From assembly GCA_025728475.1 (NCBI GenBank), contig JAOBJN010000001.1, positions 153,085-217,084 of the forward strand: a stretch of DNA of 64,000 nt, in the 5' to 3' direction. The notes beneath the pieces were generated by a model. The model had not been told where the DNA came from. It did no database searches and worked only from the letters and a program-made list of their open reading frames with translations. The DNA comes from Candidatus Lightella neohaematopini (GTDB lineage: Bacteria; Pseudomonadota; Gammaproteobacteria; Enterobacterales; Enterobacteriaceae). The number at the start of each line of letters is the position of its first letter. Position 1 is the stretch's first letter. The position numbers and the translations under genes were made by a program. Of this stretch, positions 1 to 64,000 are shown piece by piece.

Positions 1-251
1 AAGATGTAGGTGAAATTGCTGGTGGATCACAACGAGAAGAACGTCTAAGTAAATTAGATACTTGTTTAAAAGAAAAAAATCTTTCTATTAAAAATTATTG
101 GTGGTATAGAGATTTACGTAAATATGGTACTGTTCCACACTCTGGTTTTGGTATTGGTGTAGAAAGATTAATTTTATATATTACAGGTATGTGCAATATT
201 CGTGATGTAATACCATTTCCTAGAGGAATGTATGATGATATTAACTTTTAA
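1..251 (+). CDS. asnS: Asparaginyl-tRNA synthetase, C-terminal fragment (cut by window edge)
   Basis: The window opens inside this gene; the reading frame begins at base 3 and gives 82 residues before TAA at 249-251. The fragment contains the end of the class II aminoacyl-tRNA synthetase catalytic domain, including [15 protein letters not shown], and motif 3 ([10 protein letters not shown]) with its ATP-binding arginine, and the conserved end RDVIPFPR. The enzyme charges tRNA-Asn with asparagine in the cytoplasm. The GSQREER and [10 protein letters not shown] stretches match AsnS rather than AspRS or LysRS. It ends three bases from the convergent kdsB stop, leaving no room for a separate terminator. 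In E. coli asnS also lies on the kdsB side of the aroA-kdsB block in opposite orientation. Confidence 0.93.
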
Positions 252-254
252 ATA

Positions 255-980
255 TTAATTATTCTTCATTAAGAATCGTACTTGATTTAGAGATTCTAAT
301 GTGTCAACACCAATTATTGGCTTTGATTTATTTATTATTAATGTATATATCTTTTCTCCATACCATAGTACTCTTAATTGTTCTAAATTTTCAATATGTT
401 CTATTGGACTACGAAAATTTTTATAATCTTTAATAAAAGATACATTATAAGCATATATACCAATATGTTTTAATACTATATCTTTAACATAGATACTATT
501 TTTAATAGTACGGGTAAAATATATAGCATAATTATATTTATTAACAATTAATTTTACCACATTAGGGTTTATTATTTCTTGTGTGTTATGTATTGGTATT
601 GCTATAGTTGACATATTATAATTTTTATTTGGTAACGTATTAGCAATTTGATTAATTAATGTAGATGATATTAATGGTTCATCACCTTGAACATTAACAA
701 TAATTTGATTATCTAATAATTCATAATATTTAACTACTTCTGATATACGTTCTGTTCCTGAATTATGATTATTATGAGTAATATATGCTTCCCCCCCAAA
801 TTGTTTTACTACTTCAGCAATACTATAATGATCAGTTGCTACTATTACTTTGTTTGCGTATGAATTTAATGCATTACGCATTACATGAATTATCATTGGT
901 ATACCATTAATAGTAATTAATGGTTTTTTTGGTAACCTGCTAGAATTTAATCTAGCAGGAATAATAACTATAAAACTCAT
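255..980 (-). CDS. kdsB: 3-deoxy-manno-octulosonate cytidylyltransferase (CMP-KDO synthetase)
   Basis: Activates KDO with CTP to CMP-KDO, the donor for the inner core of lipopolysaccharide, in the cytoplasm. The protein has 241 residues (E. coli 248). The nucleotide-binding signature IPARLNSSRLPKKPL is at residues 7-21, and the metal-binding NVQGDEP at 96-102. It is last in a minus-strand run msbA-lpxK-ycaR-kdsB that keeps E. coli order; ycaR ends five bases upstream of its ATG. Retention together with lpxK and msbA says the cell still makes at least KDO-lipid A. I see nothing broken in the reading frame. Confidence 0.95.
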   Translation of the reverse strand: MSFIVIIPARLNSSRLPKKPLITINGIPMIIHVMRNALNSYANKVIVATDHYSIAEVVKQFGGEAYITHNNHNSGTERISEVVKYYELLDNQIIVNVQGDEPLISSTLINQIANTLPNKNYNMSTIAIPIHNTQEIINPNVVKLIVNKYNYAIYFTRTIKNSIYVKDIVLKHIGIYAYNVSFIKDYKNFRSPIEHIENLEQLRVLWYGEKIYTLIINKSKPIIGVDTLESLNQVRFLMKNN

Positions 981-985
981 TTTTA

Positions 986-1150
986 CTAAAATTTCCTTGC
1001 TTTATCTTTTATCAGTATTGGTATATTATCTAATATGGGATAAGCTAATGAATCAATAACACAAACTAGTTCTTGTTTTCTTTTTTTTAAGAATAATTTA
1101 TTTTTACAAACTGGACATACAATAATTTTTAATAATTTTTTATTTATCAT
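986..1150 (-). CDS. ycaR: YcaR/Trm112-like small zinc-ribbon-type protein (UPF0434)
   Basis: A 54-codon gene between lpxK and kdsB. ATG is the complement of 1148-1150 and the stop TAG the complement of 986-988. The product begins MINKKLLKIIVCPVCKNKL, with CPVC at residues 12-15, then ELVCVIDSLAYPILDNIPIL, which lines up along its length with E. coli YcaR (60 residues). The same gene sits at the same place in E. coli. Trm112-type proteins are small partner subunits of methyltransferases in eukaryotes and archaea; the bacterial role is not settled, so none is claimed here. The C-terminal few residues of the E. coli form are missing. Confidence 0.88.
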   Translation of the reverse strand: MINKKLLKIIVCPVCKNKLFLKKRKQELVCVIDSLAYPILDNIPILIKDKARKF

Positions 1151-1184
1151 AAATTTACAGATTTTTTAAAATATTTAAATTTTA

Positions 1185-2174
1185 TTATTTATGTTTAAAA
1201 ATATGATTTTCTACATCATTTATTAACTTTTTACTTATCTTTAATGGTAAATGTGCATATATTGGTAAATACCACCAATTTTCACGAGCAAATCTTTGAC
1301 ATTTGATAGCATCTTTTTCTGTCATTAATAATTGTTCTGTATTACAACAAGTTAATGAATCTAACATAGATTGATTATATTCTTGATGGTCAAGAAAAGA
1401 TATTTCTCTTATTGGAAGTATACCAATATACTTTACCATATTAAAAAAATTTTTAGGATATCCTATACCAGCTATTAATATTATTTTATTAAATCTAAAC
1501 TTACTAATAGGTAAACTCTTTTTATTATATAAATTTATTACATTATAAATTTTAATAAACATAGGAATCTCATTATGTTGAAGTAATCCATTATTTACTA
1601 TAATTACTTTTGAATGATTTAAACGACTAATACTTTCTCTCATTGGTCCTGAAGGTAAGAGATAACCATTACCAAATCGGTAATATCCGTTTATTATTAT
1701 CCATTCTATATCTCTTCCTAATGAATAATGTTGTAATCCATCATCACTAATAATAATATCTAAATTATATAATTCTATTAATTTATTAGCAGCTAACACC
1801 CTTTTTTTAGCAACTACTACTGGAACATTAGTTCGTTGCCATATTAATATAGCTTCATCTCCACATTGCTCACTGTTAATATTATTTGTAATGATACAAG
1901 GATATTTTATATTATTACCACCATAACCTCTAGTGATAACACCTACTCTCCAACCTCTACGTTTTAATTTATTTACTAACCATATAACTATTGGTGTTTT
2001 ACCATTACCCCCAACAGTAATATTACCAATAATTATTATTGGTACAGAAAAATAATATGTTTTTAACCATCCTATTTTATAGAAAAATTTTATTATGACT
2101 GTAATAATTTTGTATAACCATGTTATTGGTAATAACAAATAAATAAAAAAAGAATTTTCAAACCAAACTTTCAT
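1185..2174 (-). CDS. lpxK: Tetraacyldisaccharide 4'-kinase (lipid A synthesis)
   Basis: Phosphorylates the 4' position of the tetraacyldisaccharide to give lipid IVA on the inner face of the cytoplasmic membrane. From the ATG at 2174 the protein is 329 residues (E. coli 328) and begins MKVWFENSFF, aligning with the family's N-terminal amphipathic/membrane segment. The open frame extends 14 codons further and would overlap msbA, but those codons have no counterpart in the family. The P-loop GNITVGGNGKTP is at about 50-61; DDGLQHY and the MTEKDA motif follow. It starts 10 bases after msbA, as in the classical msbA-lpxK operon. Confidence 0.94.
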   Translation of the reverse strand: MKVWFENSFFIYLLLPITWLYKIITVIIKFFYKIGWLKTYYFSVPIIIIGNITVGGNGKTPIVIWLVNKLKRRGWRVGVITRGYGGNNIKYPCIITNNINSEQCGDEAILIWQRTNVPVVVAKKRVLAANKLIELYNLDIIISDDGLQHYSLGRDIEWIIINGYYRFGNGYLLPSGPMRESISRLNHSKVIIVNNGLLQHNEIPMFIKIYNVINLYNKKSLPISKFRFNKIILIAGIGYPKNFFNMVKYIGILPIREISFLDHQEYNQSMLDSLTCCNTEQLLMTEKDAIKCQRFARENWWYLPIYAHLPLKISKKLINDVENHIFKHK

Positions 2175-2184
2175 TAATAATTTA

Positions 2185-3930
2185 TTAATTATACTGTATA
2201 TGACACATTTGCGCATATAATCCCTGGCTACTAATTAACTTTTTATGATTACCTCTTTCAATTATTTTACCATTTTTTATAACTAATATTTCATCAACAT
2301 CTTCAATAGTAGATAAACGATGTGCAATAATTAATAATGTACAATTCTTTTTTAAAACATGTAAAGCTTGTTGTATATTTAATTCTGTTTTTACATCTAA
2401 AGCAGATGTAGCCTCATCAAGAATAATAATTGAACTATTTTTTAAAAATGCTCTAGCAATTGCAATACATTGTCTTTGACCACTAGACAATAAAATGCCA
2501 TTCTCACCAATTATAGTATCTAAACCATCATCCATATTTTTAACAAAATCCATAACATAAGCCATATCAGCAACAATTTCTATTTGTTTTCTAGAACATA
2601 AATTTTTATTAGCATAACTAATATTATTAGCAATAGTATCATTAAAAAGATATATATTTTGTGATATTAATGATATTTGATTTCTTAATGAAGAAATATT
2701 ATAATCATAGAGATTAGTTCCATCTATAGTAATGCTACCAGATTCTATATTGTAAAAACGAGTTAATAAATAAGCAATAGTTGATTTACCTGCACCAGAA
2801 TGTCCAACCAAAGCTACTTTACTTCCAGCAGGTATGTTAAAAGTAATATTATACAATGATGGATTGTTATTAGTTGGATATGTAAATGTTACATCATTAA
2901 AAATTATATTTCCTTCAATATTTTTTGTATAAATTATTGGATGATTATTTTCACTTTTAATATCTAAAATAGAAAATATTGTTTTACAGGCTGTCATACC
3001 TTTCTGAAATTGAGTATTAATATTAGTTAGTGATTTTATTGGTCGTATTAATGCAATCATAGAAGAAAATACAACAGTAATAGTACCAGCAGTAATAGTT
3101 TTTGATATTATTGGAAAACTTATAATGTATAATATAGTAGCTAAAGCTAATGATGTGATTAATTGTATTAATATATCTGATAAAGAAGCAGTAATTACCA
3201 TTTTTATTTCTTGTTGTCTCATAAAATTACTAACATAGTAAAATCTTTTATTTTCTATATTTTGGCCTCCATACATTAATATTTCTTTATGTCCTTTAAG
3301 CATTTGTTCAGTACTATGGATTACTTGTTCCATAGCATATTGCATTTCTTTACTAATAATTTTAGATTTGTTAGAAACAAATTTATTAGTTAAAAAAATA
3401 CATGGAGTTAATACTAGTAAAATTGTAGATAATAATGGACTATAATAAAACATCATGCAACATAATAGCATAATTAGTGTGCCATCACGAATAATATTAA
3501 TTAGTACACTAGAAGAGGTAGCAGCAACTTGTTCCGCTACATAAGTAATATAAGATAACAATTTGCTAGTTGGTTTAGTATCAAAAAATGATACCGGCAT
3601 ACTCATAATATGAGTAAATAGCATTTTTCTAATATTCATTACAATTTTACTAGATACCCATACTATACAATAATTAGCAATAAAATTACTACCACTACGT
3701 AATAATGATAGTCCAATTATAGTGAATGGTACCCACCATATTATAGAACTGTTGTTAGTAATAACAAAGCTGTGATCAAAAATTGGTTTTAACAATGATA
3801 TCATATAAGCATTACTAATTGCACTAACAACTAATGCAATCATTGCAATTACTAATTTAATTTTAAATGGATAAACCATACACCAAAATCGGCTAAATGT
3901 TTGCCATGTGGTAGTATTATTTTTTAACAT
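2185..3930 (-). CDS. msbA: Lipid A export ABC transporter MsbA (ATP-binding/permease)
   Basis: Flips core-lipid A from the inner to the outer leaflet of the cytoplasmic membrane. The 581-residue half-transporter (E. coli 582) has an N-terminal six-helix membrane domain to about residue 320. The nucleotide-binding domain carries Walker A GHSGAGKST (376-384), signature LSSGQRQ (481-487) and Walker B IIILDEATSALD (501-512), followed by the switch histidine in IAHRLSTIE. All catalytic motifs are intact. It leads the msbA-lpxK-ycaR-kdsB run; the 181 bases upstream, towards rpsA, hold no gene, and ihfB and ycaI, which lie in this interval in E. coli, are gone. Confidence 0.96.
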   Translation of the reverse strand: MLKNNTTTWQTFSRFWCMVYPFKIKLVIAMIALVVSAISNAYMISLLKPIFDHSFVITNNSSIIWWVPFTIIGLSLLRSGSNFIANYCIVWVSSKIVMNIRKMLFTHIMSMPVSFFDTKPTSKLLSYITYVAEQVAATSSSVLINIIRDGTLIMLLCCMMFYYSPLLSTILLVLTPCIFLTNKFVSNKSKIISKEMQYAMEQVIHSTEQMLKGHKEILMYGGQNIENKRFYYVSNFMRQQEIKMVITASLSDILIQLITSLALATILYIISFPIISKTITAGTITVVFSSMIALIRPIKSLTNINTQFQKGMTACKTIFSILDIKSENNHPIIYTKNIEGNIIFNDVTFTYPTNNNPSLYNITFNIPAGSKVALVGHSGAGKSTIAYLLTRFYNIESGSITIDGTNLYDYNISSLRNQISLISQNIYLFNDTIANNISYANKNLCSRKQIEIVADMAYVMDFVKNMDDGLDTIIGENGILLSSGQRQCIAIARAFLKNSSIIILDEATSALDVKTELNIQQALHVLKKNCTLLIIAHRLSTIEDVDEILVIKNGKIIERGNHKKLISSQGLYAQMCHIQYN

Positions 3931-4111
3931 TGATTAAATTTATATAAATATATAAATAATATATAAAAATATTAAAAAACATAGTGTTTAACTTTTTAAG
4001 TTAATTAATATTAATTATATATATTTAAATACATCTTTTAACAAAACAGATAAATTATTATAATAGTTTAATTAAGTAAAAATCCTATGAATAAAAAATA
4101 AAAAATAATTT

Positions 4112-5782
4112 TTAATCTTCTTTTGTAGCTGCTTTAAAAGCTTCTCTCATAGTATTAGAAAATTTATTATTGTTTTTTAATTCTTTATCTTGATTAACAT
4201 CTCTTTTTTTATCCAAAATACCATGAGTATAATATACTACATTAATACGTCTATTTTTACGATCAATATTATCAACTTTTACTTTAATAGTATCACCAAT
4301 ATTTATACACATTAAATTTTTAATATATTTAGCATCAGTACATTCATTAATATTTAAATATCCACTAACATTATTTATTAAATTTAAATTAATACCATTA
4401 TTCTTATCTAAAGATCTTACTTTACCATTAATTATTTCGTTTCTGTAATTATTAAAAAAAATATTTAATGGATCTTCAGTTAATTGTTTTATACCCAAAG
4501 AAATACGTTCTCGTTCTGCATCCACTTGTAATACTAATGATTTAATTATATCACCTTTTTTATATTGTTGTATAACTCTAATATCTGTTTCCCATGATAT
4601 ATCGGACAAATGTATTAGACCATCAACACCACCATCTAATTCAATAAATATACCAAAATCAGTTATAGATTTTATTTTACCACTTACACAATCACCTTTA
4701 TTATATAATGATGCAAAATTTTTCCACGGATTAATTTTACATTGTTTCATACCTAATGATATACGACGACGTTCATGATCAATATTTAAAATCATTACCT
4801 CAACTACATCATTAATATTAACTAATTTAGATGGATGAATATTTTTATTAGTCCAATCCATTTCAGAAATATGAACTAAACCTTCAATACCATGATCAAT
4901 TTCTACAAAACATCCATAGTCAGTTAAATTAGTAACTTTACCTCGTAAACGATTACCCTCTGAATATTTCTTTATTAATAGTAACCAAGGGTCATGTTTT
5001 AATTGTTTTAATCCTAAAGATACTCTAGTTTGTTCTTTATCAAATTTTAATATTTTGACAGTTATTTCTTCACCAAGTTTTATAATTTCACTAGGATGTC
5101 TAACTCTTTTCCAAGCTATATCAGTAATATGTAACAATCCATCAACACCACCAAGATCAATAAAAGCACCGTAATCTGTTAAATTTTTTACTATTCCTTT
5201 AACTATCATACCTTCTTGTAAATTAGATAGTAATTTTAATTTATAATTATTATATTCTAATTCTAAAATAGCTCTACGTGATACAACTATATTATTACGT
5301 TTTTTGTCTAATTTAATTATTTTAAATTCTAATTCTTTACCCTCAAGGTTATTATCTTTAATAGGTTTAATGTCTACTAAAGAACCAGGTAAAAACGCAC
5401 GTACTCCGTTTAACTCAACTGTAAAACCACCTTTTACTTTTCCACTTACTATACCAACAGTAGTACTAGTATTATTGTATATTTTTTCTAATTGATTCCA
5501 TGCTTCTTGTTTTTTTGCTTTCTCTCTTGAAAGTAATGTTTCCCCTAATCCATTTTCTATATTATCTAACATAACATCTACTATATCACCAACTTTAATT
5601 TCTAGGTTACCATACATATCATAAAATTGTTCTATTGGAATAGTAGCTTCTGATTTTAGATTAGCATCAACTAAAACTATATTTTTTGTAATTGATATTA
5701 TTAATCCTTTAACAATCATTCCAGAATAAATATGAATATTTTTTATAGATTTTTCAAATAATTGAGTAAAAGATTCTATCAT
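4112..5782 (-). CDS. rpsA: 30S ribosomal protein S1
   Basis: Binds mRNA on the small subunit and helps translate messages with weak Shine-Dalgarno sites. The 556 residues (E. coli 557) cover six S1/OB-type repeats, recognisable by repeated cores such as [35 protein letters not shown] and [21 protein letters not shown]. The C-terminus ends [16 protein letters not shown], very close to E. coli. Start [12 protein letters not shown] aligns with E. coli MTESFAQLFEES. A purine-rich AAGGA lies more than 30 bases upstream of the ATG, too far to be its ribosome site; E. coli rpsA also lacks a good one and is autoregulated by S1 through leader structure. Full retention is sensible in a genome whose genes often lack clear Shine-Dalgarno sequences. 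Confidence 0.97.
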
Positions 5783-6059
5783 ATGTAAACTTAATTTTAT
5801 TAACTAATATTTAAGTATCCTTTCTTAAAGAATAGTAGGTTAATATTATTATCTGTTGTCCAATAACGAGATACTATTTTATTTTATATAAAATCTATGT
5901 AAATTAGAAATTATGATATTAATATTTAAATAATATAACAATATATGATATTACTTTATTACATTACATAATCAAAAATTAACATTAAACTAATATTTTT
6001 GCAACAAATACATAATATTTTAACGATTAATATATAATTTTATTAAAAATAATAAATTA

Positions 6060-7346
6060 TTATTTATTGTTATCATAACAATAAGATAAAAAATATTTAA
6101 AAAAATTAGGAAAACTTTTATTAACACAACTAGGATTAATAATAGTAATTTTAACTTTAGCTAAAATCATTAAAGTAAAACACATTGCTATACGATGATC
6201 ATTATAAGTATTAATTATTACATATTTATTTAATTTTTTTTGAGGTACAATAGTTATGCTATTTTGATCACTAATTACTTTAACACCCAATTTAATTAAT
6301 TCATTTGTCATAGCAGTAATACGATTAGTTTCTTTGATACTCCAATTTGATATATTATATAATTTTGTTGTTCCAATAGCAAAAATAGCAATTATTGCTA
6401 CTGTCATAGCTACATCAGGTATATTCTTGCAATTAATATTCATTGAATATAATCTATTTGCTCCAATACATTTAATGTAATTACTACCTAGTAGTATATT
6501 AGCTCCCATTTTATTTAAAATATTTAAAAATTTTATATCACCTTGAATACTGTTATGATTAATGTTATTGATCAATATTGCATTATTACTAATTATAGAT
6601 GCTGCTAAAAAGTAAGAAGCATGTGTTACATCTCCTTCTATAATATAATTTCCAGGAGAGTAATAGTGTTGCTTTCCAATAATATAAAAATACTTATAAT
6701 TATAATTAATAACTTGTACGCCAAAAATCTTCATTATATTAATAGTCATATCAATATATGGTTTAGAAATTATATTGTTTTTTACTATAATGGTAGTATT
6801 ATAATCTGCTAATGGAGCTAACATAAGTAGAGCACTAATAAATTGACTAGACATATTACCAATAATATTAATTTTTCCTCCAATAAATCCTCCTAAGATT
6901 ATTGGTAATTTATGATTTTTTAAAATAAATTTTGCTCCACCTTGTTGTAAAGCATTTATTAATGGTTTAATAGGACGATGATTTATATATGGTGAACCAG
7001 TTAATATAATATGTTTATTACCTAAACATAACATAGCTAATAAAAATCTCATTAAAGCTCCAGACTGTCCTAAAAATATAGATAATTTATTTACATTATA
7101 AAAACTATTACCTAATCCAAAAATTGTACATGATGTGTTATTTTTAAATAAATAATATCTTACACCTAATTTTTTTAAAGCAATTAATGTATATTTAATA
7201 TCATCACTATATAGCAAATTATATATATGAGTGATACCCATAGACTGAGCTGCTAATAGTAATACTCTAATAGAAATACTTTTTGATCCAGGTAAGTTAA
7301 TATAACCACCAAAAAAATTACTAGAATTAATAGTTAAATAGTTCAT
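6060..7346 (-). CDS. aroA: 3-phosphoshikimate 1-carboxyvinyltransferase (EPSP synthase)
   Basis: Joins PEP to shikimate 3-phosphate, the sixth step of the shikimate pathway to chorismate. Length 428 (E. coli 427). Substrate residues are present: LPGSKS at 18-23 with K22/S23 and R27, SSQF with the conserved glutamine, the aspartate in NIPDVAM, KETNR, YNDHRIAM and NKSFP. The PEP loop is unusual: LGQSGALMRFL (92-102) replaces the usual LGNAGTAMRPL, so positions 94, 95, 97, 98 and 101 are changed while G96 and R100 remain. In E. coli aroA precedes cmk and rpsA; here cmk is missing and 277 bases separate aroA from rpsA. Confidence 0.95.
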   Translation of the reverse strand: MNYLTINSSNFFGGYINLPGSKSISIRVLLLAAQSMGITHIYNLLYSDDIKYTLIALKKLGVRYYLFKNNTSCTIFGLGNSFYNVNKLSIFLGQSGALMRFLLAMLCLGNKHIILTGSPYINHRPIKPLINALQQGGAKFILKNHKLPIILGGFIGGKINIIGNMSSQFISALLMLAPLADYNTTIIVKNNIISKPYIDMTINIMKIFGVQVINYNYKYFYIIGKQHYYSPGNYIIEGDVTHASYFLAASIISNNAILINNINHNSIQGDIKFLNILNKMGANILLGSNYIKCIGANRLYSMNINCKNIPDVAMTVAIIAIFAIGTTKLYNISNWSIKETNRITAMTNELIKLGVKVISDQNSITIVPQKKLNKYVIINTYNDHRIAMCFTLMILAKVKITIINPSCVNKSFPNFFKYFLSYCYDNNK

Positions 7347-7354
7347 ACTAATAA

Positions 7355-9394
7355 TTACAATTTTTTGTTAAAAAAATTAGCTAATAAAGATAAATCAATT
7401 ACTTTTAATAACAAATCACAACAATTATTCATTAATAATAAACGATTTAATGTAATTAAATCATCAGATACTATAATTTGTACTGTGTCAATAAATTTAT
7501 TTATTACATTACATAATCTTGTTAATTTAATTAATATTTGATAATATTTTTTCTCTATAATAAATTTTTTTATGATTTGTTTTGTGTTTTCTAAATAATA
7601 GAATAAATTAATTTCTACACTATTTTTTAAAGGTGAATATTTAAAATTATTGTTTGTTTTAAATGAATGTTTATTTAAAAAATTAATTAATCTTTTATAG
7701 GTTGAAATTAGTATTTTTGATTTATCTAATTTTATAAATTTATTAACATCAATTATTATTTTATTTAAATTTACTAAATTAGTATTGTTTTTTATTAATA
7801 AGATATTAATTATCTTTTCATCAAAACCATTCTTTTTATACCAAAATCGTAAACGATTAAATATAAATTTAGTAATATTTATGACTAAAGATTCTTTGTT
7901 TTGATTAAAATTATTATTATCATAAGTTATTATGGAATATTCTATTAATTTTTTAATATCTATATATAATTCATTTTTTATTATTATTTGTATTATATTA
8001 ATTGCAGCTCTACGTAACGCAAATGGATCTTTACTACCAGTAGGTAATTTATTAATTCCAAAAAATCCAACTATATTATCTATAGAATTTGCTATAATTA
8101 ATATGCATGATATTTTATTTATTAATAAATTACTATTTATATGATAAACATATTGTTCTTTTTGTGCTTTGATTACGTCTAAAATTTCATTATCTAATGA
8201 AGCATAATACATACCAATTATTCCTTTTGTATTATTAAACTCCTTTACCATACTAGTAGCTAAATCACATTTTGATATTATTGCAGCTCTGGCTACCCAA
8301 GTAATATTAACGCCAATTAGATATGCTATGTAAGATGATATTTGTTGTAGTCTGTAACTTTTATCAAACATTGATCCTAACTTAGTATGAAATGAAATAT
8401 TTTTTAAATTAATTAAATAATCAACTAATTTTTTTTTACGATCTTGAACAAAAAAGAATTCGGCATCTTTTAAACGATTATTAATTACATTATTATTATC
8501 TTTTATTATTATATGACTACTATTAGAAATAGTATTAGTAGCTAATATATAATATTTTGATAAATTACCATTATTATGATATATAGGAAAACATTTTTGT
8601 ATGTCTTGAATTATATGTATTAATATTTCTGATGGTAAAAAAAGAAATTTTGTTTTAAACGAACCAACTAATAATTTTGGCCATTCTGTTATTGCTGTAA
8701 TTTCTTCTAATAGTTTAGGATTTATATTGACGTAACCATTTAATTTAATTGTAATATTTTTTATTTGATTTAAAATAATATATTTACGTTTATTAAAATC
8801 AGCTATTACTTTATTATTCATTAATATTTTCGGATATTGATTAGCAAATTTTATATTAATATTATTTAATCTCATAAATTTGTGACCATAAATAATATTA
8901 TTGCTATTAATACCAAATATTGTTCCGTTAATTAAATAATTATCTAACAAAACAGTAATATTATTAATTGGACGAACAAAATACATATTATTACTATCCC
9001 AACGCATCATATTTGGTACTTTAATATTATTGATTGCCGTATGTACTATAGCAAATAGTATATTTGTTATAAAATATTTACTACGTAATTCATACTTATT
9101 AGTTAAAATATAACTAACATAATTAAAAATATTACTATTGATATTGCATTTATTTTTAGCTAATTTGTATATTAGTAAAAAGTACTTACTATTTATTATA
9201 TTTTTTAATGAAAAGATATTTATCAATACTATAATTGCTAATCTTCTAGAAGAAAAAAATTTTATTATTTTTATATATTTAATATTAAATTTATTTAATT
9301 CACAAGAAATATTATTAGTTAATTTATTAACTAACGTAGTTAGTATATTCGATGGTAAATCTTCTGTACCTATTTCAATTAATAAACTGTTCAT
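7355..9394 (-). CDS. glyS: Glycyl-tRNA synthetase beta subunit
   Basis: Beta chain of the bacterial-type alpha2beta2 glycyl-tRNA synthetase, responsible for tRNA recognition. The 679 residues (E. coli 689) start SLLIEIGTEDLPS, matching the family's N-terminal VEIGTEELP, and include GSKDPFALRRAAINII in the C-terminal half. The rest is much more diverged and asparagine/isoleucine-rich than the alpha subunit. It lies one base downstream of glyQ, so the two are surely co-transcribed, and nine bases upstream of the aroA start. The divergence looks like AT drift, not inactivation, because the frame is open throughout. Confidence 0.94.
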   Translation of the reverse strand: MNSLLIEIGTEDLPSNILTTLVNKLTNNISCELNKFNIKYIKIIKFFSSRRLAIIVLINIFSLKNIINSKYFLLIYKLAKNKCNINSNIFNYVSYILTNKYELRSKYFITNILFAIVHTAINNIKVPNMMRWDSNNMYFVRPINNITVLLDNYLINGTIFGINSNNIIYGHKFMRLNNINIKFANQYPKILMNNKVIADFNKRKYIILNQIKNITIKLNGYVNINPKLLEEITAITEWPKLLVGSFKTKFLFLPSEILIHIIQDIQKCFPIYHNNGNLSKYYILATNTISNSSHIIIKDNNNVINNRLKDAEFFFVQDRKKKLVDYLINLKNISFHTKLGSMFDKSYRLQQISSYIAYLIGVNITWVARAAIISKCDLATSMVKEFNNTKGIIGMYYASLDNEILDVIKAQKEQYVYHINSNLLINKISCILIIANSIDNIVGFFGINKLPTGSKDPFALRRAAINIIQIIIKNELYIDIKKLIEYSIITYDNNNFNQNKESLVINITKFIFNRLRFWYKKNGFDEKIINILLIKNNTNLVNLNKIIIDVNKFIKLDKSKILISTYKRLINFLNKHSFKTNNNFKYSPLKNSVEINLFYYLENTKQIIKKFIIEKKYYQILIKLTRLCNVINKFIDTVQIIVSDDLITLNRLLLMNNCCDLLLKVIDLSLLANFFNKKL

Positions 9395-9395
9395 T

Positions 9396-10307
9396 TTATT
9401 TGTTATTCATAATATTTATCACTTTACACATAGGAAAATTAATATTTTTACGATATTCCAAATAAGTTTTGGCAATTTTTTTAGATAAATTACGAATTCT
9501 TAATATAAAGTCTTGTCTTTCTAGTGAAGAAATAACATTAGATGCATCTAATATATTAAAAATATGTATAATTTTTATGACTAATTCATATGCTGGTAAT
9601 ACTAATGGATTATTTAAAATAATTAATTTATTTATTTCTTTCTCGTAATGAATAAATGATCGCAAGAGAAAATTTTTATTAATATATTCAAAATAATATT
9701 TACAATTTTCCACTTCATTTTGATAAAACATATCCTTGTAAAATAAAGTACCTCTTTTATTATTACTCCACACTATATCATAAACATTATCTACTTTTTG
9801 TATACACATAGCTAAACGTTCTAATCCATATGTAATTTCCCCCATTATCGGATTACATTCTAAACCACCAATTTTTTGTAAGTATGTAATTTGTGTTATT
9901 TCCATACCATTAAACCAAACTTCCCAACCTAATCCATGAGCACCTAGTGTTGGATGTTCCCAGTTATCTTCAATAAACTTTATATCATTATTAATTAAAT
10001 CTAATTTTAGTGCTTTTAGAGACTTAATATATAATTCTTGTAATTTATTTGAAGATGGTTTTAATATTACTTGAAACTGATAATATTGTAATAGTCTATT
10101 ATTACTGATCCCGTATCTACCATCTGATGGTCTACGAGAAACTTGTACATAAGCTGCAAAAATAGGTTCTGGACCTATCGCTCTTAGATAAGTTATAGGA
10201 TGTAATGTACCAGCTCCTACCTCTATATCAATTGGTTGAGCTATAATACAACCATAATTAATCCAAAATTTTTGTAAATCAAAAATAATATCTTGAAATG
10301 ATTTCAT
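9396..10307 (-). CDS. glyQ: Glycyl-tRNA synthetase alpha subunit
   Basis: Catalytic alpha chain that forms glycyl-adenylate and transfers glycine to tRNA-Gly. Exactly 303 residues, as in E. coli. Motifs seen: [19 protein letters not shown] (about 19-37), [21 protein letters not shown] and the ending [10 protein letters not shown]. It is the first gene of the glyQ-glyS pair; the start is the first ATG after a 190-base AT-rich region shared with the divergent membrane-protein gene at 10498. The alpha2beta2 form is the usual one for Enterobacterales. Confidence 0.97.
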
Positions 10308-10497
10308 ATTTATGATTTATATTACGTGTAATTGGATAACCACTAATATTATAGTATAATACTTAAAGTTATTTTTTTATAATTAAATTATACACAATAC
10401 TAAATCTAGTATCTAATTGTTAGATTATTAGTTTATTATACTAACTATACTTAATAAGTAATTTTATTAAAAGTTAATTATTCATAAATTTTATAAA

Positions 10498-11496
10498 ATG
10501 TCTACTAATAAAACAATATTAAAAATTTTTTCTTATATACTAGTATTTTTATTTATTATTATTATTATACCATTACATTTATTTCCCGGATTTATATCTG
10601 GTTTTATTTCATATGAATTAATTATATTTTTTACTCCTTGGTTTAGATATATATTTATAAATAAAGCTAGACTAGCCGTAGTAATTTTATTAATAACTAT
10701 TATATTAATACTAATAACACTATTAATCATTAATTTAATTAATTTATTAACTTCAGATTTTCAACATGATTTAAATATTATTAATAATATTAATTACATA
10801 TTACTAAATATAAAAAATCATATTCCTAAATTTTTATTATTATTTTTACCTAATAATATTGAAGATTTAAAAAATAAAATTATTCTATTACTAGAATCGA
10901 ATTTAATTATTATAAGAGATATGATACGTATAGTTATACGTATTTTATTAACAATTTTTATAGGTATTATTATAGGTGCAATAATATCTTTAAATAAACC
11001 AAATAATAATCATTCATATTTTATTAATCAACTAAATAAACGTATATATTTTTTATCACTAGCATTTCATAATATTATTATTGCACAAGTACGCATATCG
11101 TTAGTTAATACTTTATTAACTTCTATTATGATTATTATCATTCTACCAAGTTTTGGTATATTTGTACCATCAAGAAAAATACTAATTATTAGTACTTTTT
11201 TATTAGGTTTAATACCTATTATTGGTAATTTAATTTCTAATATAGTAATTATTTTTTCATCTTTATCAGTTTCTTTAACCGTTGGAGTAATTATCTTAAT
11301 TTATTTAATTTTTATTCACAAACTTGAATATGTGTTAAATGCTGAAATAGTTGGTCAAAGAACTAACACTAAATCATGGGAATTAATATTAGTAATGTTA
11401 CTTTTAGAATCAATTTTTGGACTAAATGGGCTAATAGCAGCTCCGATATATTATGCATACTTAAAATATGAATTAAAGAATATCAAAATAATATAA
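10498..11496 (+). CDS. AI-2E/PerM-family integral membrane protein
   Basis: A 332-residue protein made largely of hydrophobic helices. Two to three helices lie in the first 90 residues, then a polar stretch (about 90-140), a helix pair (140-165), a second soluble part with the segment FHNIIIAQVRISLVNTLL, and a cluster of C-terminal helices ending GLNGLIAAPIYYAYLKY. The arrangement and the motifs IGNLISN and NAEIVGQRTN fit the AI-2E transporter family (PerM, YdiK, TqsA; DUF20). Family members have been linked to autoinducer export or Na+/H+ exchange, but function cannot be assigned from sequence. It stands alone, divergent from glyQ and convergent with ibpA, and ends at a perfect hairpin. Which E. 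coli paralogue it descends from is unclear. Confidence 0.8.
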   Translation: MSTNKTILKIFSYILVFLFIIIIIPLHLFPGFISGFISYELIIFFTPWFRYIFINKARLAVVILLITIILILITLLIINLINLLTSDFQHDLNIINNINYILLNIKNHIPKFLLLFLPNNIEDLKNKIILLLESNLIIIRDMIRIVIRILLTIFIGIIIGAIISLNKPNNNHSYFINQLNKRIYFLSLAFHNIIIAQVRISLVNTLLTSIMIIIILPSFGIFVPSRKILIISTFLLGLIPIIGNLISNIVIIFSSLSVSLTVGVIILIYLIFIHKLEYVLNAEIVGQRTNTKSWELILVMLLLESIFGLNGLIAAPIYYAYLKYELKNIKII

Positions 11497-11498
11497 CA

Positions 11499-11531
11499 AA
11501 ACTAGCTTTATAGTTAAAATAAAGCTAGTTT
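11499..11531. terminator. Hairpin between convergent membrane-protein gene and ibpA
   Basis: A perfect 12-bp inverted repeat: AAACTAGCTTTA (11499-11510) and TAAAGCTAGTTT (11520-11531) around a nine-base loop. It begins three bases after the stop of the plus-strand gene and ends before the ibpA stop at 11543. The stem includes the CTAG/AGC core, so it is not just A/T repetition. Placed between convergent genes and flanked by A/T runs, it could stop transcription from both sides. Confidence 0.7.
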
Positions 11532-11542
11532 ATAGTATAAAT

Positions 11543-11959
11543 TTACTGTTTGTTAATAATAATTCTACGAGGTTGTAATGATTCTGGAATTTGTCTAACT
11601 AAATTAATACTAAGTAAACCATTACTAAACTCAGCATAATCTACTAACATATGTTCAGCTAAAGCAAAACTTAGAGAAAATTTTCTACAAATTAATCCCT
11701 GATATAAATAATGTACCTGTTTATCTTCACATGTAGTAGGTTTACCCTTAATAGTTAATCTTGGTCCTTCAATTTCAACTATTAATTCATCTTCTTTAAA
11801 TCCTGCTAATGCTAGTACAATACGATAGTGATCCTCATCATATTTTTCAATATTATATGGAGGAAAATCAAAATTCTCTTGATCTATCTGTATATTACTA
11901 GCTAGTCTATCAAATCCTATCCATTGTTTTAATAAAGGAGAAAGATCATAATCGTGCAT
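11543..11959 (-). CDS. ibpA: Small heat-shock protein IbpA/IbpB type
   Basis: An alpha-crystallin-domain holdase of 138 residues (E. coli IbpA 137) that binds unfolding proteins until DnaK/ClpB can refold them. The N-terminus [19 protein letters not shown] matches IbpA; the crystallin domain follows at about 35-125 ([35 protein letters not shown]). The C-terminal RRIIIN supplies the I-x-I oligomerisation motif. AGGA eight bases before the ATG serves as ribosome site. I could not find a sigma-32 promoter in the 126 bases upstream. As in E. coli it lies on the far side of gyrB from dnaN, so the location is ancestral. Confidence 0.93.
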
Positions 11960-12085
11960 ACTTTTTTCCTATTATATAAATAAATTATAAACAATAATTA
12001 CACTATCGTATTGTAGTATAATCTATATAATTAATTATTTCTAGTAAAAATTTATAAACTTTTTAAACGAAAAATAAGATAATGT

Positions 12086-14515
<2,430 letters not shown>

Positions 14516-14647
14516 TTACTTATTTCAATAAACTAAATTAAAATAAATAATAAGATATTAATTATATTAATAGTAGTATTATTTCATATTTTAATTATTA
14601 AAAATATTAAAAATCACAATTTTTTTTAACATAAAAATTAATAATTA

Positions 14648-15748
14648 TTAAATTTTTATAGGCATTATAACATAAGTTAATGATTGCTGGCTTATTGAGT
14701 TACTAATTTTTAGTATACCACTACTAGTAAATTTTAATGTTATTATTTTGCAATGTAATACATTTAATACATCTAGTATGTATATTGCGTTAAATGCAAA
14801 TTCAATGTTCTTACCATTATATGATATAATAATAATTTCTTTTGCTATTTCAAAATCTAAATTATTTGCTATTAACGTTAATTTATTTTTACTAATAATT
14901 AATTTAATACCATATGATTTATCATTAATAATAGTTATTATCCTACTTAGAGCATTTTTTAATTCCATTAATTCTAAAGATATTTTAATATCTATATTCT
15001 TAGGTATAACATTAATAAAATTAGGAAAGGTACCATCAATTAATTTAGAAGTAAACATATAATTATCAACTGATAATGATATACTATCGTCATTAAAAAA
15101 TATATTAATTAAACATTTATATTTATTTAACAATCTCATTAATTCTAATATTCCATTCCTTGGAATTATAATAGATATGTTTGATATATCAAAATTAATA
15201 TTAATTGTACAAATTGATAATCTATGTCCATTTGTAGATACAATATACATATTATTCGGTTCTATTTTAAATAACGTACCATTTAAATAATAACGAATAT
15301 CTTGTTTAGCCATAGAAAAATAAGTACAAGATAAAGCATCAAGTAGAATATTACTAGGTAAAGTACAATAAATATTACTTTTTTTGTAATCAATTTTAGG
15401 AAATCCTTTATCTGGTAAAGTAGATAAAGAATACAAACTATTTTTAGTTTTAATAATTAACTTATTATCTTCTAAAGATATATTAACGATATTATTATTA
15501 GATAATTTTTTACAAATATTATATAACTTCTTTATTGATACTGTTATTGTACCAACATTAATAATATTACAATTATCTACTTTAACTACAATTTCTACTT
15601 CTGTATTAGTTCTAAGAAATAATATATGATTATTAGAAACTTTAATTAAAACATTATTTAATATTGATAAAGACAAATTACTACTAGTTAAAGTATACAA
15701 ATTTTGTAATAACTTTATTAAGTTAATATTTTCTATACTAAATTTCAT
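14648..15748 (-). CDS. dnaN: DNA polymerase III beta subunit (sliding clamp)
   Basis: Ring-shaped dimer that tethers DNA polymerase III to DNA. Exactly 366 residues, as in E. coli, with the N-terminal MKFSIENINLIKLLQ. Recognisable clamp segments include NGTLFKIEPNNMYIVSTNGHRLS and the conserved C-terminal YVIMPIKI (family YVVMPMRL), part of the clamp-binding peptide pocket. Divergence is high but there is no interruption. Upstream, where dnaA normally precedes it in one operon, there are only 151 bases before the divergent rpmH. Confidence 0.95.
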   Translation of the reverse strand: MKFSIENINLIKLLQNLYTLTSSNLSLSILNNVLIKVSNNHILFLRTNTEVEIVVKVDNCNIINVGTITVSIKKLYNICKKLSNNNIVNISLEDNKLIIKTKNSLYSLSTLPDKGFPKIDYKKSNIYCTLPSNILLDALSCTYFSMAKQDIRYYLNGTLFKIEPNNMYIVSTNGHRLSICTININFDISNISIIIPRNGILELMRLLNKYKCLINIFFNDDSISLSVDNYMFTSKLIDGTFPNFINVIPKNIDIKISLELMELKNALSRIITIINDKSYGIKLIISKNKLTLIANNLDFEIAKEIIIISYNGKNIEFAFNAIYILDVLNVLHCKIITLKFTSSGILKISNSISQQSLTYVIMPIKI

Positions 15749-15801
15749 TAATATTAAAATTATAATTTTACTAATGTTAATAAAAATAATTATTATATTT
15801 C

Positions 15802-15831
15802 TTAAACAAGCGTAATATTAAGTGCTATTAT
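15802..15831 (+). promoter_or_regulatory. Possible sigma-70 promoter for rpmH-rnpA
   Basis: TTAAAC at 15802-15807 and TATTAT at 15826-15831 are spaced 18 bases apart and lie about 70 bases before the rpmH ATG at 15900. In such AT-rich DNA near-matches to the -10 box arise by chance, so the assignment rests mainly on position in the divergent dnaN/rpmH gap. Confidence 0.3.
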
Positions 15832-15899
15832 GATAACATACTTATTATAAAGATATATATTTTAATTGTTAAAAATAATTTTAAAATTAAGGAAAATTA

Positions 15900-16046
15900 A
15901 TGAAAAGAACTTTTCAACCATCCATCTTAAAAAGATTACGTAAACATGGTTTTCGTCATCGTATGAAAACAAATAGTGGACGTAAAATCTTATCAAATAG
16001 AAGAACTAAAAAAAGATTATATTTAACAGTTTCAAGTAATAAATAG
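15900..16046 (+). CDS. rpmH: 50S ribosomal protein L34
   Basis: A 48-residue basic protein that begins [20 protein letters not shown], almost the invariant L34 N-terminus, and ends LTVSSNK (E. coli LTVSK, 46 residues). It is a structural protein of the large subunit that contacts 23S rRNA. The ATG at 15900 is preceded by AAGGA. The stop TAG (16044-16046) is followed immediately by the rnpA ATG, the same close coupling seen across bacteria. The gene is first of the plus-strand rpmH-rnpA-yidD-yidC-mnmE cluster that flanks the replication origin in many bacteria. Confidence 0.96.
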
Positions 16047-16310
16047 ATGAGTAAAAAATATAAATTTCCAAAAAAACAAAAATTATTGTTTAATAAACAA
16101 TTTAGTTTAGTTTTTAATAAACTAGAATATTTTAGTTTTGATAAACAATTTACTATAATAGGATACACAAATAATTTGAATTATTCTCGTATTGGTATTA
16201 TAGTACCAAAAAAAAATATTAGGAAATCCTTTCAAAGGAATAGAGTAAAAAGATTAATACGTGAATATTTTCGTTTAAATATACATAATTTTTTTTTATG
16301 GATTATGTAA
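16047..16310 (+). CDS. rnpA: Ribonuclease P protein component, truncated by a frameshift
   Basis: Protein cofactor of RNase P, which with M1 RNA trims 5' leaders of tRNA precursors. The open frame gives 87 residues against 119 in E. coli. The central RNA-binding region is intact (SRIGIIVPKKNIRKSFQRNRVKRLIREYFRL, quoted in parts: IVPKKN, RNRVKR), but after HNFFLWIM it stops at 16308-16310. The missing family sequence continues in another frame from 16298 (MDYVILVKKYLSEI, compare E. coli MDFVVVAKKGVADL). The switch is at a T9 run (16289-16297); ten Ts would restore about 106 residues. The gene may be expressed through polymerase slippage, work as a short form, or be decaying. Confidence 0.85.
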   Translation: MSKKYKFPKKQKLLFNKQFSLVFNKLEYFSFDKQFTIIGYTNNLNYSRIGIIVPKKNIRKSFQRNRVKRLIREYFRLNIHNFFLWIM

Positions 16311-16366
16311 TTTTAGTAAAAAAATATTTGTCAGAAATAAAACAAATTAATTTTAAAATATGTTAA
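16289..16366 (+). other. T9 slippage tract and out-of-frame rnpA tail
   Basis: T9 at 16289-16297 is followed at 16298-16366 by a 22-codon open stretch plus TAA that reads as the rnpA C-terminal part. One added T places it in frame with the first 81 codons. RNA polymerases slip on runs of about nine or more A or T, and such rescue is known for insect endosymbiont genes. The restored protein would still lack roughly the last ten residues of the E. coli form. Confidence 0.75.
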
Positions 16367-16372
16367 GATAAT

Positions 16373-16600
16373 ATGATATTTTTATCAAAAACATTAATTA
16401 GTATAATACATTGGTATAAGATAATAATTAGTCCTTTATTAGGAAAACGTTGTAGATTTATTCCTAGTTGTTCACAATTTGCTATAGAAGCAATTATTAC
16501 ATTTGGTTTAGTAAAAGGTATTTGGTTTTCTATAAAAAGAATTATTAAGTGTTTACCAATATTTAATGGTGGTTATGATCCAATTGATAAATATTTATAA
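16373..16600 (+). CDS. yidD: Membrane protein insertion efficiency factor YidD
   Basis: Small membrane-associated protein that helps YidC-dependent insertion. The 75 residues (E. coli 85) hold the family signature: [23 protein letters not shown] in parts ([21 protein letters not shown]), then [10 protein letters not shown], and a C-terminal [12 protein letters not shown]. The CRFxPSCSxY-type cysteine motif is intact. It sits between rnpA and yidC as in nearly all bacteria; in E. coli it overlaps rnpA, while here it starts six bases after the restored rnpA stop. Only the C-terminal tail is shorter than usual. Confidence 0.93.
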
Positions 16601-16615
16601 TATAATAAGATTATA

Positions 16616-18178
16616 ATGAATACACAAAGAAATTTTCTTATAATTATTTTGGTATTTATTTCTTTTTTATTATGGCAAATATGGCAAAATGATAATAAAT
16701 TAAATATAGCAGATAAATATATAACAAATAATAATAAATATTCATTAGATAGTAAAAATCATATCATTACAATTATGACTGATGCTTTATTATTAAAAAT
16801 TAATCCAGATAATTCTACAATAGAACAAGCGTATCTGCTAAAATATCCTAAGTATCTTAAATCTCATGAATCATTTAAATTATTAAATACCTCATCTAAT
16901 TTTGTTTATCAATTACAAAGTAGTTTATCTAGTGATGACTATTTTAGTAAAAATTTACTAAAACACTTAAAATTTTATAGTAAGAAAACAAAATATGTAT
17001 TAAAGAATAATCAAAAAGAATTAAAAGTACCATTTATATATAAGTCAAATAATAATTTTATTTATATTAAAACTTTTATATTAAAACGTAACGATTATAA
17101 AATTAATGTAATTGATAGTATTATTAATAATACTAATAAAACTATTGTAGTAAATATTTTTGGTCAAATAAAGCAATCTATTAATAATCCAAATCAGTAT
17201 AATAATAATTTTATAAATAGTTTTTATAGAGGTAGTTCATATTCTACTGACCATGAAAATTATAAAAAATATGAATTTAGTAAAATAAAATATTATAAAT
17301 TAATTGCTAATACTAGTTATGGTTGGATAGCTATGTCACAAAAATATTTTATTACTTCTCTAATTATTCCAAATTTTGGAATTAATAATTTTTACATAAA
17401 TAAAATAGATGACAACGTTTTAATTGGTTTTAAAAATAAAATACATATTAATGCTTATGATAAAAAAGAAATAAATACCAAAATTTGGATTGGACCAAAG
17501 TTACAATCAAAATTAAAATTAGTAGCAAATAATTTAGATCTTACTGTTGATTATGGGTGGTTATGGTTTATATCTCAACCATTGTTTAAATTATTAAATT
17601 TTGTCACAAAGTATACAAGAAATTGGGGATTATCAATAATTATTACAACTATTATAATAAAAATGATATTACACCCTTTAACTAGAATTCAATATGTTTC
17701 GATGGCAAAAATACGTTTATTACAACCTAAAATATCTATGATTCGTAAAAAATTTGAAAATAATAAACAACAACAAAGTAAAGAAATATTATTTTTGTAT
17801 AAAAAGGAAAAAGTTAATCCATTTGGAGGATGTTTTCCAATTATAATACAAATGCCTATATTTTTAGCTTTATATTATGTATTATCTGGATCAGTAGAGT
17901 TAAGACATGCTAATTTTTGTTTTTGGATAAATGATCTATCATCACAAGATCCATATTATATTTTACCAATAGTTATGGGTATAACTATGTATATAATACA
18001 GAAGCTATCTTCAAATAATATTGAAGATTTAATACAAAGAAAAATAGCAACTATTATGCCAATTATATTTACGTTATTTTTTTTCTGGTTTCCATCTGGT
18101 TTGGTATTATATTATATTATTAGTAATATAATAACTATTATACAACAACAGGTAATATTTCGTAGGCTAATTAAATAA
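16616..18178 (+). CDS. yidC: Membrane protein insertase YidC
   Basis: Inserts and folds inner-membrane proteins, alone or with SecYEG. Length 520 (E. coli 548). The N-terminal membrane anchor (about 7-22) is followed by a diverged periplasmic beta domain to about 310, then the conserved insertase core of five helices. The core begins at WLWFISQPLFKLLNF and includes NPFGGCFPIIIQMPIFLALY and LSGSVELRHA. The positive residue expected in the hydrophilic groove region is within the conserved TRIQYVSMAKIRLLQPK stretch. With secY and secE also in the window, the cell keeps a standard translocation system. The shortening lies mostly in the periplasmic domain. Confidence 0.96.
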   Translation: MNTQRNFLIIILVFISFLLWQIWQNDNKLNIADKYITNNNKYSLDSKNHIITIMTDALLLKINPDNSTIEQAYLLKYPKYLKSHESFKLLNTSSNFVYQLQSSLSSDDYFSKNLLKHLKFYSKKTKYVLKNNQKELKVPFIYKSNNNFIYIKTFILKRNDYKINVIDSIINNTNKTIVVNIFGQIKQSINNPNQYNNNFINSFYRGSSYSTDHENYKKYEFSKIKYYKLIANTSYGWIAMSQKYFITSLIIPNFGINNFYINKIDDNVLIGFKNKIHINAYDKKEINTKIWIGPKLQSKLKLVANNLDLTVDYGWLWFISQPLFKLLNFVTKYTRNWGLSIIITTIIIKMILHPLTRIQYVSMAKIRLLQPKISMIRKKFENNKQQQSKEILFLYKKEKVNPFGGCFPIIIQMPIFLALYYVLSGSVELRHANFCFWINDLSSQDPYYILPIVMGITMYIIQKLSSNNIEDLIQRKIATIMPIIFTLFFFWFPSGLVLYYIISNIITIIQQQVIFRRLIK

Positions 18179-18209
18179 AAAATATAAAAATAATTAAATA
18201 TAGATATTA

Positions 18210-19565
18210 ATGAATATAAATCAAAATGAAGATACTATAGCTGCTATAGCTACTACTCCCGGATGTAGTAGTATTGGTATTATACGTGTTTCTGGTACTT
18301 TAACTTATGATGTAACAAAAAAAATATTAGGATTAATTCCAAAAAATAGAAAAGCAAGTTATTTACCATTTAAGTATAAAAATAATACTATAGATTATGG
18401 TATTGCTATTTTATTTAATCATCCTAAATCTTTTACTGGTGAAGATATGTTAGAATTACATTGTCATGGTGGACCAGTAATATTAAATACTTTATTAAAG
18501 TACATTGTTTCATTCCCTAATATTCGTGTAGCTAATCCGGGGGAATTTTCTATGCGTGCTTTTTTAAATAAAAAAATTGATTTGGTCCAAGCTGAATCTA
18601 TAATTGATTTAATTAATTCTAACTCATTAGAATTTTCTAAAAAGTCAATAAATATATTTAAGGGTAATTTTTCTTATAAGATTAAAAAATTAATAAATGA
18701 TGTAAATAATTTATATTCTCACATAGAAGCTATGATTAATTTCCCTGATGATCAACTAGAACAATTATCCAATAATACTATTATTTCTAATTTAGACGAT
18801 ATAATTAATGCAACAAATAAATTAAATGAACAAGTAAAAAATAATATTATACTACGTGATGGTATTAAAATAGTTATTATTGGAAGACCTAATGTTGGAA
18901 AATCTAGTTTGTTTAATGCTTTAATTGGATACAATAATGCTATCGTAACCTCGTTTCCTGGTACTACTAGAGATGTGTTAAGATACTGTATAAACTTAGA
19001 TGGTATAACAATTAATATTAGTGATACAGCAGGAATTCATAATACAAATAATTTCATAGAAAAAATAGGAATTAAACATTCTTTAAAAGAAATTAAAACA
19101 GCTAATCATATATTATTAGTAGTTGATAGCACTACTTGTAAAATTAAACAACTAAATTATATTTATAATAATTTTATTAAAATAATTAAAAATATACCAG
19201 TTACTATTATTCGTAATAAGGCTGATCTTAGTAATGAAAATATTAGTATTAATAAGTTAGAAAAATATTATATTATAACAATATCAGCTAAATTAAAAAA
19301 AGGACTAAATTTAATTTTTAATCATATAAAAGATTTATATATTAAAAACAACTATAAGTTTAATAGCATAAATAAACATAGGCATTTTAATATATTAAAT
19401 AATGCTATTTTACATTTAAAGCGTAGTAAAGAAAATTATTCATATTATGATATCTTATTAGAAGAATTAAAATACGTTAAATACTATTTAGATAGTATTA
19501 TTGGTAATGTTTATAATAATGAGTTACTAGATGAAATATTTTCTAAGTTTTGTATTGGTAAGTAA
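18210..19565 (+). CDS. mnmE: tRNA modification GTPase MnmE
   Basis: Works with MnmG to make 5-carboxymethylaminomethyl-type modifications at the wobble uridine of several tRNAs. The 451 residues (E. coli 454) comprise an N-terminal tetrahydrofolate-binding domain (TIAAIATTPG, GEDMLELHCHGGP), a helical domain, and an inserted G domain. G-domain motifs are GRPNVGKSSLFNAL, DTAGI and NKAD. The essential C-terminal FCIGK is complete. Retention of this wobble-modification enzyme is common in tiny genomes with few tRNAs. It ends ten bases from the convergent ssb stop. Confidence 0.97.
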   Translation: MNINQNEDTIAAIATTPGCSSIGIIRVSGTLTYDVTKKILGLIPKNRKASYLPFKYKNNTIDYGIAILFNHPKSFTGEDMLELHCHGGPVILNTLLKYIVSFPNIRVANPGEFSMRAFLNKKIDLVQAESIIDLINSNSLEFSKKSINIFKGNFSYKIKKLINDVNNLYSHIEAMINFPDDQLEQLSNNTIISNLDDIINATNKLNEQVKNNIILRDGIKIVIIGRPNVGKSSLFNALIGYNNAIVTSFPGTTRDVLRYCINLDGITINISDTAGIHNTNNFIEKIGIKHSLKEIKTANHILLVVDSTTCKIKQLNYIYNNFIKIIKNIPVTIIRNKADLSNENISINKLEKYYIITISAKLKKGLNLIFNHIKDLYIKNNYKFNSINKHRHFNILNNAILHLKRSKENYSYYDILLEELKYVKYYLDSIIGNVYNNELLDEIFSKFCIGK

Positions 19566-19575
19566 TATTAAAATT

Positions 19576-20037
19576 TTAAAATGGTAAATCATCATCAAAA
19601 TTTATTGATAGATCTTTATCATCTTTATATGTTTTTACCTCTTCGTTACTTAATTTATCAGATGTATTATTTTTAATATTATTCTTAATTTTATTACGAC
19701 TACTAATAATATGTAATGTACCATTAACACCAACTATTATTTCTGTAGTATAGTGATCTATATTATTTTTGTCTTGCCATTTTCTTGTTTGTAAACTACC
19801 TTCTATATAAATTTGTGAACCTTTAATTAAGTATTCTCTTACTATTTCTGCTATTTTTCCAAAAATAACAATTTTATGCCACTCTGTTTTTTCTTTAACT
19901 TCTCCTGTTTGTTTATCACGCCATATATCAGATGTAGCTAAACTAATATTAGCTACTATATTACCATTAGCCATATAACGTATTTCTGGATCATTACCTA
20001 AGTAACCTAATAAAATAACTTTATTAACTCCCTTCAT
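19576..20037 (-). CDS. ssb: Single-stranded DNA-binding protein
   Basis: Coats single-stranded DNA during replication. From the ATG at 20037 it has 153 residues and begins [20 protein letters not shown], matching the E. coli start; the frame is open 28 codons further but into dnaB. The OB fold spans about 1-110 ([31 protein letters not shown]). The glycine/glutamine-rich linker of E. coli has shrunk to a short lysine/asparagine-rich region. The acidic tip INFDDDLPF (E. coli MDFDDDIPF), which binds partner proteins, is strictly kept. It lies just downstream of dnaB. Confidence 0.96.
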
Positions 20038-20068
20038 ATATTTTCCTATTTTTAGTTGATATTTTATT

Positions 20069-21466
20069 TTAATACATATAATTGTAATCGGAATAGTTAT
20101 CAAATCTAGACCAATGACCATTAAACATTAATTTAATAGTACCAATTGGACCATTTCTTTGTTTACCTATAATAATTTCAGCAATTCCTTTCATACTATT
20201 ATCATTATAAACTTCATCACGATATATAAACATAATTAAATCAGCATCTTGTTCTATAGAACCAGACTCTCTTAAATCTGAATTTAATGGTCTTTTATCA
20301 GCACGTTGTTCTAAACTTCTATTAAGTTGTGATAAAGCTATAATTGGTATTTTTAATTCTTTAGCTAAAGATTTTAATGATCTAGAAATTTCTGCTATTT
20401 CCAATGTACGATTTTCAGCTAAATATGGAACTCTAATTAATTGTAAATAATCAATCATAATTACACTTAATCCTTGATGTTCTTTATATACACGACGTGC
20501 GCGAGCTCTTATTTCAGTTGGAGTCAATCTAGAAGAATCATCAATATATATATTTTTTTTACTTAGTAAAATTTTTATAGTATTAGAAATTTTAGTCCAA
20601 TCATGATCATTTAATTGACCAGTACGAATTTTACTTTGCTCTACGCGTGATAATGATGCTAGCATTCTTATCATAATTTGTTCGCCTGGCATTTCTAAAC
20701 TAAAAATCAAAACTGGTTTGTCTTCTGACATAGCTATATTTTCACATAAATTAATTGCAAATGTAGTTTTACCCATTGAAGGTCTAGCTGCTATAATAAT
20801 TAATTCCGACTTTTGTAGTCCAGCAGTTTTCATATCTAAATCTTTGTAGCCACTAGATATTCCAGTAATACTACTATTTGGTTTTTTATATAATTGTTCA
20901 ATTTTATTTATCGTATGTTCTAAAATATTCTCAATATTTTTTAAGTTATTATTTATATTTGTTCTATTTTCAGAAATTTGAAAAATTAATGATTCAGCTA
21001 AATCTAATAAATCTGAACTACTACGACCATTAGGATAATAACTAGCATCTGCTATTTCATTCGCAACATTAATTAGTTCTCTTACTATAGCATATTCTTT
21101 TATTATAGTTGCATAGGAAATTATATTTATAATACTAGGTGTATTTTTTGATAATTCAGCTAAATAGGCACAACCGCCAACAATATCTAATTTATTTTTT
21201 TGTTCCAATGATTGTGACAAAATAACTAAGTCAACTGGTTTACCATTATTTAATAAATTTTGTATTTCACAAAAAATTACACGGTGAACATTACTATAAA
21301 AATCATTACTATTAACTATGGTAACAATATCATCTAAACGTTTATTATCTAATATTAAACTACCTAATAATGATTGTTCTGCCTCTATAGAATACGGTAA
21401 TGATTTATGATATTTATGATTGTTGGTAAATAATTTATTACTAGTTAAATTCTTATTTAATAACAT
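20069..21466 (-). CDS. dnaB: Replicative DNA helicase DnaB
   Basis: Hexameric 5'-3' helicase at the replication fork. 465 residues (E. coli 471). The N-terminal primase-interaction domain begins [18 protein letters not shown]; the RecA-like domain has Walker [15 protein letters not shown], Walker [11 protein letters not shown], and the conserved [16 protein letters not shown] and [14 protein letters not shown]. The helicase loader dnaC is not in the window and neither is dnaA, so how DnaB is loaded at the origin cannot be told. The ssb-dnaB-plsB-ubiA order is the E. coli order inverted with intervening genes lost. Confidence 0.97.
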
Positions 21467-21677
21467 ATATAAATATATAACTGTTAATTTAACATAACTT
21501 TATTAAATTAGTAATCATAATAAGATAAATATCAAATATTATCAATATCTAAATAAATAGATTGTATTTTTTAAAATAAATTATATTATATAAGTGATAA
21601 TTATTTATATCTTAAAATATAAATATAATTTTTAGTTGTATTTATACTAAAATAGATAATTATTAAGGATAATTATT

Positions 21678-23996
21678 ATGTATTTTTGGAAAAATATATT
21701 TTTCTTATGTATATCTTTTATATGTAAAAAAATTCTAAATATTAGAACATATCAAAACAATTTACTTAATGTGAATAATAAAGTTAATAATCAATTGATT
21801 TATTTAGTATTAACTAATTCTAAGTTTTATTTAATATTATTATACATTCAATGTAAAAGATGTAATTTACCAAATCCATTAGATAATGTAATAACTAATA
21901 ATAATACAAAAATATCCAGATATTTTTGTGTAAAAGAAAAAAGAAATCATTTTAAGTATATGTATTATGATAAAAATATTAATAAATTTAATAATTATTT
22001 AAGTTTAGTTATTAACTATTATAATAGTATTACAATTATTTTAGTAACAATAATTAATAATAAAAAAAGATTATTTTTTTATAAAAATTCTTACTTTTTT
22101 ATAAATAATATAATTAATTTTTTTATAAAAATTGCTAATTTTTTATGGATAAAAAAAGATATTATATTATCTTTTTCAAAACCAATATCATCATTTTGTA
22201 TTTATAATAAGTTAAATAATATTACGTTAAGTAATACTAGTAAAGTATTAAGAATAATTAGTCTTTACTTTATGAGACAAAAAATGATAATAGTTGGATC
22301 AAATAATTTTAATACATATGATATTAATAATATTATTCATAATATCAAACAATATATAAAGAACAATAAAATAAATAGATTAATTTTTAGCAAAAAAGAT
22401 ATTATTAAATTACTTAAAGAAATATCAGCTAATTTTTCTTACGAAGCATTTAATTTATGTAATAATTTATTTCAGTTTTTCTTTAAAAGAATACATCATA
22501 CTTTAAAAGTACATAACATAAATAGAGTTAGATTAATTGCTGAGAAAAGACATAAAATTATTTATATTCCATGTCATCGTAGTCATATGGATTATATTAT
22601 TATTTCTTATGTATTGTATCACAGTACGTTGTTACCACCATTTATTGCTGCTGGAATAAATTTAAATTTTTGGTTAGTTGGAAATTTAGCTAGATTATTA
22701 GGAGCTTTTTTTATACGACGTAATTTTAAAAATAATAAATTATATTCCATTGTTTTTCGTGAATATTTTAATCAATTATTAAATAATGACGATACTGTAG
22801 AATATTTTATTGAAGGTAGTAGATCACGTACTGGAAAATTATTAACACCTAAAACTGGTTTATTAAATATAATTATAAAATATGTATTAAATAATATACA
22901 TAGACCAATTACTATTATTCCAATAAATATTAGTTATACAAAAGTTATAGAAATAGATTATTATAATGCAGAAATAAATAATAATATCAATAAAAAAGGT
23001 TACATTTTATTTTTATTTGAACAAATAAAAAATATTTATAATATAAATACTACCTATATTAATTTTGGTCAACCAATAAACATAAATAAAATAATAAGGA
23101 AAACCTTTTATCTAAAAACTGATAAAAAGTATATTACAACATTGGTAAATAATATTGCTTATAATATTATGAGTAAAATAAATAGTGCTGTAGTAATTAA
23201 TATATCTAGTCTATGTCTTACAATTTTATTAGATTCTAATAATTATACATTAACAAGAATACAGTTATTTAAACAACTATTATGTTATTTGAATTTATTA
23301 GATCGAGTTTCATACTTACCTGATTTAATAATTAAAAATTGTAGTAATAAAAAATATTGGTTAAAAAAATTTTTAGATAATAATAAAAATATTATTTACA
23401 ATCGTGATACTCATTTAGTATCTCTAATTAAAGATAATATTTATAATATAAGATATTATAAAAATAATATACAACATGTATTAATTCTACCAGCATTAGT
23501 TGCAAATGTTATATATACTAATTCTAGTATTAAGAGAACAAAACTAATATATTTAGTTAATTATATTTATCCAATAGTAAAATTAGATTTTTTTATTAAT
23601 ATTCATGAATTAAAGTTAAAATTATTAATTAATAAAATTATAAATGAGTTTATTAGGCAACATCTACTATTAGATAGTAATAATAAATTATTTCTAACTA
23701 AACATTATAAAGTAATGAAACTACTATCTAATAGTATTTATAAAGTATTATTACGTTATGTGATAATGTGTATATTATTAATTAATAATATTGAATTAAA
23801 ATTTATAAATTTAAGAGATAATTGGGATAAAATACAAAATAAATTAAATATTACACAGGATATACATAATATATTTGATAATATATCATTTAATAGTATT
23901 GCACTAATTTTTCGATCAGAATATCACTATAAAAATAGTATAAATATTATTAAAATAAATAAGTTATATAATATTTTAAAAAAACTTATTACTTAA
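21678..23996 (+). CDS. plsB: Glycerol-3-phosphate acyltransferase PlsB
   Basis: First step of phospholipid synthesis: acylates sn-glycerol 3-phosphate at position 1 at the inner membrane. 772 residues (E. coli 807). The acyltransferase blocks are conserved: HRSHMDYI (catalytic H-x4-D), GAFFIRRNF, EGSRSRTGK and the substrate-binding ITIIPINISYTKVIE. The flanks are strongly AT-drifted but open. An AAGGA lies at a good distance before the ATG. It is divergent from dnaB across 211 AT-rich bases. Keeping PlsB, with the lipid A genes, indicates the symbiont still builds its own membrane lipids at least in part. Confidence 0.95.
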   Translation: MYFWKNIFFLCISFICKKILNIRTYQNNLLNVNNKVNNQLIYLVLTNSKFYLILLYIQCKRCNLPNPLDNVITNNNTKISRYFCVKEKRNHFKYMYYDKNINKFNNYLSLVINYYNSITIILVTIINNKKRLFFYKNSYFFINNIINFFIKIANFLWIKKDIILSFSKPISSFCIYNKLNNITLSNTSKVLRIISLYFMRQKMIIVGSNNFNTYDINNIIHNIKQYIKNNKINRLIFSKKDIIKLLKEISANFSYEAFNLCNNLFQFFFKRIHHTLKVHNINRVRLIAEKRHKIIYIPCHRSHMDYIIISYVLYHSTLLPPFIAAGINLNFWLVGNLARLLGAFFIRRNFKNNKLYSIVFREYFNQLLNNDDTVEYFIEGSRSRTGKLLTPKTGLLNIIIKYVLNNIHRPITIIPINISYTKVIEIDYYNAEINNNINKKGYILFLFEQIKNIYNINTTYINFGQPININKIIRKTFYLKTDKKYITTLVNNIAYNIMSKINSAVVINISSLCLTILLDSNNYTLTRIQLFKQLLCYLNLLDRVSYLPDLIIKNCSNKKYWLKKFLDNNKNIIYNRDTHLVSLIKDNIYNIRYYKNNIQHVLILPALVANVIYTNSSIKRTKLIYLVNYIYPIVKLDFFINIHELKLKLLINKIINEFIRQHLLLDSNNKLFLTKHYKVMKLLSNSIYKVLLRYVIMCILLINNIELKFINLRDNWDKIQNKLNITQDIHNIFDNISFNSIALIFRSEYHYKNSINIIKINKLYNILKKLIT

Positions 23997-23998
23997 TC

Positions 23999-24841
23999 TT
24001 ATATTATTAGTCCAACTAATATTAGTAAACCAATATAGTTATTAACTATAAAAGCTTTATAATAATTATTTATTTTTTTGTATAAATTAATTTATATTAG
24101 TAAAAAATATAATACTAATTATTAAAATACTAATTAATAGTGTATATTTTTTAATATATAAATTAATAATTAATAATAATAGAGTAATTATAACTATAAT
24201 ACGATAAACATTTCTAATTTATTAAACAATATAACAATAGATTTAATCTCTAATTTGATATTATCATCTTGTCAATTAAAGCATAAATACTATCATATAA
24301 TACATAATGTATTAGTAAAAAAATTAACTAACAGACTGTATTATAATTACAATACATATTACGATATGCAATAAGAATTGGTAAACTAAAAGCTATACCT
24401 GATATTAATTGAGGTACATAAATGTATCTCTTTAAAAAGAGATAAGTAATCATTAATATTAATCTAAAATAGACAGCATTATAATATTTTTATCTAAAAT
24501 TAATACTAAAAAAGTAGCTATAACTAATAATAAAATAAAAATTAAATATGCTTCATTAATTTTTAATTTGTTGGTTAATAATGGCCAATTTTTAGTACGT
24601 GTTACAAAACAGTCAAACTTATAATCTATACAATCATTAATAACACATCCAGTTGATCTAGTTATAATTATTTCTAATATAAAAACTATAATATTACTAA
24701 AATTAGAAAACTACTATTTTTAGTTAACCATATAACCATAATGTTGGCCATAGTAATAAATAATAATCTAGTTGGTTGATGAATACGTATTAAAAAACCG
24801 TAAAGTAAAATTTTGTTTTTAAATTTATTAATAAAATACAT
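23999..24841 (-). pseudogene. ubiA: Decayed 4-hydroxybenzoate octaprenyltransferase (ubiA)
   Basis: Fills the longest stretch without an intact gene. Read on the minus strand, UbiA-like pieces appear in order but in different frames and interrupted by stops. ATG at 24841 gives an N-terminal piece with FLIRIHQPTRLLF that stops at 24686-24688. The next frame gives RSTGCVINDCIDYKFD, matching the family's NDxxDxxxD prenyl-diphosphate motif (E. coli NDYADRKFD), and runs to a stop after IIMLSILD. Further pieces read KRYIYVPQLISGIAF and, at the end, KAFIVNNYIGLLILVGLII before TAA at 23999-24001. In E. coli ubiA also abuts plsB convergently. At least four frame changes make it non-functional. Confidence 0.88.
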
Positions 24842-24846
24842 AATTT

Positions 24847-25659
24847 TTATTTAATAAAATATTTTAACACTAATGATACTGGAGGATAAATTCCATGCCA
24901 TAAAAAAAATGAATATGCAGCCTGATAAATTAGCATACCAATACCATCATAATAGTTAATTTTTTCTTTACGACGTTTTAATAATACAGATTCATAATTA
25001 TCATGATAATACAAATCATAAAATTTAGCAGTTTTTTTAGTAATAGTTGATAATTTAATCTTGTTAAGATCTAATATAACTGGGGTAGCATTGATAACTA
25101 AATCATAATTATATTTACTAATATATTGTATTGGTAATAATATAATATTACATGCTGGATCTAATTGTTTATAAAAATTATATAAATTTATTGCTCTATT
25201 AATACTTCTGTTAGTAATAAATATCTTACATTTATAAGACAATAAAAACATTACTATAATTTTAGCTACTCCACCAGCACCAATTAACAATATATTATTA
25301 TTATATTCTAACAATCTTAATCTTATTAAATCGTTTATTAATCCAACACCATCAGTATTATCACCAAATAATGTTCCATCTTTTTGTTTTTTTATTGTAT
25401 TTACTATTTTAGTAGTATTGCTAATGTAACTAGTATTATCACATAATTTAATCGCATGTTCCTTAAATGGAGCAGTAATATTTACTCCTAATCCACCATT
25501 AGCAAAAAAATTATTTATTATCGTATTAAAATTATTTTTTGATACTAATATTTTTGTATATTTACTAGATTCAATATTTGTTAGTGACGCAAAAATACTA
25601 TATATTAATGGAGATTTACTATGCTTTATTGGATTACCTAATACAGCAAAATTATACAT
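24847..25659 (-). CDS. aroE: Shikimate dehydrogenase
   Basis: Reduces 3-dehydroshikimate to shikimate with NADPH. From the ATG at 25659 it has 270 residues (E. coli 272) and starts MYNFAVLGNPIKHSKSPLIY; the eight extra upstream codons overlap tsaC and have no family match. Conserved features are SKSP for shikimate binding, NITAPFKEHA with the catalytic lysine, GDNTDGVGL with the catalytic aspartate, and the dinucleotide-binding GAGGVAKI followed by TNRS. It starts five bases after tsaC as in the E. coli tsaC-aroE arrangement. The active site is intact, unlike the altered AroA and AroB loops. Confidence 0.95.
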   Translation of the reverse strand: MYNFAVLGNPIKHSKSPLIYSIFASLTNIESSKYTKILVSKNNFNTIINNFFANGGLGVNITAPFKEHAIKLCDNTSYISNTTKIVNTIKKQKDGTLFGDNTDGVGLINDLIRLRLLEYNNNILLIGAGGVAKIIVMFLLSYKCKIFITNRSINRAINLYNFYKQLDPACNIILLPIQYISKYNYDLVINATPVILDLNKIKLSTITKKTAKFYDLYYHDNYESVLLKRRKEKINYYDGIGMLIYQAAYSFFLWHGIYPPVSLVLKYFIK

Positions 25660-25663
25660 TTTA

Positions 25664-26215
25664 TTAACCCCGAATAACAGCATTACTTATAGCATCATAA
25701 ATTTTAGTAGGATATAATAATTTACCAACATTATAATTCATAATTACTACTTTTGATCCAAATAATTTATATACTTCATTTACAGTACGGGCTGGTAATT
25801 GCTGGCTAATATTTGCGCTAGTGGATACTATTGCTTTACCAAATTTTCGACAAATTAATTTAATGGGTAAAAAATTACTTATACGTACTACTAATTTAGT
25901 ATATTTACCAGTTAACCAAACCGGGGTATTATTATTAACTGGTAATGCCCAACTTATTGGACCTGGCCAACTAGAAAATAACTTTTTACGTATATCAATA
26001 GTTATTTTTGTTTCATCAATATATTTTTTTATTTGTTTATAATGTGAAGCTACTAATATTAATCCTTTTTCAATTGGTCTATTTTTTAATGTTAATATTT
26101 TTTTTACTGCTATTTCGTAATCAGGATCGCATCCTAACCCGAATACTGATTCAGTGGGATAAGCAATAATTTTTTTATTTTTTAATGCTACTACTATTTT
26201 ATTTAATTCAGTCAT
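25664..26215 (-). CDS. tsaC: Threonylcarbamoyl-AMP synthase TsaC
   Basis: Makes threonylcarbamoyl-adenylate from threonine, bicarbonate and ATP for the universal t6A37 modification of ANN-decoding tRNAs. 183 residues (E. coli 190). YrdC-fold features: AYPTESVFGLGCDP near residue 19-32, KNRPIEKGLILV, and STSANIS in the C-terminal half. The KxR and SxN signature elements of the family are present. ANN codons are extremely common in this AT-rich genome, which may explain its conservation. It is upstream of aroE on the same strand and divergent from def. Confidence 0.93.
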   Translation of the reverse strand: MTELNKIVVALKNKKIIAYPTESVFGLGCDPDYEIAVKKILTLKNRPIEKGLILVASHYKQIKKYIDETKITIDIRKKLFSSWPGPISWALPVNNNTPVWLTGKYTKLVVRISNFLPIKLICRKFGKAIVSTSANISQQLPARTVNEVYKLFGSKVVIMNYNVGKLLYPTKIYDAISNAVIRG

Positions 26216-26324
26216 ATCAATAAACTATATAATTAATATGTTTATTATAATATAATTTTTAGTAGATAAATATAATTAATTATTGTATTATATTACCAAC
26301 ATTAAATAAAAGACAATATTAATT

Positions 26325-26816
26325 ATGTCTATATTAAAAATATTATATTATCCTAATAGGAAATTAAAACAAAAAGCTAATTTAGTTTCTAATATAGATC
26401 ATAATATTAACAAAATTATTAATGATATGTTTGAAACAATGTACCTTGCTAAAGGTATAGGGTTGGCTGCAACACAAGTTAACATAAATAAATGTATTAT
26501 TGTCATCGACATTTCTAAAAAACATAATCAACAATTAATTTTAATAAATCCTAAAATTATTAAGAGAATTGGTAAAATTATTATGGAAGAAGGTTGTTTA
26601 TCTATACCAAATATTAGTGCTCCAGTTATAAGATCAGAAAAAATAATATTACAATCATTAGATTGTTATGGTAGACTATTTGAACTACAAGCAGAATCAT
26701 TATTATCAGTTTGTATTCAACATGAAATTGATCATTTAAATGGATTATTATTTATAGATAGATTATCATTGTCTAAACAAAACTATATAAAAAATATTAT
26801 AGATCATAATTTATAA
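26325..26816 (+). CDS. def: Peptide deformylase
   Basis: Removes the formyl group from nascent proteins. 163 residues (E. coli 169). The three metalloprotease motifs are intact: GIGLAATQ, EGCLSIP with the metal-binding cysteine, and QHEIDHLNG with two histidine ligands and the catalytic glutamate. It precedes fmt by 12 bases, the classical def-fmt pair whose products form the formylation/deformylation cycle. The E. coli neighbour rsmB on the other side of fmt has been lost. Confidence 0.96.
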   Translation: MSILKILYYPNRKLKQKANLVSNIDHNINKIINDMFETMYLAKGIGLAATQVNINKCIIVIDISKKHNQQLILINPKIIKRIGKIIMEEGCLSIPNISAPVIRSEKIILQSLDCYGRLFELQAESLLSVCIQHEIDHLNGLLFIDRLSLSKQNYIKNIIDHNL

Positions 26817-26828
26817 ATTATTTTTAAC

Positions 26829-27782
26829 ATGCAAGAAAATTTACGTATAGTATTTATTGGTTCTTCTATTTTTTCTTTGTATCATTTAATAAAATTAATT
26901 AAGAAAAAATATCGTATTATTTTAATAATTACTAAACCTAAACCTAAATTCTCTAAAAGAAATAAAAAAAATTTATCAAATTTAATTATTAAAATTTCAG
27001 TTAAATATAATATACCAATATTATGTTCTAAATCATTAGATGATATACAAGTAACATTATCAAAATTAACAGTTGATTTGATCATTGTTGCTTCTTATGG
27101 AAAAAAATTGTCAGACTCTATATTAAATATACCTAAATTTGGTTGTTTAAATATTCATGGTTCATTACTACCAAGATGGCGGGGAGCAGCACCAATTCAA
27201 AGAGCTATATATTATGGTGATTGTATTACTGGCGTAACTATTATGAAGTTAAGTAATAACTTAGATACTGGTAATATTATATATCAGAAAATTTGTGTAA
27301 TAAAAAAACATGATAATAATGTTACCTTATGTAAAAGGTTAGCTAAAATAGGTTCTACAATTTTAGTTAAGTTATTACAAACTAACTTATTTAACAATAG
27401 TGTGTCACAAAATAATATTGGTATAACATATGCAAAAAAATTAACTAAACAAGAAGCAAGAATTGATTGGTCTTTATCAAATACTAGATTAATAAATATG
27501 ATTAATGCATTTAATCCTTGGCCAATGGCTTTTTTTTGTTATCAAAATAATTTAATTAAAATTATAAGTGCTATAGCAAGTGATTATTATATTAATCAAA
27601 ATCCAGGAACAATAATACATTACAATAAATGGGGAATATATATTACCACTGGTCGGGGAATTATAATTCTTACATCAATAAAAATAATTAGTAAAAATAA
27701 TAATGTTATTACTGTAAGTAGTAATAATATTTTACCAATTGCTGATAAATTATTTAAAATAAATACTAACCTAGATAAATAA
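26829..27782 (+). CDS. fmt: Methionyl-tRNA formyltransferase
   Basis: Formylates initiator Met-tRNA with 10-formyl-tetrahydrofolate. 317 residues (E. coli 315). N-terminal Rossmann-type domain with IVFIGSSIFS, the catalytic region NIHGSLLPRWRGAAPIQRAI and the aspartate in NNLDTGNII; the C-terminal tRNA-binding OB domain is present (INAFNPWPMAF, GIYITTGRG). It uses a folate cofactor, and a folate synthesis gene (pabA) is kept in the same window. The stop is one base from the convergent rplQ stop. Confidence 0.96.
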   Translation: MQENLRIVFIGSSIFSLYHLIKLIKKKYRIILIITKPKPKFSKRNKKNLSNLIIKISVKYNIPILCSKSLDDIQVTLSKLTVDLIIVASYGKKLSDSILNIPKFGCLNIHGSLLPRWRGAAPIQRAIYYGDCITGVTIMKLSNNLDTGNIIYQKICVIKKHDNNVTLCKRLAKIGSTILVKLLQTNLFNNSVSQNNIGITYAKKLTKQEARIDWSLSNTRLINMINAFNPWPMAFFCYQNNLIKIISAIASDYYINQNPGTIIHYNKWGIYITTGRGIIILTSIKIISKNNNVITVSSNNILPIADKLFKINTNLDK

Positions 27783-27783
27783 T

Positions 27784-28152
27784 TTATTTCTTATTTCTTA
27801 ATGTAAACTCGATATAAGCCATAGGAGCATTATCTCCGTAGCGGTAACCACATTTTAAAATTCTAGTATAACCACCATTATAATAATTAATAAAACGAGG
27901 AGCTATTTCGTTAAATAATTTTTTTATTATTTTATTATTATGTATTTTAATAAATACTTGTCTTCTATTATGTATACTATTTACTTTTGCTTTTGTAATT
28001 AATGGTTCAATAAAACGACGTAATTCTTTAGCTTTAGGTAAAGTAGTTTTAATAATTTCATAATTAATTAATGATTGTGCTAAATTATATAACATGGCTA
28101 ATTTATGACTATTGTTACGATTAAATCTTTTACCAATTTTACGATGACGCAT
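27784..28152 (-). CDS. rplQ: 50S ribosomal protein L17
   Basis: Large-subunit protein near the exit tunnel. 122 residues (E. coli 127). Start [20 protein letters not shown] is the family hallmark; [10 protein letters not shown] and the C-terminal [22 protein letters not shown] follow. It is the last gene of the alpha operon (rpsM-rpsK-rpsD-rpoA-rplQ), 53 bases after rpoA. AGGAGAA upstream of the ATG is one of the clearer ribosome sites here. The C-terminal tail beyond the conserved core is trimmed. Confidence 0.97.
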
Positions 28153-28205
28153 TATATTTGTTCTCCTAAAATAACGATTTTTATTTAAAAATCATTATTT
28201 TTAAA

Positions 28206-29177
28206 CTAATTATTAGTAGGTGGCCAATTTTTTAACTGCATACCTAAAGTTAATCCGTATGAAGATAATACATCTTTAATTTCAGTAAGTGATTTTTTAC
28301 CAAGATTTGGTGTTTTTAATAGCTCAACTTCAGTTTTTTGTACTAAATCACCTATATAACGAATTGATTCTGCTTTTAAACAATTAGCTGATCTAACTGT
28401 TAGTTCTAAATCTTCAACAGATTTTAACAATATTGGATCAAATTCAGGCTCTTGTTTTTTTGTTTCTGGTTGTTGTATATTATTCAAATCAACAAATGCA
28501 TCTAGTTGTTGTGATAATATTGTAGCAGCATATCTAATTGCTTCTTCTGGATTAATAGTACCGTTAGTTTCTATGTCTAATACTAATCTATCTAGATCAG
28601 TACGTTGTTCAACTCTAGCTGCTTCTACTCTATAAGCAATACGTTCGATAGGGCTATAACATGCATCTAAAAGTAATTTACCTATAGCTCTATCTTCTAT
28701 TACTTGATTGTAAGCAGGTACATAACCTCTACCCCATTGTATTTTAATTTTCATACTAATAGAAGCATTATCATGTGTTAAATGACATATGATATGTTGC
28801 TTATTAATGATATCAACATTAGCATTATGAATAATATCAGATGCTGTCACTGGTCCAATACCTGATTTATTTAAATTTAATATTATACTATCTTTATTAT
28901 GTATCCTTACTGCTAAATCTTTCAAATTTAAAATAATTTCTACTATATCTTCTTTAACTCCTTCTTTAACACTATATTCATGTAATACACCATCAATTTC
29001 TACTTCTGTAACAGCACATCCTGGTATTGAAGATAATAGTATTCTACGTAATGCGTTACCTAAAGTATATCCAAAACCTCTTTCTAATGGTTCTAAAACT
29101 ACTTGTGAATAAGTTGTACTTATTTGTTTAATACTAACTAAACGGGGTTTTAATAATTTTATTGTATAAGAGTACAT
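28206..29177 (-). CDS. rpoA: DNA-directed RNA polymerase alpha subunit
   Basis: Scaffold subunit for RNA polymerase assembly and promoter/activator contact. 323 residues (E. coli 329). The N-terminal assembly domain has [20 protein letters not shown] and [18 protein letters not shown]; after a linker, the DNA-binding C-terminal domain (about 250-318) has [14 protein letters not shown] and [17 protein letters not shown]. The UP-element-binding arginine region is preserved. It is within the alpha operon between rpsD and rplQ. The protein is markedly better conserved than metabolic genes in the window. Confidence 0.98.
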
Positions 29178-29186
29178 TTTATATCT

Positions 29187-29807
29187 CTACTTGGAATAAA
29201 GTTCAACAATTAAATGTTCATTAATATCTAGTGGTAAATCTGTACGATCTATGTTACGTATAATTTTACCACACATATTTTTAGTATCTATATCAATCCA
29301 TTTAGGTGATTCATATTGTGATGATAATTCTAATGCAGCTAAAATTCTTGATTGTTTTTTAGCACGATCATTAATAGTAATAATATCATTAACCTTGACT
29401 TGATAAGAAGCAATATTAACAATATAATTATTTACTTTAATTGCTTTATGACTAATTAATTGACGTGCTTCAGCTCTAGTAGAACTAAAACCAATACGAT
29501 ATACAATATTATCTAATCGATATTCTAATAATGTTAATAAGTATTCACCAGTATTTTTCTTATTACGAGATGCTTGTTTATATAGTTTAACAAATTGTTT
29601 TTCTAGTATACCATAAATACGACGTATTTTTTGTTTTTCTCTTAACTGTATACCATAATCTGATATACGAGACTTTTTAATTATATGTTGACCAGGTAAC
29701 TGATTTATTTTACATTTTGAATCAATTGCACGTATTCCTGATTTTAGAAATAGATCAGTACCCTCACGTCGACTTAGCTTTAATTTTGGACCAATAAATT
29801 TTGCCAT
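29187..29807 (-). CDS. rpsD: 30S ribosomal protein S4
   Basis: Primary 16S rRNA binder that nucleates 30S assembly. 206 residues, the E. coli length. Starts [21 protein letters not shown]4/RNA-binding domain [20 protein letters not shown] lies at about 92-111. In E. coli S4 is the translational repressor of the alpha operon; the rpsM leader here was not seen to contain a recognisable pseudoknot. It lies ten bases before rpoA. Confidence 0.97.
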
Positions 29808-29833
29808 ATTTATCCTTATTATAAATTATACAG

Positions 29834-30229
29834 TTATACTCTTCTTTTTTTTGGTGCTCTACAACCATTATGAGGAATTGGAGTAACATCTGTAATATTG
29901 GTAATATGAAAGCCAGCATTATTTAATGCTCTAATTGCTGATTCTCTACCAGGTCCTGGACCATTAATCATAACTTCTAAATTTTTTATTCCATATTCTT
30001 TCACCGAATTTGAGCAACGCTCAGTAGCTACTTGAGCTGCAAATGGAGTAGATTTTCTTGATCCTCTAAAACCAGATCCACCAGAAGTTGCCCAACCTAA
30101 CGTATTACCGTATTTATCGGTAATTGTAATTATAGTATTATTAAATGATGCATGTATATGTGCAATACCATCTGTTAATTGTTTTTTTAATTTTTTTCTT
30201 TTATTAACTCTATTAGAAGCAATATTCAT
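29834..30229 (-). CDS. rpsK: 30S ribosomal protein S11
   Basis: Platform protein contacting mRNA near the E site. 131 residues (E. coli 129). Conserved core [29 protein letters not shown] (seen as [20 protein letters not shown]), [17 protein letters not shown] and the C-terminal [16 protein letters not shown], which is almost invariant. Second in the alpha operon after rpsM, 18 bases downstream of it. Nothing unusual. Confidence 0.98.
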
Positions 30230-30247
30230 TATTATACCTAACTTTAA

Positions 30248-30595
30248 TTAATATTTTTTTGATTTTTTACAAGTTTTTGCATTAGTTCTAGTTCTTTGTC
30301 CTCTAACTGGTAAATGATATTTATGACGTAATCCCCGATAAGTACCTAAATCTATTAAACGTTTAATATTTAGTGTAGTTTTACGACGTAAATCTCCTTC
30401 GACAGTTAATGTTAATATGATATCACGTATTTTATTAATATCATTTTCTGATAATGTACTAACTTTAGTGTGTGGATTAATTTGTGCTGATATACAAATA
30501 TTATTTGCGGTACTTTTACCAATACCATATATTGATCTTAATGCTATACAAATATGTTTATTTTCTGGAATATTTACTCCTACTATACGTATCAT
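30248..30595 (-). CDS. rpsM: 30S ribosomal protein S13
   Basis: Head protein contacting the P-site tRNA and the large subunit (bridge B1). 115 residues (E. coli 118). Starts [26 protein letters not shown] and ends with [22 protein letters not shown], including the tRNA-contacting basic tail. First gene of the alpha operon, 17 bases after rpmJ, so it is likely transcribed on from the spc operon. Confidence 0.97.
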
Positions 30596-30612
30596 TTATA
30601 AGCACCTTTTAT

Positions 30613-30726
30613 TTAACCTTGACGTTGTTTATGTTTTGGATCATTACATACTACACGTAGTACACCATTACGTTTAATAATTCTGCAGTAACGACAAATT
30701 TTTTTTATTGATGAACGTACCTTCAT
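30613..30726 (-). CDS. rpmJ: 50S ribosomal protein L36
   Basis: A 37-codon gene between secY and rpsM: ATG is the complement of 30724-30726, TAA the complement of 30613-30615. The product [20 protein letters not shown] continues to [10 protein letters not shown]. The zinc ligands C11, C14, C27 and H32 are present, so it is the zinc-binding form. It is one residue shorter than E. coli L36 (38), from a deletion between the third cysteine and the histidine. Location matches the end of the E. coli spc operon. Confidence 0.96.
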
Positions 30727-30739
30727 TTTTTATATTTAA

Positions 30740-32053
30740 TTACCTTAAATTTACTTTTTTTATTATAGAATCATACTGATTAGAAATCATAATTGTTTGT
30801 ATATGTGATATACAATCCATAATTACTATAACCACAATTAATAAGGATGTACCTCCAAAACTAAATGGCATTTTTATAATATTATGCATAAGTTCTGGTA
30901 TAAGACATATCATTGTAATATATAACGAACCAACCAATGTTAGTTTATTAGTTATATTATTAATATGTCTAGCTGTTTTTTCTCCTGGTCTAATACCAGG
31001 AATAAAAGCTCCAGATTTTTTTAAATTATCAGCTGTTTCTCTAGAATTAAATACTAAAGTTGTATAAAAAAAACAAAAAAATATGATTGCTACTGAGTAT
31101 AGTACTATATGTACATATTGACCAGGTTGTAAATGCATTAAAATAAAATGTAACCAATTATCTGATTTATAACTATTACTAAACCAAGAAATAATTGTGG
31201 TAGGAAGTAATATTATGCTAGAAGCAAATATTGCTGGTATAACTCCAGACATATTAATTTTTAATGGTAAATGTGTACTTTGTGCATTATACATTCTTCT
31301 ACCATGTTGTCTTCTGGCATAGTTCACAATAATTTTTCTCTGTCCACTTTCAATAAATACAACTAAAAAAATTATTATGAAAATAAATATTGTAGTAATT
31401 ATAAGTAAAATTATATTTAAATTATTTTGTCTAATTTGCTCAATAGCATGGATAATAGTAATAGGTAAGTCAGCTATAATTCCAGTAAATATTATTATTG
31501 ATATACCATTGCCAATACCTTTTTCAGTAATTTGTTCTCCTATCCACATCAATAATATGGTACCACATATTAAACTTATCGAAGAAATAAAATAAAACAA
31601 CATATTTGGATTAATAATTAATCTATTAATTATTGGTATACTAGGTAAACTAATTGAAATTCCCAAAGATTGAAATATAGCTAGTATTAATGTACCATAT
31701 CTAATATACTTATTAATTTTTCGTCTACCAATTTCACCATCTTTTTTCATTTCTATAAATTTCGGATGTATAAAAGTTAAAAATTGTATAACTATAGATG
31801 ACGAAATGTAAGGCATGATACCCAGTGAAAATATTGATGCTCTACTTAAAGCACCTCCAGAAAACATATTTAACATTTCAATAATGGTACCTTTTTGTTG
31901 CGTTATTAATTCTTCAATAATAGATACATCAATACCAGGAATTGGTATAAATGATCCCATACGAAAAACAATGAGGGCAATGATAACAAATAATATTCTA
32001 GATTTTAACTCATATAAACTTTGTTTATTATTATAATTTATTTGTTTTATCAT
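30740..32053 (-). CDS. secY: Protein translocase subunit SecY
   Basis: Channel subunit of the SecYEG translocon in the inner membrane. 437 residues (E. coli 443). Ten hydrophobic helices can be traced; the plug/channel region FIPIPGIDV, the loop motif [21 protein letters not shown] (SecA/ribosome contact) and [11 protein letters not shown] are conserved. Its partner SecE is at 52512; SecG is not in the window. As in E. coli it lies between rplO and rpmJ in the spc operon. Confidence 0.97.
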
Positions 32054-32066
32054 GTTTAAACTGTAA

Positions 32067-32504
32067 TTATGTTACAGTACCACCATTTAATTCTATATTA
32101 TATTTTGTATTAGCACTAACTTTTATGCCAATTATGTGTATTGTTTTTTTTATTAAATGTTTTTTGTTTAAGATAATTTTAACTTTTTTAGTACTACTTT
32201 TAATTAAATTATAAGATTTTAATATTTTAAGATCAATTTTATTTTCTTTAATAATAAATAATTTTTCTAAACTAATTTCTTTAGTATAAATATTTTTTTT
32301 TGATATAAATCCAGACTTAGGAATTCTCCTATTTATTGGAGTTTGACCTCCTTCAAAATTACGACTAATTTTTTTTCCTGAACGAGACTTTTGTCCTTTA
32401 TGTCCTCTACCACTGGTTTTTCCTAGTCCGGAACTTATACCTCTACCCAAACGGGTTTTATTTTTTCTTGATTTTTTGGATACATCTAATGAATTTAAAT
32501 ACAT
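32067..32504 (-). CDS. rplO: 50S ribosomal protein L15
   Basis: Late-assembly protein of the large subunit. From the ATG at 32504 it has 145 residues (E. coli 144) and begins [20 protein letters not shown]. The longer frame would overlap rpmD with residues absent from the family. The glycine/arginine-rich N-terminal extension [20 protein letters not shown] is well kept, the C-terminal half is strongly lysine/isoleucine-drifted. One base separates it from rpmD. Confidence 0.95.
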
Positions 32505-32505
32505 T

Positions 32506-32691
32506 TTAGTTATTACCAATAATTTTAACCATATAATTTACTGAATTAATCATTCCTCTTATTGATGGTGTATCAGTAACTACTTTAGTATGACCAATAC
32601 GTCTTAGTCCTAGACCTAATATAGTTTTTTTATGTTTTGGTATTATACCTATTGTACTACGTACTTGAATAATTTTAATATTTTTATTCAT
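32506..32691 (-). CDS. rpmD: 50S ribosomal protein L30
   Basis: Small protein of 61 residues (E. coli 59) with the family core [28 protein letters not shown] and [18 protein letters not shown]. It packs against 23S rRNA near the 5S region. L30 is often lost in reduced genomes, so its presence is worth recording. It is tightly packed between rpsE (4 bases) and rplO (1 base). Confidence 0.96.
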
Positions 32692-32695
32692 ATCA

Positions 32696-33190
32696 TTAAT
32701 TTTTATTATAATTGATTTTTTTTCTTTTGCTATAAATAAAATCTGGTGATTTCATATTTTTTAGAGCTTTAATAGTAGCACGTATTACATTAATTGAGTT
32801 AGTTGATCCATATACTTTAGCAAATACATTATGTATTCCTGCTACTTCTAAAACAGCACGCATAGCACCACCAGCTATAATACCAGTACCATCATTAGCA
32901 GGTTTCATAAATACTAGTGAACTAGTACATTTAGCTTTTAATGTGTATTGTAAAGTTTTATTATGTAATTTTATTTGAATCATATTACGACGTGCTTTTT
33001 CTATTGATTTTTGAATAGCTAACGGTACTTCTTTTGCTTTACCATATCCATAACCAACCTTTCCATTACCGTCACCAACCACTGTAAGAGCAGTAAAACT
33101 AAATATTCTTCCTCCTTTAACTGTTTTAGAAACTCTATTAATTGTAACTAATTTTTCCCGTAATTCATTTAATTGTTTATCCATATACAT
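32696..33190 (-). CDS. rpsE: 30S ribosomal protein S5
   Basis: Small-subunit protein important for decoding accuracy and the mRNA entry helicase. 164 residues (E. coli 167). An AGGA six bases before the ATG at 33190 supports this start rather than the ATG two codons later. Core VNRV-like region reads [20 protein letters not shown], then [20 protein letters not shown] and [15 protein letters not shown]. Member of the spc operon; only a few C-terminal residues differ in length from E. coli. Confidence 0.97.
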
Positions 33191-33207
33191 AATTAATCCT
33201 AAAAATT

Positions 33208-33558
33208 CTAAAAAATTAACCCATTCTTTCTAGCAGCTTCGGCTAATGCTTTAATTCTACCATGATATTTAAATCCAGAACGATCAAATGATACTTTTTT
33301 TATACCAAATTTATTAGCACGGTAAGCAATTGTCATGCCAATAAATGCTGCTGATTGTTTATTACCAGAGTAGTTAATTTTATTCTTTATATCTTTTTCT
33401 AAAGTAGAAGCACTTACTAATATTTTATTATTATAATTAATGATTTGCGCATATATATGTTTAGAACTACGATAAACTACTAAACGAGTAGCACGTAATC
33501 TTTTTAAGATATATCTAGTTTTTTTTGATCTTCTTATACGAGCTAACTTTTTTCTCAT
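33208..33558 (-). CDS. rplR: 50S ribosomal protein L18
   Basis: Binds 5S rRNA with L5 and L25. 116 residues (E. coli 117). Starts [20 protein letters not shown], with [15 protein letters not shown], and a C-terminal [20 protein letters not shown] that is nearly invariant. It follows rplF by two bases in the spc operon. No irregularities. Confidence 0.97.
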
Positions 33559-33560
33559 GA

Positions 33561-34103
33561 CTATTTATTCTTTTTAATTTCTTTAATTTTAATAATTTCA
33601 TTTAAATAACGAATACCTTTACCTTTATAAGGTTCTACTGTTCGATAAGATCTTATATTAGCAGCTATTTGTCCTACTAACTGTTTATCATAACCAGTAA
33701 TTATAATATCCGTGTTATTAACACATTTTATCATAATACTTTTTGGAAATTTATAATTTATTGCATGTGAAAATCCTAAAAATAAAGTTAATATATTTTC
33801 TTTATAATTTATTTGAGCTCTATAACCTATACCAATTAACTGAAGTGTTTTACTAAAACCAGTAGTAATTCCAATTATAATATTATTTATTATTGATCTA
33901 GTAGTTCCAGCAATTGCCCAACTTTTTTTATCATTTGTTAATGGACTTACTAGTAATTCATTTTTATTCATTTTAATAAGAATTTTATTACTAAATAAAT
34001 AGCTATTAGTAATATTGTTGCCACTAATAATAATAGTATTATTATTTAATAATACATGTATACCATTAGGTATTATAATTAATTTTTTAGCAATACGTGA
34101 CAT
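33561..34103 (-). CDS. rplF: 50S ribosomal protein L6
   Basis: Binds near the sarcin-ricin loop and the factor-binding site. 180 residues (E. coli 177), made of two repeated domains. The C-terminal half is best conserved: [23 protein letters not shown] and [17 protein letters not shown]. The N-terminal half is AT-drifted. Spc operon, 21 bases after rpsH. Confidence 0.96.
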
Positions 34104-34124
34104 AATAAATATATCCTTGAATTC

Positions 34125-34520
34125 TTAAAATACATAACAAATAATCTCTCCACCTAACTTTAGGCGTCGTGCTGTACGATCAGTCATAATACCTTTAGAT
34201 GTAGAAATAATAGCAATACCCATACCAGATATTACTTTAGGTATATCACGTGCTTTTTTATATATTCTTAAACTAGGTTTACTAACACGTTTAATATATT
34301 CAATAACTGGTAAGTTATTAAAATATTTTAATTCTATTTGCATAACGCTTTTATTTTTAATTTTTATGACATCAAAATTATTAATATAACCCTCGTTTTT
34401 TAACAAATTAGCAATGTTTATTTTTATATTTGAAGCAGGAACATTTATGTAACGTTTCTTATTTTGTTGCCCATTACGCATACGTACTATCATATCTGAA
34501 ATAGGATCGTGCATACTCAT
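34125..34520 (-). CDS. rpsH: 30S ribosomal protein S8
   Basis: 16S rRNA central-domain binder; in E. coli also the translational repressor of the spc operon acting near rplE. 131 residues (E. coli 130). Starts MSMHDPISDMIVRMRNGQ; the C-terminal SGMGIAIISTSKGIMTDRTARR and GGEIICYVF are conserved. I did not identify the S8 operator hairpin at the rplX/rplE junction by eye. The gene is between rpsN and rplF. Confidence 0.97.
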   Translation of the reverse strand: MSMHDPISDMIVRMRNGQQNKKRYINVPASNIKINIANLLKNEGYINNFDVIKIKNKSVMQIELKYFNNLPVIEYIKRVSKPSLRIYKKARDIPKVISGMGIAIISTSKGIMTDRTARRLKLGGEIICYVF

Positions 34521-34555
34521 GTTATTACTCTTTTAATTTAATGTTTACAATAATT

Positions 34556-34861
34556 TTACCAACTAGATTTTCTTAAACCTGGAATTTCACCTCTTGCTGC
34601 CATTTCACGTAATTTAATTCTACTTAGACCAAATTTTCTTATAAAAGCATGTGGTCTACCAGTTTGTTTGCAACGATTACGTAGTCTAGATAAACTAGAA
34701 TCTCTAGGTAATTTTTGTAATTTTATTGTTGCATTCCAACGTTCTGAATAAGAATGTTTTTTACTTAATATTATTTTTTTTAATTCTTTACGTTTTTTGA
34801 AGAATTTAAAAACAAGTTTTTTTCTTTTTTGTTCTCTAGCTTGTATTGATTTTTTAGTCAT
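34556..34861 (-). CDS. rpsN: 30S ribosomal protein S14
   Basis: Late-assembling head protein. 101 residues, exactly the E. coli length, and of the zinc-free long type: only one cysteine remains, in [13 protein letters not shown]. The C-terminal [21 protein letters not shown] is invariant. It starts six bases after rplE in the spc operon. Confidence 0.97.
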
Positions 34862-34867
34862 TTAGTA

Positions 34868-35413
34868 TTAATTCCTATTAATAAATGGAAAACCTAAGTA
34901 TACTAATAATTTATAACTATTTTTATCTGATTTAGTATTGGTTGTAATAGAAATATCTAATCCTCTAATTTGATCAATTTTATTATAATCTATTTCAGGA
35001 AATATAATTTGTTCTTTTATACCTATGTTATAATTACCCATACCATCAAATGATTTAATTGATAACCCTCTAAAATCTCTAATACGTGGTATAGCAATAT
35101 AAATTAACCTTTCTACAAAATCCCACATTCGGTGTCTTCTTAAAGTTACTTTACATCCTATAGGATAACCAGCACGTATTTTAAAATTAGAAATTGATTT
35201 CTTTGCTTTCGTAATTACTGGTTTCTGACCAGCAATTAAAGTTAAATCAGATATTGCATTGTTAAGTATTTTTTTATCATTTATAGATTTACCTACTCCC
35301 ATATTAATGGTTATTTTATCTATTTTTGGTACTTGCATTATAGATTTACAATTTAACTCGTGAAGTAAATTATAAGATATTTTATCTTTATAAAATTTGT
35401 ATAAATTTGACAT
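34868..35413 (-). CDS. rplE: 50S ribosomal protein L5
   Basis: 5S rRNA-binding protein that contacts the P-site tRNA. 181 residues (E. coli 179). Recognisable blocks: [56 protein letters not shown] and the C-terminal LVYLGFPF. Five bases after rplX in the spc operon. Nothing odd in the frame. Confidence 0.97.
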
Positions 35414-35418
35414 ATAAA

Positions 35419-35739
35419 TTATCCACTATCCACAATAGAATTATTAGATTTAAATATTCTAATTTTTTTACCATTTTTGAATTTGAATTTAATATAATCA
35501 GGTTTATTTGTTTCACTATTGAAAATAGCTAAGTTAGAAATATTAATTGGTGATTCTTTTTTTACTAATCCACCTGCTTGATTAATGCTAGGTATAGGTT
35601 TTTGATGTTTAGTAACGATATTAATACTTTCTACTATTGCTTTATTTTTTTTTAAAATTTTTTTTACTATTCCTATTTTTCCTTTATCTTTACCAGTTAT
35701 TACTATTACTTTATCACCATAACGTATTTTTTTAGCCAT
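35419..35739 (-). CDS. rplX: 50S ribosomal protein L24
   Basis: Assembly initiator of the large subunit. 106 residues (E. coli 104). KOW motif region [20 protein letters not shown] near the N-terminus; then [20 protein letters not shown], matching the family. It follows rplN by 13 bases in the spc operon. Confidence 0.97.
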
Positions 35740-35752
35740 ATGTTTACCTTAT

Positions 35753-36121
35753 TTATATTACTTCTGGAGCTAAAGAGATAATTTTCATAAATTTTTCTAT
35801 TTTTAATTCTCTTGTGATAGGTCCAAAAATTCTGGTACCAATTGGTTGCTCATTATCATTTAATAATACACAAGAATTACTATCAAATCTTATTAACGAA
35901 CCATCAGATCTATGTATTCCTTTTTTTGTACGAACTACTACAGCTTTTAATACTTCACCTTTTTTAACTTTACTTCTTGGGATAGCTTCTTTTACAGCTA
36001 CTTTAATAATATTACCTATGTTTGCATAACGTTTTCTTGATCCTCCTAGTACTTTTATACACATGACCAAACGTGCTCCAGAATTATCTGCTACTAATAA
36101 TAGTGTTCGTTCTTGAATCAT
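35753..36121 (-). CDS. rplN: 50S ribosomal protein L14
   Basis: Large-subunit protein at the bridge to 16S helix 44. From the ATG at 36121, 122 residues (E. coli 123); a TTG two codons upstream is open but ATG gives [20 protein letters not shown] as in the family. Later blocks [21 protein letters not shown] and [20 protein letters not shown] are near-identical to E. coli. First gene of the spc operon; only 26 bases separate it from rpsQ, so a separate spc promoter has little room. Confidence 0.97.
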
Positions 36122-36147
36122 ATTCAAATACCAATTTTATAAAATTG

Positions 36148-36387
36148 TTAATTATCGTGTTTTATTATTTTCCAAGACTTAGTTTTAGAAATTGGCCTAC
36201 ATTCCATTATACACACCTTATCACCAATATTGCTATTATAAGTATCGTGTACATGTAATTTAGTAGTACGTTTTATAAATTTACCATATTTATTATGTTT
36301 TACAAGACGACTAATTATTACTGTAGCTGTTTTGTTCATTTTGTTACTAATTACATAACCATATAAAATTTTAACTTTATTTAACAT
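36148..36387 (-). CDS. rpsQ: 30S ribosomal protein S17
   Basis: Early-assembly OB-fold protein. From the ATG at 36387 it has 79 residues (E. coli 84), starting [20 protein letters not shown]; an upstream TTG would overlap rpmC. Core [18 protein letters not shown] and [13 protein letters not shown] are conserved. Last gene of the S10 operon; the last few residues of the E. coli form are missing. Confidence 0.96.
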
Positions 36388-36391
36388 AATA

Positions 36392-36589
36392 TTAATCAAT
36401 ATTTTTCTTTATTGAGATAATTGTTTTAATTCTAGCAATATCTCTTCTATTTTCTTTAATTATATGTACTTGTTTTAGTTTATTATTATAGAATTGAATT
36501 CTAATATTGAATCTAGCTAGTAATAATTCATTTAGTTCTTTATATAATTCATCTAGATTACTATTTTTTAAATCTTTTTTGATAATCAT
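36392..36589 (-). CDS. rpmC: 50S ribosomal protein L29
   Basis: Two-helix protein at the tunnel exit near the signal-recognition-particle site. 65 residues (E. coli 63). Pattern [25 protein letters not shown] matches L29 in parts ([12 protein letters not shown]), then a drifted middle and [14 protein letters not shown]. It overlaps the rplP stop by four bases (ATGA), as in E. coli-type S10 operons. Confidence 0.95.
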
Positions 36590-36996
36590 ATTTTATTTTT
36601 ATTTATAAAAATTGTTTTAATTGGTAATTTTGTTGTTGCTAACTTAAAAGCTTCTTTAGCTATCTCTTCTGTAACACCAGAAATTTCATAAATAACCCTT
36701 CCTGGTTTTACTAAAGCAACCCAATATTCAACATTACCTTTACCTTTACCCATACGTACTTCTAATGGTTTTTTGGTTATTGGTTTATCTGGAAATATTC
36801 TTATCCAAATTTTACCTTGTCTTTTCATAACTTTCGTAATAACTCTTCTAGCTGATTCTATTTGTTTAGCTGTTATACGTCCATGACTAATTGATTTCAT
36901 ACCAAAATAACCAAAATTGATATTTGAATTTAAAGCAAGTCCTCTATTACGACCTTTATGCATTTTATTAAATTTAGTTCTTTTTGGTTGTAACAT
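36586..36996 (-). CDS. rplP: 50S ribosomal protein L16
   Basis: Binds near the A-site tRNA elbow. 136 residues, the E. coli length. Begins [41 protein letters not shown] and [20 protein letters not shown] are conserved. S10 operon between rpsC and rpmC. One of the least changed proteins in the window. Confidence 0.98.
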
Positions 36997-37045
36997 ATAA
37001 TAATATTTTTTAAAATAAATTAATTAACTCACAATAAAATTGTTA

Positions 37046-37690
37046 TTATTTTTTAATTACTTTACTCAAGATTTCACCTTTAAAAATCCATACCTTTACA
37101 CCTATAATACCATAATTAGTATATGCTTTTGAATTAGCATAATCAATATCTGCACGTAAAGTATGTAAAGGTATACGTCCCTCTTTATACCATTCAGTAC
37201 GAGCTATTTCAGTACCACCTAATCTACCACTAATTTCTATTTTTATTCCTTTAGCTCCTAGTTTCATAGCATTTTGTATAGATCTTTTAATTACTTTACG
37301 AAACATAACTCTTTTTTCTAGCTGTGAAGAAATATTTTTTGCTACTAATATAGAATTTAGTTCAGGTATACGAATTTCAGTAATATTAATTTGGGTTGGT
37401 ATTTTAGTAATAACTGATAATGATTTACGAATGTTTTCAATATCTTCTCCATTTTTACCTATTATTAATCCTGGTCTAGCTGCATGTATGTTAATTCTAA
37501 TACTTTTAGTTAATCTTTCTATTATTATATGAGAAATTAAAGCTTTTGATAATTTTTTATATATAAACTGTCTAACTCTAAAATCATTATCTATATTTTT
37601 AGCAAAATCCTTTTTATTAGCATACCAAGTAGAGTTCCATAATTTAATAAAACCTAATCTAATAATATTTGGATTAACTTTTTGACCCAT
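37046..37690 (-). CDS. rpsC: 30S ribosomal protein S3
   Basis: Part of the mRNA entry helicase. From the ATG at 37690 it has 214 residues (E. coli 233), starting [20 protein letters not shown]; seven further codons upstream lie inside rplV and have no family match. KH-domain motif [14 protein letters not shown] and [18 protein letters not shown] are conserved. The protein stops soon after VWIFKGEIL, so the basic C-terminal tail of about 20 residues present in E. coli is lost. Overlaps rplV by 17 bases. Confidence 0.96.
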
Positions 37691-38036
37691 TATTTTTCCT
37701 AGAATTAACATTTGACAAAATAATTTTAATATGACTAGTCCTTTTTTTTATGTAATCAACCTTACCTTTAGCACGTGGCATAATACGTTTTATAGTTGGA
37801 CCAGATGTAATTAATATTTGCTGTATAATCATATCGCTTTTATTAAAATTACGATATTCTGCATTAGCAACAGCGGATAATAAAGTTTTTTTTATTAATC
37901 TAGCTGACTTCTTATTAGTAAATGTTAATATATTTAAAGCATCAATAATTGTTTTATTTTTTATTAATGCTGCTACTAAACGTAATTTTTGAGAAGAAGA
38001 TCTAGCATAAAGATATTTAGCAAAAATCATACTCAT
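37674..38036 (-). CDS. rplV: 50S ribosomal protein L22
   Basis: Its loop lines the peptide exit tunnel. 120 residues (E. coli 110). [19 protein letters not shown] at the N-terminal half and [25 protein letters not shown] at the loop and C-terminus are conserved. About nine extra C-terminal residues after IILSN extend the reading frame into rpsC, giving a 17-base overlap; in E. coli the two genes barely meet. S10 operon. Confidence 0.96.
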
Positions 38037-38042
38037 TAATAT

Positions 38043-38321
38043 TTATCTCTTTTTTAATTTTTTATCAGCAGTGTGTCCTCTATATGTTCTTGTTGGAACA
38101 AATTCACCTAATTTATGTCCTACCATGTCATCAACAATAAAAATTGGTATATGTTGTCTACCATTATGTACTGATATAGTCAAACCAATCATATTAGGAA
38201 ATATGGTTGATCTACGAGACCAAGTACGAATTGGTGTTTTATTATTATCTTGTACTGCTTTTTCTACTTTTTTCAATAAATGAAAATCTATAAATGGTCC
38301 TTTTTTTAAAGAACGAGGCAT
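38043..38321 (-). CDS. rpsS: 30S ribosomal protein S19
   Basis: Head protein forming bridge B1 with L5. 92 residues, as in E. coli. Starts [40 protein letters not shown] and [16 protein letters not shown] are nearly identical to the family consensus. It sits between rplB and rplV in the S10 operon. Confidence 0.98.
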
Positions 38322-38347
38322 AATACTTACATCCTATAAATGTTAAT

Positions 38348-39172
38348 TTAATTATTACAATAATTATTTATAATAAATTTATTAGTACGCTTATTATTAC
38401 GAGTTTTCTTTCCTTTTGTTGATTTACCCCAAGGAGAAACTGGATGTTTACCAAAATTACGACCTTCACCACCACCATGTGGATGATCAATTGGATTCAT
38501 TGCAGTTCCACGTACTGTAGGTCTAATATTTCTCCAACGATTAGCTCCAGCTTTTCCTAATGATTTTAACATATGTTCCTCATTACTCACAACTCCTAAA
38601 GTAGCACGACAATTATAATTTATTATTCTTAGTTGTCCAGATTTTAATCTTAAAATTACATTTTTTTTATTAAATGACATGATTTGAGCGTAAGAACCAG
38701 CTGATCTAGCTATTTGTCCACCTTTTTTTAATTTAATCTCTATATTATGAATAATAGATCCAGTTGGTATATTACGCATTGGTAGAGTATTACCAATCTT
38801 AATTGGTACATGATTACCAGACTCTACTAAATCACCAACTTTAATATTTTTTGGACATAGAATATAACGATATTCACCATCGTTATATAATATTAATGCT
38901 ATATTTGCAGATCTATTTGGATCATATTCAATACGTTTAACTTTAGCTATTATATTATCTTTATTTCTTTTAAAATCAATAACACGATATTTTTTTTTAT
39001 GACCACCACCAATATGTCTTACAGTAATACGACCATTATTATTACGACCACCAGAATTATTAATTTTTTTAGTTAATTTATCAAAAGGTTTTCCTTTATA
39101 TAATAAAGGATTAATTAATTTGTTAGCATGTCGTTTACCTGGAGATGTAGGGTTAAATTTAACTATTACCAT
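38348..39172 (-). CDS. rplB: 50S ribosomal protein L2
   Basis: Essential for subunit association and peptidyl transfer. 274 residues (E. coli 273). Conserved blocks: [51 protein letters not shown] and the C-terminal [20 protein letters not shown], whose histidine lies near the peptidyl-transferase centre. S10 operon; rplW ends one base upstream of its ATG region. Confidence 0.98.
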
Positions 39173-39173
39173 T

Positions 39174-39494
39174 TTATCCTCTAGACTTATTAATACTATT
39201 TATAATACTAATATTCTTGTTAGTATTGCTTAATGTAATATAAGATTTTTTCCAATTACTACGATAATTAATACTATTATTTTTAAGTTTTTTTGATTTT
39301 CCTTTAATTATTAAAGTACGTACCTTTATTACTTTAACATTAAATAATTTAGATATAGTATCTTTTATTTCTAATTTATTAGCATTAATAGAAACTACGA
39401 ATACTACAGTATTATTTTTTTCAGTAGTAATAGAAGACTTTTCTGATGAATATGGATTACGTAATAGTTGAAATAATCTAGTTTTATTTATCAT
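39174..39494 (-). CDS. rplW: 50S ribosomal protein L23
   Basis: Tunnel-exit protein and docking site for trigger factor and signal-recognition particle. 106 residues (E. coli 100). Core [22 protein letters not shown] and [18 protein letters not shown] is recognisable; the C-terminus is extended by a few asparagine/isoleucine-rich residues. Overlaps the end of rplD by four bases. Confidence 0.95.
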
Positions 39495-40099
39495 AAATAT
39501 TTCTCTTCAATTTTTCTTATTGCATCAACAGTAATAATAATATTATCAGCTTTCATTAAAGAAATTGGATTAATTCGTATAACTTCTATTACATTTACTT
39601 TATTTAAATTACTTGATGACAATAATAAGTTTCTATCTAATTTATTTACTATAATTAATATTTTACCAGAACATATGGAATTTAATTTTATAGATAAATC
39701 TTTAGTTTTGAAGCTGTTAATGGTAAATTCTTTAAGAATTATTAATCTTTTCTTTCTTAATAATTCAGATAATATACTTTTAATTGCTCCTTTATACATT
39801 TTCTTATTAATCTTAATAATACCTAAATTTTTTGAATTAGCAGCAAAAGAAACTCCTCCAGAACGCCATATTGGACTTCTTATACTACCAGCTCTAGCTC
39901 TTCCAGTACCTTTTTGACGCCATGGTTTTTTTCCAGATCCAGAAACTTCAGATCTATTTTTTTGTGATTTTGTACCTTTATGAATACTATTTAGATAATA
40001 AAATAAAGATTGATTTATAAGATCTAAATTAAACTTATAATTAAAAACACAATCTAAAACATCAATGTATTCTTTAATATCACTTAATATTACTTTCAT
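39491..40099 (-). CDS. rplD: 50S ribosomal protein L4
   Basis: Tunnel protein, and in E. coli the autoregulator of the S10 operon through attenuation and translational repression. 202 residues (E. coli 201). The long tunnel loop is intact: GTKSQKNRSEVSGSGKKPWRQ followed by KGTGRARAGSIRSPIWRSGG. The flanking globular part is AT-drifted. I could not identify the L4-responsive leader upstream of rpsJ by eye. Confidence 0.96.
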   Translation of the reverse strand: MKVILSDIKEYIDVLDCVFNYKFNLDLINQSLFYYLNSIHKGTKSQKNRSEVSGSGKKPWRQKGTGRARAGSIRSPIWRSGGVSFAANSKNLGIIKINKKMYKGAIKSILSELLRKKRLIILKEFTINSFKTKDLSIKLNSICSGKILIIVNKLDRNLLLSSSNLNKVNVIEVIRINPISLMKADNIIITVDAIRKIEEKYL

Positions 40100-40113
40100 A
40101 TAAAACTTCTCTT

Positions 40114-40770
40114 TTATATTTTATTATTGTGTTTAATTTTTATAGATGGTTTTATTATTACTTGACTACCACTATAGCCTGGTACAGATCCTTTAATTAA
40201 TAGTATTTTGTTATTATTGTCAATACCCATTATTAACATATTTTGGATAGTAATTCTTTGATTACCAAGATGACCAGCCATTTTTTTTCCTTTAAAAACC
40301 CTACCAGGAGTTTGATTTTGTCCTATTGACCCAGGTACTCTATGAGATAAAGAATTACCGTGAGAACTATCTTGAGAACTAAAGTTCCAACGTTTTATAG
40401 TACCAGAAAAACCTTTACCTTTTGATATACTAGTTATATCAACTTTTTTAATATTATTGAATATGTCAATCTTAATTGTTTGACCAATAAACAAATTTTT
40501 AATAAGTGTACCATCTTTTAATCTAAATTCATGTAATTTATGACCATTTTTTATACCAGCTTTAACAAAAATTCCAAGTTGTGGTTTATTTAATTTATTT
40601 TTTTTGTTATAGCTAGTGGTAACTTGAACTGAATCATAACCATCAATATTTTTATTTTTAATTTGTGTTATATAATTATCTTTAATCATTATTATTGTAA
40701 CAGGTATAGACAAACCATCATTACTAAATATACGTGTCATACCAACTTTATATCCTAATAGTCCAATCAT
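40114..40770 (-). CDS. rplC: 50S ribosomal protein L3
   Basis: One of the first large-subunit proteins to assemble; its loop approaches the peptidyl-transferase centre. 218 residues (E. coli 209). Starts [15 protein letters not shown]; the segment [20 protein letters not shown] contains the glutamine that PrmB methylates in E. coli, followed by [11 protein letters not shown]. The C-terminus is a little longer and lysine-rich. S10 operon, second gene. Confidence 0.97.
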
Positions 40771-40817
40771 TAATTTGTAACCTCTAATAACAAAATATTT
40801 AAGAATAAGTTATTATC

Positions 40818-41402
<585 letters not shown>

Positions 41403-42173
41403 ATGCAATTTTTAAATTGGAAAGTTTATGGCACAGGTAATATTAATATAATATTGATACATGGTTGGGGTATAAATTCAAAAATTTGGTTAAATTTAGT
41501 AAAAAAATTAAAAAAAATTTTTTGTGTACACTTATTTGATTTACCTGGATATGGTGGTAGTAAAGAAATAAATCTATATACATTAGATCAATTAGTTAAT
41601 ATAATCGTGAATGATATCAATATTAACAATATAATTTTAGTAGGTTGGTCATTAGGTGGCTTAGTAGCAACTAAAATGGTATTGATGTATCCAAATATTT
41701 TTAAAGGATTAGTATTAGTTTCTTCCTCACCATATTTTTGTGCAGATTATAATTGGCCTGGTATTTCTGATATAACATTAGTTAGTTTTGCTAAGAAACT
41801 AAATAATAATTACATCAAAACAATGTTAAAATTTATTTGTCTACAAAATATTAATATTAAATTAACGAAAAAAGAAAAAACTACTTTAAAAAATATCCTT
41901 TTAAAAAATAGAACACCATCTATAAAAACATTAATGTTTGGCTTGAAACTACTAAAAAATACTGATTTAAGAAAATCAATAAATTATATTAATATACCAC
42001 ATATTACTATATATGGTAAATTAGATAAAATAGTACCTTATAAAATAGCATTTTTAAATAAAAATAATAAAAAGAATACTAATTTTATATTAGAAAATTC
42101 AGCACATATACCATTTATATCAGAAAGTAATAATTTTTATAATATTTTATATAACTTCATTAAGAAAATTTAG
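41403..42173 (+). CDS. bioH: Pimeloyl-[acyl-carrier protein] methyl ester esterase BioH
   Basis: Releases pimeloyl-ACP from its methyl ester, ending the BioC-BioH route to the pimelate part of biotin. 256 residues, the E. coli length. Alpha/beta-hydrolase features: oxyanion-hole HGWG (20-23), nucleophile elbow GWSLGG (81-86, Ser83), WPGIS, the acid in IYGKLDKIVP and the catalytic histidine in NSAHIPFIS. These match BioH specifically, including DLPGYGGS and VSSSPYF. It stands alone facing pckA; the other bio genes are outside the window. It suggests biotin synthesis, a typical symbiont service. Confidence 0.92.
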   Translation: MQFLNWKVYGTGNINIILIHGWGINSKIWLNLVKKLKKIFCVHLFDLPGYGGSKEINLYTLDQLVNIIVNDININNIILVGWSLGGLVATKMVLMYPNIFKGLVLVSSSPYFCADYNWPGISDITLVSFAKKLNNNYIKTMLKFICLQNINIKLTKKEKTTLKNILLKNRTPSIKTLMFGLKLLKNTDLRKSINYINIPHITIYGKLDKIVPYKIAFLNKNNKKNTNFILENSAHIPFISESNNFYNILYNFIKKI

Positions 42174-42187
42174 ATAAAAATTTAAAA

Positions 42188-43795
42188 TTAAATTTTAGGT
42201 CCAAATTTAACTATTAATTTACCTAAATCAGTATCTAAAAATCTATTAAAATTATTTTTCAATAATTTTGCTAGTATTTTTGCTTTATATTTCCATACTT
42301 CTTTATTTATATAATAATTACGAGGATCTAATAAGTCAGAGTGTAATCCATCTAAAAATTTAGGTACCGATAAATTAAATATTGGTATAATATTTATTAA
42401 TTTTTTATTAATATTAAAATTTAATATATTATTTATTATAATTTTAGTTTTTTTAATAGATATACGATTACCATAATAATCCCAACCAGTATTAACTAAG
42501 AATACGTTAATATTATTTTTTAATAAATGATTAGTTAATAATTTAGTATATATAATTGGATGTAGTGGTAAAAATGGTTCAGAAAAACAAGCTGAAAATG
42601 TTGGAGTAGGTTTAATTATATTTAACTCTGTATTTGATAATTTTGTAGTAAAACCTGATAAAAAATAATATTGAGATTGTTCTAATGATAAAATAGATAC
42701 CAACGGTAATACTCTAAAATAATCAGCAGTCAAAAATATTATATTTTTAACATTATTAGCAAGTAACTCAGATTTATTCTTTTTTCTAATATAACTAATT
42801 GGAAAAGATACTCTAGTATTTTCCGTATTTTTATTATCTGAAAAATCTACAAAACCATTATCTAAAACTACTACATTTTCTAATATAGCATTTTTTTTAA
42901 TTGCAGAAAATATTTCTGGATTTTTAATACTTGTTAGGTTTATAATTTTAGCATAACATCCTCCTTCAAAATTAAATACATGACCATTATCACTCCAACC
43001 ATGTTCATCATCTCCTATCAAATAATAGTTTTTTACGTTAGATAATGTGGTTTTTCCGGTACCTGATAAACCAAAAAATAAAGTTACATCATTACTTTTA
43101 CTCATATTAGCTGCACAATGCATTGGCAAAACATTACGTGATGGTAAGAAATAATTCATAATTAAAAATACTCCCTTTTTTATTTCTCCGTTATATAAGG
43201 TTCCACCTATAATCTGCATATTTTCAGTAAAATTAAAAGCAATAAATACTTCTGAATTTAAGTTATATTTATTCCACATTGCGTTTTTACATCTAGCTCC
43301 ATTTAATATAACAAAATTAGGTTTAAATTTTTTTAAATCTCTTTTATTTGGCATAATAAACATATTTTTTACAAAATGTGCTTGCCATGGTATTTCTGTA
43401 ATAAATCTAATTTTTAATCTATTGTTTATATCGGTACCACAAAAAAAGTCTACAACAAATATTTTTTTGTTACTAAGTTGATTAACAACTAGCTCTTTTA
43501 AAAAATACCAAGTATTAATATTTATTGGTTTATTATTACCATTATTTATCCACCAAACTTTATTTTTAGTATTATTATCACATACTATATATTTATCTAA
43601 CGGTAATCTACCTGTAAATGGTACTGTATTTATTGAAATAGCTCCATAATTGGTGGTTAATACTTTGTTTAAATCAAAATAATCAATATTTTGTTCTTCT
43701 TTAAGAAGTACGGAAAAACTAGAATTATATAATATTTTTTTAAATTTTTTTATACCGTATTTTTTTATTTCTTTTTTTAAATTGTTAATATTCAT
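42188..43795 (-). CDS. pckA: Phosphoenolpyruvate carboxykinase (ATP)
   Basis: Converts oxaloacetate and ATP to PEP and CO2, the entry to gluconeogenesis. 535 residues (E. coli 540). The kinase-1a P-loop FGLSGTGKTTLS is at 241-252, kinase-2 GDDEHGW at 261-267, with GGTLYNGEIKKGVF and the metal-binding histidine in LPMHCAANM. The N-terminal FTGRLPLDKYIV and C-terminal PRNYYINKEVW fit the ATP type. It can supply PEP to AroA and upstream to DAHP synthase. Convergent with bioH and divergent from aroK. Confidence 0.96.
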   Translation of the reverse strand: MNINNLKKEIKKYGIKKFKKILYNSSFSVLLKEEQNIDYFDLNKVLTTNYGAISINTVPFTGRLPLDKYIVCDNNTKNKVWWINNGNNKPININTWYFLKELVVNQLSNKKIFVVDFFCGTDINNRLKIRFITEIPWQAHFVKNMFIMPNKRDLKKFKPNFVILNGARCKNAMWNKYNLNSEVFIAFNFTENMQIIGGTLYNGEIKKGVFLIMNYFLPSRNVLPMHCAANMSKSNDVTLFFGLSGTGKTTLSNVKNYYLIGDDEHGWSDNGHVFNFEGGCYAKIINLTSIKNPEIFSAIKKNAILENVVVLDNGFVDFSDNKNTENTRVSFPISYIRKKNKSELLANNVKNIIFLTADYFRVLPLVSILSLEQSQYYFLSGFTTKLSNTELNIIKPTPTFSACFSEPFLPLHPIIYTKLLTNHLLKNNINVFLVNTGWDYYGNRISIKKTKIIINNILNFNINKKLINIIPIFNLSVPKFLDGLHSDLLDPRNYYINKEVWKYKAKILAKLLKNNFNRFLDTDLGKLIVKFGPKI

Positions 43796-43981
43796 TTTAC
43801 GAATATAATAATTTATTAAAAATAGTAAGTTATCTATCTAATAAAGAATTTATAAATTTATTTATATAATTAAATATACTATTAATTAAATTTAATAATC
43901 TCTATAAAATACTATAATATCTTTATTTTCTAAATATAGATAAATTTTTTGTAAAAATTATTTTAGTATATATTAACACTT

Positions 43982-44497
43982 ATGATAAGTAAAAATAGAA
44001 ATATATTTTTAGTAGGACCAATGTTTTCTGGTAAAACTACCATTGGATTTCATCTAGCCAAAAAATTAAATATGTTATTTTTTGATTCTGATTACGAAAT
44101 ACAAAATTTTACCAAGACTAGTATAAGTAGAATTTTTATTAATGGAGAAAAAATATTTAGAAAAATTGAAGAAAATGTAGTATTAAATTTAATAGAAAGA
44201 AATAATATATTATTATCTACTGGAGGTGGTACTGTAGAATCAAAAATTGTATTAAAATACTTACCACTATATGGAAAGGTAATTTATTTAAAAACTAGTG
44301 TTAAATCACAATTGTTAAGGATAAATAGCTATATTAATAGACCTTTACTAAAATTAAATAATCCTAAAATTATATTAGAATATTTATCAAGTAAACGTAA
44401 TTATTTATATGAAGCAATTTCTGATTTCGTAGTTAGTACAGATAAAAAGAATATTAATGATATTATTAATGATATTATAAAACTAATAAACTTATGA
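43982..44497 (+). CDS. aroK: Shikimate kinase I
   Basis: Phosphorylates shikimate at the 3-hydroxyl, giving the AroA substrate. 171 residues (E. coli 173). Starts with NIFLVGPMFSGKTTIGFHLA containing Walker A; FDSDYEI holds the shikimate/magnesium aspartates, STGGGTV is the substrate-binding glycine motif, and RPLL the lid arginine. The aroK name over aroL rests on similarity to the E. coli N-terminus and on the adjacent aroB. Its TGA/TAA end overlaps the aroB ATG by four bases, so translation is coupled. Confidence 0.95.
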   Translation: MISKNRNIFLVGPMFSGKTTIGFHLAKKLNMLFFDSDYEIQNFTKTSISRIFINGEKIFRKIEENVVLNLIERNNILLSTGGGTVESKIVLKYLPLYGKVIYLKTSVKSQLLRINSYINRPLLKLNNPKIILEYLSSKRNYLYEAISDFVVSTDKKNINDIINDIIKLINL

Positions 44498-45588
44498 AAA
44501 AATTACTAAAATACAATTCATGTAATATTTTAATATCAGATAATTTATTTAATGAATTAGACTATAATTTTAATATTTTAAAAGATAAAAAAATACTAAT
44601 TATAACAAATAAATTAATTGCATCATTATATTTAAACAAATTAAAAAAATTATTTTACAGTGTTACTAATTATTTAGAACATATTATCATACCTGATGGT
44701 GAAAAATATAAAACTATGACAACAGTAAATAATGTCATTTTAATACTTTTAAAAAAAAATTATGATAGTAATAGTATTATTATTTCTTTTGGTGGTGGTG
44801 TGATAAGTGACATATCTGGTTTTATTGCTTCAATTTATAAAAGGGGTATTAGTATTATTCATATCCCTACTACTTTACTTGCTCAAGTAGATGCTTGTAT
44901 AGGAAATAAAAATTCTATAAATCACAAATATGGTAAAAATATGATTGGTACATTTTACGAACCAAAATTAATAATAATTGGATTAAATTTTTTAAATACA
45001 TTATCAAAAAAAGAAATTTATTCTGGGTTATCAGAAATTATTAAGTATAGTATAATAATGGACAAAAATTTTTTCTTTTGGATAGAAAAAAATCTAAAAA
45101 ATTTAATTTCATTAAAATTAAAATTTTTATATCAATGTGTTATTACTTGTTGTAAATTAAAAATAAATATAATAAATAAAAATAAAATTGATAATATATC
45201 AAGAATATTACTAAATCTTGGACACACTTTTGGTCATGCAATAGAAAAATATACCAATTATAATTATTGGTCTCATGGATCAGCAGTTGCTGTTGGTATT
45301 ATTATAGCTACTTATATTTCTTTAAATCTTAATATAATTAAAGTCGAATATGCTAAACTGATTAGATCATTAATAATAAAAGCTAAATTACCCATACTTG
45401 GTCCAAAAAATATAAATGTTAATGATTATATTAATATTATAAAACATGATAAGAAAAATAATATGAATGGTATCAATTTAGTACTACCAATTAGTATTGG
45501 TACAGCAAAAATATTTTATAATGTAGATAAAAAAATAATAATCAAATCTATTTTAGATAGTAAACAAGATTTACTTTCAAAATTATAA
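44494..45588 (+). CDS. aroB: 3-dehydroquinate synthase
   Basis: Cyclises DAHP to 3-dehydroquinate with NAD and a divalent metal. 364 residues (E. coli 362). Metal ligands are kept: E181 in GLSEIIKYS, H244 in NLGHTFGHAIE, H261 in SHGSAVAVG. NAD region SFGGGVISDISGFIA and HIPTTLLAQVD are present. Two motifs differ from consensus: GNKN at 137-140 where GGKT is usual (the lysine stays), and HGSA at 261-264 where HGEA is usual. An in-frame A9 run at 44751-44759 is intact. Follows aroK with overlap and precedes rpe by six bases; damX and dam are lost. Confidence 0.94.
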   Translation: MKKLLKYNSCNILISDNLFNELDYNFNILKDKKILIITNKLIASLYLNKLKKLFYSVTNYLEHIIIPDGEKYKTMTTVNNVILILLKKNYDSNSIIISFGGGVISDISGFIASIYKRGISIIHIPTTLLAQVDACIGNKNSINHKYGKNMIGTFYEPKLIIIGLNFLNTLSKKEIYSGLSEIIKYSIIMDKNFFFWIEKNLKNLISLKLKFLYQCVITCCKLKINIINKNKIDNISRILLNLGHTFGHAIEKYTNYNYWSHGSAVAVGIIIATYISLNLNIIKVEYAKLIRSLIIKAKLPILGPKNINVNDYINIIKHDKKNNMNGINLVLPISIGTAKIFYNVDKKIIIKSILDSKQDLLSKL

Positions 45589-45594
45589 ATAAAA

Positions 45595-46269
45595 ATGAAA
45601 AATATATTAATTTCTGCATCTATTATTTCTGCTAATTTTGCTTTTCTTGGTCAAGATATAGAAAATGTAGTGAAAGCAGGAATAGATTTAATACACTTTG
45701 ATGTTATGGATAATCATTATGTACCTAATTTAACTATTGGACCATTAGTATTAAAATCATTAAGAAATTATGGCATAACTACTCCAATTGATGTTCATTT
45801 AATGGTTAATCCGGTAGAGTCATTAATATTAGATTTTGCTAAAGCTGGAGCTAATTATATATCTTTTCACGTAGAAGCAACTAATCATATAGATAAATTA
45901 TTACGAATTATTAAAAATTATGGATGTAAAGCAGGATTAGCATTTAATCCAGCTACACCATTATCTTATTTAGAATATGTTATGGATAAAATAGATTTAG
46001 TATTAATTATGTCAGTTAATCCAGGATATAGTAATCAATTGTTTATACCATCTGTATTAAATAAAATACAGCAATTAAATAACATTATAATAAATAATAA
46101 TTTAGATATTGACATTGCTGTTGATGGTGGTATCAAATTAAATAATATAGAAATAATTTCTAAAATGGGAGCAAATATTTTTGTTATTGGGTCAGAAATT
46201 TTTAATAGTAATAATTATTTTCTAACTGTAAAAAATATTAGATCAAAAATACTAAATAATAATATATAG
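45595..46269 (+). CDS. rpe: Ribulose-phosphate 3-epimerase
   Basis: Interconverts ribulose 5-phosphate and xylulose 5-phosphate in the pentose-phosphate pathway, which provides erythrose 4-phosphate for the shikimate pathway and ribose for nucleotides. 224 residues (E. coli 225). TIM-barrel motifs: SASIISANFAFLG, IHFDVMDNHYVPNLTIGP, PIDVHLMV, VLIMSVNPGY and IAVDGGI. All catalytic aspartates and metal histidines are visible. Between aroB and trpS as in E. coli; gph, normally next, is gone. Confidence 0.96.
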   Translation: MKNILISASIISANFAFLGQDIENVVKAGIDLIHFDVMDNHYVPNLTIGPLVLKSLRNYGITTPIDVHLMVNPVESLILDFAKAGANYISFHVEATNHIDKLLRIIKNYGCKAGLAFNPATPLSYLEYVMDKIDLVLIMSVNPGYSNQLFIPSVLNKIQQLNNIIINNNLDIDIAVDGGIKLNNIEIISKMGANIFVIGSEIFNSNNYFLTVKNIRSKILNNNI

Positions 46270-46328
46270 TATATTTAAAGTAATATTATTACAATTGATA
46301 AAATTTTAATATTAGATTATAAAAACTT

Positions 46329-47330
46329 ATGTTAATTAAAAATATAGTTTTTAGTGCTATACAACCATCAAATAATTTAACAATTGGTAACTATATTGGT
46401 GCAATTAAACAATGGATAAATATACAAAATATTTATAAGTGTATTTATTGTATAGCTGATTTACATGCTATTACTAATAATAATTTTAATAACTTAAAAA
46501 CATTGTCATTAAATACATTAGCATTATACTTAGCTTGTGGTGTCGATCCTGATATAAATATTATTTGTTTACAATCTAAAATAGTTGAACATAGTCAACT
46601 ACATTGGATACTTAGCTGTTATGTTAATTGGAATAAATTAAAGCGTATGACACAATTTAAGAGTAAATATATGACATATAATCATTTATCAAATAAAATT
46701 ACAGCTGGATTATTTACTTATCCAATATTAATGACATCAGATATATTATTATATCAAACTAATTATGTACCAGTTGGTTATGATCAAAAACAACACTTAG
46801 AATTTAGTAGAGATATAGCAAAAAATTTTAATAAAAAATATGGTAATATTTTCACTATACCTAAACCTCTTATACCAAAAATAGGTAAAATAACATCTTT
46901 ACTTAATCCTATGAAAAAAATGTCTAAATCAGATATTAATGATAATAATTATATTTCTTTATTAGATAAACCAGAATTAGTTAAAAAAAAAATTAATAAT
47001 GCTATTACTGATTCTGATAATCCACCAATTATAAAATATGATTTAAAAAATAAACCGGGAATTTCTAACTTATTAAATATATTGTCTGTACTCACTAATA
47101 CAAATATAATAGATTTAGAAAAAGATCTTAATAATATTAATTATAAACAACTTAAAAAAATAGTAGCTAATGAAATTAATAATATTCTATTCAAAATACA
47201 AAAAAAATATTTTTCTATTAGAAATAAAGAAAGATACTTAAATAGTATATTAATTAGTGGTAATAGAAAAGCTAAAATTATAGCTGAAAATACTTTAAAT
47301 AAAGTACATAAAGTAATTAATATAAAATAG
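46329..47330 (+). CDS. trpS: Tryptophanyl-tRNA synthetase
   Basis: Charges tRNA-Trp. 333 residues (E. coli 334). Class I signatures: the HIGH-equivalent NLTIGNYIGA near residue 18-27 after SAIQPS, and KKMSKSD. CIADLHAIT and YPILMTSDILLYQTNYVPVG with DQKQHLE are conserved. The start ATG is 59 bases after rpe. In E. coli it follows gph in the dam-containing operon, so position is ancestral. Confidence 0.96.
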   Translation: MLIKNIVFSAIQPSNNLTIGNYIGAIKQWINIQNIYKCIYCIADLHAITNNNFNNLKTLSLNTLALYLACGVDPDINIICLQSKIVEHSQLHWILSCYVNWNKLKRMTQFKSKYMTYNHLSNKITAGLFTYPILMTSDILLYQTNYVPVGYDQKQHLEFSRDIAKNFNKKYGNIFTIPKPLIPKIGKITSLLNPMKKMSKSDINDNNYISLLDKPELVKKKINNAITDSDNPPIIKYDLKNKPGISNLLNILSVLTNTNIIDLEKDLNNINYKQLKKIVANEINNILFKIQKKYFSIRNKERYLNSILISGNRKAKIIAENTLNKVHKVINIK

Positions 47331-47355
47331 TTAAATAAAATAGTAGATTAATGAC

Positions 47356-47940
47356 GTGAAAATATTGTTAATAGATAATTATGATTCATTTAATTGGAAT
47401 ACATATCATTATATTAAAATGATTGGTATTAGCGATGTCTTAATTTATAAACAAGATGCAATAGATATTACTGATATTAACAGTATAAATCCAAATAAAA
47501 TAATAATTCTTCCAGGACCAGGATCACCTAGTTCATTAAGTATATCTTCAAAAATAATAAAACATTTTTCTGATACCATACCTATATTAGGAATATGTTT
47601 AGGTCACCAAATAATAGGTAAAATATTTGGAGCAAAAGTTACAAAATCAAATTTTATTATGCATGGTAAACAATCTAATATTATTCATGATAAAAGTAAT
47701 ATATTTTATAATATAAATAGTCCATTTAAAGCTGCGAGATATAACTCATTAACTATTTCTACAGAAAACTTACCAGATTGTTTATTAATTAGTGCTTGGA
47801 GTATATACAATAATAATAAAGAGATTATGGCCATTAAACATCGTAATTTACCATTATATGGAATACAATTCCATCCAGAAAGTATTCTTAGTGAGTGTGG
47901 AATAAAGATATTATATAATTTTATTTATTATAAACACTAA
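47356..47940 (+). CDS. pabA: Aminodeoxychorismate synthase glutamine amidotransferase subunit PabA
   Basis: Supplies ammonia from glutamine to PabB, which aminates chorismate towards p-aminobenzoate and folate. 194 residues (E. coli 187). Class I amidotransferase motifs: ILPGPGSPSS, nucleophile GICLGHQ, and QFHPESILSE with the catalytic His and Glu. A stand-alone protein could also be TrpG, but in enterobacteria TrpG is fused to TrpD, and the position between trpS and rpsL matches pabA. The start is GTG at 47356; an ATG five bases upstream runs into TGA after two codons. Confidence 0.9.
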   Translation: MKILLIDNYDSFNWNTYHYIKMIGISDVLIYKQDAIDITDINSINPNKIIILPGPGSPSSLSISSKIIKHFSDTIPILGICLGHQIIGKIFGAKVTKSNFIMHGKQSNIIHDKSNIFYNINSPFKAARYNSLTISTENLPDCLLISAWSIYNNNKEIMAIKHRNLPLYGIQFHPESILSECGIKILYNFIYYKH

Positions 47941-48007
47941 AATATAGTAAATTATATATAACTAAATAAGTATATATTAAATAAATATTATTTTATTAAC
48001 TAGTAGT

Positions 48008-48032
48008 GTAATTATAAATGTGTTATAATTAC
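48008..48032 (+). terminator. Hairpin between pabA and rpsL
   Basis: Perfect 10-bp stem GTAATTATAA (48008-48017) and TTATAATTAC (48023-48032) with loop ATGTG; it can be extended imperfectly by flanking AACTA/TAGTT. It lies after pabA and before the likely str promoter. The stem is weak because it is A/T-rich and no strong T run follows, so termination is only possible. Confidence 0.45.
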
Positions 48033-48065
48033 TAATTAGTTAATAACTAAACAATTTTAAATTAG

Positions 48066-48071
48066 TATAAT
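48066..48071 (+). promoter_or_regulatory. Candidate -10 box for the rpsL (str) operon
   Basis: A perfect TATAAT at 48066-48071, downstream of the pabA hairpin and 54 bases before the rpsL ATG. No good -35 box is seen at 16-18 bases; the nearest, TTAATA at 48040, is 20 bases away. In this base composition the match could be chance. Confidence 0.3.
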
Positions 48072-48124
48072 TAAAAAATATGATAAATTAGTTTTATTTT
48101 TTAAATTAAAAGTTGGCTATATCT

Positions 48125-48493
48125 ATGGTTACTATAAATCAATTAGTACGTAAAGCAAGATCTGTAAAAAATATAAAAAATAATGTTCCAGCTCTAAATC
48201 AATGTCCCCAAAAGAGAGGAATATGTACTCGTGTTTATACTACAACTCCAAAAAAACCTAATTCTGCTTTACGAAAAGTATGTCGTGTAAAATTAACTAA
48301 TGGTTTTGAAGTTACTTCATATATAGGTGGAGAAGGTCATAATTTACAAGAACATTCAGTTGTTCTTATTAGAGGTGGTAGAGTAAAGGATTTACCAGGA
48401 GTAAGATATCATACTATAAGAGGAGCATTAGACTTTTCTGGAGTTAAAGATAGGAAAAAAGGTAGATCAAAATATGGTACTAAAAAAAACTAA
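48125..48493 (+). CDS. rpsL: 30S ribosomal protein S12
   Basis: Decoding-centre protein. From the ATG at 48125 it has 122 residues (E. coli 124) and starts [20 protein letters not shown] four codons upstream is open but not supported by the family. [20 protein letters not shown] and [17 protein letters not shown] are unchanged, including the two lysines whose replacement causes streptomycin resistance in other bacteria. First gene of the str operon. Confidence 0.97.
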
Positions 48494-48554
48494 TTATAAT
48501 TTATTTAATATACAAAATTTAAACGTAGTTTATTATATAATAATAGGTAGTTAA

Positions 48555-49025
48555 ATGTCTAGAAGGCGTTCAAATAATAAAAATATTATATTACCAGATC
48601 AAAAATTTAATTCTTTGGTTTTAGCAAAATTTATTAATATTATTATGAAAAACGGTAAAAAGTCTATCGCAGAAAAGATATTGTACAGTGCTATAGATAT
48701 TTTATTAAAAAAAATTGATAAAAAACCAATAGAAATATTAGAGTTAGCATTATCTAATGTACGACCAGTCGTTGAAATAAAATCTAGGAGAGTTGGAGGA
48801 TCTACTTACCAAATTCCAGTAGAAGTTAATACAAATAGAAGAAATACATTAGCAATGCGCTGGATAGTTATTGCTGCTCGTAAACGTAAAGATAAATCTA
48901 TGATTATTCGTTTAGCTAATGAATTATTTGATGCTATTAATAATAAAGGATTAGCAATAAAAAAACGAGAAGATACACATCGTATGGCAGAAGCAAATAA
49001 AGCTTTTGCTCATTATAGATGGTAA
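48555..49025 (+). CDS. rpsG: 30S ribosomal protein S7
   Basis: Nucleates head assembly and lines the E site; in E. coli it represses the str operon. 156 residues (E. coli strains 156-179). Starts [20 protein letters not shown], with [20 protein letters not shown] and [14 protein letters not shown] conserved, and the C-terminal [18 protein letters not shown]. The rpsL-rpsG gap is 61 bases, shorter than the E. coli regulatory interval, so the S7 operator may be lost. Confidence 0.97.
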
Positions 49026-49058
49026 TAATACATATTATATTATAAAAGAGGAATTGAT

Positions 49059-51161
49059 ATGAGTCGTGTTACACCTATTACTAAATATCGTAATATTGGT
49101 ATAAGTGCACACATTGATGCAGGAAAAACTACTACTACTGAAAGAATTCTGTTTTATACTGGTGTAAATCATAAGATTGGAGAAGTTCATCACGGTGATG
49201 CTACTATGGATTGGATGATACAAGAACAAGAACGAGGTATAACAATTACTTCAGCAGCAACAACTTGTTTTTGGTCTGGCGTATACAATCAATTTGACAT
49301 GCATAGAATTAATATTATTGATACTCCTGGACATGTGGATTTTACAGTAGAAGTAGAACGATCAATGAGAATATTAGATGGTGCTGTTATGATTTATTGT
49401 GCCGTTGGTGGGGTACAACCACAATCTGAAACAGTATGGAGACAAGTTAATAAATATAAAGTTCCTAGAATTGCTTTTATAAATAAAATGGATCGTATTG
49501 GAGCTGATTATTTAAAAGTAATAGAACAACTAAAAAGTAAATTAAATGCTAATCCTGTACCTATTCAATTAGCTATAGGAAAAGAAGATAATTTTATTGG
49601 AGTAATAGATTTAATAAAAATGAAAGCAATTATCTGGAAAGATCAAAATTATGGAATTAAATATAGTATCACTGATATACCTAAAGAATTATTTGAATTA
49701 TCATATTCATTACATTTAAAATTATTAGAATCTGCAGCTGAAAGTTCAGAAAAATTAATGGATAAATACTTATCACATGGTTCTCTTAATGAGAATGAAA
49801 TTAAACAAGCGTTGCGTTATAGATCATTAAATAATGAAATTACTGTAGTTACTTGTGGTTCTGCCTTTAAAAATAAAGGAATTCAGACTATGTTAGATGC
49901 AATAATTGATTATTTACCATCTCCTGATGATATTAAAAATGTCAATGGGGTTCTTATGGATAAAAAAACTAATACTTTCCGTCTTCCAAAAGATAATGAA
50001 CCATTTTCTGCATTAGCTTTCAAAATAGCCAATGATCAATTTGTAGGTAATTTAACATTTTTTAGAGTCTATTCTGGAGTTATAAAATCTGGTCAGGTAT
50101 TACTTAATTCAACAAAAAATAAACAGGAAAGACTTGGCCGTATTGTACAAATGCATGCTAATAAAAGAGATGAAATAAAGGAAGTTCGAGCTGGTGATAT
50201 TGCTGCAGCAATAGGATTGAAAAATATTTCTACTGGAGATACATTATGTAATCCAAATCATCCAATTATTTTAGAAAATATAGAGTTTCCTGAACCAGTT
50301 ATATCTTTATCATTAGAACCAAAAACTAAAATTGATCAAGAAAAGATGAGTGCTGCTTTAATTCGTCTTACACAAGAAGATCCATCCTTTAAATTTCGTA
50401 TTGATCATGAATCTGGTCAAACCATTATTTCTGGTATGGGTGAATTACATTTAGAAATTTTAGTTGATCGTATGTATCGTGAATTCGATGTACATGCTAA
50501 TATTGGTAAACCTCAAGTTTCATATAGAGAAACTATAAAAAAAATGGTTAAGCAAGAGGGTAAATTTATTCGCCAATCTGGTGGTAGAGGTCAATTTGGT
50601 CATGTTTGGTTACGTATTGAACCAATTAAATCTAGAGAAAAAAATTATGAATTTATAAATGAAATAGTTGGTGGAGTGATTCCTAAAGAATACATTCCAG
50701 CTATAGATAAAGGTGTTCGTGAACAAATGAGTAGCGGTATTCTTGCTGGTTATCCAATTGTTAATATTAAAGTAACTGTTTTTGATGGATCATATCATGA
50801 AGTTGACTCATCGGAAATAGCATTTAAAATAGCTAGTGCTATAGCTTTTAAGGAAGCTTTCATGAAGGCACAACCAATATTACTTGAACCAATTATGAAT
50901 ATAGAAATTATTACACCAGAGAATTATATGGGTGATCTTATTGGAGATTTAAATAGACGTAGAGGAATTATCAATAGTATAGATGATTTAAATAACAATA
51001 AAATTATATATGCTGAAGTACCACTTGCAGAAATGTTTGGTTATGCCACATCTTTACGTTCACAAACACAAGGTAGAGCATCATACTCTATGGAATTTTT
51101 TAAATATCAAGAAACACCAAGTAAAATCACTAAAATAATAATAGAAAATCGTGGTAAATAA
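49059..51161 (+). CDS. fusA: Elongation factor G
   Basis: GTPase that drives translocation on the ribosome. 700 residues (E. coli 704). G motifs: [32 protein letters not shown] (switch I), DTPGHVDF and NKMDR. Domains II-V follow, with [14 protein letters not shown] and the domain IV tip region [12 protein letters not shown]. An AGAGGA lies eight bases before ATG. Highly conserved, str operon order rpsL-rpsG-fusA-tuf. Confidence 0.98.
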
Positions 51162-51218
51162 ATATGTATTTTATTTTGTTTAATTATATTTTAATAACTT
51201 TAATTTAAGGAATTGATC

Positions 51219-52403
51219 GTGTCTAAAGAAAAATTTTGTCGAAATAAACCACATATTAATGTTGGTACAATTGGTCATGTAGATCATGGTAAAACTACTT
51301 TAACATCTGCTATAACTACTGTTTTATCTAAAATATATGGTGGTACAGCTCGTGCTTTTGAACAAATTGATAACGCTCCGGAAGAAAAAGCAAGGGGGAT
51401 TACTATTAATACCTCTCATGTAGAATATGATACAAGAATTAGACATTATGCTCATGTTGATTGTCCCGGTCATGCTGATTATGTAAAAAATATGATTACT
51501 GGAGCAGCACAAATGGATGGAGCTATTTTAGTAGTTGCAGCTACAGATGGTCCTATGCCTCAAACAAGAGAACATATTTTATTAAGTAGACAGGTAGGTG
51601 TTCCTTATATAGTTGTATTTATGAATAAGTGTGATATGGTTGAAGATAATGAATTATTAGAATTAGTAGAAATGGAAGTTAGAGAATTATTATCACAATA
51701 TGATTTTCCTGGTGATAGTACTCCAATTATTAGAGGTTCTGCTCTAAAAGCCTTAGAAGGCGATAGTATATGGACAGATAAAATTATAGAATTAGCTAAT
51801 ACCTTAGATAATTATATTCCTCAACCTAAACGAGATATAGATAAACCATTTTTATTACCTATAGAAGATGTATTTTCTATTTCTGGTAGAGGTACAGTAG
51901 TAACTGGACGTGTAGAACAAGGAATAATTAAAATTGGTGAAGAAGTAGAAATAGTTGGTATTAAACAAACTATTAGTACAGTTTGTACTGGAGTAGAAAT
52001 GTTTCGTAAATTATTAGATGAAGGTCGTGCAGGAGAAAATATAGGAGTATTATTAAGAGGAACTAAACGTGAAGAAGTAGAACGGGGACAAGTATTATCA
52101 AAACCAGGGTCTATTAAACCATATACTAAATTTGAAGCAGAAGTATACATATTAAATAAAAATGAAGGTGGAAGACATACTCCATTTTTTCATGGCTACA
52201 AACCTCAATTCTACTTTAGAACTACTGATGTCACTGGAAGTATTGAATTATCTAATGATATTGAAATGGTTATGCCTGGTGATAATATAAAGATGGTTGT
52301 AAATTTAATTTCTCCTATAGCTATGACTAATGGTTTAAGATTTGCAATTCGTGAAGGTGGTCGTACAGTCGGAGCTGGAGTAGTTACAAATATTATTTCT
52401 TAG
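51219..52403 (+). CDS. tuf: Elongation factor Tu
   Basis: Delivers aminoacyl-tRNA to the ribosome. 394 residues, exactly as in E. coli. The start is GTG at 51219 (GTG TCT AAA GAA, the same codons as E. coli tuf), with AAGGA at 51208-51212; a TTG two codons upstream is less likely. G motifs [24 protein letters not shown] and GSAL are intact. It follows fusA like tufA, yet is followed by secE like tufB, so it is a junction between the two ancestral loci. Confidence 0.98.
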
Positions 52404-52448
52404 ATAGTTATATTATTTACTAAAAATAAATATTCAGTACTTACTTTT

Positions 52449-52477
52449 ATAAGTACCTATAAAGATTAGGTACTTAT
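52449..52477 (+). terminator. Hairpin between tuf and secE
   Basis: Perfect 11-bp stem ATAAGTACCTA (52449-52459) and TAGGTACTTAT (52467-52477), loop TAAAGAT. It includes three G-C pairs in a region otherwise nearly A/T only and is followed by TATTTAG. It probably ends the str operon or attenuates read-through into secE-nusG. Confidence 0.7.
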
Positions 52478-52511
52478 ATTTAGTGTGTATAAATTTTTAT
52501 TAAAATACTTA

Positions 52512-52871
52512 ATGTTTATAAAAATTAATATAGTGAATTTTCTTAAAAAACACATAAAAAAATTATCTATTACTATACTAATAGTATTAATCATATTTAT
52601 AATATCTAATTATTATAGTAATTTATTTACAACATTTATTACAATTGTTATTAGTATTATGATATTATACCTTTTAAGAAAAAATAATATAGTAAAAATG
52701 ATAACACAATCTTATAAAGAATTAAAACAAGTTAGCTGGCCTAATTATAAAGATGCAATAAATATAACGATAATTATTACTGTAGTAACAATTATAATAT
52801 CATTAATAATATGGGGATTAGATACTTTATTAATTAATATTATTTCATTCATCACCAAATTAAAAATATAG
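52512..52871 (+). CDS. secE: Protein translocase subunit SecE
   Basis: Clamps the SecY channel. From the ATG at 52512 the product is 119 residues (E. coli 127); a GTG at 52485 in the same frame adds nine residues but starts only seven bases after the tuf hairpin, so the ATG is preferred with low certainty. Three membrane helices are seen as in enterobacterial SecE. The conserved amphipathic helix and hinge [20 protein letters not shown] precede the last helix, which ends [18 protein letters not shown]. One base separates it from nusG. Confidence 0.93.
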
Positions 52872-52872
52872 T

Positions 52873-53418
52873 ATGAATATATCTGTTACAAAAAATTGGT
52901 ATGTAATTCAAGTCTTTTCTGGTTTTGAAAAAAAAGTATCTTTATCTATTAAAGAGTATATTAAATTATATAAAATGGAACAATTATTTGGTGATGTTAT
53001 AGTTCCTACAGAAGAAGTAGTAGAAATAAAACGTGGACAAAGACGAAAAAGTGAAAGAAAATTTTTTCCCGGATATATATTAGTACAAATGATATTAAAT
53101 AATGACAGTTGGTACTTAATTCGTAGTATACCAAAAGTTATGGGATTTGTAGGTGGACATTCTGATCGTCCAACACCAATAAGTAATAAAGAAATTAAAG
53201 TTATTATTGATAGATTACAAAAAGCAGGTGATAAACCAAAACCAAAAGTAATATTTGAATTAGGTGAATTAGTAAGAGTAAATCATGGGCCGTTTTCTGA
53301 TTTTAATGGAATAGTAGAAGAAGTAGATTATGAAAAAAGTAGATTAAAAGTATCTGTTTCTATTTTTGGAAGATCTACTCCAGTAGAATTAGATTTTGCA
53401 CAAGTAGAAAAAAATTGA
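52873..53418 (+). CDS. nusG: Transcription termination/antitermination factor NusG
   Basis: Binds RNA polymerase and links it to Rho or the ribosome. 181 residues, the E. coli length. N-terminal NGN domain has [36 protein letters not shown] and the helix around [15 protein letters not shown]; the KOW domain at the end has [20 protein letters not shown]. Follows secE as in E. coli. Confidence 0.98.
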
Positions 53419-53485
53419 TATATAATAACTATATGTTATTATATTGGTAATTATTTCATAATATTATTATTTATATTTAAATTTT

Positions 53486-53914
53486 ATGGCTAAGCAAATA
53501 AAAACTATAGTTAAATTACAAATACCATCTGGAGTTGCTACTCCATCTCCACCAATTGGTCCTGCTTTAGGCCAGCATGGAATTAATATCATGGAATTTT
53601 GTAAAAAGTTTAATCATATGACTTCAGGAATAAAGAATAATACTCCATTACCTACTGTAATAACAATTTATACTGATAATTCCTTTACTTTTATATGTAA
53701 AAGCCCACCAGTTACTTTTTTGTTAAAACAAATAATTAATATAGAGATAGGTTCTAAAAAACCAGGACAAGATATAGTTGGTAAAATTAGTTATAGTATG
53801 ATTAAAGAAATTGCTCAATTAAAAATAAAAGATATGAATACAATTAAATTAGAATCAATAATTAAGTCTATTATTGGTTCAGCTACATCTATGGGAATAA
53901 TTATTAATGAGTAA
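53486..53914 (+). CDS. rplK: 50S ribosomal protein L11
   Basis: Forms the factor-binding stalk base with 23S rRNA. 142 residues, as in E. coli. VKLQIPSGVATPSPPIGPAL with the flexible proline-rich linker and GQHGINIMEFCKKFN are conserved; the end has ATSMGI. It overlaps rplA by eight bases. In E. coli L1 represses this pair; its leader target was not recognised here. Confidence 0.97.
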   Translation: MAKQIKTIVKLQIPSGVATPSPPIGPALGQHGINIMEFCKKFNHMTSGIKNNTPLPTVITIYTDNSFTFICKSPPVTFLLKQIINIEIGSKKPGQDIVGKISYSMIKEIAQLKIKDMNTIKLESIIKSIIGSATSMGIIINE

Positions 53915-54614
53915 AATAAGTAAAAGGATGAATAATTTATATAAAAATGTAAGTAATAATAAATGTTACGAAATTAGTCAAGCAATTGACATTTTGAAAG
54001 AAAACAATACTATTAAATTTGTTGAAAGTATTGATGTTGCTATAAAACTTAACATTAATACTAAAAAAATAGATCATAATATCAAAAATACAGTTATGTT
54101 ACCCCATAACAACGGTCAAATAATAAAAATAGCAGTTTTTACTCAAGATAAAAAACAAATTGAATTAATTAAAAAGATTGGTATTACCATGATTGGTATG
54201 GAGGAATTATTTTCCTACATAAAAAATAATAAAAAAGAAAAAATAAATTTTGTTATAGCATCACCAGATGCTATGCCATTAGTTAGTAAACTAGGTAGTA
54301 TATTAGGACCAAGAAATATTATGCCTAATCCTAAGTTAGGTACTGTCACTAATGATATTGTTTCAGTAATTAATGAAATAAAATTAGGAAAGATTATTTA
54401 TTGTAATGATAAGTATGGAATTATACATACTTCTATAGGTAGAATAAATTTTAGTAAAGATAAAATAATAGAAAACTTAAAAGCATTAATATTATCAATA
54501 ATTAAAAATAAATTTGTTTTAAATAAAAATAATTTGATAAATCAAGTACATTTATCTACAACAATGGGCATTGGTATTAATATTAATTTTTTAAGTGTAC
54601 TAAAAAATAAATAG
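53907..54614 (+). CDS. rplA: 50S ribosomal protein L1
   Basis: Mobile L1 stalk protein that helps deacylated tRNA leave. 235 residues (E. coli 234). The ATG at 53907 gives MSKISKRMNNLYKNV, matching E. coli MAKLTKRM, and overlaps the rplK end. Core FVESIDVAIKLNINTKKIDHN, VIASPDAMPLVSKLG and LGPRNIMPNPKLGTVT are clear. The C-terminal half is AT-drifted. Confidence 0.96.
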   Translation: MSKISKRMNNLYKNVSNNKCYEISQAIDILKENNTIKFVESIDVAIKLNINTKKIDHNIKNTVMLPHNNGQIIKIAVFTQDKKQIELIKKIGITMIGMEELFSYIKNNKKEKINFVIASPDAMPLVSKLGSILGPRNIMPNPKLGTVTNDIVSVINEIKLGKIIYCNDKYGIIHTSIGRINFSKDKIIENLKALILSIIKNKFVLNKNNLINQVHLSTTMGIGININFLSVLKNK

Positions 54615-54680
54615 TATTTATTTATAAATTTTTAAAAATATAATTTTAATTAATAATTATTTTATATAATAAGAATTATT

Positions 54681-55166
54681 ATGGTTTTAAATATTAATGA
54701 AAAATCTAATATTATAGATAATATTCGTAAATTATTTATTAATGTATTATCTATTGTTGTTGCCGATTATCACGGTGTTAATGCAAATGAAATTAATTCT
54801 CTAAGAAAAGATGCGTATCTACAAAATATTAGTATTTTTATAATAAAAAATACTTTAATTAATCGTGTTATTAAAGAAAATAATAATTTTAAATGTTTAC
54901 TTAACTCATTTAGTGGACCAACATTAATTGCTTGTTCATCTAAACATCCTGGTATTGCTGCACGTTTATTATATAATTTTTCTAAAAATACTAAATTAAA
55001 GATAAAATTAGCATGTTTTAATGGTAATATTATACATAAATCAGAAATAAATTATTTAGTTAATATGCCAACATATGAAGAAGCTATTATTAATATTATT
55101 AAATTATTAAAAGAAGTTTCTTTATTAAAATTACTTAGAGTATTAAATTTTATAAAAAGTAATTAA
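54681..55166 (+). CDS. rplJ: 50S ribosomal protein L10
   Basis: Anchors L7/L12 dimers to the ribosome. 161 residues (E. coli 165). SIVVADYHGVNANEINSLRK and IIKNTLINRVI match the family, and FSGPTLIACSSKHPG lies in the middle. The C-terminal L12-binding helix is present. A 66-base gap separates it from rplA; no L10 operator could be recognised. Confidence 0.95.
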   Translation: MVLNINEKSNIIDNIRKLFINVLSIVVADYHGVNANEINSLRKDAYLQNISIFIIKNTLINRVIKENNNFKCLLNSFSGPTLIACSSKHPGIAARLLYNFSKNTKLKIKLACFNGNIIHKSEINYLVNMPTYEEAIINIIKLLKEVSLLKLLRVLNFIKSN

Positions 55167-55190
55167 TTATATTATAAATTAAGGATTATT

Positions 55191-55556
55191 ATGTCTATTT
55201 CTAAAGAAAATATCATAGATGCGATTAGTAATATGTCAATAAATGATATAAGTGAGCTAATATCTATGTTAGAAAAAAAATTTAATGTTGTAGCTAATAC
55301 AATAAGTAATAATATAGTAAATAATACCGAAGTACCAGAAGAACAAACAGAATTTAGTATATTTTTAGATAAAATTGGTACAAATAAAATTTCTGTTATC
55401 AAAGTAGTTCGTAGTATTACTGGATTAGGTTTAAAAGAAGCAAAAGATTTGGTTGAATCAGCTCCAGTATTAATAAAAGAGTCGTTAAGCAAAATTGATG
55501 CAAATAGTATAAAACAAGATTTGGAAAAAGTTGGTGCTTCTGTTACGATAAAATAA
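55191..55556 (+). CDS. rplL: 50S ribosomal protein L7/L12
   Basis: Multi-copy stalk protein that recruits translation factors. 121 residues, the E. coli length. N-terminal dimerisation helix (IIDAISNMSINDISELISMLE), an asparagine-rich hinge replacing the usual alanine-rich one, and the C-terminal factor-binding domain with SITGLGLKEAKDLVES. The altered hinge reflects AT pressure. AAGGA precedes the ATG; rpoB follows after 76 bases. Confidence 0.97.
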   Translation: MSISKENIIDAISNMSINDISELISMLEKKFNVVANTISNNIVNNTEVPEEQTEFSIFLDKIGTNKISVIKVVRSITGLGLKEAKDLVESAPVLIKESLSKIDANSIKQDLEKVGASVTIK

Positions 55557-55632
55557 AGTAATTAAAAAATAGAATACGTATTACGTGATAACTTATAATA
55601 CTATTTGTTTACTAATATAATAGGTTAATAAT

Positions 55633-58600
55633 ATGTTATATTCTAATGCTGAAAAAATAAGAATCCGTAAAGATTTTGGTAAAAGACAACAAATATTAGA
55701 TGTACCATATCTTTTATCTATTCAACTAGAATCTTTTAAGAAATTTGTTGAATATGATCCTAATGGTAAGGTTGGACTAGAATCAGTTTTTCGTTCTATT
55801 TTTCCTATTAAAAGTTATAGTAAAAATGCAATATTAGAATATTATAGTTACTATATTGAACGACCAATTTTTGACATTAATGAATGTAAGACACGGGGTA
55901 TGACTTATTCAGCTTCATTAAAAGTAAAGTTACGTTTATTGGTTTATGATAATGATACATTAAATAATAAAATTAAATATGAAAAAGAACAAGAAGTTTA
56001 TATGGGAGAAATTCCATTAATGACAAGTAGTGGTACTTTTATTATTAATGGTATTGAACGAGTTGTAGTATCACAGTTGCATCGTAGTCCTGGAGTATTT
56101 TTTGATAGTGACAAAGGAAAAACTCACTCCTCAGGTAAAATACTATATAACGCTCGTATTATTCCTTATAGAGGTTCTTGGTTAGATTTTGAATTTGATT
56201 CTAAAGATAATTTATTTGTACGTATTGATAGAAGAAGAAAATTACCTGTCACTGTACTATTACATGCTTTAGGTTATAATAATAATCAAATACTAGATAT
56301 ATTTTTTGATAAAGTAGTTTATAATATTAATAATAATCAAATTAAAATGATATTAATACCAGAAAGATTAAGAGGCGAAACTGCATTATTTGACATAAAA
56401 TATAATGGCATTGTTTATGTTAAACAAGGTAGAAGAATTACTTATAAACATATTAAATCATTGATAAATGATCATGTAAGTGAAATAGAAATACCAATTG
56501 ATTATGTTATTGGTAAAATATTAGCTAAAGATTATTTTGATGATAATAAAAAATTAATAGTACAAGCAAATACTAAAATAACCCCAGAAATATTAAAAAA
56601 ACTTAGTTATTCTAACTATTCTCAAATAGAAACAATTTTTACTAATGATCTAGATCATGGTCCATTTATATCAGAAACAATTAAAATTGATCCAACTTAT
56701 GATCGTACAACAGCCTTGACAGAAATATATCGTGTTATTAGACCTGGTGAACCTCCTACTAAAGATACAATTGAAAACATGTTTAATAATATATTTTTTT
56801 CTTCTGATCGTTATGATCTATCTTTAGTTGGAAGAATGAAATTTAATAAATCTCTTTTATGTAATGAGAATTATAATAATGGATTACTTACTAAAAAAGA
56901 TATTATATTAGTAATAAAAAAATTAATAGATATTAGAAATGGAAAGGGAGAAATAGACGATATTGATCATTTAGGTAATCGACGTATTCGTTCTGTGGGA
57001 GAAATGGCAGAGAATCAATTTCGTATTGGTTTACTTAGAGTAGAAAAAACTGTAAAAGAGAGATTATCTATTGGAGACTTAGATAACTTAATGCCTCAAG
57101 AACTTATAAATGCTAAACCGATTTCTGCTGCAATAAAAGAATTTTTTGGATCTAGTCAATTATCACAATTTATGGATCAAAATAATCCATTATCAGAAAT
57201 AACTCATAAGAGACGTATATCAGCTTTAGGACCTGGAGGTCTAACAAGGGAAAGAGCTGGATTTGAAGTAAGAGATGTTCATCCTACTCATTATGGTCGT
57301 GTTTGTCCTATAGAAACACCAGAAGGACCTAATATAGGATTAATTAACTCATTGTCTGTATATGCTCGTATTAATAATTATGGTTTTCTTGAAACACCAT
57401 ATCGTGTTGTAAAAAATGGTATTGTATCTAATGATATTCATTATTTATCTGCAATAGAAGAAACTAATTATATAATAGCACAAGCTAATACTAATATAGA
57501 TAATAATGGTCATTTTATTGATGAGTTTATTATTTGTCGTAATAAAGGTGAATCTAGTTTATTTGCTAAAAAGCAAGTTAATTATATGGATGTTTCAACT
57601 CAACAAATAGTTTCTGTTGGTGCATCATTAATACCATTTTTGGAACACGACGATGCAAATAGAGCTTTAATGGGAGCTAATATGCAACGTCAAGCAATAC
57701 CTACATTAAAAGCAGAAGCTCCATTAGTTGGTACTGGAATGGAACGTATTGTTGCAATAGATTCTGGAGTAACAGTTATAGCTAATAGAGGTGGTATAGT
57801 CCAATATATGGATGCAACAAAAATTATTATTAAAGTTAATTCAAATGATATTAAAAATAATGATATCGGTGTTGATATATATACTTTAACAAAATATACT
57901 CGTTCTAATCAAAATACTTGTATTAATCAAATTCCTTGTGTAAATATTGGTGATGTAATTAACAAAGGTGATGTATTAGCTGATGGTCCAGCCACAAATT
58001 TAGGTGAATTAGCTTTAGGGCAAAATATGCGTATCGCCTTTATGCCATGGAATGGATATAATTTTGAAGATTCGATGTTAATTTCTGAGAAAGTAGTACA
58101 AGAAGATAGATTTACTACTATTCATATTCAAGAACTATCTTGTATAGCTAGAGATACTAAACTAGGAGCAGAAGATATTACATCAGATATTCCTAATGTC
58201 AGCGAATCTGCATTATCTAAATTAGACGAATCAGGTATAGTATATGTTGGTGCTGAAGTTACTGGTGGAGATATTTTAGTAGGTAAAGTTACACCAAAAG
58301 GTGAAACTCAATTAACACCTGAAGAAAAATTACTTAGAGCTATTTTTGGAGAAAAAGCATCAGATGTAAAAGATTCTTCTTTAAGAGTTCCAAATGGAGT
58401 TTTTGGTACTGTAATTGATGTACAAATATTTACTAGAGATGGTATAAAAAAAGATAAGCGTACTTTAGAAATTGAAAATAATAAAATAGAAAATATAAAA
58501 AAAACTCTTATTGAAGAATTACAAGTATTAGAACATAATTTATTTTCTTTTGTATATAATTTGCTAATAAATAATAATATTAAACCAGAATTAATTAACA

Positions 58601-59658
58601 AAACTCCTAAAAATAAGTGGTTTAATATTAATATTAAAAATACTGATGATAAACAGAAATTATCTATACTTCATAAACAATTTAATAACATAAAAAATAA
58701 TTTTGATAAACAACTAAAATTAAAAATAAAGAAAATAACTCAAGGTGATGATTTAGCTCCTGGAATATTAAAAATAGTCAAAATATATTTAGCAGTAAAA
58801 AGATATATCCAACCTGGAGATAAAATGGCTGGTCGTCATGGCAATAAGGGAGTAATTTCCAAAATTTGTCCAGTTGAAGATATGCCTTATGATGAAAATG
58901 GAGTGCCAGTTGATATTGTATTAAATCCATTAGGTGTACCATCACGTATGAATATTGGTCAAATTTTGGAAACTCATTTAGGTATGGCAGCAAAATGTAT
59001 TGGTAATAAAATTCATGATATGTTAAAGAAAAACACTAACATACTAAAGATAAGAAATTTTATACAGCAAGTTTATGATATTGGCAATAATATAAGACAA
59101 AAAGTAAATTTGGATAATTTATCAGATAATGATATAATTAAATTGGCAAGAAATTTACAAAATGGTATACCAGTTGCTACTCCAGTATTTGATGGAGCTA
59201 AAGAAGAAGAAATAAAACAGTTATTAAAATTAGCTAATGTAGATACATCAGGACAAATTACTTTGTTTGACGGTAGAACTGGAGAAAAATTTGAAAGACC
59301 AGTAACTGTTGGATATATGTACATGTTAAAATTAAATCACTTAGTAGATGATAAAATGCATGCTCGTTCTACTGGATCTTATAGTTTAGTCACGCAACAA
59401 CCATTAGGTGGTAAGGCTCAGTTTGGTGGTCAAAGATTTGGTGAAATGGAAGTTTGGGCATTGGAAGCATATGGAGCTGCATATACATTACAAGAAATGC
59501 TAACTGTTAAATCAGATGATGTTAGTGGAAGAACAAAAATGTATAAAAATATAGTAGATAATAATCATACTATGGAACCTAATATACCTGAATCATTTAA
59601 TGTATTACTTAAAGAAATACGTTCCTTAGCTATTAATATAGAATTAGAAGAAAATTAA
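55633..59658 (+). CDS. rpoB: DNA-directed RNA polymerase beta subunit
   Basis: Forms one pincer and part of the active site of RNA polymerase. 1341 residues (E. coli 1342). The rifampicin-binding region [20 protein letters not shown], then [20 protein letters not shown], and the active-site motifs [13 protein letters not shown] and [16 protein letters not shown] are conserved with no resistance-type change noted. Start [18 protein letters not shown] fits E. coli. In E. coli an attenuator lies between rplL and rpoB; the 76-base gap here shows no clear hairpin. Confidence 0.99.
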
Positions 59659-59688
59659 TTATTTATAATATCATAAAGGATATATTTA

Positions 59689-62600
59689 GTGGAAAAATTT
59701 ACATATTCTTTAAAATTTAAAAATATTATTGACGAATTCGATAAAATTAAAATTTCCTTAGCTTCTCCAGAAGTAATTCGTTCATGGTCCTTTGGTGAAG
59801 TAAAAAAACCGGAAACAATTAATTATCGAACTTTTAAACCAGAACGTGATGGACTATTTTGTGCTCGTATCTTTGGTCCTATTAAAGATTATGAATGTTT
59901 GTGTGGTAAATACAAACGTCTAAAACATAGAGGTATAATTTGTGAAAAATGTGGTGTTGAAGTAACTCAAACAAAAGTACGACGTGAGAGAATGGGGCAT
60001 ATTGAATTAGCATCGCCAACGGCTCATACCTGGTTTTTGAAATCATTACCTTCCCGTATTGGTTTAATTTTAGATATGCCACTAAAAGATATAGAGAAAA
60101 TTTTATATTTTGAATCTTATATAGTAACTAATACTAATACATCGGAATTATTATATCGACAAATTTTAACTGAAGAACAATATATTAATGCTTTAGAAAA
60201 TTTTGGTAATAATTTTGATGCAAAAATAGGTGCTGAAGCTATACAATTTTTATTAAAAGAAATCAATCTTAAGAATGAATGTAATATTTTACGTAATGAA
60301 TTAAATAACATTAATTCTGAAACTAAAAGAAAAAAAATTACTAAGCGTATTAAATTATTGGAATCATTTATTCAAAGTGGTAACAAGCCAGAGTGGATGA
60401 TATTAACTGTATTACCAGTATTACCACCTGAGTTAAGACCATTGGTTCCACTAGATGGTGGTCGTTTTGCTACTTCTGATTTAAATGATTTATATAGAAG
60501 AGTAATTAATCGTAATAATCGTTTAAAACGATTATTAGATTTATCAGCTCCTGATATTATAGTTCGTAATGAAAAACGTATGTTACAAGAAGCAGTGGAT
60601 GCGTTACTAGATAATGGACGTCGGGGAAAAATTCTTACTGGAGCAAACAAAAGACCATTAAAATCATTAGCTGACATGATTAAAGGTAAACAAGGAAGAT
60701 TTCGTCAAAATTTATTAGGAAAAAGAGTTGACTATTCTGGTAGATCAGTAATTACTGTTGGTCCATATTTACATTTACACCAATGTGGATTACCAAAAAA
60801 AATGGCTTTAGAACTATTCAAACCATTTATATATGGTAAATTAGAAATTAATGGATTAGCTAATACCATTAAAGCTGCAAAAAAAATGGTAGAAAAGGAA
60901 GAATCAGTAGTATGGGATATTTTAGAAGAGGTAATTCATGAACATCCAGTAATGTTGAATCGTGCTCCTACTTTACATCGTTTAGGTATTCAAGCTTTTG
61001 AACCAGTATTAGTTGAAGGAAAAGCTATTCAATTACATCCATTAGTATGTGCTGCATATAATGCAGACTTTGATGGTGATCAAATGGCTGTACATGTTCC
61101 TTTAACATTAGAAGCACAATTAGAAGCACGTGCTTTAATGATGTCTACTAATAATATATTGTCACCAGCTAATGGTGAACCTATTATTGTACCATCTCAA
61201 GATGTTGTGTTAGGTTTGTATTATATGACAAAGGATTGTGTACAAGGTAAGGGTGAAAATATGATTATTACTGGTCCAAAGGAGGCAGAGTATTTATATC
61301 ATAATGAGTTAGTTGATTTACATGCTAAAGTAAAAGTAAGAATTAGCGAATACAAATTAATTAATGGTAATTTTACAAAACAAATTAGTATAGTGAATAC
61401 TACTATAGGAAGAGCTATTTTATGGATGATTGTTCCAAAAGGTTTACCTTTCAAATTAATTAATCAAGTTTTAGGAAAGCCTGCAATTACTAATATGATT
61501 AATACATGTTATAGAATATTGGGATTAAAAGCAACGGTAACATTTGCTGACCAAATTATGTATACTGGGTTTGCTTATGCTGCTAAATCAGGTGTATCTG
61601 TTGGTATAGATGATATTTTAGTACCAACAAATAAAGCTTCAATAATATCTGAAGCAGAACATGAAGTAGCTGAAATTCAAGAACAATTTCAAGCTGGATT
61701 GGTAACTGCTGGTGAGAGATATAATAAAGTTATTGATATTTGGACTATTGCTAATGAACGTGTAACTAAAGCAATGATGGATAATTTATCTACAGAAATT
61801 ATTACTACTCATACTGGTGAAAAAAGATACCAAGCATCATTCAATAATATTTTTATGATGGCTGATTCAGGAGCTAGAGGTTCTGCTGCACAAATTAGAC
61901 AATTAGCTGGTATGCGAGGATTAATGGCTAAACCAGATGGTTCTATTATAGAAACACCTATTACTGCAAATTTTAGAGAAGGATTAAATGTATTACAGTA
62001 TTTTATTTCAACACATGGAGCTCGTAAAGGTTTAGCTGATACTGCATTAAAAACGGCTAATTCTGGCTATTTAACTCGGAGATTAGTGGATGTAGCTCAA
62101 GACTTAGTCGTAATAGAATATGATTGTGGTACTGATGATGGTATTACATTAACTAATATTATTACCGATAGTGATATTAAAGATTCATTAAGTGAACGAG
62201 TATTAGGACGTATAATAATTAATGATATCAATGTTCCTGGAACTAATAATGTACTTATACAATCTGGTACTCTCTTAAATGAATCACATTGCGATATGAT
62301 AAATAAGTATTCTGTAGATAGTATAAAAGTACGTTCAGTAGTAACTTGTAATACTAATTTTGGTGTATGCGCAAAATGTTATGGTAGAGATTTAGCTAGA
62401 GGTAATTTAGTAAATAAGGGAGAAGCTGTTGGAGTTATTGCTGCTCAATCTATAGGAGAACCAGGAACACAACTAACTATGCGTACTTTTCATATAGGAG
62501 GGGCTGCGTCAAGAATAACTGTTGATTCTAGTATACAAGTTAAATATAGTGGTTTTCTAAATTTAGAAAATACAAAGTCAGTAGTAAATATTACCAATAA

Positions 62601-63876
62601 ATTAATTATTACTTCTCGCAATGCAGAATTAAAAATTATAGATGAGTTAGGTCGTATTAAAGAGAAATACAAAGTTCCTTATGGCGCTACTATAAATAAA
62701 AATCATGGTGATGTTGTTACATCAGGGGAAGTAATAGCTTATTGGGATCCTCATAGTATTCCAATACTTACAGAAGTTAATGGTATAATAAAGTTTGTTG
62801 ATATGATAGACGGTCAAACAATTATAAGACAAACTGATGAATTAACTGGCTTAACTTCTATTATAGTTCTAGATACTGCTGAACGTACTAGTAGCAATAA
62901 AGATTTAAGACCAGCATTACACATTATTAATAATTGTGGTCAAGATATTTTATTACCAGGTACAGACTTACCTGCTCATTATTTTCTACCAGGTAAAGCC
63001 ATTATTCAATTAGAAGATGGTACTAAAATTAATAAAGGTGATATTTTAGCAAAAGTACCTCAAGCTACTATTAGCACTAAAGATATTACTGGTGGATTAC
63101 CTAGAGTAGCTGATTTATTTGAAGCTCGTCGTCCTAAAGAATCAGCTATATTAGCAGAAATTAGCGGTATTGTTTCATTTGGTAAGGAAACAAAAGGAAA
63201 AAGAAGATTAATAATAACATCAACAAATGATGATAATAAGTATGAACATGAAGAAATGATTCCCAAATGGAGACAGTTGAATGTTTTTGAAGGTGAATAT
63301 GTAGAAAAAGGTGATATTATTTCTGATGGTCCTGAAGCTCCACAGGATATCTTACGTCTTAGAGGAATACATGAAGTAACTAAATATATTGTTAATGAAG
63401 TACAAGATGTTTATCGACTACAAGGAGTTAAAATTAATGATAAACACATTGAAGTAATTATTAGACAAATGTTACGTAAAGCTACTATTATTAATGGTGG
63501 TGATTCTAATTTTCTAAGTGGTGAACAAGTAGAATATGCTAAAATTAAAATTAATAATATTTTACTTAAAAAAAATAAACAAAGAGAAATTATATATAAT
63601 AGAGAATTATTAGGTATTACAAAAGCATCACTAACAACAGAATCATTTATTTCTGCAGCATCATTTCAGGAAACTACTAGAGTACTAACTGAATCAGCAG
63701 TTGGTGGTAAAATAGATGAATTACACGGACTAAAAGAAAATGTTATTGTTGGCAGACTAATTCCAGCTGGTACTGGTTACGCTTATCATAAAGAACGTAA
63801 TCGTCGTCGTAAACATAAAGTAACTGCTGATGAAGCATCTGCTAATTTAACTGAATTACTTAATCAAAGTTCATAA
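59689..63876 (+). CDS. rpoC: DNA-directed RNA polymerase beta' subunit
   Basis: Catalytic subunit with the active-site magnesium. 1395 residues (E. coli 1407). Starts at GTG 59689 with AAGGA upstream; E. coli rpoC also starts with GTG. The N-terminal zinc site has [20 protein letters not shown], the magnesium loop is [12 protein letters not shown], the bridge-helix region [20 protein letters not shown], and the second zinc site includes [14 protein letters not shown]. The C-terminus ends [12 protein letters not shown], slightly shorter than E. coli. After its stop the last 124 bases of the window hold no gene I can recognise. Confidence 0.99.
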
Positions 63877-64000
63877 TATTTTGTATTAGTTAATACTAAT
63901 GATTTTAATTACAGTTTAATTAAAAAATTATATTAATAATAGTTACTATATTTAGTAGTTTTTAGTTTATTAATATTATATTACTATTTAAGACTACACT

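Follow-up and report, generated by a model that had tools for sequence, protein, structure and literature searches.

The rnpA gene of Candidatus Lightella neohaematopini L207 is located between rpmH and yidD on the forward strand of the window, the whole stretch of 64,000 nucleotides that we analyzed, which comes from a genome of 462,938 bases in five contigs. According to the available portion of PMC9376444, L207 lives as a symbiont in the louse Neohaematopinus pacificus, which infests Tamias alpinus; the first-pass annotation, made from the letters of the DNA alone, had placed it in an insect endosymbiont, and the organism is indeed an endosymbiont of a chipmunk louse. Directly 5' of rnpA lies rpmH (15900..16046, +), a 48-aa ORF for ribosomal protein L34 with orthologs in all seven Lightella genomes. 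The zero frame of rnpA (16047..16310, +) comprises 87 codons, as had been annotated, and encodes RnpA through the RNR helix followed by an out-of-frame tail, LWIM, before the stop codon at 16308-16310. The gene contains two long homopolymers, an A9 run (16208..16216, +) that is in frame in 7 of 7 Lightella genomes and a T9 run (16289..16297, +) that is likewise T9 in all seven and is the proposed site of frame recovery. Starting at the ATG at 16298, immediately after the T9 run, the -1 frame reads MDYVILVKKYLSEIKQINFKIC and ends with a TAA stop at 16364-16366. This 3' part of rnpA (16298..16366, +; 22 codons plus TAA) covers the part of RnpA in which its last beta strand lies. The start of yidD (16373..16600, +) is 6 nt past the stop of this extension. 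The names rpmH, dnaN, gyrB, yidC, mnmE, and ubiA used here are those we presume from the sequences, for rpmH also from its position, while Pfam was used to verify rnpA and yidD. The 87-aa product matched the RnpA family PF00825 with 63.6 bits (cut-off 22.3) and yidD matched PF01809 with 91.4 bits. The match of the rnpA product covered only positions 1-75 of the 109 in the profile, which indicates that the end characteristic of the RnpA family is missing.

Over its residues 4-98, the RnpA of G005, a Lightella genome in which the gene is intact, aligned with E. coli RnpA (PDB 2LJP; E = 1.1e-17), including the part encoded after the T run, where MDYIILVKKYLLEI of G005 was aligned onto MDFVVVAKKGVADL of E. 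coli RnpA (PDB 2LJP). Together with the reading of the frames, this alignment bears out the earlier proposal that RnpA continues from 16298 in another frame. In the broken gene the region of the last strand is encoded by the -1 frame only, and the 87-aa product stops after the RNR helix, so that truncation removes the last-beta-strand region of the fold. The region of the last helix is short even in the intact G005 protein. An AlphaFold model of the G005 protein, made from a six-row alignment, was unusable (pLDDT 55.5, with a helix in place of the expected strand).

We aligned the seven Lightella genomes (G000-G006, where G000 is the genome of the window itself) over the region from rpmH into yidC. 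The break was identical in five of them (G000-G004), which have AA or GA before the T9 run and an open frame of 87 aa. The other two, G005 and G006, have AAA or AAG before the T9 run and an intact rnpA of 111 and 122 aa, respectively. The end of RnpA is short and variable across the genus, with 22-38 codons after the T9 run. A phylogenetic tree was then constructed from an alignment of seven gene segments with 7,050 columns. In this unrooted tree, the split between the five broken genomes and the two intact ones had 100% ultrafast bootstrap support, and the nodes within the five were weak (68-76%). Because the tree separates the broken from the intact genomes, the simplest reading of the sequences is a single old loss, on the branch leading to the five lineages, and an assembly error is very unlikely; five repeated losses at a hotspot are formally possible. 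The intact state is taken as ancestral since rnpA is also intact in other relatives.

The T run has the same length in the broken genomes as in the two intact relatives, which carry one extra base before it. By parsimony, the lost base therefore most likely lay just 5' of the T9 run. The frameshift had initially been assigned to the run itself; the frame does break at T9, but the base was probably lost beside it. A change from T10 to T9 within the run is possible but requires additional substitutions. We also considered whether the conservation of the run is a sign of selection and rejected this, as T9 is retained no more often than Phe codon usage predicts (expected retention 0.49 for seven genomes and 0.65 for five).

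The comparison also bears on the possibility, raised at the outset, that the break is an error of sequencing or assembly at a homopolymer. Homopolymers are error-prone, and the break was judged from assemblies. However, five assemblies agree on the same lesion, and those that are named were obtained from different lice, sequenced with paired 100- or 160-nt reads and assembled with SPAdes according to the accessible part of PMC9376444. Moreover, the intact relatives have the same T9 run, which means that the difference between broken and intact genomes is a base other than T. We rejected assembly error on these two grounds, and an artefact is scarcely credible.

We surveyed reading frames by comparing ORFs of at least 60 aa from the window and from the equivalent stretches of the other genomes with tblastn (about 66 kb in G001, G005, and G006, 38 kb in G002, 9.2 kb in G003, and 3.5 kb in G004). 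In these syntenic stretches, rnpA was the only clean mid-gene frame break that passed the filter. The other matches to the filter were ubiA, the 5' end of a gene of 465 aa, at which the ORF of G005 alone extends 28 codons further upstream, and matches upstream of rpmH in G000 and G003 that we read as the chance extension of a G002 ORF. The window contains nine A/T runs of at least nine bases, all within ORFs, and only the T9 run of rnpA is at a break; no break was found by the tblastn survey at the other eight. The frame of rnpA is thus broken only once, at an A/T run of at least nine bases, and the rest of the gene is open. Among the other runs, an A10 run at 46983-46992 lies in an intact L207 ORF and is interrupted in G001, G005, and G006 (AT, then A8), suggesting that this long run may be recent in L207. 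For ubiA, we observed an intact copy of 284 codons in G002, a copy with 22 stops in one frame in G001, and weak remains in G005 and G006.

To determine how the sequence after the break has evolved, we fitted a codon model to 2,299 codon columns from six segments (dnaN, gyrB, mnmE, yidC, yidD, and the first 83 codons of rnpA). The tree of the five broken genomes comprised a total of 0.64 neutral substitutions per site. At a synonymous rate fixed to that of the six segments, the 21-codon extension in these genomes evolved slowly, with an omega of 0.34 (0.18-0.61; p = 1.4e-4 against 1). When the synonymous rate was left free, its estimate was 1.00, equal to that of the six segments, and omega was again 0.34, with p = 0.16 against an omega of 1; as this second test is non-significant, constraint at the nucleotide level is also possible. 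Omega was 0.15 for the N-terminal part of rnpA and 0.09-0.21 for the other five segments, and the higher value of the extension compared with the rest of rnpA is what partial relaxation would give. Of 3000 neutral simulations, none had seven or fewer variable residues among the 21 (mean 14.3), at most 13 variable sites (mean 23.0) occurred in 0.2%, and 2.4% were free of stops in every lineage.

The break has been kept across five of the seven genomes without decay downstream, as the extension contains no stop over 21 codons and no indel over 63 nt in any of the five. In G001, one base has been lost just past the 21 tested codons, altering the C-terminus. The window also contains a decayed gene for comparison: ubiA of L207 (24002-24841, -) has 10 indels in 839 aligned nt relative to the intact G002 copy, and no long open frame. 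At the indel rate of ubiA, the chance of an indel-free extension would be about 0.10, so the absence of indels is weak evidence by itself. Taken together with the simulations and the fixed-rate test, the extension does not look like decaying sequence, and the plain decay that the first-pass annotation had listed as an alternative is made unlikely by the same lesion in five genomes and by the constraint on the downstream frame.

RnpA could instead now be a protein of 87 residues, with the extension as a leftover that erodes slowly, owing either to the short time elapsed or to constraint on the DNA ahead of yidD. The open frame of 87 aa in all five genomes would fit this explanation, as would an extension omega twice that of the N-terminal part, the non-significant free-rate test, and the short and variable end of RnpA in the genus. 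Against it, neither a stop nor an indel has arisen over 21 codons in 0.64 neutral substitutions per site, the number of variable residues is half that expected, and the fold would be without its last-beta-strand region. We consider such a shortened protein unlikely.

RNase P is needed for making tRNAs. A full-length match to rnpB, the gene for its RNA partner, was found in six of the seven Lightella genomes; none was found in G003, whose assembly is in about 100 contigs. PF00825 was detected in 388 of 392 genomes of the family. Given a full-length rnpB in six of seven genomes and the presence of RnpA almost throughout the family, loss of the whole RNase P is unlikely, and we rejected it as an explanation.

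We propose that rnpA of Lightella carries a tolerated ancestral frameshift that is probably bypassed at the T9 run, most likely by slippage of RNA polymerase. One base would have been lost beside the run in the common ancestor of the five lineages and the gene retained. RNA polymerase would then stutter on T9 and add a U to some transcripts, placing the 3' part of rnpA back in frame and allowing some full-length RnpA (about 109-112 aa) to be made for RNase P, while the truncated 87-aa form would be made alongside from the remaining transcripts. We infer that bypass occurs, that transcription is its main route, and that RnpA functions in its full-length form.

Conserved homopolymer frameshifts in Blochmannia and Buchnera are reportedly corrected by transcript slippage, as attributed to Tamas in 2008 and Wernegreen in 2010. 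Eight frameshifted genes are described in Blochmannia vafer (PMC3017870), and corrected transcripts at poly(A) runs amount to 12-50% in symbionts of aphids and ants (PMC5009743), as stated in the available portions of both papers. As far as those portions and that of PMC4389277 describe the Blochmannia and Buchnera cases, Lightella resembles them in being an AT-rich insect symbiont with one break at an A/T run of at least nine bases, in a gene that is otherwise intact, and in a break that is common to related lineages and without clear decay downstream. It differs from the cases described there in that the gene is rnpA, the run is of T on the coding strand, and the lost base probably flanks the run.

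The likely reliance on a bypass at the T run that was suggested when the DNA was first annotated is supported by the five genomes with the same lesion and by the constrained downstream frame. The part of that suggestion which named the polymerase is less secure, because the site also offers another route. The T9 run and the following A form the heptamer U_UUU_UUA in -1 phase (16292..16298, +), as read from the sequence, with the zero-frame codons TTT at 16293-16295 and TTA at 16296-16298, which makes -1 ribosomal frameshifting a live rival. Under this translational bypass, ribosomes would slip back one base on the heptamer and go on at the AUG at 16298, and the product would bear Leu or Phe at the slip site. 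Each of the five broken genomes has the heptamer exactly in -1 phase, and the HIV-type U_UUU_UUA is known to shift, with 70-80% Leu and 20-30% Phe; in E. coli, however, it is far less shifty than A_AAA_AAG (both from the part of PMC5009743 available to us). The site thus has an in-phase X_XXY_YYZ heptamer but no stimulatory RNA structure was detected, as the predicted RNA fold of 16280-16400 was not significant (z -0.63). No Shine-Dalgarno-like stimulator was seen upstream when judged by eye, and any T9 followed by A gives this heptamer by accident. Compared with programmed -1 sites (HIV-type U_UUU_UUA and dnaX A_AAA_AAG), the rnpA heptamer is likewise in exact phase but differs in having no stimulator found and no sign of a designed two-product gene. 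We consider a ribosomal shift unlikely. The two routes predict different peptides across the site, FFFM if the transcript slipped and mostly FFLM if the ribosome shifted.

An exact 8-bp inverted repeat, TACATAAT/ATTATGTA, surrounds the T run at 16283-16310. Over the five broken genomes, 95% of cells were paired, no covariation was found, and one pair fails in two of the five; the fold at this repeat was no stronger than those of shuffled sequences.

The full protein could also be supplied in two pieces, if the 3' part were re-initiated at the AUG at 16298, shortly ahead of the stop of the zero frame (16308-16310), and the pieces then assembled. An ATG is present here in 7 of 7 genomes, and in the five with the break it overlaps the last part of the zero frame. 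However, Met is ordinary at this position in the family (MDF in E. coli) and in the intact Lightella genomes, no Shine-Dalgarno sequence was seen by eye before the AUG, and a piece of 22-25 residues would need to fold onto the N-terminal part. We give a split RnpA little credence.

To examine rnpA beyond Lightella, we used 100 small genomes from other genera (rounded size up to 900 kb), picked by eye among the matches listed family-wide. A PF00825 match was found in 99 of them, and in 5 of these 99, most of which were judged from search rows rather than from DNA, rnpA was apparently split into two frames. Three of the apparent splits, in G145 and G232 at an A10 run and in G368 at an A11 run, are in the lysine-rich motif before the RNR helix (L072, L073, and L074), the same motif of rnpA that holds the A9 run of Lightella (16208..16216). 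G232 and G368 belong to one genus but differ in run length. The apparent split in G092 (L080) lies close to the start of rnpA, where T10 and A9 runs occur. These four resemble Lightella in that rnpA is apparently broken once, within or close to a long A/T run, with the remainder open, but the runs differ from the Lightella T9, being A10, A10, and A11 before the RNR helix in G145, G232, and G368 and T10/A9 near the start in G092. In the fifth, G011 (L038 2340-2720, -), rnpA reads CCC TAG with the remainder open in the +1 frame and no long A/T run. We take CCC-TAG to resemble a +1 shift-prone site, and this split reflects either such a site or an assembly error. The gene is open in genus mates of G232 and G368 (G120 and G305), of G145 (G248), and of G011 (G185 and G272). 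As G120, G305, and G248 are open, the apparent splits in G232, G368, and G145 represent separate events. Separately, three genomes of genus g126 (G240, G312, and G372) each have one in-frame TGA in rnpA, a codon that is possibly reassigned in this genus and read as Trp.

A literature search covering titles and the beginnings of abstracts returned no earlier report of an rnpA frameshift in endosymbionts. The main texts of PMC3017870, PMC4389277, PMC9376444, PMC12175528, and PMC3711429 do not mention rnpA, and the terms "frameshift" and "RNase P" are absent from the main text of PMC9376444. As far as these searches go, the phenomenon is known, and the gene (rnpA) and the genus (Lightella) are new.

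It is also conceivable, though we find it doubtful, that the broken frame is kept as a useful or harmless control of dose, with slipped transcripts or -1 shifting on U_UUU_UUA setting the supply of RnpA. If this were true, rnpA would be a recurrent slippage-tolerant gene in reduced symbionts, with T9 in Lightella and A10, A11, and T10 in three other genera.

On the reading that we favor, a tolerated frameshift probably bypassed at T9, frameshift bypass would extend to the protein subunit of RNase P in a symbiont genus for which, as far as our searches go, it is new, at a lesion that has outlasted the divergence of five lineages. Automatic annotation would label such an rnpA as truncated or as a pseudogene. 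The gene may also provide a natural test of the minimum of correct RnpA that a cell needs, and of whether symbionts use a slip of the polymerase or of the ribosome.
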